Shown: piece after piece, positions 1 through 32,270 of the stretch
How the letters are laid out: every line of letters starts with the position of its first letter
Position numbering within the stretch: position 1 is the stretch's first letter
Source of the DNA: a virus
Length of the DNA: 32,270 nucleotides
Direction: 5' to 3' (one strand)
Virus record (IMG/VR): IMGVR_UViG_3300021389_000089
Span: 1-32,270 of that record
The notes under the pieces: generated by a model
Told to the model about the DNA's origin: nothing
What the model saw: only the letters and a program-made list of their open reading frames with translations
Databases searched by the model: none
Translations under genes and position numbers: made by a program

Positions 1-306
1 TGGACAAGCCTTATTTGCAAACTCATTGTGTCCGTGTAGCTTTGCCTTGGGAAACTTCTCTTGCAGCCCAGCAATAAGCTCCAGCATAGCTTCACGCTGC
101 TCCGGTGTGCGCGTGTCCTTTGGTTTTAAGTCCTCGTCAACTCCACCAATATAGCAGATGCCTACGCTACACGTATTCATCTTTCTTGTGTGAGCTCCAC
201 GACGTTCTAAAGGTCGACCTTCTACAACCTTACCGTCCAGCTCTATTACATAGTGATAACCTATATCTGACCAGCCTCGGCCCTCTACGTGCCATTTACG
301 AATTGT
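1..306. repeat. Left copy of the 306-bp terminal redundancy (other copy 31965-32270)
   Basis: Positions 1-306 align without gaps to 31965-32270. Three bases differ: position 97 (c versus t) and the adjacent positions 179-180 (at versus tg). Both copies lie in the amidase gene. The overlap shows that the contig wraps round a circular or circularly permuted genome. The mismatches mean the two ends do not come from identical molecules, or that two slightly different copies exist. I favour assembly closure across population variants over a true fixed direct terminal repeat, but the sequence alone cannot decide. Confidence 0.93.
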
Positions 307-375
307 GCTTGTCTTTACATTCTGCCCCTCACGAGTGGCAGCACAATGAATGATAATTTTAGTAATATCTCTCAT
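1..375 (-). CDS. N-acetylmuramoyl-L-alanine amidase (endolysin), 5' part
   Basis: This is a T7-lysozyme-like amidase of the PGRP/Amidase_2 family, expected to cut the amide bond between muramic acid and the stem peptide during lysis. The N-terminus MRDITKIIIHCAATREGQ holds the first zinc-ligand His. DIGYHYVIELDGKVVEGRP carries the conserved Tyr, and GHNEFANKACP near residues 115-125 carries the second His, the Lys and the last zinc-ligand Cys. The reading frame leaves the window at position 1 after 125 codons and resumes at 31964 for eight more residues, giving 133 aa, close to T7 lysozyme (about 150 aa). The ATG start shares an ATGA overlap with the stop of the 53-aa gene upstream. The next gene after the junction is a holin-like protein, as expected for a lysis cassette. 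Confidence 0.93.
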   Translation of the reverse strand, partial: MRDITKIIIHCAATREGQNVKTSTIRKWHVEGRGWSDIGYHYVIELDGKVVEGRPLERRGAHTRKMNTCSVGICYIGGVDEDLKPKDTRTPEQREAMLELIAGLQEKFPKAKLHGHNEFANKACP

Positions 376-533
376 TCTTCCGGTGTTAAATAAATTGTTC
401 CTAAGCCTTGAGCCCATATACTACCATCACAGCACTCACGGCTGTAAGTATTACGATGTTTGCAGTAACAAGCTCTACGTCCTCCTCGTGGGGAAGTCCT
501 TGACGGTATAAAGTTTTTATCTTCTTCGTTCAT
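372..533 (-). CDS. Small cysteine-rich protein, 53 aa
   Basis: This ORF starts at ATG 533, sharing one base with the preceding stop (TGATG), and its TGA overlaps the amidase ATG (ATGA), so it is tightly coupled to both neighbours. The protein is MNEEDKNF... with a basic stretch RGGRRACYCKH, followed by SRECCDGSIWAQGLG. The four cysteines (22, 24, 34, 35) form a CxC...CC pattern that could bind metal or form disulfides. I recall similar small Cys-rich proteins in marine Bacteroidetes phages near tail-fibre and lysis genes, but no function is known to me. The overlaps and coherent composition make it a convincing gene. Confidence 0.75.
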   Translation of the reverse strand: MNEEDKNFIPSRTSPRGGRRACYCKHRNTYSRECCDGSIWAQGLGTIYLTPEE

Positions 534-958
534 CACATTATTAGCTTTAGCCCAACCAGTAAATAATTGAGATTTAGGTTGACTTGGTTAATGCTTATCG
601 AGCCGTATAGCTTTTCGTACACTTGAATGTCAATTCCGCATCTACCTATAAGTAACGCAGGATCGTTGTTTATTCTATATAGTGGCCCAGCATACCCTCT
701 TATTTTTTTATAGCTTCCTGCGACGGCTATAAAGCCGTAGGCAGTGTTGTGGTGTCCTTTTCCCATTATAACAGTACCAACTTGCACTATTTCTGTACCA
801 GCCTCTAATACCAACGCTCCAGCGTGTAGACAAGAAACATAACCAATACCAAAGATAACGTCTTGGTTTACATCGTATCGGTTAATCTTGTGATATGGTG
901 AGCAGTATATTTGTGAGCTCAACATTAAAGGAAAGAAAAGTGCAAAAATTAACTTCAT
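533..958 (-). CDS. Predicted secreted or membrane-associated protein, 141 aa
   Basis: The function is not recognised. The N-terminus MKLIFALFFPLMLSS has one Lys followed by a hydrophobic stretch and then small/polar residues, like a Sec signal peptide with cleavage near residues 15-20. The rest is rich in Gly, Tyr, Ile and Val with alternating hydrophobic residues, suggesting beta strands, and it ends in a hydrophobic strand. Two cysteines in the mature part could pair. It lies between the fibre genes and the lysis cassette, with short overlaps on both sides (ATGA at 958, TGATG at 533). A signal peptide is odd for a virion protein. A role at the host envelope, such as superinfection exclusion or lysis support, is possible but inferred. 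Confidence 0.7.
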   Translation of the reverse strand: MKLIFALFFPLMLSSQIYCSPYHKINRYDVNQDVIFGIGYVSCLHAGALVLEAGTEIVQVGTVIMGKGHHNTAYGFIAVAGSYKKIRGYAGPLYRINNDPALLIGRCGIDIQVYEKLYGSISINQVNLNLNYLLVGLKLIM

Positions 959-1077
959 TCCTTACTAGCTATAAAAGCATCACATTCTTCTTCTGTTCCG
1001 TAAAACTCTGGTGTGCCATCGTTTAATACTTCAAAAACAGTCGCTGCTTCATCGTATGGTAAAACTTCGTAAGACAT
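955..1077 (-). CDS. Small acidic hypothetical protein, 40 aa
   Basis: This ORF starts at ATG 1077, overlapping the preceding TGA by one base (TGATG), and its TGA overlaps the next ATG by four bases. The protein begins MSYEVLPYDEAATVFEV and ends with TEEECDAFIASKE; it is acidic with one cysteine. No domain is recognised. The paired start/stop overlaps with both neighbours are the main reason to call it. Confidence 0.65.
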   Translation of the reverse strand: MSYEVLPYDEAATVFEVLNDGTPEFYGTEEECDAFIASKE

Positions 1078-1991
1078 CAATAAGCTGTTATTACTCCGTT
1101 AATAATTGAATTTGTGTATTTGCTATTGCTATCGTTAGCATTATTGTTGTCAAACGTCCATTCGGTTATAAGGCCGCTTGAAACGGTTTGACTGCTATCT
1201 GCTATAACACCACCTTTATATAAGGTTGTTACCTCGCTGGAGGATAAGACCTTGTTATATATTTTAAGTTCATCGTAGTCTAAGTTGGCGTTACCTGCAC
1301 TATCAGTTAAGTGTAAGTTTTCGCCTATACGCCCTTTTGTAGCATCGATTGAAGTTCTCGTTCCACTGTTTGCAACCGCTTCAGTGGTACATTCAGTTGC
1401 GTTCCAATAAAGCTTCAAAGCATTTGTTGAGTTCGTTTGTGAGGCATCGTAGGTTACGGTCAACAGACAAAATCCAATCGCGTTGACATTCCCACGCTGG
1501 GAACTTGACCAACCATTTGTTGAATTAGTAATACCAGTTGCACTGCTATTATTAGTCAAGTTCCATTGTCTATCAAAGTTTGTGCTGTTGGTTCTGACTC
1601 TCGCAATAAGTCTATCAAGACTTGCGCTATATGTGAACATAAATCTATTGTTCCCATTTGCATTTGTATTGCCAAAGTTCCAAAGCAGTTGATTTTGTTT
1701 ATTTCCAGTATTTCGCACCCAAACACTGAAACTCAAATCTTGAGTTGAGTTTATACTGAATGGCGATGTACTTGTAGTACAATCGATATAATCACCAGTG
1801 CCATCGTTTTGATAATATCTTGTATTTACATACCCACTAGAAGCGTCGTACCCATAAAATTCAGCTATTGAGTCCGGTACACTGAACCCAGCGGTTGAAC
1901 TCATTGATCGCAATGACACGTCTGAAAGGCTCACTGTCAATTCAGAAGCAATATCGTCAAGTGATAATTGTCCACTATTTGGTAACGCCAT
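1077..1991 (-). CDS. Tail or appendage protein with LamG-like lectin domain, 304 aa
   Basis: The N-terminus MALPNSGQLSLDDIASEL is a form I know from marine phage tail and fibre proteins, where this short segment probably docks the protein onto the virion. From about residue 75 to the end the sequence has features of a concanavalin A-like/LamG jelly-roll: LSFSVWVRN, then LTVTYDAS, then a YDELKIYNKVLSSSEVTTLY motif near residue 245, typical of Laminin_G_3 modules. Such domains bind glycans, so this is a candidate receptor-binding protein. It overlaps the upstream S74 fibre gene by 17 bases. Confidence 0.8.
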   Translation of the reverse strand: MALPNSGQLSLDDIASELTVSLSDVSLRSMSSTAGFSVPDSIAEFYGYDASSGYVNTRYYQNDGTGDYIDCTTSTSPFSINSTQDLSFSVWVRNTGNKQNQLLWNFGNTNANGNNRFMFTYSASLDRLIARVRTNSTNFDRQWNLTNNSSATGITNSTNGWSSSQRGNVNAIGFCLLTVTYDASQTNSTNALKLYWNATECTTEAVANSGTRTSIDATKGRIGENLHLTDSAGNANLDYDELKIYNKVLSSSEVTTLYKGGVIADSSQTVSSGLITEWTFDNNNANDSNSKYTNSIINGVITAY

Positions 1992-2658
1992 TTATATTTG
2001 CTTCAAGTGTTTGTACTCTGTCGCATAACTCCTTATTCGCTTCAATAAGAAGCGCAACGATCTTCTCATAGTCAACCGTTTTGTATGTTCCACCGTCAAC
2101 CAAAGGCATCTCCTTTTCGTGTACAATTTGAGGAACAACCTTTTCAACTTCTTGTGCGATAACGCCAATCTCACGCTGACCTTTACGGCTACCAGCGTTC
2201 CACGTGTATTCTACTCCCCGTAGTGAGCATACTTTCTCACAAGCGTTTTCGATAGTTTCTACATCGTCTTTTAGTCGCTCATCAGAAACCGTTGTAGAGT
2301 ACCCAACAACATCACCGTCAACGTGTAAGTCTCCATCGTCCTCTAATCTCATCTCCTCTGCTCCAGCAGTATAAAAGCGAATGCCTATCGAGGCATCGTA
2401 AAAAGTATAGTCGTGGGTATTTCCGTCATAAATATCAGTTGACGTGCTGTTTCTTCTGCGGTCATCTTTCATACGGAACTCCGTACCGGACAATTCAAGC
2501 CCGTAATCCGATCCGGCTGTATATGTTGTACCACCACCGCCACCACCAACATTACTTGGTGCAATCTTTACGTTGGTAGTGCCTTGATAGCCCACAAGGA
2601 AGTCTACGTTAGCATCGTCAGTTTTTGTTGTAAACTCGCTAAATTTCTTATTTGCCAT
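1975..2658 (-). CDS. Tail fibre with C-terminal S74 intramolecular chaperone, 227 aa
   Basis: The N-terminal 35 residues (MANKKFSEFTTKTDD...) look like a virion-attachment segment, followed by a glycine run (GGGGGG, about residues 38-43) acting as a linker. The C-terminal 105 residues are a peptidase S74 chaperone: STTVSDERLKDDVETI places the Ser125 and Lys130 dyad, and REIGVIAQEVEKVVPQIV is the second family hallmark. In S74 proteins the chaperone trimerises the fibre and then releases itself by cutting before the Ser of the SDERLK motif. A short heptad-like segment (IEANKELCDRVQTLEANI) closes the protein. The middle is short, so this is a small fibre or a spike tip. It overlaps the preceding stop as TAATG. 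Confidence 0.9.
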   Translation of the reverse strand: MANKKFSEFTTKTDDANVDFLVGYQGTTNVKIAPSNVGGGGGGTTYTAGSDYGLELSGTEFRMKDDRRRNSTSTDIYDGNTHDYTFYDASIGIRFYTAGAEEMRLEDDGDLHVDGDVVGYSTTVSDERLKDDVETIENACEKVCSLRGVEYTWNAGSRKGQREIGVIAQEVEKVVPQIVHEKEMPLVDGGTYKTVDYEKIVALLIEANKELCDRVQTLEANINGVTK

Positions 2659-3044
2659 TATTCTCCTTCGTTAATTACTGGATTACAATACTCCGCTTCT
2701 GGGTTCGCCTCACAATACGCTTTAGCGTACTCTGCCGCGTGTTTTGGGCCAAAGGTGTGAACACCTATTGGCACTATCCACAACAAAGCATTAGACCAAA
2801 CCTCTGAAGAATTAGGCTGATCCTTCCATAATACATCTACACTATATATTGAACTCACGACCTCGCATATTGGGTTACCTTCTTCGTCAGTTCCCCAAGT
2901 TTCGCAAAGGTTGCCAAGTTCTACAACGGCAGTAACACTATCGTTGTACTGCTGGTTTCCTTCTTCATCGGTTATGCTTATTTCAGCTTTTGCCGACTCC
3001 CATAAGGCTGGGATTGTAAACCCGTATTTTCTAAATGTTTCCAT
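2658..3044 (-). CDS. Hypothetical acidic protein in the fibre cluster, 128 aa
   Basis: The function is not recognised. The protein (METFRKYGFTIPALWESAKAE...) is acidic and rich in Trp, with four cysteines, two in a short C-terminal motif (YCEANPEAEYCNPVINEGE). It sits between two fibre genes, one base after the upstream stop and sharing TAATG with the downstream gene, so it is probably a tail-fibre accessory or virion decoration protein. That role is inferred from position only. Confidence 0.7.
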   Translation of the reverse strand: METFRKYGFTIPALWESAKAEISITDEEGNQQYNDSVTAVVELGNLCETWGTDEEGNPICEVVSSIYSVDVLWKDQPNSSEVWSNALLWIVPIGVHTFGPKHAAEYAKAYCEANPEAEYCNPVINEGE

Positions 3045-3045
3045 C

Positions 3046-4776
3046 TTATAAAGTTGTTAAGGCGATACATTCGCTATCAGTTAATGCCGTTGGGAATACT
3101 AAATGTTGCAATGTTTTTCTTGCACCTAAATTATCTGCTATATTTGTCTGAAATTTTGTTATTTCAGAAAAATCAGATGTTGCAGCAAGTGCTTCATTAT
3201 CTATCTCTTTCACGCCATTTGCAAAAATTGAAAAATGTGTAGAAGAAACTACTATCGCCACTTTGATGGGTTCTGTTTTTAGAATTTCATTTAATCCTCT
3301 AAAATTAGAAACACCTCCACTTTGAACACGCACTCGCCAAGCCGTAGCATTTGTGGTTAAAGACACATAGTTACTTGAATCATTTTGATATCTATAATTT
3401 CCCGCTGTTGACAAAATATCATCACTATCAGCAACACCTAACTCGTGGTAGAAAATTGTAGCACTTCCGTTAGTAGCAATAGCCGAACTAAAGGTTGTAG
3501 TCATATCATCCGCAGACCTCGTAGCACTGACCCCCATTGTTGGTATATATGAGGTAGGGTAAGAGCCTTGTTCTATTTGAAGTCCATATAAATACACTCC
3601 CGAAACACCATCGCCAGTAGAATTAGAACTGCTTGAATTGTCAGTAATACCAATACGAGGGTCGGCAGTTCCCGTGCCCGCAGATGTCGCTTTCCAAGTT
3701 ACTTTATACCACCCATCATCGCCAAACGCTTCAATGGATGCGTGGGCGCTTCCTTGTTCAATAGTACCATTATCTAAATTAAATATCGTAAGTGAGCCAT
3801 TAACCAATGTACCAGCACCATATATAAACAAATAATCCCACTCGGCTTTTTTTGCAAATGCGCTGATAATGTATTCATTTGCACCCGTTGTAGTTATTGA
3901 GGGTTGTATTCTTTTAATGTTTGGCCCTCCACTTGCACTAACTATTTTTGATGCGTTTTGTGAACCTTCTGGACTTGTTGTAGCGTTACTTGTTATTGTA
4001 CAACTTGATTTAGTATAAGTATCGTAATACTCGCTATATGTATATAAATTACTCCGTTGAGGCTCAAGTAAAAGAGAAGGACACGAAGCACCACCCGAAT
4101 AGTCAAGGCGAGGCATATCCTCCAAGATACCTGCTTGTGCAGTAGTTCCTGTTGTTTCAATGTAGTCAGTTGCTACCAAGCCTTGTTCTACTTGAAAACC
4201 ACTTATTCTAAAACCCTTTGCTGAATTTGATGCAACCTTTAAGATTCCGTTAGCTGTATTACTTGCTCCAGAAATACCATATACAGAAACCCTATATACA
4301 TTATTTCCGTAATCTTCTACACTATAACCAGATGCAATAGATACACCACCTAAAACTATCAAAAAATCAGTTGCGGGTACTGGAACACTATTGTCATCCA
4401 TTATCATAAAAACAGATAAAGTATATAGTGTACCGCTTACAACTGCATTATTATAATAAGCATATCTTGTAGTTGAATTATCTACAAAAACTATTGCGTT
4501 ATTCAAAAGACTTCCCAAATTCCAATTATAATTGTCTTCGTAGGTTACCGCTGCATAACTTGTACTGCCTTTCTGCGCATCTAATGGGTCTGAATAAATG
4601 TTTAAATTCTCTCTAACCTTCTCAATAAGACCAGCACTATTTACACGAGTTGCGGTGTCCGTCCCTCTAGTAAAGTCAAAGTCTCCCGTTCCGTCCGTTG
4701 GTTTTATAGAGTATAGCTTACTTTCCTTCACTCCCGAAGGTATCATAACTAGGCTGGCATCGTCATATAATCCCAT
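3046..4776 (-). CDS. Large tail fibre/adhesin with repeated carbohydrate-binding-like modules, 576 aa
   Basis: The N-terminus (MGLYDDASLVMIPSGVKESKL) followed by DGTGDFDFTRGTDTATRVN is a form I know from marine phage fibres. Two related beta-rich modules follow. The first (about residues 57-213) ends in GFQVEQGLVATDYIETTG; the second (about 243-420) ends in GLQIEQGSYPTSYIPTMG. These endings are homologous and mark an internal duplication of CBM/jelly-roll-type domains. The last 155 residues look like a LamG-type domain (FSIFANGVKEID, then a final TALTDSECIALTTL). It is probably the main receptor-binding adhesin. It shares TAATG with the preceding small gene. Confidence 0.82.
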   Translation of the reverse strand: MGLYDDASLVMIPSGVKESKLYSIKPTDGTGDFDFTRGTDTATRVNSAGLIEKVRENLNIYSDPLDAQKGSTSYAAVTYEDNYNWNLGSLLNNAIVFVDNSTTRYAYYNNAVVSGTLYTLSVFMIMDDNSVPVPATDFLIVLGGVSIASGYSVEDYGNNVYRVSVYGISGASNTANGILKVASNSAKGFRISGFQVEQGLVATDYIETTGTTAQAGILEDMPRLDYSGGASCPSLLLEPQRSNLYTYSEYYDTYTKSSCTITSNATTSPEGSQNASKIVSASGGPNIKRIQPSITTTGANEYIISAFAKKAEWDYLFIYGAGTLVNGSLTIFNLDNGTIEQGSAHASIEAFGDDGWYKVTWKATSAGTGTADPRIGITDNSSSSNSTGDGVSGVYLYGLQIEQGSYPTSYIPTMGVSATRSADDMTTTFSSAIATNGSATIFYHELGVADSDDILSTAGNYRYQNDSSNYVSLTTNATAWRVRVQSGGVSNFRGLNEILKTEPIKVAIVVSSTHFSIFANGVKEIDNEALAATSDFSEITKFQTNIADNLGARKTLQHLVFPTALTDSECIALTTL

Positions 4777-4967
4777 TATGGTATATCGTTTATTGCGTTA
4801 ATTAAACAAAGCTCCGCTTCAAAAGTACCTCCATCAGCTAACACTCTGGCTTGGAACGCTTGAGTATCACCTTGACCTTCATAGACGTTACCCCAACCTA
4901 TGTTGTTGTCCGTGTCTCCCCACCAGGTGGTTTCGTAGATCTTTCCCCAGTTAATGTTATTTGCCAT
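4776..4967 (-). CDS. Small Trp-rich hypothetical protein, 63 aa
   Basis: The protein begins MANNINWGKIYETTWWGDTD, is rich in Trp, Gly and Asn and shows a loose repeat (INWGKIYETTWWG, then IGWGNVYEGQG). No family is recognised. It opens the fibre gene group after a 63-base gap that follows the connector gene, and its stop overlaps the start of the large adhesin. It may be a short adaptor or tail-tip component; this is positional inference. Confidence 0.65.
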   Translation of the reverse strand: MANNINWGKIYETTWWGDTDNNIGWGNVYEGQGDTQAFQARVLADGGTFEAELCLINAINDIP

Positions 4968-5030
4968 TTTTCTTTTTTGATAAGTAAACCTTTAGCTTTT
5001 TTAGGTTGTTGGCCTTTGGTTTATAAGTAG

Positions 5031-5531
5031 TTATAGAACCCATCCGTTAAATGTGCTATCTCTTAGTGGATAAATATCGTCATTGGTATTTTGGTTATAC
5101 TCAGGAAATAGATTGTTGCGAAAAGCAAGGTAATCTATCAATCTGCGAGTATAGTACTCGGCAAGGTTGCGTTCCTTTTCAATAAGGAACGACAAGTCCT
5201 CCCTAGAAGCTGTCTCACCATTTTCAACGGTTCGCTTATAGACACCTCCGTTGGAAGCTGTAAAAGCAGCAAACGGAAGATACTCCGTCATAGCCCAATG
5301 AACAAGCATAGGCTGTACGTAATCGTTTACCAGCGTTTCATAGTTGCCGGTCAATGTGTCCGCTATTATGTCGCTTCCAATTTTCTCGTATAGCTTCGTA
5401 CCAAGATACTGTTGAACGTGTACCTCTTGAGCTATCTTAATAAACTGAAGGAACTTATCAGTATCTACGTTCCCTGAAAGGAACGTATTGCGGACAAGAT
5501 CGCTTCTTGTGATAAATAGTGCAGTAGCCAT
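5031..5531 (-). CDS. Head-tail connector-like protein (DUF6712-like), 166 aa
   Basis: The all-helical protein begins MATALFITRSDLVRNTFLSG, followed by KFLQFIKIAQEVHVQQYLGTKLYEKI, which matches what I recall of the DUF6712 family found next to portal genes in Bacteroidetes phages. The pattern resembles gp6-like head-tail adaptors that stack under the portal. It begins at ATG 5531, overlapping the portal stop (TAATG), and is preceded by an unusually good Shine-Dalgarno (caaggaggaatataATG). The call rests on family resemblance and position. Confidence 0.75.
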   Translation of the reverse strand: MATALFITRSDLVRNTFLSGNVDTDKFLQFIKIAQEVHVQQYLGTKLYEKIGSDIIADTLTGNYETLVNDYVQPMLVHWAMTEYLPFAAFTASNGGVYKRTVENGETASREDLSFLIEKERNLAEYYTRRLIDYLAFRNNLFPEYNQNTNDDIYPLRDSTFNGWVL

Positions 5532-7549
5532 TATATTCCTCCTTGTTTGTCTTTATCGCTCGGTGGATTGATAAAGCCCTTGTTCTTCATTTTGTTTGGT
5601 GCAACGCTCACCTTGTTAGCGTTTGCTGGTGCACGATAACCTTTTGATCTTGCCTTGGTGGTGCTTATTTGTGTTCCGTTATCGGTTTTCTTTACGTCCT
5701 CAAGGTCCTTCCACATATAGGTTTTGCGGAACCATTTGTGGTTGCATCTTGCGCCACCTTTATATAGCCATATTGAGTATGTACTTGAACCACCTGGGCC
5801 GAATCCAGCGTTTACAGCTTTATCCTCCATCATTAAAATATCTTCCTTACGATATAGCTTTCCAGCAGATACCATTTTTTGACAGAAGTCACGGCTGTTT
5901 GCTCCAGCTTTTAATGGAGAATACTGATAGCGCACTCGGAAGAACTCTCCTTGGCTGTTCATACCGTCTTGAGTGCTGTTGGCGTTAGGTCTTGCCGTTC
6001 CGGTACTTGCAAGGTTTACAAACTTGTCTAAGACCTCCTCTTGATCGTAGTCCACAGCACGTTCGTCAACCAAGACCCAGTTGTCAAGATCTTCTTCCTC
6101 ACCCATCTCGATTAGCTCGTCCGCAACGGACGATAAATCGGATAAGGGTACGCAATTAGGTACTTTCTTACCGTCCTTCATCTTAAAGCCTACCATCTCA
6201 TAGCCGTCCCAGCAAGGGTCGTCAGCATCTTTTAGTTCGTGTGATTCGCACGGCATATACCAGGTTTCACCGTCAAGGTCGTGAGTATGATAGCCCTCAC
6301 AGCCCATCTCCTTTGCAGCTATTTCAGCTTCTTCTTTTGTATCGAATGCTGCTCTGCCGTCAATTTGCTTACTTGCTAGTTCTGTTTTTTTGCATCCGCA
6401 GTCTTGTGCGGATAGCTTTTCACCAGTTTGCTTTTCAGTTTCTTCCTTGGTAACGGCTGCTGTACGATCCACAAACTCAAGCGGTTGTAGCGTTTTGAAG
6501 TATAGGTCAAGGCTGATGCCGTTGACTGCAAGAATATCATCAAGAGCCTTAATAACCAAGTTTTGGAACGGACGAATTACTGTATTATCAAACAATAAAG
6601 TTGCGGTTTCAATCTCCTCAGCATTGTTTCCTAGTCCACTGTTATCCTTGATACCCAGCAACATAGGCGAGGTAACCCGGTGAGCCACCATAAGCTTCTG
6701 CATTGCTTCTGACGATAAGAACTCGTATTGTGCTGGTGCATCTGATAGAGGCACAGCATCAATCGTTGCAGCTAACTCCTTGCTCTCGTTGAAAGCAAGA
6801 ATAAAGTTACCAGCGTTTGAGCTGCCGCTAAACTTCTCACGAATCTTATGCTCAATCTGCATACGTTCTTCCTCGTCCGGAACTCCGTTATTAAAGTTAA
6901 TCATCATTGACGGTGCAAGACCGTTTTTGATATTGTTGATGTGGTAGTTAGCCACTTCTTCTTCTAGCTCCGCATAAGGAATACCACCCTGGTAGTCTAC
7001 CGGTGAGTAGTAGTAATATCCTGCACGATATGGTCTGATAACTAAAATTTCTATTGACTCGTTGCTGGTGCCGAACGCTGCGTAGCGTTCAGGCTCTTCG
7101 TTAGGCCCAAGCTTTTCCCAGTCAGCGCAGTAGTAGTAGGCCTCAATATCACCTTCTTCGTTGCACTTTTCAGCACGAAGTGTCTGAATAGGCATATGCT
7201 CAACCTGAGCTACATCACCACCACCCTTTGAATAGATTACCTGAAAAGCTGCCTGACCCATTAGCTTGAGATCGCTTGTTACTTTTCTCAAGCAGTCCTC
7301 GTGAACCAAGGAACGCATAGCAGCGTATTCTTCAGGCTTTTTGTTGCTATCGGCAGCATCGATACCCTTCCCATAGATAAGGTCGCTAACAGCGTTTATA
7401 ATAGCGTTGTTGGTCGGGCTGCCGTTGAAACGGTCTATCAAATACTGATAGTAGTTATTATCCTCTCCATAGCCAATCCAGTCACGGTTCTTGACTTCCG
7501 TTACTTCTGGCTTGGTATAGCTGGCTAGGTTTAATGCGTGTATTTTCAT
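5531..7549 (-). CDS. Portal protein with a long Cys/His-containing C-terminal extension, 672 aa
   Basis: Residues 1 to about 360 form the portal core: NRDWIGYGEDNNYYQYLIDRF near the start, AIINAVSDLIYGKG, then the stem/wing region and VAHRVTSPMLLGIKDNSGLG near 288-307, typical of HK97/PBSX-type portals of Bacteroidetes phages. After residue 365 comes an extension of roughly 300 residues. It contains AQDCGCKKTEL (381-391), GYHTHDLDGETWYMPCESHE (419-438), PCWDGYEMVGFKMKDGKKVP (445-464) and, near 582-606, FGPGGSSTYSIWLYKGG followed by CNH. I associate the HTHDLDG and PCWDGYE modules with capsid maturation proteases and minor head proteins, so this may be a portal-minor head protein fusion. The start overlaps the previous stop as ATGA. 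It lies downstream of the major capsid gene, which is atypical. Confidence 0.88.
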   Translation of the reverse strand: MKIHALNLASYTKPEVTEVKNRDWIGYGEDNNYYQYLIDRFNGSPTNNAIINAVSDLIYGKGIDAADSNKKPEEYAAMRSLVHEDCLRKVTSDLKLMGQAAFQVIYSKGGGDVAQVEHMPIQTLRAEKCNEEGDIEAYYYCADWEKLGPNEEPERYAAFGTSNESIEILVIRPYRAGYYYYSPVDYQGGIPYAELEEEVANYHINNIKNGLAPSMMINFNNGVPDEEERMQIEHKIREKFSGSSNAGNFILAFNESKELAATIDAVPLSDAPAQYEFLSSEAMQKLMVAHRVTSPMLLGIKDNSGLGNNAEEIETATLLFDNTVIRPFQNLVIKALDDILAVNGISLDLYFKTLQPLEFVDRTAAVTKEETEKQTGEKLSAQDCGCKKTELASKQIDGRAAFDTKEEAEIAAKEMGCEGYHTHDLDGETWYMPCESHELKDADDPCWDGYEMVGFKMKDGKKVPNCVPLSDLSSVADELIEMGEEEDLDNWVLVDERAVDYDQEEVLDKFVNLASTGTARPNANSTQDGMNSQGEFFRVRYQYSPLKAGANSRDFCQKMVSAGKLYRKEDILMMEDKAVNAGFGPGGSSTYSIWLYKGGARCNHKWFRKTYMWKDLEDVKKTDNGTQISTTKARSKGYRAPANANKVSVAPNKMKNKGFINPPSDKDKQGGI

Positions 7550-7878
7550 ATAACAATGTATTCGTTGGCGTTAGCCTTCTCGTGTTCAGTATATACGTTT
7601 TCGTTCGTAGTGTACTTATCAAAGTCCGTTTGATCGGTGCAGAACACCTTTCCACGATACAGCTCTGCCGTTCCACTAATCACAATATAGTAAAATCTGC
7701 CTTCTTTGAAGGTATATGTTGGCGTAATGCTAACAAAGTTTCCGCTTGTAGAAGCGGTAACGCTTGATGTTGCTGAGGTATTTGTAGACTCGTCGGTTAC
7801 GCTAAGCGATATAGTGCCGGTTTCGACAATGCGAGGTACAAATTTGATCAGCTTGTTTGTAGTACTTACTATGTGCAT
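7546..7878 (-). CDS. Putative virion structural protein, 110 aa
   Basis: I choose ATG 7878 (MHIVSTTNKLIKFVP...) rather than the upstream ATG at 7926, because the longer form would run through the intrinsic terminator at 7910-7936. The protein is beta-rich with Thr/Ser-rich strands (GTISLSVTDESTNTSATSSV) and a GRFYYIVISG motif. I recall similar proteins between major tail/capsid genes and portals in Bacteroidetes phages, with no assigned function. Its stop overlaps the portal ATG (ATGA). Confidence 0.72.
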   Translation of the reverse strand: MHIVSTTNKLIKFVPRIVETGTISLSVTDESTNTSATSSVTASTSGNFVSITPTYTFKEGRFYYIVISGTAELYRGKVFCTDQTDFDKYTTNENVYTEHEKANANEYIVI

Positions 7879-7909
7879 ATTTAAGTAACGTGTTGCTAAA
7901 GTTTTGTGC

Positions 7910-7936
7910 AAAAAAAAGGGGAGCAAAAAGCTCCCC
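7910..7936 (-). terminator. Intrinsic terminator after the 184-aa tail gene
   Basis: On the minus strand the sequence is GGGGAGC, loop TTTTT, GCTCCCC, then eight Ts. The stem is a perfect 7-bp pairing of 7918-7924 with 7930-7936, and the T tract is 7910-7917. It lies just after the stop at 7959 and before the start at 7878, so it should end transcripts of the abundant structural gene upstream. Confidence 0.9.
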
Positions 7937-7958
7937 CTTACTTAACACGCTAGACAAG

Positions 7959-8513
7959 TTACGCCCAGCTATCTGTACCAACAACAATCGTATCAGTTGC
8001 AGAAGACATTCCGTCAAATGGATTGTCTACCGCAGGAGCATCAATAAAGTTTGCTGGTTGTAGCTCCATAGCAGTAAAGCTTAGAGTGTAACCACTCATA
8101 TCGCCCATTGCTGCGCCTGAAACTACTGTACCTCCAGTAACGTCTGCTCCGTGCTCACGGCCTACCAAGAAAGCGTTGCCGTTGTAGTCTACCACCACGA
8201 TATGTGGACGACCATAAGCCAACAGCTTCAATTCCTTGTTGTCCTCCTTGCTCAAACGAGGAAGGGTAAGCTCAAGAACTTGCTCATAGAAAACCGTTCC
8301 GTTATCACGAGAAGCAGTAACGTTTTGTGTCAAAGAGCTGTTGCCCTTTAGTTTGTATTGATACGCACTAAACGTACCACTCATATCCGTAACCTCGTCT
8401 GCGGTCAAGGTGATAGTACCCAAGTCTCCGTAGTCTACGAAGTAAACTTCCTTGATACCACCAACCGATTCACGACAAGGAAGAATGCGTCCTTTTGTTA
8501 TATCACAAGCCAT
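7959..8513 (-). CDS. Putative major tail protein, 184 aa
   Basis: The protein starts MACDITKGRILPCRESVGGI and is beta-rich, with GDMSGYTLSFTAMELQPANF near residue 145. I recall proteins of this type as abundant structural proteins of Bacteroidetes phages next to the major capsid gene. The gene stands alone between two intrinsic terminators (8527-8561 upstream, 7910-7936 downstream), which suggests separately tuned, high expression as for a tail tube subunit. The size also fits a tail tube protein (about 150-250 aa). A head decoration or connector role is the main alternative. Confidence 0.62.
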   Translation of the reverse strand: MACDITKGRILPCRESVGGIKEVYFVDYGDLGTITLTADEVTDMSGTFSAYQYKLKGNSSLTQNVTASRDNGTVFYEQVLELTLPRLSKEDNKELKLLAYGRPHIVVVDYNGNAFLVGREHGADVTGGTVVSGAAMGDMSGYTLSFTAMELQPANFIDAPAVDNPFDGMSSATDTIVVGTDSWA

Positions 8514-8526
8514 ATTATATTTTATT

Positions 8527-8561
8527 AAAAAAGGGTAGGCAGATTACCCCACCTACCCTTT
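8527..8561 (-). terminator. Intrinsic terminator after the major capsid gene
   Basis: On the minus strand a 10-bp stem (AAAGGGTAGG pairing with CCTACCCTTT, plus-strand 8530-8539 with 8552-8561) encloses a 12-nt loop and is followed by a short T-rich run and AATAAAA. It starts 24 bases after the capsid stop codon and precedes the next gene start at 8513. Confidence 0.87.
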
Positions 8562-8585
8562 GTTTTTACTAATTAAAAACTACTC

Positions 8586-9512
8586 TTAGTTGTAGAGTAC
8601 AATTTCAGAACCAAGGCCGTACTGAATACCCGCAGTAAAGCGCATAATCACACGAACGTTTTGTGATCCGTCCAAGTCTCCCATATCAAGAAGCTTTACT
8701 TCTTGAGCATCGCTCAACAAACCAGTTCCGAAGAACAAGTTAGACTTCTGAGCAGCAGCCATTGTGTTGTTAGCAAGACCTGAAGCAACAAATATCTTAA
8801 CACCATCGAAAGCTAAATCACCTCCGTTGTACCAAGTAGTACCTTGGCTGTTAAGACCGTTTGCACCTAGTCCGTTAGCACCAAATCCACCTAAAGCACG
8901 AACATAAGCACGAGCTACGTTAGAAGAAACGTAGATATACAAATCTTCTTTTCCATAGATTTCAGTAGGAATTGCATCTACTACTTTACCAAGCTCGTCG
9001 ATAACGTTTGCAGCAGTAACCGTTGTACCGGTTACGTCAATTACGTCAGCATCAGCTTCCCATAAAGTTTCGAAGCCATCAAACTCACCAGCAGTAGCGT
9101 TAGTACCAGCCCAGATGTTTGTCTCCATTTTCTCAGCAACTTTAGCAGCAACGTGGCCAATCATAAAGTCTGCAAAAGCAGGAGGTAATTGATCGTAAGC
9201 AGAGTAACCCATTTGAATTGCCTCCCAGTCAGAACGGAAGTCTTTCTTACATAATTCCAAGTTTACTTGGAACTCCTCAGGTTGTAAAATACGCTCAGTT
9301 AAAGTTACCGTAGAGGTATCAGTAAAATCACACGTTGCATCTTTTACGATTGCATCCGTAGCGAGTTTCTTCATTACTTCTTTAAACTTCACGTTTGGTT
9401 TCACGGTAATACCACCACCCTCGATAGTATCTGCGCTCAACAATGCAGCAGAGATATACTTCCCTGCAAATTCACCAGCATAAGTGGTAGTAATTGATGT
9501 AGTTGTAGCCAT
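8586..9512 (-). CDS. Major capsid protein, HK97-like fold, 308 aa
   Basis: The sequence begins MATTTSITTTYAGEFAGKYI and has features of Bacteroidetes-phage capsid proteins: a strand-rich segment TVTLTERILQPEEFQVNLEL (about 98-117), a long helix KKDFRSDWEAIQMGYSA, a Gly/Asn-rich loop GGFGANGLGANGLNSQG (about 207-223) and a C-terminal strand MRFTAGIQYGLGSEIVLYN. Length (about 300 aa), position after protease and scaffold genes, and the dedicated downstream terminator all fit the most abundant virion protein. The start has no Shine-Dalgarno; the leader is A-rich (aatcaaataaaaagATG), as is common in Bacteroidetes. Confidence 0.88.
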   Translation of the reverse strand: MATTTSITTTYAGEFAGKYISAALLSADTIEGGGITVKPNVKFKEVMKKLATDAIVKDATCDFTDTSTVTLTERILQPEEFQVNLELCKKDFRSDWEAIQMGYSAYDQLPPAFADFMIGHVAAKVAEKMETNIWAGTNATAGEFDGFETLWEADADVIDVTGTTVTAANVIDELGKVVDAIPTEIYGKEDLYIYVSSNVARAYVRALGGFGANGLGANGLNSQGTTWYNGGDLAFDGVKIFVASGLANNTMAAAQKSNLFFGTGLLSDAQEVKLLDMGDLDGSQNVRVIMRFTAGIQYGLGSEIVLYN

Positions 9513-9537
9513 CTTTTTATTTGATTAAATTCTTGTT

Positions 9538-9981
9538 TTAGTAATTAAAATTGATACTTCCTCTTACTTGCTGTAAATCGTCAAAGTAAGTATCTAAAGT
9601 CATCTGTATATCAGAAAAGTCGTTTCTTAAAAAATTATCTAAATTCTTCCAATCCGCGTTATCATCTGCATTTATACCAAGCTCATTAGCTAATGTTTGA
9701 AACTCGTCCAATGCCGCCTCAGCAGTATTAAAGTCGTCAGACAAAGCGTTTCCTAGCATTTCAATATCGCTTTGCGCTTCTGCTATTAAGTCTAAAGCAG
9801 TATTCAAAGCAGAACCGACCTCATTCATTCTGTTAATGATGTCATCTGCTTCTCTAACCCCTTGCTCGAGAAGATCTTGAGAGCCTTTAATATCGTCCAA
9901 AGCACTTAGCTCAAGCTTTCCGCTCGAAAGTGCTTCTTTCTTGGCTGCCAAAGCAGCCCATACACTTTCTACTTTTTTCAT
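9538..9981 (-). CDS. Coiled-coil protein between scaffold and capsid genes, 147 aa
   Basis: The protein is acidic and predicted mostly helical, with long heptad-like stretches (LDDIKGSQDLLEQGVREADDI; IEMLGNALSDDFNTAEAALD). No conserved domain is recognised. Its start overlaps the stop of the scaffold-like gene by four bases and it immediately precedes the capsid gene. A scaffolding or capsid assembly role is plausible from composition and place, but unproven. Confidence 0.72.
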   Translation of the reverse strand: MKKVESVWAALAAKKEALSSGKLELSALDDIKGSQDLLEQGVREADDIINRMNEVGSALNTALDLIAEAQSDIEMLGNALSDDFNTAEAALDEFQTLANELGINADDNADWKNLDNFLRNDFSDIQMTLDTYFDDLQQVRGSINFNY

Positions 9982-10601
9982 CGGTTAGAGATTTTGTTAA
10001 GTACACGATCTAACGTTGACTTGCGACCATTCGCACCAAACTTTATAGCTTCCTTCTTAGCAGTCTTTGCTTCCGGGTTAGCCTTGATTGGCTTACGAGC
10101 TGGTGCCTTAGCCATCTCAACTTTTTCTTCTTCGTCTTTTTTCTCGTACTCCTGCATCTTGCGCTTCATCTCCTCGACTTGCTCTTTGACTTCTTCGATT
10201 ACTGGAGCGAGAACTTCAACAACAGTTTCAACGATCTGTTGCACCTCTGGAGCAACTTCTTCCGGAGCTTCAACGACTACTTCTTCGTCAGCCATTTCTT
10301 CTTTCTCCTCCTCAGCAGGTGCTTCTTCTTCCTCGGCAGATACTTCTTTGATTTCGTTAATAACACCTTCTTCTGTTACGACTAAGATTTTATTGTCCTC
10401 CATCTCGTATTCACCAACTGGTAACGCTACGTTTTCATCTTCTGTTGCGATAAAAACAGCTTCTCCAGGCTCGAAAGTTTCAGCCTCAAGGACTGTTCCG
10501 TTCTCAAGTTTAGCAGTCGCTAATTCGACTGACTTGGTTTTCTTTGCTAACTCTACTGCGAGTAGTTCAGCAATCTTGCTAATTGTTTTCTTTGCTTCCA
10601 T
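9978..10601 (-). CDS. Putative scaffolding protein, 207 aa
   Basis: An N-terminal helical part (MEAKKTISKIAELLAVELAK) is followed by a small beta-rich module (residues 45-85: TFEPGEAVFIATEDENVALP, then GEYEMEDNKILVVTEEGVIN). Next come a Glu-rich low-complexity stretch (about 88-115), a heptad-like coiled coil (EVQQIVETVVEVLAPVIEE, then QVEEMKRKMQEYEKK) and a basic Lys/Arg tail. This acid-then-coil-then-basic pattern, between the prohead protease and the capsid gene, is typical of scaffold proteins; the basic tail could bind the capsid protein. The long plus-strand ORF opposite is an artefact of the Glu/Ala-rich codons. Confidence 0.72.
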   Translation of the reverse strand: MEAKKTISKIAELLAVELAKKTKSVELATAKLENGTVLEAETFEPGEAVFIATEDENVALPVGEYEMEDNKILVVTEEGVINEIKEVSAEEEEAPAEEEKEEMADEEVVVEAPEEVAPEVQQIVETVVEVLAPVIEEVKEQVEEMKRKMQEYEKKDEEEKVEMAKAPARKPIKANPEAKTAKKEAIKFGANGRKSTLDRVLNKISNR

Positions 10602-10641
10602 AACTAATTAAATAACTAAATATAAATGTATTGTTTCATTT

Positions 10642-11544
10642 TTATTCTTCTATCTCGCCAAGCTCCTTGAGCTTGTTGCGAGACCAGCCAAGACCAGCCT
10701 TACCTCCCCACAGCAAGAAGCTAATCGTACCACAAGCCGTAGTGTCGCTTTCGTCGTAGTACTCCTCTGCTCTTGATAGGTAGCTATACATACGCTTAAT
10801 TGTATCTACCGAAAGACCACGTCCGGCTGCGAGGTCCGCACTCCTTTGCTTTCCAACGGCAGTAGCGCACTTGCCTCCGTTCTTTTCGTTAAGCTCTCTA
10901 CCACGCTTGGCGTTGTTTTTAACGCCACTACCATAGTCCGCATAGCTTTCAAGGTCTACCGACTCCAGCTCCTCTACAATCCACTCCATAAGCTCCATAG
11001 CTTCCGCTTCTTGCTTTTGCTGCATTCCCATATTTACCTTGTCTGCAAAGTAGCCCTCGATAGAAAAGCCTTTGACCTTTCCTTCCTTTACAAACTCGTT
11101 CCATACGTCATCGTTGTAGACTTTCATAGATACCATCCACGTTCCAAGCGGAACGTCAAAGCCGTAAGCCTTGCTTTTATCTTGATCGCTTTCTACAATC
11201 CAGCTCTCAACAACGCTTAGGCCTTTTAGCTCGTAGCTATGCTCCAGCGTACTGTTGTTTTGGTTACCTTCCGATAGGAACAGCTCACTTGCCTTGCGAA
11301 CCGTATCACGTGAGAAGTATATGTAGTAATCTTCTTCTTCGTTTCTACGATAGATAGTTTTATTAGGGATAAGAGCTGGGCCCATCAAGACACGCTTCTC
11401 ACCTTTTACTTCTGCAAGTCTAACCTCTTGCTCTTTCTTTAACGCAACGAAGTCTGACTCGATAGCTGGGTACTCCACGATTGAAATCGCTTGTACCCCA
11501 CTAAACATTTGCTCCTCGTCAAGTATTAGCTCTACTATTTTCAC
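10642..11544 (-). CDS. XkdF-like prohead maturation protease, 300 aa
   Basis: The start is GTG at 11544, overlapping the tape measure stop (GTGA). Family hallmarks are the N-terminal EYPAIESDFVALKK, the STLEHSYELKG segment with His102, and YGFDVPLGTWMVSMKVYNDD leading into VKGFSIEGYFADK with Ser161. In HK97-type proteases a His and a Ser in such positions form the catalytic core, so His102/Ser161 are the likely catalytic pair. The C-terminal third (about 205-300) is a separate domain with NAKRGRELNEKNGGKCATAV and WGGKAGLGWSRNKL, known to me from related phage proteases but of unknown role. It is expected to cleave scaffold and capsid N-termini during maturation. Confidence 0.82.
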   Translation of the reverse strand: MKIVELILDEEQMFSGVQAISIVEYPAIESDFVALKKEQEVRLAEVKGEKRVLMGPALIPNKTIYRRNEEEDYYIYFSRDTVRKASELFLSEGNQNNSTLEHSYELKGLSVVESWIVESDQDKSKAYGFDVPLGTWMVSMKVYNDDVWNEFVKEGKVKGFSIEGYFADKVNMGMQQKQEAEAMELMEWIVEELESVDLESYADYGSGVKNNAKRGRELNEKNGGKCATAVGKQRSADLAAGRGLSVDTIKRMYSYLSRAEEYYDESDTTACGTISFLLWGGKAGLGWSRNKLKELGEIEE

Positions 11545-13409
11545 AATGTTGCTGATTTAATTCGGTTTCTATCTAATTCTTGTTGGCTTGTTACATCTCC
11601 TCCTACAACATACGCCCTTAGTGGCGTTTTTGAAAGGCTTTCTGCAATAACATTTGCACCACTTGAGCCAACAACATTAAAGCTTGGTGCCATATTGTTA
11701 GCTGGCGCACCTGAGCTTGATGCGGAGGTGGTGCTTGGTGGCGTTGAGCTTTCAAATTGCTGGCTTTGTATCTGCTTTAGCTGCGCTATACCAAAGGCCG
11801 TAGCAAGACCAGCTTGGACGTAAGGATAGGCAGGGAATACAGCGGTAAGCGGAGACTTTTGTGCCGTCGTAAAAGCGTTCTGAGCACCCTCTATCGTTCC
11901 CATTACAACTTGTGCTGATGACAATGCTTTTTGTATTGCAAAGTTACGTCGCTGTTGCTCCTCACTTTCTCCGGCAAAGGCATCACTCAATGCTCGTAGT
12001 GCAGCAAAGCTATCTTGTACCATTGCGTAACCAGCATCTCTTATAGCAGCTTCTCTGTCAGCAGTTTCTTGAGCAATTCTAACTTTTTCATCATCTGCTG
12101 CTTTTATAGCAGCCGCATCTTGTTGGCGGTGCCTTTCTTTAATTGCAGCGAGTTTCTGTTGCCTTGTTTCTTCAAGCTCCTCGGTTTCTAAGCCATTCAA
12201 AATAGCAGCAGCTATGAGATCGTCATAGTGCTTGGCTACACTTTCTAGTTCCTTGGCTCTTATTTCTTCTTCGGTGTTAACCTCAGCCTCTGCAATATCC
12301 TTTTTGAGCTGTGCTAATTCTTCAGCAGCTTTTGCTTCTGCATCTAACTTATCTTGTGCGGCTTGAGCTGCTGCATCGGCAGCATCTTTCGCAGCTTGTT
12401 CATCTTCGTTTTTGTTCTGTAATCTGTAACCGTCACGTTGGTTTTTAAGCCTTCTAAGAACAACTTCGGTTGCGGCAATCGCCTCATCTCCTTCTTTGCT
12501 TACCTTTTCGGGATCAAAGCCCAACAGCTTAGCTCCACCTTTTGTAAGGCCTTTTACAAGATTTGTCTTTTCGCTAATTATACCAAGCTTTGCCAGCCCT
12601 TTTGAAGCTAAATCAATAGCCGCTAGCATTGCCGTAATCGGCAGGCTTATGAAAGCAATAAGCCCAGCAGCAATCTTTTGATTGCGCTCGGCAGCAGCAA
12701 TTTGTGATTCTCTTAGTGCCTTCTGTTGTGCAAGTTGGATTTCTGTTTGCTTAATAAGCTCGTTAGTCTGCTGTATCTTGAGATTCCGAATCTCACGTTC
12801 AGTTTTACCAGCTAACTTTAGAGAGTTTTCACTTGCCTCAGTATTCTCTAATGCTTGTTGTGATGCTGCAACAGTTTTTTCTGTTGCTGCTAGAAGGTCT
12901 TTTTGTTCTTTTGAAGCACCACTTATATATCCTACAATGTCATCCCAGTACGCTACAAGCAAACCAACAGCAACTACAAGCGCACCAATACCGGTGGCTA
13001 TGATAGCTTTTTTAAGTGAACTTGCACCGGCTACCGAAGTTTTAAAAGCAACCTTAGCTCCCTTTCCGAAAGCTTTAAAGTCTGTGGCCAGCATCTTGAT
13101 GCGACTTGCCATACCACCAGTAAACTCGTCAAGAACACCAGTAGCTCCATCTACGGTTTCTTGTGTTTCCCTTCCAGATTTATTAAAACGGTCTAACGAA
13201 CCCTTGGCTTTGTCTACGTTTTTAGTTGCGCCCTCTGCAGAGTCACCTACCTTGTCAAAAGAGTTCTTACCTACCTTTGAGGTTTCATCTAAGGCGGTGT
13301 TTGTCTCATCAACAGAACGCTTCAAATCCTTTACTGCGCTATCTACTTGTTCGGTAGCTTCAGCAGCGTTGGTTTGTACGTCAATTATTACTGTTTCTTT
13401 TTGCGCCAT
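11541..13409 (-). CDS. Tail tape measure protein, 622 aa
   Basis: The N-terminal 110 residues are coiled-coil with Asp/Thr-rich heptads (AEATEQVDSAVKDLKRSVDE). Two hydrophobic segments follow, near residues 135-157 (IIATGIGALVVAVGLLVAYW) and 250-275 (LIAFISLPITAMLAAIDLA). A long Ala/Glu/Lys-rich coil (about 335-465) follows. Near residue 485-560 there is a typical tape-measure pattern (FAIQKALSSAQVVMGTIEGA, then AYPYVQAGLATAFGIAQLKQ). At roughly 0.15 nm per helical residue, 622 aa would set a tail of about 90 nm; this is a rule-of-thumb inference. No sheath gene is visible, so a siphovirus is more likely than a myovirus. Confidence 0.9.
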   Translation of the reverse strand: MAQKETVIIDVQTNAAEATEQVDSAVKDLKRSVDETNTALDETSKVGKNSFDKVGDSAEGATKNVDKAKGSLDRFNKSGRETQETVDGATGVLDEFTGGMASRIKMLATDFKAFGKGAKVAFKTSVAGASSLKKAIIATGIGALVVAVGLLVAYWDDIVGYISGASKEQKDLLAATEKTVAASQQALENTEASENSLKLAGKTEREIRNLKIQQTNELIKQTEIQLAQQKALRESQIAAAERNQKIAAGLIAFISLPITAMLAAIDLASKGLAKLGIISEKTNLVKGLTKGGAKLLGFDPEKVSKEGDEAIAATEVVLRRLKNQRDGYRLQNKNEDEQAAKDAADAAAQAAQDKLDAEAKAAEELAQLKKDIAEAEVNTEEEIRAKELESVAKHYDDLIAAAILNGLETEELEETRQQKLAAIKERHRQQDAAAIKAADDEKVRIAQETADREAAIRDAGYAMVQDSFAALRALSDAFAGESEEQQRRNFAIQKALSSAQVVMGTIEGAQNAFTTAQKSPLTAVFPAYPYVQAGLATAFGIAQLKQIQSQQFESSTPPSTTSASSSGAPANNMAPSFNVVGSSGANVIAESLSKTPLRAYVVGGDVTSQQELDRNRIKSATL

Positions 13410-13531
13410 TCTTTCTTAAAGTATTCGTGCCAGGTCTTTGGTTCTTGGTATTTGCCTTTTGCTATCCTAATGTTATCGGTGTCTTGTTCAACCAAAGGGA
13501 GCATCTCAATCAAGTAACGTATGTAGCTCAT
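13388..13531 (-). CDS. Small basic hypothetical protein, 47 aa
   Basis: This ORF starts at ATG 13531 and ends 22 bases inside the tape measure gene. The protein starts MSYIRYLIEMLPLVEQDTDN and ends with the Lys/Trp-rich segment TWHEYFKKEWRKKKQ. It fills the gap between the 695-aa tail gene (ending 13546) and the tape measure gene. No homology is recognised. The overlap and good fit to the gap support it. Confidence 0.65.
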   Translation of the reverse strand: MSYIRYLIEMLPLVEQDTDNIRIAKGKYQEPKTWHEYFKKEWRKKKQ

Positions 13532-13545
13532 ATTTTACACTTGTC

Positions 13546-15633
13546 TTATTCTTCAATTATATACTCAAGAGCTTCCGTAATAATGTATTCTCCTTGCTCC
13601 GTAAGAATTTCAGAGAACAAAGCAGGATCTACATCTCCCATATGATTAAGCAGCTCCAAGGTAGCTGCTCCAGTATTTAGGTCAAGCTTTATGGAGTTGA
13701 TAATATAGTTTCGACTATTTATTGTAAGCTTATCGTTGTTGTTAAGCGTTAGCATAAGGCCAAGCGGAAGCTGGGCAGTGTACTGGAATAGCCTTCTGCT
13801 TTGACTATACAAGTTTGTTATGTAGGTTTTCCAGTACGTATCGTACAGACCTTGGCTGAATGCTTGTAGCAGATAAGGGTCTACCTCTGTACCAAAGTTT
13901 AGTGTTTTTGTTACTAATTCTGCCTCGTTTGCGTTTACGTTTCCTATCAGCCACATATCAAACTTCTCATTTGTGCTAGTGGTCTGATCAATATACTCCC
14001 AATGAAAAGATGAGCCAACGGTAATCACATCGTTTACATAGAAGATAAAAGGAAGCCCTATGTAGGGCTTTCCTTCTCTTGTAATAGACTGCCCCACGTT
14101 GAGGTCCGTTAGCCCTACACCGGAGCTGTATTGATCGCTCAAGCGTTCAAACAGCATATTATCAAACCCTACTTGTACGTCAAGCTCTCCACCGTCAAAC
14201 GAAAAGTCTGCTTTTAAGTCTCCGTAGCCTACGTCGTTTTGTAGTCTATACTCCTCTCCTAGAATAGCTTTTGTTTCGTTGTACTCAAAGGATATTCTGC
14301 GGTACAGCTCTGGTCTATTTATGGTTAGGTCAGTTGTGTCTATGTGTTTGGTTATCTCGTGTGTTGCTCCTTCGTAGTACCACACGTCCAAAGGCTCAAT
14401 TTTATACTTGTTTTTTGCTGAACGAACCACCACAAGATTGTAGGCACGAATTAAGCTGCCCATAAAGTCAACTATTTTCTGCTCTGGCATCTGTTCTGAT
14501 ATGGTTACTATACCAGCCGTGGTCATCGCAAGAGTGATAGCTGTCGCTGCTAATAAAGTTACTGCTGATGTGTCAGCATACCAATTAGCAATCATACCAA
14601 CGGTAACGGGCGCACCGTCTCCTGCTGGTGCTAAACGAAGCTCTACATAATCACCTACCGAAAGAGGTGGCAAGACAACAAAAACATTAGTTGCACTACC
14701 CGTGTGTTCCTTGTAGGAAAACCTTTCATCGTTAATAAAAACATCTACTCTATAATTGGTAGAGGCAGTTGTAGAAGGACTGTAAGCTATTAGTGCAGGA
14801 TTAGAGGTGGAGGTTACTGGAAATCTATGCAGCGTAGAGTCAAATGCAGCATCTCCAGAGATTAATTCTATAAGCTCTGAAGTCGGGCCTACTGCTTGGT
14901 CTTTGAACATATACCCAGCCCTGCGGTGGCACCACATAAATAAATTACCAAAGTCAATAGAGTCGAAAAGACCACTTTGAAACTCGATGTTGTACTTAGC
15001 CTCGATAGCATCTATAACCTTGGTCAGCTTGATAGCTGGTTTAAAGTCGTAATAGTACACACCGTGGTCAGTGTTGTTGGTGTAGTGTATGTTTCCAGTA
15101 TCGTGGTTACCGCTTTGCGAATTAAAGAACCAGCGAGTTACCGGAGTAATCATTGGGTAGATGATAGCGTTGTCCGTTCCGGAAACGTAGCCATCTATAC
15201 CAGCTTCTATGTTCGTGTCGTTGTAGCTGTGGTCTTGAGCTGATAGGTCAAGGTCGGTGAGCTGATCCTCACCGAACAAGTCTTTAAGTGAAGTGGTCGA
15301 AGTGTAGAAGCTTACCGTATATGCGTATGGCTCGTCCTTCTGCATCTGAACGCTTGTAAGCTCAAGTGATCCTTCTCTGAATAGGTTCTTGTTTACCTCT
15401 ATGACGGCATCAGTACGAAGTGCAGCAGTAAAACCTCCGGATATATCGACGTTGTAGTAATGCTTGAATATGGAATTGTTTCTTGGTGAAGCCGGAAGCG
15501 TAAAGCTTCGGCTATAATCACCATAAACCGCACCGAGATCGTTCACGTTTTGAGTGGTGAGCATCATTTCTACGGACTCATCGCCAAACAAATCGGCTTG
15601 TTGTCCATCAATATACAAGTCTAGTTTATACAT
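13546..15633 (-). CDS. Large tail structural protein (tail tip/baseplate type), 695 aa
   Basis: The start is ATG 15633 (MYKLDLYIDGQQADLFGDES), seven codons inside the longest frame. It overlaps the previous stop by eight bases (ATGTATAA), a common arrangement here. The N-terminal region resembles large Bacteroidetes-phage virion proteins I recall: VEMMLTTQNVNDLGAVYGDY, then SRSFTLPASPRNNSIFKHYY near residues 48-67. The body is beta-rich with Trp/Tyr motifs. No enzyme motif is visible. Position just before the tape measure gene suggests a tail tip or distal tail component; the exact role is inferred. Confidence 0.72.
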   Translation of the reverse strand: MYKLDLYIDGQQADLFGDESVEMMLTTQNVNDLGAVYGDYSRSFTLPASPRNNSIFKHYYNVDISGGFTAALRTDAVIEVNKNLFREGSLELTSVQMQKDEPYAYTVSFYTSTTSLKDLFGEDQLTDLDLSAQDHSYNDTNIEAGIDGYVSGTDNAIIYPMITPVTRWFFNSQSGNHDTGNIHYTNNTDHGVYYYDFKPAIKLTKVIDAIEAKYNIEFQSGLFDSIDFGNLFMWCHRRAGYMFKDQAVGPTSELIELISGDAAFDSTLHRFPVTSTSNPALIAYSPSTTASTNYRVDVFINDERFSYKEHTGSATNVFVVLPPLSVGDYVELRLAPAGDGAPVTVGMIANWYADTSAVTLLAATAITLAMTTAGIVTISEQMPEQKIVDFMGSLIRAYNLVVVRSAKNKYKIEPLDVWYYEGATHEITKHIDTTDLTINRPELYRRISFEYNETKAILGEEYRLQNDVGYGDLKADFSFDGGELDVQVGFDNMLFERLSDQYSSGVGLTDLNVGQSITREGKPYIGLPFIFYVNDVITVGSSFHWEYIDQTTSTNEKFDMWLIGNVNANEAELVTKTLNFGTEVDPYLLQAFSQGLYDTYWKTYITNLYSQSRRLFQYTAQLPLGLMLTLNNNDKLTINSRNYIINSIKLDLNTGAATLELLNHMGDVDPALFSEILTEQGEYIITEALEYIIEE

Positions 15634-16795
15634 AGCGTGTATCGTATGCTTCAATCACCTGGATAGTGTAGTTTATCGTCTTTTCGTTGATTGACTTCGA
15701 AAGTCTTAGAGAGCTTGTAACAACGTTAATAGGTAATCCGTTGAGCAGTATGCGCTCGGATATTAAAAGGTCTTTAAAAGCTTCCTTATAGCCCTCTACA
15801 ACCCAACCACTATTCAAGGTAGTTGTGGTTCTTGAGTTGCTATTGAAGTTTTTATATTGTTCTTCCGTTTCGTCGTATGTAAATCCACCGCTTCCGGCAG
15901 ATCCTATCGACTTGCGATACTCGGACTTGGTAGCCGAGTAATCGTCATCGCTACGCTTGAAGAAATATAGGTAATCCCAAGCTCCATAACGGTTTATGTA
16001 GTCAATTCTATTGATTGTGTATTTAGGCTCACATACCTTCTCAATCGTTACAAAGTCTAAAGACCCTGCGCTACCCTGCAAGTCTAATGTGTAGGTGTCT
16101 AATGCCGATGGCATCGTCCCTATAAACCCTAATGCAGTAAGATAGGTAGTAAGGTTGGTTGCTCCAATAGGAAAGTCAACAATAGAACCCTCTGGCTGTG
16201 CAGGATTGTGGAAAGAAGTTAGGTCAATAGTATAATCGTCATCAGCACTACTAAATACAATCTCTTGCACATCTTCTGAACCATACTCACCTATACATAT
16301 AGATATAGTTTCGTTTCCAGCTTCCTTAACATATAACCGGCTTACTTGATTTAAGAACAAAGAAGGAATCTCAAAGTTAGCACCCTCAGCAAACGTATGG
16401 TAGCCGTTGCTTACTGGGAATATATCAGTACTTCCGCTATCATTAGAAACCGTTGGAGGATCAGACTTGTTGTAGTAGCTTACGTTGTAGTCTATCTGCA
16501 CCCACCATACACCCTTATCAATAGATGCCTGGGCAGCAGTGATACTTGTGCTGCTATAATCGTTTTGTATGTATTCTTCTACCAAAGGTGCTATGTCAGA
16601 AGATAGATCGTTTCCTACAAAGACATCACGGAATAAAGTATAAGCTGCAGCAGATGGTCTGCTGCCTCTAGCAGCATTCCATATATAAACCTCTAGGGTT
16701 ACGTCAAGCATAGACGTAGCTAAAGCTGCATAGTTAGCTGTAATGTATATAGGGCTTCTTGCGCCTATAAGTTTGGAGGGTGCTATGATAGGCAT
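15626..16795 (-). CDS. Tail structural protein, 389 aa
   Basis: This beta-rich protein starts MPIIAPSKLIGARSPIYITA. A recognisable motif near residue 255-280 is KVCEPKYTINRIDYINRYGA, followed by WDYLYFFKRSDDDYS, a pattern I recall from Bacteroidetes-phage tail proteins without a defined function. The C-terminus has INEKTINYTIQVIEAYDTRY. It shares one base with the previous gene's end (position 16795) and overlaps the next start by eight bases. A tail tip or baseplate role fits its neighbours. Confidence 0.72.
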   Translation of the reverse strand: MPIIAPSKLIGARSPIYITANYAALATSMLDVTLEVYIWNAARGSRPSAAAYTLFRDVFVGNDLSSDIAPLVEEYIQNDYSSTSITAAQASIDKGVWWVQIDYNVSYYNKSDPPTVSNDSGSTDIFPVSNGYHTFAEGANFEIPSLFLNQVSRLYVKEAGNETISICIGEYGSEDVQEIVFSSADDDYTIDLTSFHNPAQPEGSIVDFPIGATNLTTYLTALGFIGTMPSALDTYTLDLQGSAGSLDFVTIEKVCEPKYTINRIDYINRYGAWDYLYFFKRSDDDYSATKSEYRKSIGSAGSGGFTYDETEEQYKNFNSNSRTTTTLNSGWVVEGYKEAFKDLLISERILLNGLPINVVTSSLRLSKSINEKTINYTIQVIEAYDTRYV

Positions 16796-17325
16796 TAGTC
16801 AAATATATTTTTTAGTGTAAATTTCATAAATTCTTCAACGTCCAGCATAAATGCTTTGCGTATGTCGCTAGGTAATCTTCTAAACTCAAGCTTGAACGCC
16901 TTGCTAAAGAAGTAACTCGGTTTTATCCCTTTGTTGTATAGGCTTCTTTGAATTAAGTACACCAAGCTCTTGCGAGATATAAACCTACCCTTGTCATCAC
17001 GAATGCCTTTTAGCCCTTTGCGAACCACCCATTTGTCAAGTACGCCACGAGGTGGCATCTTGCTCTTATAGCTGTATGGAGTGTTGTACTTTTTCTTAAT
17101 TCCGCTAACCCCTTTATCCTGAAACTCCCCATACTCCTCCATAAGAAACGAGAACTCAAAAGATGCTCCGCTTTTGCTTTCCTTGAAGTCGTACTCAATG
17201 CTATCCCTAAGAGCTCCAGTAGAGATTTTACCGCTTGATTTTAGGTTTTGCTTCGCCTTGTCCACTACCGAAACTCCAAAGCGTTCAAACGCTTCCTTTA
17301 GATATGTTGGATCAAAGGCTGCCAT
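16795..17325 (-). CDS. HK97 gp10-like head-tail/tail completion protein, 176 aa
   Basis: The start is ATG 17325 (MAAFDPTYLKEAFERFGVSV), which shares a base with the preceding stop (TAATG); the longer ORF begins upstream of that stop. Features fit the gp10-like neck protein family: an N-terminal helix ending in VVDKAKQNLKSSGKISTGAL, then DSIEYDF strands, EYGEFQDKGVSG and a basic Lys/Arg-rich middle. Such proteins form the ring between connector and tail tube in siphoviruses. It is followed by tail genes, and the tail terminator candidate lies immediately upstream. Confidence 0.72.
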   Translation of the reverse strand: MAAFDPTYLKEAFERFGVSVVDKAKQNLKSSGKISTGALRDSIEYDFKESKSGASFEFSFLMEEYGEFQDKGVSGIKKKYNTPYSYKSKMPPRGVLDKWVVRKGLKGIRDDKGRFISRKSLVYLIQRSLYNKGIKPSYFFSKAFKLEFRRLPSDIRKAFMLDVEEFMKFTLKNIFD

Positions 17326-17789
17326 TAGCAAACGCTTATTTCAGTGTTGGCTATTGTTATGCTTACACTCATATCCCAACCAGCGACCTGGTTGTCGAAC
17401 CGTTCTACAAAAGGTTCACAGCTTGGAGTGCCTGAGATTTGATACTTGTCCACGTATAGGTCTCCTCTTGATAGGTCGCTCCATAGCTTGTTCGCTGCAG
17501 CCAGCATAGTATTAAGAACGTCTTGCTCGTTGTCGTTCCCACGGAACGGAACGTCTGCCTTAGGATCTTCCTTGTTGAAGTCCACCAGGTCCATAAACAA
17601 TATGTTTAGGTTGAATGTAATAGTGGTGCTTTCAAACGTAGCGTTCTGCACAATGATGTGCGACAAAGGAAAGATAGTCTGCTTTGCTAAATCAACGTCA
17701 AGCAAATCTCCTTCCGTAACCGTGTTGATGCTTGGGTTCGCTTCCAGCGACACCCTAAGCTTTTCAAGTAAATCGTAATACCCTCTCAT
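17325..17789 (-). CDS. Tail completion/tail terminator-like protein, 154 aa
   Basis: The protein (MRGYYDLLEKLRVSLEANPS...) has the helix-plus-sheet layout of small tail terminators, with DFNKEDPKADVPFRGNDNEQ near residues 69-88 and TPSCEPFVERFDNQVAGWDM near 120-139. I recall this family in Bacteroidetes phages next to the gp10-like gene. Its ATG overlaps the stop of the -1 frame chaperone extension by four bases (ATGA), evidence that the -1 frame is translated. Confidence 0.7.
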   Translation of the reverse strand: MRGYYDLLEKLRVSLEANPSINTVTEGDLLDVDLAKQTIFPLSHIIVQNATFESTTITFNLNILFMDLVDFNKEDPKADVPFRGNDNEQDVLNTMLAAANKLWSDLSRGDLYVDKYQISGTPSCEPFVERFDNQVAGWDMSVSITIANTEISVC

Positions 17790-18031
17790 ATCTTTAATAG
17801 TTTTCTTTCTAGTTCACCCTTCTCTTTCTCGAACTCCAAGTACGTTAGAGCGGTGTGAATTGGGAGTCTACTAACCCCTTCAAATTTTGTTGCATCTCCC
17901 TTAGCGAGTGCGTAAAAGCTACTATACCAGCCCCACTTTTTTCCGAAGTTCCCTTCAACAGAGAGGTCCTGATCTCCGGATCCTCTAAATAAGCTGTCAT
18001 ACACTCCAACAAGTCCATCCCTAAACGATAA
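17786..18031 (-). CDS. Tail assembly chaperone, -1 frame extension (gpT-like part of GT fusion)
   Basis: This frame is open from the T9 run to the stop at 17786. It contains a convincing conserved-looking segment, NFGKKWGWYSSFYALAKGDA, then IHTALTYLEFEKEKGELERK. I recall this type of sequence as a coded part of Bacteroidetes-phage chaperones. A -1 slip on T TTT TTT (after codon 161 of the 222-aa gene) would make a 242-aa fusion with 81 new residues. Its stop overlaps the next ATG (ATGA), whereas the zero-frame stop leaves a 55-base gap. The only plausible independent start in this frame is GTG 18004, giving 72 aa; internal initiation is the alternative. Confidence 0.7.
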   Translation of the reverse strand, partial: LSFRDGLVGVYDSLFRGSGDQDLSVEGNFGKKWGWYSSFYALAKGDATKFEGVSRLPIHTALTYLEFEKEKGELERKLLKI

Positions 18032-18513
18032 AAAAAAACCAGCGCACTCAGCGCAACATCAAGTGGCAGTTGTTTCATTAGGTCTGCGTACTTGTCAGTT
18101 CCATCGTATTCTTCTATATCGTAGTAATCTCCTGCATAGGTTACGACTGGTCGGTATAGCACAGCCATAACCCGGTGCATATTCTTCCAGTCGGTTATGT
18201 TGCTATCTATGTCCGTAAACTCTCCAAGGCTAATCTGCTCAAGGTTTGGTACAAAACCAAACTCACGCTTTCTAAGCTTGGTTCTCATTACGAGCTGGGG
18301 CTTGGTTTGCAAATAGGAATATATACGATTAGAAAGCTCCCTAACCTTGTTATATGGCATTCTATCGACAAGTATCAAAGGCACGTTGCAAAATATCTCA
18401 ACACACTTCTGTGCTAAGAACATATCGTCCTCGCTCTGCAAGGCGAGGAACTTCTGATACTGCTCTAGCTTAATATCGTGTAGCCCCTCCGGAACAATGA
18501 TTTCAATTTCCAT
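17845..18513 (-). CDS. Tail assembly chaperone, zero-frame product (gpG-like), 222 aa
   Basis: The helical protein (MEIEIIVPEGLHDIKLEQYQ...) sits between terminase and the tail genes. Residues 1-161 are shared with the putative frameshift product; 162-222 (YRLGMDLLECMTAYLED, then IVAFTHSLREMQQNLKGL) are specific to this frame. Chaperones of the lambda gpG/gpGT type coat the tape measure and recruit tail tube subunits, usually in two forms made by programmed frameshifting. The zero-frame C-terminus overlaps almost entirely with the -1 frame, whereas in lambda the T part mostly extends past G. Confidence 0.7.
   Translation of the reverse strand: MEIEIIVPEGLHDIKLEQYQKFLALQSEDDMFLAQKCVEIFCNVPLILVDRMPYNKVRELSNRIYSYLQTKPQLVMRTKLRKREFGFVPNLEQISLGEFTDIDSNITDWKNMHRVMAVLYRPVVTYAGDYYDIEEYDGTDKYADLMKQLPLDVALSALVFFYRLGMDLLECMTAYLEDPEIRTSLLKGTSEKSGAGIVAFTHSLREMQQNLKGLVDSQFTPL
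18030..18038 (-). promoter_or_regulatory. Slippery T9 run, candidate -1 ribosomal frameshift site
   Basis: On the minus strand the zero-frame codons are GTT TTT TTT TAT. The heptamer T TTT TTT allows perfect re-pairing of both tRNAs after a -1 slip, leading into TTA TCG TTT AGG. The new frame stays open for 81 codons and ends coupled to the next gene. I did not identify a clear downstream pseudoknot by eye. Confidence 0.65.
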
Positions 18514-18528
18514 ATTAAAGTAACGGTT

Positions 18529-19692
18529 TTATCTTACTGCGTACCTTCCGTAGTTAGGTCTGCTTAGTCTGTTGTATGTAGCGTATCTTGCTGCATCAAT
18601 AGCGTGGTTGAATGCATCGACTGGCTTGTTCAGAACCTTGCCGTTGTAATCTTCAATAAACTTATAGTTGCGCAGCTCCTTGATTAAGTTAACGCTTTGC
18701 TTGGTAACATTCAAGCGGTAGCGTTTCAGCATATCAATACCAGCCATAACCGAATCCCTACCCTTGGCCGTTGGCTTTATGTTCCAGCCGAAAAGCTGGA
18801 GTTCTTTAATTGACTTAGGTTCGGCTGAGTCAGCGAAGATCTCAATGCGCTTGTCAAGGCCAAGCGACTGCAGCTTCGTATGAATATCACGGTTTGTTAA
18901 TCCAGTCTGATACACAAGCTCTTCAAAGTATAAGTCTATGTCCTTGCGGTAAGCCACAACAAGTGTAGTAGGATCGTTTGTAAACCCGAAGTCCATACCA
19001 GCAGCAACAATCGAAGCACCCTCAGGTATCTTTTCTATCTCTTGGTGGGTGAAGATGACAGCCTTGCTTTGACCACGTTCTCCAAGACCGTATATGTTCC
19101 AGTAGTTTTCGTCCGTTTGTTTAAGCCTCTCAATCTCAGATACAATGTTTTCTGATAGGAATGGATTATCAAGGTAAGTAGTTTTGTAGAACTCGGCATC
19201 GTCTCTTGGTATCACCCTATCGTATATCCAGTGATATTCATCAGAAGGATTGTAGTCAATAATAATGCGACCAGTGGTACGCATAATGAGCTGCTGCCAA
19301 TCCTCAAAGTGAAGCTCGTTGGCTTCGTTTATAAACAGCATATCACGCTTACGACCACGAACCTTCTGTGGCTGGTCAAGGGATATAAACTCAATCATAT
19401 TCCCACCTAAGTAATACTCGCTACTGCTTTTGTTGTGATTGTCTGGGTTGTATCTTCCTGCTCGTTCGAGGATTTCAAAGAAATCCCTCATACAAGAAGC
19501 TCTAACTGCTGGAAAGGTTTTACGGCAGATCGTGATTACCTGACCTTTGTTTTCTTCGCGAAGGCAGTAAATCATAAGCCATATAAGAATGTTGTAGGTT
19601 TTGCCGGAACGAGTACCGCCCTGCTGAACTACAATCCTGCTTTGGCTATTTTCAAGGTGCTTGAATACACAATTAGTCTGAAGTGTTGCCAT
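18529..19692 (-). CDS. terL: Terminase large subunit, 387 aa
   Basis: This is the packaging ATPase/nuclease. Walker A is QQGGTRSGKT (Lys31), Walker B is DMLFINEANE with the catalytic Glu at 123, and the coupling motif is TTGRIIIDYNPS (about 139-150). The C-terminal RNase H-like nuclease shows three acidic sites: Asp234 in AGMDFGFTNDP, Asp288 in FADSAEPKS and Asp366 in FNHAIDAARYA. The length is slightly short but complete, and it begins 20 bases inside the small subunit gene, a normal arrangement. It marks the start of the packaging and virion genes. Confidence 0.96.
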   Translation of the reverse strand: MATLQTNCVFKHLENSQSRIVVQQGGTRSGKTYNILIWLMIYCLREENKGQVITICRKTFPAVRASCMRDFFEILERAGRYNPDNHNKSSSEYYLGGNMIEFISLDQPQKVRGRKRDMLFINEANELHFEDWQQLIMRTTGRIIIDYNPSDEYHWIYDRVIPRDDAEFYKTTYLDNPFLSENIVSEIERLKQTDENYWNIYGLGERGQSKAVIFTHQEIEKIPEGASIVAAGMDFGFTNDPTTLVVAYRKDIDLYFEELVYQTGLTNRDIHTKLQSLGLDKRIEIFADSAEPKSIKELQLFGWNIKPTAKGRDSVMAGIDMLKRYRLNVTKQSVNLIKELRNYKFIEDYNGKVLNKPVDAFNHAIDAARYATYNRLSRPNYGRYAVR

Positions 19693-20020
19693 CTACAATC
19701 TCGATGCGGAGTCCATCTCCTCCGTCGTGTTGAATTTCTTGACGCTCAACATAGCCACGTCTTTTGCCCTTGGTCTTTAGATAGAAGATAGTGGACGTAG
19801 GATTGCCTCCGCTAATCTGCTTATGGAGCTGACTTTCTGCAAAGTCCAAGGCTACATTCTCCAGGTCCTCGACAGCAGCGTTGTAGGACTCGTCCTCTCG
19901 CAACCATTTATAATGGGTTTCCCTTGATATTCCTACGCTCTTACAAGCGCTAGTAACAACTCCTAGCGACTTCTCCAATGCGGAGATCATTGCCTTTTTA
20001 TTTATGTCAGATTTTGTCAT
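19673..20020 (-). CDS. terS: Terminase small subunit, 115 aa
   Basis: This is a short helical protein with an N-terminal helix-turn-helix (ALEKSLGVVTSACKSVGISR followed by ETHYKWLREDESY). Near residues 70-85, GGNPTSTIFYLKTKGKRRGY is a motif seen in many terminase small subunits. It should recognise the packaging site and load the large subunit. It overlaps the large subunit gene by 20 bases and is itself overlapped by 14 bases by the TET gene upstream, tying packaging to the DNA-modification genes. Confidence 0.88.
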   Translation of the reverse strand: MTKSDINKKAMISALEKSLGVVTSACKSVGISRETHYKWLREDESYNAAVEDLENVALDFAESQLHKQISGGNPTSTIFYLKTKGKRRGYVERQEIQHDGGDGLRIEIVDGNTSD

Positions 20021-20906
20021 TCTTCTTCTTGTTATTTAGGAGCTCGGTTACGCCTTCATTCTGAAGTTCTTGTTGCCTTTTCTGCAAGGTAGCTAAATGC
20101 TCTGGATCTAACCTTTTCTTTTCACGCTCGGTTTTCACCTTGCGTATTCTTGCTATCTCATCGTTGATGGGTTCGCACTTCCACATTTGTTCTAGTGAGT
20201 AATATACAGCGGAATATCTATATGCGTGATCGTTGTCGTATTCTATGGTGCTTACTCCGTGGAGAATATCTTGTCCGTTGAATATGGTTACGGTGTTATC
20301 TGCTACTTCTAGTGCAAGGTCAAATTCAGGTATTACGAGATAGCCTCCTGCTACGTCTCTTTTGAACACAACCATATTAGACAGCACCCCTTTGAAGTTA
20401 CCACTATCAAAGTGGTACTTGAGCTGGTTGTTCTTGTTTACAATACCTGAAGTAAATGGAGTACCGCCAATCGTCCAGTCCTGCATTACTCTTTCTTCTA
20501 CTACCTTTGTGTGGAACTCATAGCGTTCGGGAAAGTATTGTTTGTAATATCCTACGAGCTGCTGGGCAAAGCTAGATATAACGTGGTGCTGCTTTGGTTG
20601 ATCATAAGCCAGCGTAGTAGCTGAACAATAGTCCTGCCTCATAGCAAGTCTTGGTCTATAACCAAATATAGCACTTGTAGATACTAATCCCCTTGAACGC
20701 TTCCCGGTTGTGTACTGGGCGTTTTTAACAGCCCAGCGAAGCCCTGAGGTATCTTCCTTGAGGTGCTTATACAATATCACTGGTTCGTTATCTACATAGA
20801 TTATAACGTCCTCATTGATTAATGTGTTTACATCGGATCTTAGTGCGGTGCGCTTCTTGTACTTGGCAACGTCAATCTCTTTGCGTGTTAGGTGCAGTTC
20901 TTTCAT
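20007..20906 (-). CDS. TET/JBP-family 2-oxoglutarate/Fe(II) dioxygenase (5-methylcytosine hydroxylase candidate), 299 aa
   Basis: The double-stranded beta-helix core has the expected residues. The iron-binding HxD is His165/Asp167 in LKYHFDSGNFKG; GGYLVIPEFDLALEVADN (187-204) forms core strands. The distal iron ligand is His216 in GQDILHGVST, and the 2-oxoglutarate-binding Arg is Arg230 in YRYSAVYYS. RSRGLVSTSAIFGYRPR (70-86) matches the substrate-side motif I know from phage TET proteins. Phage TETs oxidise 5-methylcytosine in DNA to 5-hydroxymethylcytosine. The C-terminal 65 residues are a charged coil. The neighbours are a TET-associated glycosyltransferase (ATGA overlap), a ParB-like protein and a second glycosyltransferase; a C5 methyltransferase that could supply the substrate lies at 27167-27826. 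Substrate and products are inferred. Confidence 0.85.
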   Translation of the reverse strand: MKELHLTRKEIDVAKYKKRTALRSDVNTLINEDVIIYVDNEPVILYKHLKEDTSGLRWAVKNAQYTTGKRSRGLVSTSAIFGYRPRLAMRQDYCSATTLAYDQPKQHHVISSFAQQLVGYYKQYFPERYEFHTKVVEERVMQDWTIGGTPFTSGIVNKNNQLKYHFDSGNFKGVLSNMVVFKRDVAGGYLVIPEFDLALEVADNTVTIFNGQDILHGVSTIEYDNDHAYRYSAVYYSLEQMWKCEPINDEIARIRKVKTEREKKRLDPEHLATLQKRQQELQNEGVTELLNNKKKNDKI

Positions 20907-21652
20907 CGTTTCATTTTAAGCTCGGCACGTCCTCCCTTTCTAAAGTAAAGGCTGCAATGCTCAGGGAACATCTTCTCTATCTTGCGTATGCTATCGTACA
21001 CATACTTGTTGTTTCTAAACTCCTCAAGACCTCCGGTTCCAAAGTACTTAGTTTTAACCGTGTAATTGTTGAACCTAAAAACCTTGCCATTGTGTATGTA
21101 TTGACGGATTGAATACTCATAGTCCTCTCCGTGGTTAGTTTCTCTCTTAAGGAAGTCATTGTGTTCTACAATAAATCCGTAGCAAGAAGCAATAATGTAA
21201 CACAATTTAGTAGTGTGGCTATCTGACATAAAGTAAGGATTGGCTGCGGCATAGATGCCCCAGCACTTACTTCCCTCACGTTGCATAGCTTCATACCCTC
21301 CTATAATTAACTCTTTTTCAAAGTCATCTACCTCAACCAGCGTTTTCTCATCTACCCATCTATGAATACCGGTTAGGTCATCGTCAAGTGATACTATGTA
21401 ATCTCCTTCATCAAAGTATTCTTGTTCGATATAGTTTCTTGCTGCACCTATGGTTGGCACAGCAAGTTGTATATTGTTATACTTATGATCTCCAAGAGCT
21501 GCTGAGTAACGCTCGTACTCGTCCTCATTCGCTACAAAGATGATTACGTTCTCTGCTGGAATGTTGTAACGCTCAATCACCTTGAGCGTTTTATCTTTCA
21601 GTTGATCCTCTCTTTTATAAGAAGGAATAACCAGCTTATACTTTAGGCTCAT
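20903..21652 (-). CDS. TET-associated glycosyltransferase (GT-A fold), 249 aa
   Basis: I choose ATG 21652 (MSLKYKLVIPSYKREDQLKD); the longer frame would need TTG. The start overlaps the ParB-like stop. YKLVIPSYKR at the N-terminus is the first nucleotide-sugar-binding strand, VPTIGAARNYI (66-75) is typical of this family, and EGDYIVSLDDDLTG has the metal-binding DxD (Asp90-92). GEDYEYSIRQYIHNG (175-189) likely holds the catalytic acidic pair. TET-associated glycosyltransferases are thought to attach sugar to the hydroxymethyl group made by TET. The gene overlaps the TET gene by four bases, so the two are made together. The sugar donor cannot be read from sequence. Confidence 0.8.
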   Translation of the reverse strand: MSLKYKLVIPSYKREDQLKDKTLKVIERYNIPAENVIIFVANEDEYERYSAALGDHKYNNIQLAVPTIGAARNYIEQEYFDEGDYIVSLDDDLTGIHRWVDEKTLVEVDDFEKELIIGGYEAMQREGSKCWGIYAAANPYFMSDSHTTKLCYIIASCYGFIVEHNDFLKRETNHGEDYEYSIRQYIHNGKVFRFNNYTVKTKYFGTGGLEEFRNNKYVYDSIRKIEKMFPEHCSLYFRKGGRAELKMKR

Positions 21653-22223
21653 ATTCTTCAAGTAACGCTACAATAGTATCAGTGTTGCTGTCAAGACCAC
21701 GCTCCTCCATAATCTCCTCAAGCTTTGCAAGTACATACTTATATTGATCGTTCTCAAAGTACAGTACAATCTGCTTAATCTTATTGTTTATGTAAATATC
21801 CAGGTCCTTATCAAGCTGCTGCATATCAAACTCAGGCTCAACATCGCTGTCAAAGTAAGATGCTGGTATGTCAATACCCCAGTCGCTCAGGTCTTGTATC
21901 TGCCACTCGTTAGCAAGAAGATCCCAGTCCCACTCACCAAAGGCTGCGTTGTCCTTAATCACGAACTCTTTCTTCTGTTCCTCGTTTAAGCCTTCAGCTA
22001 CAACGATAGGAACTTCCTTCAGCCCCAGCTCCATACAAGCTCTTAATCTCATATTTCCACCCAGTACAATCATATCTTCATCTACGACTATTGGTCGCAG
22101 TTCAAGCATCTGAGGGAACTCCATTAAGGATTTCATCAGTTTGGTGAACTTGTTGTTCTTAATAACCCTTGGGTTATAGGGAGAAAGCTTTACTTTCTCA
22201 ATAGGTACAATTTGCTTTTCCAT
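21636..22223 (-). CDS. ParB-like nuclease/binding-domain protein, 195 aa
   Basis: The N-terminal 100 residues match the ParB/sulfiredoxin-like fold: VKLSPYNPRVIKNN (11-24), then RPIVVDEDMIVLGGNMRLRA (43-62), then MELGLKEVPIVV. KDNAAFGEWDWDLLANEW (90-107) is the motif that usually follows this domain in phage DNA-modification proteins. The C-terminal half is helical and acidic with no recognised domain. In TET and other DNA-modification clusters such ParB-like proteins are frequent, perhaps binding or nicking DNA to guide modification. Neighbours: GT32-like gene two bases upstream and TET-associated glycosyltransferase overlapping downstream. Confidence 0.8.
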   Translation of the reverse strand: MEKQIVPIEKVKLSPYNPRVIKNNKFTKLMKSLMEFPQMLELRPIVVDEDMIVLGGNMRLRACMELGLKEVPIVVAEGLNEEQKKEFVIKDNAAFGEWDWDLLANEWQIQDLSDWGIDIPASYFDSDVEPEFDMQQLDKDLDIYINNKIKQIVLYFENDQYKYVLAKLEEIMEERGLDSNTDTIVALLEEYEPKV

Positions 22224-22224
22224 A

Positions 22225-22890
22225 TTAAAAGGTTTTCATCCACTCAGCAGTTACGTGGTTTTCAGTATAATAGTTTTCTTTAGATATATTCTTCCAGTTG
22301 TCGTTTCGCCACTTTGTCCAAGAAAGTCGCATAGGCTTGTAGGAAGGCAACACAGCCTTCAAAACTCTTGAGACAAACCGTGGGCCGGTTGTCTGTAAAA
22401 CAAACCTTCCCTTCCACGTCTTATAGACTTCTATGTTTTCCTTCTCTTTGTAGTTTTCTACCATCTCGCTTAGCAATATATCCCAAAAACGAAAACCTTT
22501 AGGTGAACCCATAAGGTCATTGTGAACAAAGTCTTGGTTGCTCTCATTGAAGTTGCTCATATTGTGCATAATGAACTTGTTGCTCAAAAGATCGTCAAAG
22601 GGCTTGAGCGGCAAGTGGTCAAGGTCAACATAGATGCCACCCTCACAATAAAGTATAGCGTATCTTATGTAGTCGATACGCTGGATATCGTACCGAAGGT
22701 TCTTATAGAACTCATAGTACTGCGGCAGCTTGGTACGCATCAGCTCCAAGCAATCGTCCTCTCTCCATAGCTTATATTCCCAGTCCGAGTGCATAGCTTG
22801 AAACTGCTTGGTGCTCTCCGTAAAAAGTGTAAGCTCGGCAAGTGGTTTGCCGAGCTGAAAGAACACCTGGTGTAGCTTCTTTGGTATCAT
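22225..22890 (-). CDS. GT32-like DXD glycosyltransferase, 221 aa
   Basis: The protein starts MIPKKLHQVFFQLGKPL, the conserved IPK-IHQ opening of the Och1/TcdA-like GT32 group. YDIQRIDYIRYAILYCEGGI (67-86), followed by YVDLDHLPLKPFD, holds the D-x-D motif (Asp89, Asp91) that binds the metal and UDP-sugar. The conserved Arg/Asp pairs before it fit the family. It is a different family from the TET-associated glycosyltransferase in the same operon. It may add a second sugar to the modified cytosine, or glycosylate a protein or host surface; the context favours DNA, but this is inference. It overlaps the exonuclease gene upstream by four bases. Confidence 0.83.
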   Translation of the reverse strand: MIPKKLHQVFFQLGKPLAELTLFTESTKQFQAMHSDWEYKLWREDDCLELMRTKLPQYYEFYKNLRYDIQRIDYIRYAILYCEGGIYVDLDHLPLKPFDDLLSNKFIMHNMSNFNESNQDFVHNDLMGSPKGFRFWDILLSEMVENYKEKENIEVYKTWKGRFVLQTTGPRFVSRVLKAVLPSYKPMRLSWTKWRNDNWKNISKENYYTENHVTAEWMKTF

Positions 22891-23681
22891 AAGGTTTCTT
22901 CTATATAGTAGGCATCTAAGTCAATTCCTTCTTGAAAGAACTTACGATACAAATCTATGCCTTTTTGCGTTCGCTTCATACCACTTTCGTAGAACTCCTC
23001 TCCAACGTGGTAAACTCCTATGTCAAGACTGCCTTTGTCGATAGCGACAAAGTGGAAGTTCTCCGGTGGTATTCCGAATAGGTTGCAGTAGATATAGACT
23101 TGAACGTCATAGCCATACTTGTAAGCTGAATACTTAAAAGCACTTAAATCGCTGGTTGTCTTGAGGTCAATTATATGATTGCCTTGAAGTATATCAGCCT
23201 TCGCTCGGAACGGCATACCGTCCAGCAAATCAACACGTGGGATTTCAAACTCTGCATCCTTCAAATAGGATAGCACCTTCTCATTCCTCAGCATAGCATC
23301 TTGCAGCCTCCTTACATCTTTTTCTTCCTTTGAAGTTACAACGTCCACGCCTTGGTTGGCCTCGACTGCTTCTTTGAACTTCTTTGTCGCTCTTGACTGA
23401 ACGTCAACAACAACAACCTCGTCCATCTTGTGCGGTTCAAGCACCGCAAGATGAAACAGCTTACCTATCAACAAAGCTTTTGAGTTGTTGTTTCCACCAT
23501 ACGTTGTAACGTAGTGGTAGGTTTTAGGAGATTGGAGTAGCATCTTGATAGAGCTTGAGGAAAGCGCAGCCTTGCCAAGATAACCATAGTATTGCTCATC
23601 GTCCTTTGCAAGTTGCTCAAGATGGCCTACCTCTTGGTAAACGCCATCGAGCATTAGTATTTCCTTGTTACTGTAAAACAT
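22887..23681 (-). CDS. PD-(D/E)XK exonuclease, RecE-like, 264 aa
   Basis: I choose ATG 23681 (MFYSNKEILMLDGVY); the longer frame needs GTG. LSSSSIKMLLQSPKTYHYV is the typical N-terminal motif, with KALLIGKLFHLAVLEPHKM next. The nuclease core is GMPFRAKADIL followed by NHIIDLKTT, giving the D...DxK pattern with Lys in IDLKTT. Such DUF3799/RecE-type enzymes chew double-stranded DNA ends for recombination or genome replication. No RecT/Erf annealing protein is obvious nearby; the 111-aa gene upstream is a candidate partner by position only. It overlaps that gene by 14 bases. Confidence 0.82.
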   Translation of the reverse strand: MFYSNKEILMLDGVYQEVGHLEQLAKDDEQYYGYLGKAALSSSSIKMLLQSPKTYHYVTTYGGNNNSKALLIGKLFHLAVLEPHKMDEVVVVDVQSRATKKFKEAVEANQGVDVVTSKEEKDVRRLQDAMLRNEKVLSYLKDAEFEIPRVDLLDGMPFRAKADILQGNHIIDLKTTSDLSAFKYSAYKYGYDVQVYIYCNLFGIPPENFHFVAIDKGSLDIGVYHVGEEFYESGMKRTQKGIDLYRKFFQEGIDLDAYYIEETL

Positions 23682-24003
23682 CGTGCATCTCTTCACAGTT
23701 AAACCAGTCTTGAAACAAAGTCTTGAGTGCTACTTGCTCCATAGGAGAAGTAACCTCAATCTCATCGTAGGTAGACCAGTTTTTGAAAACAAAAAAGAAA
23801 CGAGCGTTTTTACCTCGACCTCGCATTAGGATCTGCTCCTCCGGGCCTCCCCAAGAAAGCTGCCATTTCCATTCATCATCGTCCGGATTGTACGTCAGAG
23901 AAAGACCGTAATTGTTAAGGCCTTCTTCGTCTTGTGTAATCATCATTAGCTCAATATCCTCCATTCGGGAAATCAAGTGCTGTCTTGTTTCGTTAGCTCC
24001 CAT
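23668..24003 (-). CDS. Hypothetical protein, 111 aa
   Basis: Not recognised. The acidic protein (MGANETRQHLISRMEDIELM...) has several Trp residues (WKWQLSWGGPEEQI) and GRGKNARFFFVFKNW. It lies between the 50-aa gene and the RecE-like nuclease, overlapping the latter by 14 bases. A role in recombination is possible from context only. Confidence 0.7.
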   Translation of the reverse strand: MGANETRQHLISRMEDIELMMITQDEEGLNNYGLSLTYNPDDDEWKWQLSWGGPEEQILMRGRGKNARFFFVFKNWSTYDEIEVTSPMEQVALKTLFQDWFNCEEMHDVLQ

Positions 24004-24005
24004 AG

Positions 24006-24158
24006 TTAATCTAATTTAATGTTGTAATCATTTGCAACCTTCTTGAGAAGAATTTCCGTGTAGTGTTGCTTGTCGCTGGTCATCTCGAGTGTGGCTCCAG
24101 CCACCCACAAATAATCAATAGCCTCGAGGCATTCTTTTTTAGATACTTTGTTAGTCAT
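24006..24158 (-). CDS. Small hypothetical protein, 50 aa
   Basis: This ORF starts at ATG 24158 right after the ATAAAACCAACT leader and T8 element, and it ends two bases before the next start codon. The protein is helical (MTNKVSKKECLEAIDYLWVA, then KQHYTEILLKKVANDYNIKL). No function is recognised. As first gene of the unit that leads into the hypermodification cluster, its expression should reflect the promoter-like element. Confidence 0.65.
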   Translation of the reverse strand: MTNKVSKKECLEAIDYLWVAGATLEMTSDKQHYTEILLKKVANDYNIKLD

Positions 24159-24161
24159 AAT

Positions 24162-24213
24162 AGTTGGTTTTATATTACAAATCAAGTATAAAAAAAAGTA
24201 AGGATATAAACAA
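24162..24213 (-). promoter_or_regulatory. Promoter/leader element A (T8, TATACTTG, ACCAACT)
   Basis: Read on the minus strand: TTG (24213-24211), 20 bases, TATACTTG (24190-24183), then AACCAACT (24169-24162) three bases before ATG 24158. The T8 tract lies at 24190-24197. TTG-N20-TATACTTG fits the Bacteroidetes promoter form (TTG-N17-23-TAnnTTTG) apart from one base. The same T8 and ACCAACT parts recur at other gene starts (25991, 28293, 30235). The 24164-24225 gap holds no gene. Confidence 0.6.
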
Positions 24214-24225
24214 AAATATCAACAA

Positions 24226-24618
24226 TTATTCTGTGATTTTATTAGCTAAGTATATAGGAAGGAAGCCCACGGTCTTGACAATCCTGCGCCTATCGCTAAA
24301 ATGGGAGGTGGTGGGTAGCCCACCTTTATCCTCCCACTTCGGCTGGGCTATCTTGTTTAGATTGAATACGTATATTCCTTCCGGTGTGCTATTAATATAC
24401 ATAGGTGTGGTACCAAACTTCTCGCTGCGCTTTAATAGCGCATCGTACTTATCCTTTTCGATAAGCAGCTCATCGTAGTGGCGGTTACGGCATTTGAGTT
24501 CTATGTCCATATTGAACTTGAGTGAGTAGCAGTCGAACCGTGAATACTGGTCATCGCTTTTCTCAAGGTCTTGGACGTGAGTTGCCTTGATTATATTAAA
24601 TAGATCAAGCTCCCTCAT
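24226..24618 (-). CDS. Putative PD-(D/E)XK-type nuclease-like protein, 130 aa
   Basis: The stretch SRFDCYSLKFNMDIELKCRN (about 26-45) has the spaced Asp and ELK expected of a restriction-endonuclease-like core, followed by YDELLIEKDKYDALL and a beta-rich end (GTTPMYINSTPEGIYVFNLN). This looks like a short nuclease domain, but without structure prediction it stays tentative. It overlaps the previous gene by 14 bases and is the last gene of its unit. Confidence 0.6.
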   Translation of the reverse strand: MRELDLFNIIKATHVQDLEKSDDQYSRFDCYSLKFNMDIELKCRNRHYDELLIEKDKYDALLKRSEKFGTTPMYINSTPEGIYVFNLNKIAQPKWEDKGGLPTTSHFSDRRRIVKTVGFLPIYLANKITE

Positions 24619-25033
24619 ACGTATCGTAAACCCCTTTTAAGTCCTCTACAAAGCGTTTCCATTCCTTTGGCGAACAGCCGCAAGGAACTGCATACTTATG
24701 GCTAAAGACACGTGCGTGAATCCTTGCTAATGGTTCGGTATATTCCTCATCTATCTTGCGCCCATCGAACTGAGCAAAGAATTGCTTGAGCGTTTCGTGT
24801 TCTCCAGCCTCCAAACACTGCATACTTTTCTTGCGTGGGAAAAGCTTGTTGAGCTTTTCTTGCCTTGCATCGCAGCCGCAGTCGATACCGGTTGCTTCGC
24901 TAAACCAGTCGACTGCTTTCTTTATACCAGTTGCCTTAGTAATCTTCTCGATGTCATCACCAAGACCTTTACTTACCTTCTTTGTACTCTTTGTACTGGC
25001 CTTTGTGCTTTTTTTGGATCTTTTTCCTGACAT
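24605..25033 (-). CDS. Conserved Bacteroidetes-phage protein with CGC motifs, 142 aa
   Basis: A Lys/Ser/Thr-rich N-terminus (MSGKRSKKSTKASTKSTKKV) is followed by GLGDDIEKITKATGIKKAVD and ATGIDCGCDARQEKLNKLFP. A second CGC occurs in VPCGCSPKEWKRFVEDL. I recall such proteins as frequent in flavophages, always without function. The two CGC motifs may bind metal and the basic tail may bind nucleic acid; both are inference. It overlaps the sigma-like gene by 65 bases, the largest overlap in this part. Confidence 0.72.
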   Translation of the reverse strand: MSGKRSKKSTKASTKSTKKVSKGLGDDIEKITKATGIKKAVDWFSEATGIDCGCDARQEKLNKLFPRKKSMQCLEAGEHETLKQFFAQFDGRKIDEEYTEPLARIHARVFSHKYAVPCGCSPKEWKRFVEDLKGVYDTYEGA

Positions 25034-25481
25034 TCTTTATCGTATTAAATATCGAGCTACTGCTAATGCGACTGCCTTCGCTTAGCTCTCGTATAGTTTC
25101 ACCGTCTCCATAGTATATCTCGAAGATCTTTTGATCATACCAGTGTAGGTTATCAATCGTTTCGGATATATTCCCAAGAAGCTGTTCTAAGGTTTCCTTG
25201 TTTGTAGCCTCTTGCTCTGCTTGTATTTCGCTGGGTAGCTCCGAAAAGATGACCTTCTTTTTTCTTAGGTAATCGTAGTATAGGTTCCTCAAAGTAACGT
25301 AAACAAAGAAAGTGTTTACATCGTCATCACCGTATTTGATCTTTTCGTAAGTAGTTTTGTTGTAGAGGTGTACATACATATCTTGCACAAGGTCTCTTGC
25401 TGACTCTTGGTCAAGCCCAAAGGTCTGCGCCATACGCAGCCAATCCTCATCACGCTCGGCAAGTTTATCAAGAAGCTTCAT
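24969..25481 (-). CDS. Sigma-70-like transcription factor, 170 aa
   Basis: Residues about 27-75 resemble sigma region 2: ESARDLVQDMYVHLY, then VNTFFVYVTLRNLYYDYLRK, where the aromatic-rich helix would melt the -10 region. After a linker, residues about 115-158 form a region 4-like helix-turn-helix: YDQKIFEIYYGDGETIRELS, then ISSSSIFNTIKNVRKKI. The basic tail completes the pattern. It has the size of an ECF-type factor. A phage sigma could direct host RNA polymerase to the T8-type promoters found at five gene starts; this link is inferred. Other two-domain HTH proteins would be the alternative. Confidence 0.72.
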   Translation of the reverse strand: MKLLDKLAERDEDWLRMAQTFGLDQESARDLVQDMYVHLYNKTTYEKIKYGDDDVNTFFVYVTLRNLYYDYLRKKKVIFSELPSEIQAEQEATNKETLEQLLGNISETIDNLHWYDQKIFEIYYGDGETIRELSEGSRISSSSIFNTIKNVRKKIQKKHKGQYKEYKEGK

Positions 25482-25511
25482 TCATCTTACGGTTCATTCC
25501 TGGAATATAAG

Positions 25512-25787
25512 CTAAATTTGTGTTCGTTCTAAGACGTCTGCAAGTTTTTTTTCAAGGTCCTTGTTTTGTTTACGGAGCTGTTGTACGTCAATCTTCAGAT
25601 GTCCGTTCTCAATTTGCGCTTCAAGGATGCGAGTCTCAACCTTTTCTATGGAGGTCATACAAAAGCTTATCGATGTGTACATTGCCTCTAGTTGTAGTAC
25701 CGCAGTAAGGTTGTCTGAGTTGTCTTTTATCATCTCCCCAATGATAATCAACTGCTCCCGTAGAGCATAAGTAGCAAAACCATTCAT
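25512..25787 (-). CDS. Coiled-coil protein, 91 aa
   Basis: The protein is predicted all helical, with a C-terminal coiled coil (VETRILEAQIENGHLKIDVQ, then QLRKQNKDLEKKLADVLE). No family is recognised. The start overlaps the preceding stop (TAATG). It precedes the sigma-like gene by about 30 bases. Confidence 0.68.
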   Translation of the reverse strand: MNGFATYALREQLIIIGEMIKDNSDNLTAVLQLEAMYTSISFCMTSIEKVETRILEAQIENGHLKIDVQQLRKQNKDLEKKLADVLERTQI

Positions 25788-25990
25788 TACCCGTCATATT
25801 CATCGTGAACCTCATAGTTCTCAACGGTAAAATCTCCGTCAATAACTTCATATTCATAATCGCCACAGTGAATTACGTCGTGGACTACTTCGTCCATTGT
25901 AAGTGCTTGGTAAAGCGTTGCGTTTACTTTGCCCTTGAAGGTCAAAGTGCATTCTACATAGATGTCTCCCTTTGCTAATGTATTTTTCAT
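25787..25990 (-). CDS. Small acidic hypothetical protein, 67 aa
   Basis: The acidic protein (MKNTLAKGDIYVECTLTFKG...) has a beta-rich N-terminal half (DIYVECTLTFKGKVNATLY) and a C-terminal half rich in Asp, Glu and Tyr. No function is recognised; DNA mimicry is conceivable but unsupported. It begins immediately after the ATAACCAACT leader, as the first gene of the sigma-containing unit. Confidence 0.68.
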   Translation of the reverse strand: MKNTLAKGDIYVECTLTFKGKVNATLYQALTMDEVVHDVIHCGDYEYEVIDGDFTVENYEVHDEYDG

Positions 25991-26020
25991 AGTTGGTTAT
26001 TTTATCAATGTTAAAAAAAA
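25991..26020 (-). promoter_or_regulatory. Promoter/leader element C (T8, TAACATTG, ATAACCAACT)
   Basis: On the minus strand T8 (26020-26013) is followed by TAACATTG (26013-26006) and then ATAACCAACT (26000-25991), which abuts ATG 25990. The T8 is inside the end of the preceding gene, overlapping its stop. I see no well-spaced -33 TTG, so this copy is weaker than those at 24162 and 29414. Confidence 0.45.
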
Positions 26021-26157
26021 TCAATGTATTTACCTAAAATTTCAGCCTCATCCCTTGTTAGCTGACCTCTTAGCTTTATTTGTATTAGTATTTCCAGCAA
26101 TGCCTTATAGTTATTCTTGTTGATTAGCATTAGCGCAGATCCTGCTTCAGAGCTCAT
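26011..26157 (-). CDS. Small hypothetical protein, 48 aa
   Basis: I choose ATG 26157 (MSSEAGSALMLINKNNYKAL), which overlaps the preceding 59-aa gene by 11 bases; the longer frame would need TTG. The protein is helical (LLEILIQIKLRGQLTRDEAE) and ends KYIDFF. Its last codons include the T8 tract of promoter element C. No function is recognised. Confidence 0.6.
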   Translation of the reverse strand: MSSEAGSALMLINKNNYKALLEILIQIKLRGQLTRDEAEILGKYIDFF

Positions 26158-26326
26158 TGGTGCGGTTGTATGTGCAGAACTGAACGGTGTAGCCGTCAAG
26201 GTTTTGCTCAATCATAAATAGGTGCCAGCTCCAGTTCTTGCTTGCAATCCGAAACAACGTTATGTTCCACCAATGTTCGTCAACGTGTTGCCAACCGAAC
26301 AGCTCAATGTCAAAATACTTATGCAT
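26147..26326 (-). CDS. Small Trp-rich hypothetical protein, 59 aa
   Basis: This ORF starts at ATG 26326 and overlaps the preceding 40-aa gene by eight bases. The protein (MHKYFDIELFGWQHVDEHWW...) is rich in aromatic residues and looks like a small beta sheet (WNITLFRIASKNWSWHLFMI). I see no family. The overlaps on both sides and the composition support it as coding. Confidence 0.65.
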   Translation of the reverse strand: MHKYFDIELFGWQHVDEHWWNITLFRIASKNWSWHLFMIEQNLDGYTVQFCTYNRTNEL

Positions 26327-26441
26327 CTTTCTCTATTTTTGTGATGGCTTGTTGCTTGAATATTTTTTCAGCCATCTTGTTACCAATTCGTTTCATAGCC
26401 CTCCGCTGTCTGCGGTTGGGCTTGTGGTCTTTCTTGCTCAT
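26319..26441 (-). CDS. Small basic protein, 40 aa
   Basis: This ORF starts at ATG 26441, sharing a base with the DnaA-like stop. The protein is very basic and helical (MSKKDHKPNRRQRRAMKRIG, then NKMAEKIFKQQAITKIEK), so it may bind nucleic acid; no family is recognised. Confidence 0.65.
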   Translation of the reverse strand: MSKKDHKPNRRQRRAMKRIGNKMAEKIFKQQAITKIEKDA

Positions 26442-26974
26442 TATAATAAGTTTTTTAATCTAAGACATTCCGCATTAAGCACCTCATTCCTTTCACATTG
26501 CTGTTTAAAGCCTTTTCGCAGTGTTTTGTTCTCATACCGAAGGGTTTCAAGCTCCGTGTTATATTTAGCCTGTAATCGCTTTATTTTGTTGTCATAGATT
26601 TCCGTATAGCTGGAAATCATATTTCTGTTTGGAATGCGAATCTTTTCTGTTTCAAGAATGTTTTGCACAATGTCATCGTGTAGCTCCGATGTCCTTGACA
26701 GCAATTCACTAAAGTAACGATAAGCGTCCGTATATCTTGGTTCTTTTAAAAGGTTCCAGGTGTGGTTCTTTCTTGCGTGTATTACTGTGGCGTGGTCTCT
26801 ATTGACCACACGCCCGATAGACTTCTGAGATAGCGTGGTGTTGTCCATACAAGCAACAAAGAAAGCGTGGCGGTATATTACGTTCAGCCTTTCACGTGTT
26901 GGCTTAATGTCATACTCAGCTACGGCATTATCCCATATATTCTGAATTGATATCTGATATTCTATTGCAATCAT
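26441..26974 (-). CDS. DnaA domain IV-like DNA-binding protein with coiled coil, 177 aa
   Basis: Residues 25-75 resemble the DNA-binding domain IV of DnaA: TRERLNVIYRHAFFVACMDN, then LSQKSIGRVVNRDHATVIHA, matching the DnaA signature in which a D-H-[AST]-T-V-x-H-A core reads the DnaA box. No AAA+ ATPase domain is present. The second half is a long coiled coil (IYDNKIKRLQAKYNTELETL). It could mark the phage origin, compete with host DnaA or bind host origins. Its ATG overlaps the HNH stop (ATGA), inside the replication genes. Confidence 0.78.
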   Translation of the reverse strand: MIAIEYQISIQNIWDNAVAEYDIKPTRERLNVIYRHAFFVACMDNTTLSQKSIGRVVNRDHATVIHARKNHTWNLLKEPRYTDAYRYFSELLSRTSELHDDIVQNILETEKIRIPNRNMISSYTEIYDNKIKRLQAKYNTELETLRYENKTLRKGFKQQCERNEVLNAECLRLKNLL

Positions 26975-27237
26975 AATAGTCTGTTATGTATGTTTTTTAG
27001 CCATTGTTTCTTACTAGGCACATCTCCATATTTTACGTGGCACGATCTGCAAACAGCCATTAGGTTCTCAATCTTGTCAGCACTTTTTGAGCCACCCATA
27101 CCTCGTGCCTCGATATGGTGTATATCCACAGCCTTTGAACTACATACCTCGCAGGGTATGAAGTCCTCAATGCCATAGTTGAAGTACTCCATATATATCT
27201 TTGTATGCTTTTTCACTTGATAGTAAAATTTCCGCAC
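26971..27237 (-). CDS. HNH endonuclease, 88 aa
   Basis: Two zinc-binding pairs, PCEVCSS (Cys29, Cys32) and CRSCH (Cys63, Cys66), frame the HNH core: AVDIHHIEARGMGGSKSADK with His40/41, then IENLMAVC with Asn58, and His67. The longest frame (ATG 27237) overlaps the methyltransferase gene by 71 bases. ATG 27192 (MEYFNYGIEDFIPCEVC) would give 73 aa with a smaller overlap, and I cannot decide. Small phage HNH enzymes often assist packaging or DNA cleavage; the overlap with a methyltransferase also suggests a restriction-like pairing. Confidence 0.85.
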   Translation of the reverse strand: MRKFYYQVKKHTKIYMEYFNYGIEDFIPCEVCSSKAVDIHHIEARGMGGSKSADKIENLMAVCRSCHVKYGDVPSKKQWLKNIHNRLL

Positions 27238-27826
27238 ATAATACTGGTGGTATTATGCTTCGTTGATAGTTTCCTTTTAGTCCTTGGGTTCCAGTTCTTG
27301 AGCCTCTTGGTGCTGCGACGTGGCAACGATCTCCGTTCTTGCACATCTTTCTCGGTTTCCATATTGCATTGTTTGTCCATATATCTGTTGGCTTCATTCT
27401 CGTATCTCCATATTGACAATACGTAACGGTTCTCCTTAAAGGGTAGTATTCCATAAAGGGCATTTTACGCAACATACCACGTGGGTTTTCAACGTAGTAA
27501 TACAAGTCGGGATTTAACTTTAAAAAGTATTCGATTATTTGCTCGAGCCGAGCCATCATCTTATCACTTTCTTTAGCAAAGTCTGAAGTCGCAACGCCAC
27601 CTTTTCTATGGTGGCTTATCGCAGCTATGGAATAACTTGTACAAGGTGGTGATGCCCATATTACATCTGGCACAAAAGGTACGTTAGATTCGTCAAAGTC
27701 TAAAACATCTACAACGTAATCAATTCCATCAAAGGCCTTAATGTCTGAAGAATATACCTCATACCCTAATACATTAGCAACTTTGCCTAGGCTTCTTGAA
27801 CCAGCAAAAAGCTCTAATACTTTCAT
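27167..27826 (-). CDS. DNA cytosine-C5 methyltransferase, short phage form, 219 aa
   Basis: Motif I (AdoMet binding) is LELFAGSRSLGKV (4-16), motif IV is WASPPCTSYS with the catalytic Cys62, and motif VI is YVENPRG with Glu113. TVTYCQYGDTRMKPTDIW (133-150) resembles motif VIII. NYQRSIIPPVLCAEIL near the end resembles motif X. At 219 aa it is much shorter than bacterial enzymes such as M.HhaI (327 aa) and has little room for a target-recognition domain, so the target may be very short. It is the likely source of 5-methylcytosine for the TET enzyme at 20007-20906. It overlaps the upstream gene by four bases (ATGA) and the HNH gene by up to 71. Confidence 0.87.
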   Translation of the reverse strand: MKVLELFAGSRSLGKVANVLGYEVYSSDIKAFDGIDYVVDVLDFDESNVPFVPDVIWASPPCTSYSIAAISHHRKGGVATSDFAKESDKMMARLEQIIEYFLKLNPDLYYYVENPRGMLRKMPFMEYYPLRRTVTYCQYGDTRMKPTDIWTNNAIWKPRKMCKNGDRCHVAAPRGSRTGTQGLKGNYQRSIIPPVLCAEILLSSEKAYKDIYGVLQLWH

Positions 27827-28284
27827 TCGACAAGTAATTTATCAGTTGAGGTTGCAACGTGATGCTTTGCGCCTATGTAATAATTCCAATAGGCTTGTAC
27901 AGAGCAGTCATCTTTGTACTCGTCTGGCATACATTGAGGTGGTTGAACAAAGGGTTTATTACGTCGTATCTCAGGAGGCAAATCCATTAACGCTTCTTCG
28001 CATTTAAGAATTGTTAGGTGAGTACGTCCATAGCGACGTTCGTACTCCTCGCCAAGCTCCATCATATGGTCGTAGACCCAGCAATAGTGAGAGGCATTGC
28101 TGCGAGTCCATACTGCGCTAGGGTGGTTTTTGTGTGTAGACTTGTAGGGAACGTCATCGTTGCCCAGTTCCCGGTGGGCTGTACATAATAGCTGTGCAGA
28201 TTCGAGTATCATCTTGACAACGTGCTTGTTGTACATAATACGAGCTGCTTTCCTAGGGCAGCGATCTAAGTAAAATATGTTCAT
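27823..28284 (-). CDS. Conserved phage protein of unknown function, 153 aa
   Basis: The N-terminus MNIFYLDRCPRKAARIMYNK, then HVVKMILESAQLLCTAHREL, is a pattern I recall from many tailed phages, annotated as hypothetical. HPSAVWTRSNASHYCWVYDH adds conserved His/Trp residues, which may be catalytic. The gene begins the unit that continues into the methyltransferase, overlapping it by four bases. A role in DNA metabolism is likely by context only. Confidence 0.8.
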   Translation of the reverse strand: MNIFYLDRCPRKAARIMYNKHVVKMILESAQLLCTAHRELGNDDVPYKSTHKNHPSAVWTRSNASHYCWVYDHMMELGEEYERRYGRTHLTILKCEEALMDLPPEIRRNKPFVQPPQCMPDEYKDDCSVQAYWNYYIGAKHHVATSTDKLLVE

Positions 28285-28292
28285 AATAGAAA

Positions 28293-28324
28293 AGTTGGTT
28301 ATATTTCATCTATAATAAAAAAAA
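28293..28324 (-). promoter_or_regulatory. Promoter/leader element B (T8 and ATAACCAACT)
   Basis: On the minus strand T8 (28324-28317) is followed by ATTATAGATG and then ATAACCAACT (28302-28293), eight bases before ATG 28284. The -7-like box is poor here, although TATTATAG follows the T tract. The repeated T8 and ACCAACT spacing (16 bases apart) is the reason to list it. Together with flanking sequence this fills the 28285-28332 gap. Confidence 0.45.
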
Positions 28325-28332
28325 GTATCGAC

Positions 28333-29253
28333 TTACAGTGTCAACTGCTCGTCTTTTCCTCGCAGATCCTTTATAAGGTCTATTCCTGCTATGCTAAACC
28401 CTACGTTCCCGGTAAGGCTTCTAAGCACAATAGGTTCCTGCATCGGAGTAGGCCGTCCTCCGGTTTCCATTTCCTTGACCTTGCGAACGTGTAGGTGCGA
28501 GTACATCCAATCCGTAGGGTGTTGGCTGTATCTATGTATCACCATAAAATCCGAAGCCCTATTAACCCACTTACCACCACCTTCAGAGTCCGCAGCCATA
28601 GGCGGTGAGGGGAAGCCTTCGTAAAGCTGTCCTTTCTTGTTGCTTGTTCTCAACGCTGTGGTAACAGCGTGGGTATTTAACCATATACTTACGTTGTTCT
28701 TGGAGCAGAACATACGCATCATACTTGCTGCAAGGTAATCATAGTCGTGGCCGGTAAGCCCTGATAGTGCATCCTTATCTTTTGCTAAGGAGTTATATGG
28801 ATCAATAAGAAAGCCTTGGTAGGGAGACTCATCGTGAATCTCTTGTGCCCTATCCAGCAAACTCTTATAGGTAAGCAGCTCACTAATATCCATAATCTGA
28901 AAGAATTGCTGAAGAAAGAGTAGGCTGGTTTCAAATTTAGCCATAGACATCTTTTCAAGCACTTCACCGTTGTAGTATTCCAGCAGCTTCTTCATAATGC
29001 TATACGGCTCATTCTCGCTGGAATATATGAGCCATTTAATACCGTGCTTAAGGCTCAATACAAGCATTAAGTATATGGTCAAGCTAGTCTTTCCGACATT
29101 AGCGTGGCCCAGTATTATGTTAAAGTTCTTTGGTTTGAAGCGCAGGAATTGGTCTATTGCTTCGTGGCCAAACTTGTAGCCTTCTTTGACACGTCCTTCT
29201 CGGACAGCTAGTAAATCTTCGTGTAGTTTGCTATAATCAATCGTATTCTTCAT
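28333..29253 (-). CDS. Replicative helicase/RecA-like ATPase (DnaB-like C-terminal domain), 306 aa
   Basis: I choose ATG 29253 (MKNTIDYSKLHEDLLAVREG); the longer frame uses TTG. Walker A is ILGHANVGKTS (Lys55). A DnaB-like acidic residue lies in YSSENEPY, Walker B is GFLIDPYNSLA near residue 150, and SIWLNTHAVTTAL (about 195-207) contains the sensor-like Asn-Thr-His. There is no N-terminal DnaG-binding domain, so it is the bare motor, as in several phage helicases. No phage polymerase or primase is visible, so it probably works with the host replisome. It overlaps the upstream coil protein by 17 bases. Confidence 0.82.
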   Translation of the reverse strand: MKNTIDYSKLHEDLLAVREGRVKEGYKFGHEAIDQFLRFKPKNFNIILGHANVGKTSLTIYLMLVLSLKHGIKWLIYSSENEPYSIMKKLLEYYNGEVLEKMSMAKFETSLLFLQQFFQIMDISELLTYKSLLDRAQEIHDESPYQGFLIDPYNSLAKDKDALSGLTGHDYDYLAASMMRMFCSKNNVSIWLNTHAVTTALRTSNKKGQLYEGFPSPPMAADSEGGGKWVNRASDFMVIHRYSQHPTDWMYSHLHVRKVKEMETGGRPTPMQEPIVLRSLTGNVGFSIAGIDLIKDLRGKDEQLTL

Positions 29254-29410
29254 CGTCGTTCCCAAGGTCTAGTCGTAGGAGCATCATTTCATACTGCTCC
29301 CTTAATTCACTATATTCTAATTGCAATCGGAAGTAATCACCTGCAAGTTCTTTGTAGGCCATATCTTTTCTCCAAAGCTGCTCTTTCAAAAAAATATCTA
29401 ATTCTTCCAT
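29237..29410 (-). CDS. Small coiled-coil protein, 57 aa
   Basis: ATG 29410 follows promoter element F by three bases; the longer frame starts inside the terminator and is rejected. The protein is a single charged helix (MEELDIFLKEQLWRKDMAYK, then LELYRLQLEYSELR-like heptads) with an acidic tail. It overlaps the helicase gene by 17 bases, so it might be a helicase partner or loader; no homology is recognised. Confidence 0.65.
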   Translation of the reverse strand: MEELDIFLKEQLWRKDMAYKELAGDYFRLQLEYSELREQYEMMLLRLDLGNDDEEYD

Positions 29411-29413
29411 AGT

Positions 29414-29443
29414 CAAGTATAAAAAAAAAGGCCGGGTTATCAA
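29414..29443 (-). promoter_or_regulatory. Promoter element F overlapping a terminator hairpin
   Basis: On the minus strand TTG (29443-29441), 19 bases, then TATACTTG (29421-29414), three bases before ATG 29410. The T9 tract (29429-29421) serves as the U-tract of the terminator at 29421-29450 and runs into the -7-like box. The spacing and TAnnYTTG box match Bacteroidetes promoters well. The ACCAACT leader seen at the other sites is absent here. Confidence 0.6.
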
Positions 29444-29450
29444 CCCGACC
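29421..29450 (-). terminator. Intrinsic terminator after the SSB-like gene
   Basis: On the minus strand GGTCGGGTT, loop GAT, AACCCGGCC, then T9. The stem has nine pairs, one a G-U wobble. It ends the SSB-like gene's transcript (stop at 29464) and overlaps the promoter of the next gene. Confidence 0.88.
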
Positions 29451-29463
29451 TCTTAGTTTTTTT

Positions 29464-29910
29464 TTAGAAGGGGAGGTCATCTGCTTCCTCCCTCACCGAA
29501 GCCGGAGCTGGTTCAGGTTCTTTAGCCTCTTGCTTTGGCTCGATATTTACCCAGTCATTAAAGATCTCCGCTACCTGCAAAACTTGATTGGCTTTTAGAC
29601 CCATACCGGCCACATACTCCACAGCAGCTTTTAGAGCTACCTGACGAACGATTAACTTGTCTTTGGAAGAACCCCCAGGCCTAGGTGCGTTATAGCTACC
29701 TGAACCTCCTGAGTAGTTTCCATTAGGATTTACACGCTTGAAGCGTGACTTCTCCACGTCATAGGTGTAGTTAAATTCTTCTCCAGTCTTGGGCTCCCAA
29801 GTCTTGGTTAATACTGAACCGCTTTGACCGTTGTCTAGCGATAGCTTGTAAATGTTGAAGTCGTTCCACTTCGTTTCGAACATTACGTCCTTGATAGTTG
29901 CTGTTTTCAT
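29464..29910 (-). CDS. Single-stranded DNA-binding-like protein, 148 aa
   Basis: The N-terminal ~60 residues are beta-rich (MKTATIKDVMFETKWNDFNI, then YKLSLDNGQSGSVLTKTW), compatible with an OB-like fold. A Gly/Ser/Asn-rich linker (62-82) and a helical part (VRQVALKAAVEYVAGMGLKA) follow, and the protein ends EEADDLPF. An acidic tail ending in D-[ED]-[LI]-P-F is the classic SSB C-terminus that recruits replication partners. Sequence-level OB motifs are weak, so the call rests mainly on the tail, layout and place next to the helicase gene. Confidence 0.72.
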   Translation of the reverse strand: MKTATIKDVMFETKWNDFNIYKLSLDNGQSGSVLTKTWEPKTGEEFNYTYDVEKSRFKRVNPNGNYSGGSGSYNAPRPGGSSKDKLIVRQVALKAAVEYVAGMGLKANQVLQVAEIFNDWVNIEPKQEAKEPEPAPASVREEADDLPF

Positions 29911-29920
29911 ATATATTTAA

Positions 29921-30052
29921 TTAAAGTTCAAAGTATTTAGACTCTACAAAATTAGCTTCTTCCTTGAAGCCTTGGTCAGTAAGAAGATGCCATACTGCTA
30001 ATGCATCTGTTTCACTAACCATAATATCTATTTGAGAAGGTGTTAGTATCAT
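29921..30052 (-). CDS. Small acidic hypothetical protein, 43 aa
   Basis: This ORF starts at ATG 30052 with a strong Shine-Dalgarno (aaaaggaggagttATG), which is unusual in this genome, and overlaps the previous TGA (ATGA). The protein (MILTPSQIDIMVSETDALAV...) is acidic and helical. It ends ten bases before the SSB-like start. No function is recognised. Confidence 0.65.
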   Translation of the reverse strand: MILTPSQIDIMVSETDALAVWHLLTDQGFKEEANFVESKYFEL

Positions 30053-30225
30053 AACTCCTCCTTTTTTAGATTCTTGATGTAGTGGTCAATGGAGTTCTGC
30101 ACAAACTCTGAGCTCCAGCTAGAGTTGACCTCAACGTGTTTGTAAATCCAGTTACGAGTGTGCATCAGCTCCTTTTCTAAGGCTTCAATACGAGCCTCAT
30201 AGAGATTAATTAGTTCTTCCTTCAT
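30049..30225 (-). CDS. Small helical hypothetical protein, 58 aa
   Basis: This ORF starts at ATG 30225 after promoter element D. The protein (MKEELINLYEARIEALEKEL...) has a heptad-like first half and a C-terminus ending YIKNLKKEEL, which encodes the Shine-Dalgarno of the next gene. No function is recognised. Confidence 0.65.
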   Translation of the reverse strand: MKEELINLYEARIEALEKELMHTRNWIYKHVEVNSSWSSEFVQNSIDHYIKNLKKEEL

Positions 30226-30234
30226 AGTACTTTT

Positions 30235-30277
30235 AGTTGGTTATACAAAGCAAGTTTAAAAAAAACTTGGTAGTTAA
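30235..30277 (-). promoter_or_regulatory. Promoter/leader element D (T8, TAAACTTG, ATAACCAACT)
   Basis: On the minus strand T8 (30265-30258), TAAACTTG (30258-30251), then ATAACCAACT (30244-30235), nine bases before ATG 30225. A TTA rather than TTG lies 16 bases above the -7-like box. CAAGTTT/AAACTTG around the A/T tract also forms a 7-bp inverted repeat. It follows the strong terminator at 30292-30325, so it likely restarts transcription for the early genes. Confidence 0.55.
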
Positions 30278-30291
30278 CCTAAAAAAAGCTC

Positions 30292-30325
30292 AAAAAAAAG
30301 ATAGCCCTACCGAAGCAGGGCTATC
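30292..30325 (-). terminator. Strong intrinsic terminator between lysis/RusA genes and early genes
   Basis: On the minus strand GATAGCCCT, loop GCTTCGGT, AGGGCTATC, then T8. The 9-bp stem is perfect (30300-30308 with 30317-30325). It follows the RusA-like gene by about 25 bases and separates the late/lysis transcript from the early units. This is the cleanest terminator in the window. Confidence 0.92.
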
Positions 30326-30349
30326 CAACCAACTAATCTACAAAGGGAA

Positions 30350-30706
30350 CTAACGTAGATATATTTTAACTATTGCAGTATTTTTTGTAATCGAGCTATC
30401 AAACGTGAGTTTAACTTCTCCAATATATTTAGTGGAATCGTCAGCAAGAAATCCCATATCAACCAAGCTATCACAAGTAAACTTTGAAACCATAATGCTA
30501 TTATCGAGATCGTAACGATAGTTGCAGCGTATATGGACTTTCGCAGCTCGATAAGAAACAACGTCATAGCGGCTAAGTTCTTTTTCAATTTCTCCTTTCC
30601 ATTTATCCTTCTGCTGTTTCCTATAAGTCCAATGCCGGCTGGAGTAAAAGGCGTTAAGAGAAGGTACTTTACCGAGGGTAATTTCAATTTCATTAGTCCA
30701 TTGCAT
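30350..30706 (-). CDS. rusA: RusA-like Holliday junction resolvase, 118 aa
   Basis: The core YRYDLDNSIMVSKFTCDSLV, then DMGFLADDSTKYIGEVKL, matches RusA: the acidic cluster Asp66-Leu-Asp68-Asn69, then Asp79 and Asp89/90, which bind magnesium, and a nearby Lys93. KVPSLNAFYSSRHW near the start also fits. Length is typical (about 120 aa). Such enzymes cut branched DNA before packaging. It overlaps the upstream 58-aa gene by 14 bases and precedes the strong terminator. Confidence 0.88.
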   Translation of the reverse strand: MQWTNEIEITLGKVPSLNAFYSSRHWTYRKQQKDKWKGEIEKELSRYDVVSYRAAKVHIRCNYRYDLDNSIMVSKFTCDSLVDMGFLADDSTKYIGEVKLTFDSSITKNTAIVKIYLR

Positions 30707-30869
30707 CTAACAATCGCTCACTTTTCTCAATGTCGTACTTGCTTATCAGCTTGTATATGTGTCTACTGATGCTTCTTATGTTTTCTTTTTGATCGGCTGT
30801 TGCCGTAGCATCGTTGAAGTTGGCGTGTATTGAAGTGTCAATAGCAAGAAGTGTGTCTACGATTCCCAT
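30693..30869 (-). CDS. Small helical hypothetical protein, 58 aa
   Basis: ATG 30869 follows directly on the spanin-like stop. The protein is helical (MGIVDTLLAIDTSIHANFND, then IRSISRHIYKLISKYDIE). No domain is recognised. It overlaps the RusA-like gene by 14 bases. Confidence 0.65.
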   Translation of the reverse strand: MGIVDTLLAIDTSIHANFNDATATADQKENIRSISRHIYKLISKYDIEKSERLLDAMD

Positions 30870-31295
30870 TTAGTCTAGTTTATATAGCTTTCTAAAGAAA
30901 GCTATTAAACTTATTATAGTTATTATAACTAACATAAGCTTAACTAAGTCAAAGGTAGAGTATTTTTCTTCATAAACAACCTTAGGTACATAAATTTCTT
31001 TTTCTATACGTATCGTGTCGGGAGGGCACGTGGTTTGGATTGTAAAAGTGTCTCTAACCACTTTTATTTCGGTTCTAACGCCTTCATTTACTAAAACAAT
31101 AGCGGTGTCCCCCTTGATTACAACAGAGTCTCTAACGGTCTTTATTTCGGTTACTATTACCGTGTCCAGTTTTATTGACTCCATTTGTACAATGCTTGGA
31201 TCTTTTGCAATCGCACGTTTTAGGTGATATTGCGCACCACAAGACGTCAGCATTAATGCTCCAATTACGACTTTTAACTTCCACAAGCTTCGCAT
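30870..31295 (-). CDS. Single-protein spanin (u-spanin) candidate, lipoprotein with C-terminal membrane segment, 141 aa
   Basis: The N-terminus has a lipoprotein signal with lipobox LTSC (Cys19) in VVIGALMLTSCGAQ, so the mature end should be lipidated in the outer membrane. A second hydrophobic segment near the C-terminus (LMLVIITIISLIAFF, about 120-134) with positive residues after it would span the inner membrane. This two-anchor layout is how single-protein spanins fuse the membranes in the last lysis step. The middle is beta-rich with a repeat (TEIKTVRDSVVI, then TEIKVVRDTFTI). It is near the holin-like gene and amidase. Confidence 0.78.
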   Translation of the reverse strand: MRSLWKLKVVIGALMLTSCGAQYHLKRAIAKDPSIVQMESIKLDTVIVTEIKTVRDSVVIKGDTAIVLVNEGVRTEIKVVRDTFTIQTTCPPDTIRIEKEIYVPKVVYEEKYSTFDLVKLMLVIITIISLIAFFRKLYKLD

Positions 31296-31396
31296 TCTTC
31301 AGGGTTTTCTAAATTACAACTGGGCTGTTCTGCATTTGTTAGCTCGTTCACAAAGTCCTCAAAGTCATTTGCAAATCCAAAGTCTGTATCGTTCAT
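31274..31396 (-). CDS. Small acidic protein, 40 aa
   Basis: This ORF starts at ATG 31396, sharing a base with the preceding stop, and overlaps the spanin gene by 22 bases. The protein (MNDTDFGFANDFEDFVNELT...) is strongly acidic and has three cysteines at the end (PSCNLENPEECEACGS). No function is recognised. Confidence 0.65.
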   Translation of the reverse strand: MNDTDFGFANDFEDFVNELTNAEQPSCNLENPEECEACGS

Positions 31397-31557
31397 TATT
31401 TTCCTTTAGCTGCTTTTACTACGTTTCTGTATCTGCTTCTTGCTTCAGCATACGCTGCAAGAACATCATTGTCTAATTCAGTAAAGCCAAACCAGTAAGC
31501 CCAAAAACGCTTATTAGTCTCCTTAATCCAAAGCCAAAATACTTGTACGTGTTTCAT
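31396..31557 (-). CDS. Small Trp-rich basic protein, 53 aa
   Basis: This ORF starts at ATG 31557, overlapping the previous stop (TGATG). The protein (MKHVQVFWLWIKETNKRFWA...) has an amphipathic Trp-rich segment (FWAYWFGFTELDND) and a basic helical tail. I recall similar small proteins in marine phages near holins. A membrane-surface role in lysis is possible but unproven. Confidence 0.68.
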   Translation of the reverse strand: MKHVQVFWLWIKETNKRFWAYWFGFTELDNDVLAAYAEARSRYRNVVKAAKGK

Positions 31558-31688
31558 CACTTATTTTTATTTTTATTATACATTATATACCAACGCTGGG
31601 CCGTGTACCCAATCGTAATAAGCAATAGAGCAATCTTTAAAGCCATCTCAATCTGAGAGAAGGATATTGCGAAGGTACTCGCATTCAT
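31557..31688 (-). CDS. Small single-span membrane protein, 43 aa
   Basis: This ORF starts at ATG 31688. A hydrophobic stretch (MALKIALLLITIGYTAQRWY) spans the membrane, followed by a basic Lys/Asn tail. It sits between the holin-like gene and the Trp-rich gene; a second holin, antiholin or lysis accessory is plausible by place and size. Confidence 0.62.
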   Translation of the reverse strand: MNASTFAISFSQIEMALKIALLLITIGYTAQRWYIMYNKNKNK

Positions 31689-31698
31689 TAACAATACT

Positions 31699-31938
31699 TT
31701 AGTATCTGTCTCGGTCATTGTCTGAGAATTTCTCTAGCCCTGCAATACCGAAGCTACCCAAGGTAACGATAAGAAAGCTGTTATATACAAATTCGTTTAT
31801 TTCTAATTTCTTTCCTAAAGACCCCAACACAACATCTATAACCATTATGATCACCATAATAGCAAACGAGATAAAACCAATTATGGTTTTCTCGTTGTAG
31901 TCGTTAGTGTTTTTAAAGATCTGAAGAAACTTTTTCAT
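31699..31938 (-). CDS. Holin-like membrane protein, 79 aa
   Basis: Two hydrophobic segments are present: TIIGFISFAIMVIIMVIDVV (18-37) and SFLIVTLGSFGIAGLE (54-69), with basic N-terminus and charged end (KFSDNDRDRY). Size, topology and the TAATG overlap with the amidase stop are typical of a holin beside its endolysin. I recall close-looking proteins in flavophages. Holins are too diverse to prove from sequence. Confidence 0.75.
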   Translation of the reverse strand: MKKFLQIFKNTNDYNEKTIIGFISFAIMVIIMVIDVVLGSLGKKLEINEFVYNSFLIVTLGSFGIAGLEKFSDNDRDRY

Positions 31939-32270
31939 TACAATTCAGTCTGCACGTTAAATGATGGACAAGCCTTATTTGCAAACTCATTGTGTCCGTG
32001 TAGCTTTGCCTTGGGAAACTTCTCTTGCAGCCCAGCAATAAGCTCCAGCATAGCTTCACGTTGCTCCGGTGTGCGCGTGTCCTTTGGTTTTAAGTCCTCG
32101 TCAACTCCACCAATATAGCAGATGCCTACGCTACACGTATTCTGCTTTCTTGTGTGAGCTCCACGACGTTCTAAAGGTCGACCTTCTACAACCTTACCGT
32201 CCAGCTCTATTACATAGTGATAACCTATATCTGACCAGCCTCGGCCCTCTACGTGCCATTTACGAATTGT
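31938..32270 (-). CDS. N-acetylmuramoyl-L-alanine amidase, 3' part (right-end copy)
   Basis: This is the second copy of the amidase frame, open at the window's right edge and ending in TAA at 31938-31940, after ACPSFNVQTEL. It contains the C-terminal 110 residues; the missing N-terminus is in the left copy (1-375). At the codon corresponding to 178-180 it has Gln (HTRKQNT) where the left copy has Met. Together the two copies give one complete 133-aa protein. Confidence 0.92.
   Translation of the reverse strand, partial: TIRKWHVEGRGWSDIGYHYVIELDGKVVEGRPLERRGAHTRKQNTCSVGICYIGGVDEDLKPKDTRTPEQREAMLELIAGLQEKFPKAKLHGHNEFANKACPSFNVQTEL
31965..32270. repeat. Right copy of the 306-bp terminal redundancy
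   Basis: This is the second copy of positions 1-306, starting in the 3' part of the amidase gene and running to the end of the window. It carries CAG (Gln) where the left copy has ATG (Met) on the coding strand, plus one synonymous change (CAG/CAA, Gln). Confidence 0.93.

Follow-up and report, generated by a model that had tools for sequence, protein, structure and literature searches.

A two-form gene at the head of a phage tail block, with a conserved nine-T run and two selected C-terminal frames in the same DNA: a putative tail assembly chaperone of probable Flavobacteria phages

Tail chaperones made as two products are a textbook case of ribosomal frameshifting. In phage lambda the overlap between G and GT is short and the slip site is G GGA AAG; in pairs of this type the tape measure protein is bound by the shared domain and the tail tube protein by the extension, and virions lack both products. 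In phage P2 the E and E+E' products arise by a −1 shift at a site rich in T, and the extension lies in an overlapping frame. Phase can also be changed during transcription, as bacterial RNA polymerase slips efficiently at nine A or T residues (PMC5009743), and a run of 9A or 9T whose length is conserved across homologues very likely reflects purposeful transcriptional slippage (PMC1088944).

The gene analysed here lies on the minus strand of the window, that is, the whole stretch of 32,270 nucleotides of viral DNA under study, and its features and neighbours are collected in Table 1. An earlier note on this DNA had described it as a tail chaperone gene in which the same ~180 bases encode two C-termini, reached by a −1 slip on T_TTT_TTT; the T run, the 61 and 81 codons of the two tails, the 222- and 242-residue products and the ATGA overlap were all confirmed when the sequence was re-read. 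The heptamer T_TTT_TTT is in frame at 18037-18031, inside the T run, the two products share an N-terminal part of ~160 residues, and the TGA of the −1 frame (17788-17786) overlaps the ATG of the next gene, at 17789, in the tetranucleotide ATGA (17789-17786). The zero-frame product matched PHROG 32199 (E 3e-18), for which no function is named, and residues 190-233, in the −1 tail, gave a weak match to PHROG 38404 (E 0.046).

Table 1. Features of the recoded gene and of its neighbours in the window
Feature	Position	Strand	Description
Large terminase (upstream neighbour)	18529..19692	minus	ORF; same position in P12024S, annotated there as PBSX-family large terminase subunit
Zero-frame product, 222 aa	17845..18513	minus	ATG 18513 to stop 17845; shared N-terminal part plus zero-frame tail
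Nine-T slippage run	18030..18038	minus	exactly nine T's: G GTT TTT TTT TAT
−1 frame tail	17786..18031	minus	81 codons (18031-17789) plus TGA; joined to the shared N-terminal part it gives 242 aa
Dual-coded region	17848..18030	minus	61 zero-frame codons (~180 bases) overlapping the −1 tail
Next gene, 154 aa	17325..17789	minus	start overlaps the −1 stop (ATGA); conserved neighbour, PHROG 30964 (function unnamed)
Neck/tail-completion-like neighbour, 178 aa	16795..17331	minus	PHROG 29822; weak match to PHROG 5, tail completion/Neck1 (E 0.005)
Tape measure protein	11541..13409	minus	PHROG 24676, tail length tape measure protein (E 3e-17)

An initial search of viral contigs yielded 25 loci, with the T run and both frames in every complete one, and the family was extended by scans with the fused protein, the −1 tail, distant tails and distant whole proteins. 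With a uniform detector, 254 complete relatives were collected, falling into 104 clusters at 80% identity and reaching down to ~26% identity; all 254 retained the run of T's and had the two frames open, a count to be read with the detector's own demand for a T run of at least 7. Incomplete contigs, some divergent loci and one further locus (L082) were missed by its criteria; the divergent loci were found to carry the run when inspected separately, and the stretch that would hold it is absent from the contig of L082. The fused profile matched at least 589 stretches in IMG/VR.

The only isolates among the relatives were the Nonlabens phages P12024S and P12024L, in which the corresponding genes 38 and 39 (PHROG 32199 and 38404) were annotated as two separate hypothetical genes, the latter of 55 residues (12528-12695 in P12024S). 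Separate genes in homologues, an arrangement that would have contradicted the earlier note, are thus found in this annotation only, as an identical T9 is present in the DNA of P12024S and the two frames are open there, sharing the 25 codons of its zero-frame tail, with the −1 frame beginning at the run. Gene 39 appears as a fragment of the −1 tail, and genes 38 and 39 should be annotated as a single recoded gene. Together with a Flavobacterium MAG contig, the Nonlabens (Persicivirga) phages give the available host hints, and the phages of this family are probably Flavobacteria phages; few prophage copies were detected in scans of Flavobacteria and Bacteroidota genomes. Flavobacterium phage 6H gave a weak structural match and was rejected as a relative, having neither the T run nor a matching tail. 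Seven BFVD proteins predicted from single ORFs (A0A516L5A8, A0A6J5SVK3, A0A6J7WDG4, A0A6J5N0W0, A0A6J7WJY4, A0A6J5MY57 and A0A6J5N3F3) matched both the zero-frame and the −1 tail models, which suggests that there may be clades with both parts fused in one frame; the DNA behind these homologues was looked for and not found.

The T run was conserved in length, with nine T's in 92 of the 104 clusters, ten in 10, twelve in one and eight in one, so that 103 of them had at least nine. Further distant relatives, with GGT or AGT followed by TTT TTT TTG, again had nine. This length was kept in all three registers, as its first T falls on codon position 1, 2 or 3 depending on the clade, and losses on one side appeared to be compensated on the other: where one T preceded the core (GGT, TAT), two T's followed it in 6 of 7 clusters vs. 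8 of 97 otherwise (Fisher p 1.3e-5), and where three preceded it (TTT), none followed in 3 of 6 vs. 0 of 98 (Fisher p 1.1e-4), although these 7 and 6 clusters represent few independent lineages and kinship was ignored in the comparison. Among 518 other genes of the same phages (149,132 codons), runs of at least nine T's on the coding strand were never observed (6.0 expected), runs of at least nine A's were observed 4 times (29.9 expected) and runs of eight T's twice (16.8 expected), with the drop located at a run length of 8-9, not 7. A stem-loop or other stimulatory RNA structure was sought downstream of the run in the relatives and none was detected (mean z about 0).

These data favour slippage of the host RNA polymerase, with addition of one U, over a −1 slip of the ribosome, and we put the probability of this reading at roughly 0.6. 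A run held at nine or more T's in every register is not needed by a heptamer, for which seven in one register are enough, and the near absence of long runs from the other genes and of any structure downstream points in the same direction. Caveats apply to this preference: the ribosomal heptamer is in frame inside every T9 run, and the additional T's encode hydrophobic residues in both frames, so that they might be held by protein constraint. In the mechanism that we infer from the sequence, normal decoding would give the 222-residue form, whereas on a fraction of the transcripts the polymerase would most likely slip on T9 and add one U, and this one-base change of phase would lead to the 242-residue form, which ends in the better conserved and helical −1 tail. 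Deletion of one base instead would bring the ribosome to a stop within a few codons, as the +1 frame is closed 0-11 codons after the run in the relatives. The ribosome may also contribute by slipping one base back on the embedded T_TTT_TTT, or this slip may even be the real cause, and both processes could operate together.

Programmed −1 frameshifting by the ribosome, as in lambda G/GT but with an unusually long overlap and with the long run as a by-product of amino-acid constraints, is the strongest competitor of polymerase slippage and has an appreciable chance of being right, though clearly a smaller one. It agrees with the presence of the in-frame heptamer in every member, with the wide occurrence of tail chaperone frameshifting in long-tailed phages (PMC5009743) and with the sole T8 cluster (L209; GGT TTT TTT TCT), in which the heptamer is intact; this cluster provides a natural test of a run-length threshold. 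In contrast, it leaves unexplained why the run is maintained at nine or more with compensation between registers, why the other genes avoid runs of 8-9 much more than runs of 7, and how the slip would be stimulated, as the downstream region was unstructured and the upstream consensus had no obvious Shine-Dalgarno-like element. The −1 slip on T_TTT_TTT that the earlier note had proposed is thus retained as to its site, present everywhere, while the length of the run favours transcriptional slippage as its cause.

Whatever the slipping machine, the presence of two open frames after the run is real and beyond chance. When the −1 peptide of the window sequence was fixed and its synonymous codons were resampled, the zero frame was open in 0.9% of the draws, and the median across 96 relatives was 0.85%; in the reverse case, with the zero-frame peptide fixed, the −1 frame was open in 0.15% (median). 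Under a milder null, in which the codons of each sequence were permuted, the zero frame was open in 4% (median). Among the relatives, the zero-frame tail varied between 25 and 79 codons, whereas the −1 tail kept a strongly conserved motif, FFLxFRxR...FGxKWGWYxSxYxLAxGD...FEKxKxxLE. The zero-frame tail is nearly as long as the −1 tail in some loci (79 vs. 85 codons in L125; 72 vs. 82 in L140 and L152), so that there the −1 extension is read in both frames over almost all of its length.

The pattern of substitution in the overlap was analysed in pairs of relatives. In 44 non-overlapping pairs, the usual excess of third-position changes was missing from the overlap, where −1 positions 1, 2 and 3 differed at 0.122, 0.074 and 0.152, compared to 0.085, 0.057 and 0.266 for the zero-frame positions upstream of it. 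In a four-class count, in which each change is synonymous or not in each of the frames, 33 pairs with 3-20% divergence gave a dN/dS in the overlap of 0.62 for the zero frame (CI 0.46-0.79) and 0.37 for the −1 frame (CI 0.27-0.50), and a second estimator gave 0.30 (CI 0.17-0.56) and 0.18, respectively. Control frames that should be non-coding reached 1.4 upstream and 2.0 downstream in these pairs. When divergence of up to 35% was allowed (all 44 pairs), dN/dS was 0.68 for the zero frame, 0.40 for the −1 frame and 1.4 and 2.1 for the controls, the point estimates of which spanned 1.05-2.1 overall. Under a conservative null (300 runs), in which the −1 peptide was left unchanged and synonymous differences were as many as in the real pairs, 27 stops were predicted in the zero frame (minimum 16), and none was observed in 2397 compared codons. 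Zero-frame identity was 0.795 vs. 0.785 ± 0.003 under this null, a modest amino-acid signal, whereas −1 identity (0.865) was far above the 0.800 of the reverse null. The data support purifying selection on both frames of the overlap, acting more strongly on the −1 tail. Selection confined to one frame, which would have spoken against the earlier note, was therefore not what was found; its claim of a doubly coding stretch extends to the whole family, and its two real tails appear as unequal partners, the −1 tail being the strongly conserved one.

This inequality could mean that the −1 tail alone is functional and that the zero frame, though open, encodes a meaningless extension up to its stop. 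The lower conservation and variable length of the zero-frame tail agree with such a reading, as does its GxG motif, part of which is forced by the WGW of the −1 frame. Nevertheless, it predicts the many zero-frame stops that were never seen, and both confidence intervals for the zero-frame dN/dS lie below 1, unlike the control estimates, which makes it unlikely. Production of the −1 tail as a separate small protein by internal initiation is very improbable, as despite the deposited P12024S annotation of gene 39 and a GTG at 18004 in the window, −1 conservation starts at the T run itself (F1, F2 and F5 invariant, R8 nearly so), upstream of any start codon, and on going further upstream from the run the −1 frame is soon interrupted by a stop.

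The role of the products was addressed through gene order, searches and structure models. Four genes separate the recoded gene from the tape measure gene in the window, and the order terminase, recoded gene, ~150 residues, ~179 residues (neck-like), ~350, ~700-860 and tape measure is conserved between the window and the distant relatives. The 178-residue neighbour matched HK97-gp10_like below the cut-off, and its counterpart in L112 matched PHROG 5 at 1.6e-5. A chaperone name was sought by sequence in Pfam, PHROGs and the PDB, with no Pfam hit, no PDB match and only PHROGs without a function name. AlphaFold models were made separately for the zero-frame form (pLDDT 84) and for the −1 tail (a moderate pLDDT of 72), and fold searches of the PDB returned only helical-bundle look-alikes (Z ≤6.6). 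BFVD structural neighbours named tail assembly chaperone were weak matches. A role as tail assembly chaperone is plausible by analogy, because the gene makes two products and stands first in a neck/tail block that precedes the tape measure gene, and the 222- and 242-residue forms would most likely act together as such a chaperone system. The name given in the earlier note agrees with the two-product design and the tail block; it was not supplied by the searches, and the gene does not lie directly upstream of the tape measure gene.

Other observations were made in the window. Between 5531 and 20020 the order of genes is unusual, as terminase, tail block and tape measure are transcribed ahead of the protease gene, the major capsid-like gene and the portal gene. 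For the protease-like gene (10642-11544; Peptidase_S78_2, XkdF), a second match covering the same region was to a PHROG with the name DNA methyltransferase, which is probably a mislabel. Two more 9-base A/T runs, at 29421-29429 and 29457-29465, are located near each other about the gap that separates the gene at 29237-29443 from the one at 29464-29910.

Taken as a whole, a large and so far unrecognised family of Flavobacteria phages may produce a two-form tail chaperone through polymerase slippage at T9, with separately selected C-termini encoded in the same ~60 codons, a combined proposal that we hold tentatively, at somewhat less than even odds. Annotation can also be corrected in hundreds of environmental phages and in the Nonlabens isolates, which carry the gene as unknown or as two genes, and the locus offers a simple system in which T9 length can be tested against codon identity.

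When compared with described systems, genes 38-39 of P12024S and P12024L are true homologues, also placed after the large terminase. The recoded gene resembles lambda gpG/gpGT in that two products share the N-terminal part, one of them has a −1 extension domain and the gene lies upstream of the tape measure gene; a slippery heptamer fused to a −1 extension was present in all complete relatives, as in lambda. It differs in that ~61 codons are dual coded with both tails selected, in its T9 instead of G GGA AAG, and in that the searches by sequence and fold gave no match beyond the weak BFVD neighbours; also, the lambda pair sits between the major tail protein and tape measure genes, directly upstream of the latter, whereas here the gene directly follows the large terminase. 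It is proposed to work like G/GT, and membership in that family is not claimed. The P2 E/E+E' chaperones differ from it in family and position. In the literature that could be searched, no tail chaperone was described as a product of transcriptional slippage or as having tails that are dual coded. With the Thermus dnaX gene and IS elements (Baranov, 2005) the locus shares a conserved homopolymer of at least nine A or T that is independent of register and rare in other coding DNA, but here it lies in genes of a phage structural block and, after the slip, either frame is long and under selection. If true, family-wide transcriptional slippage with ~60 codons of true dual coding would show that another decoding machine, and tails that overlap instead of lying side by side, can satisfy the two-product logic.
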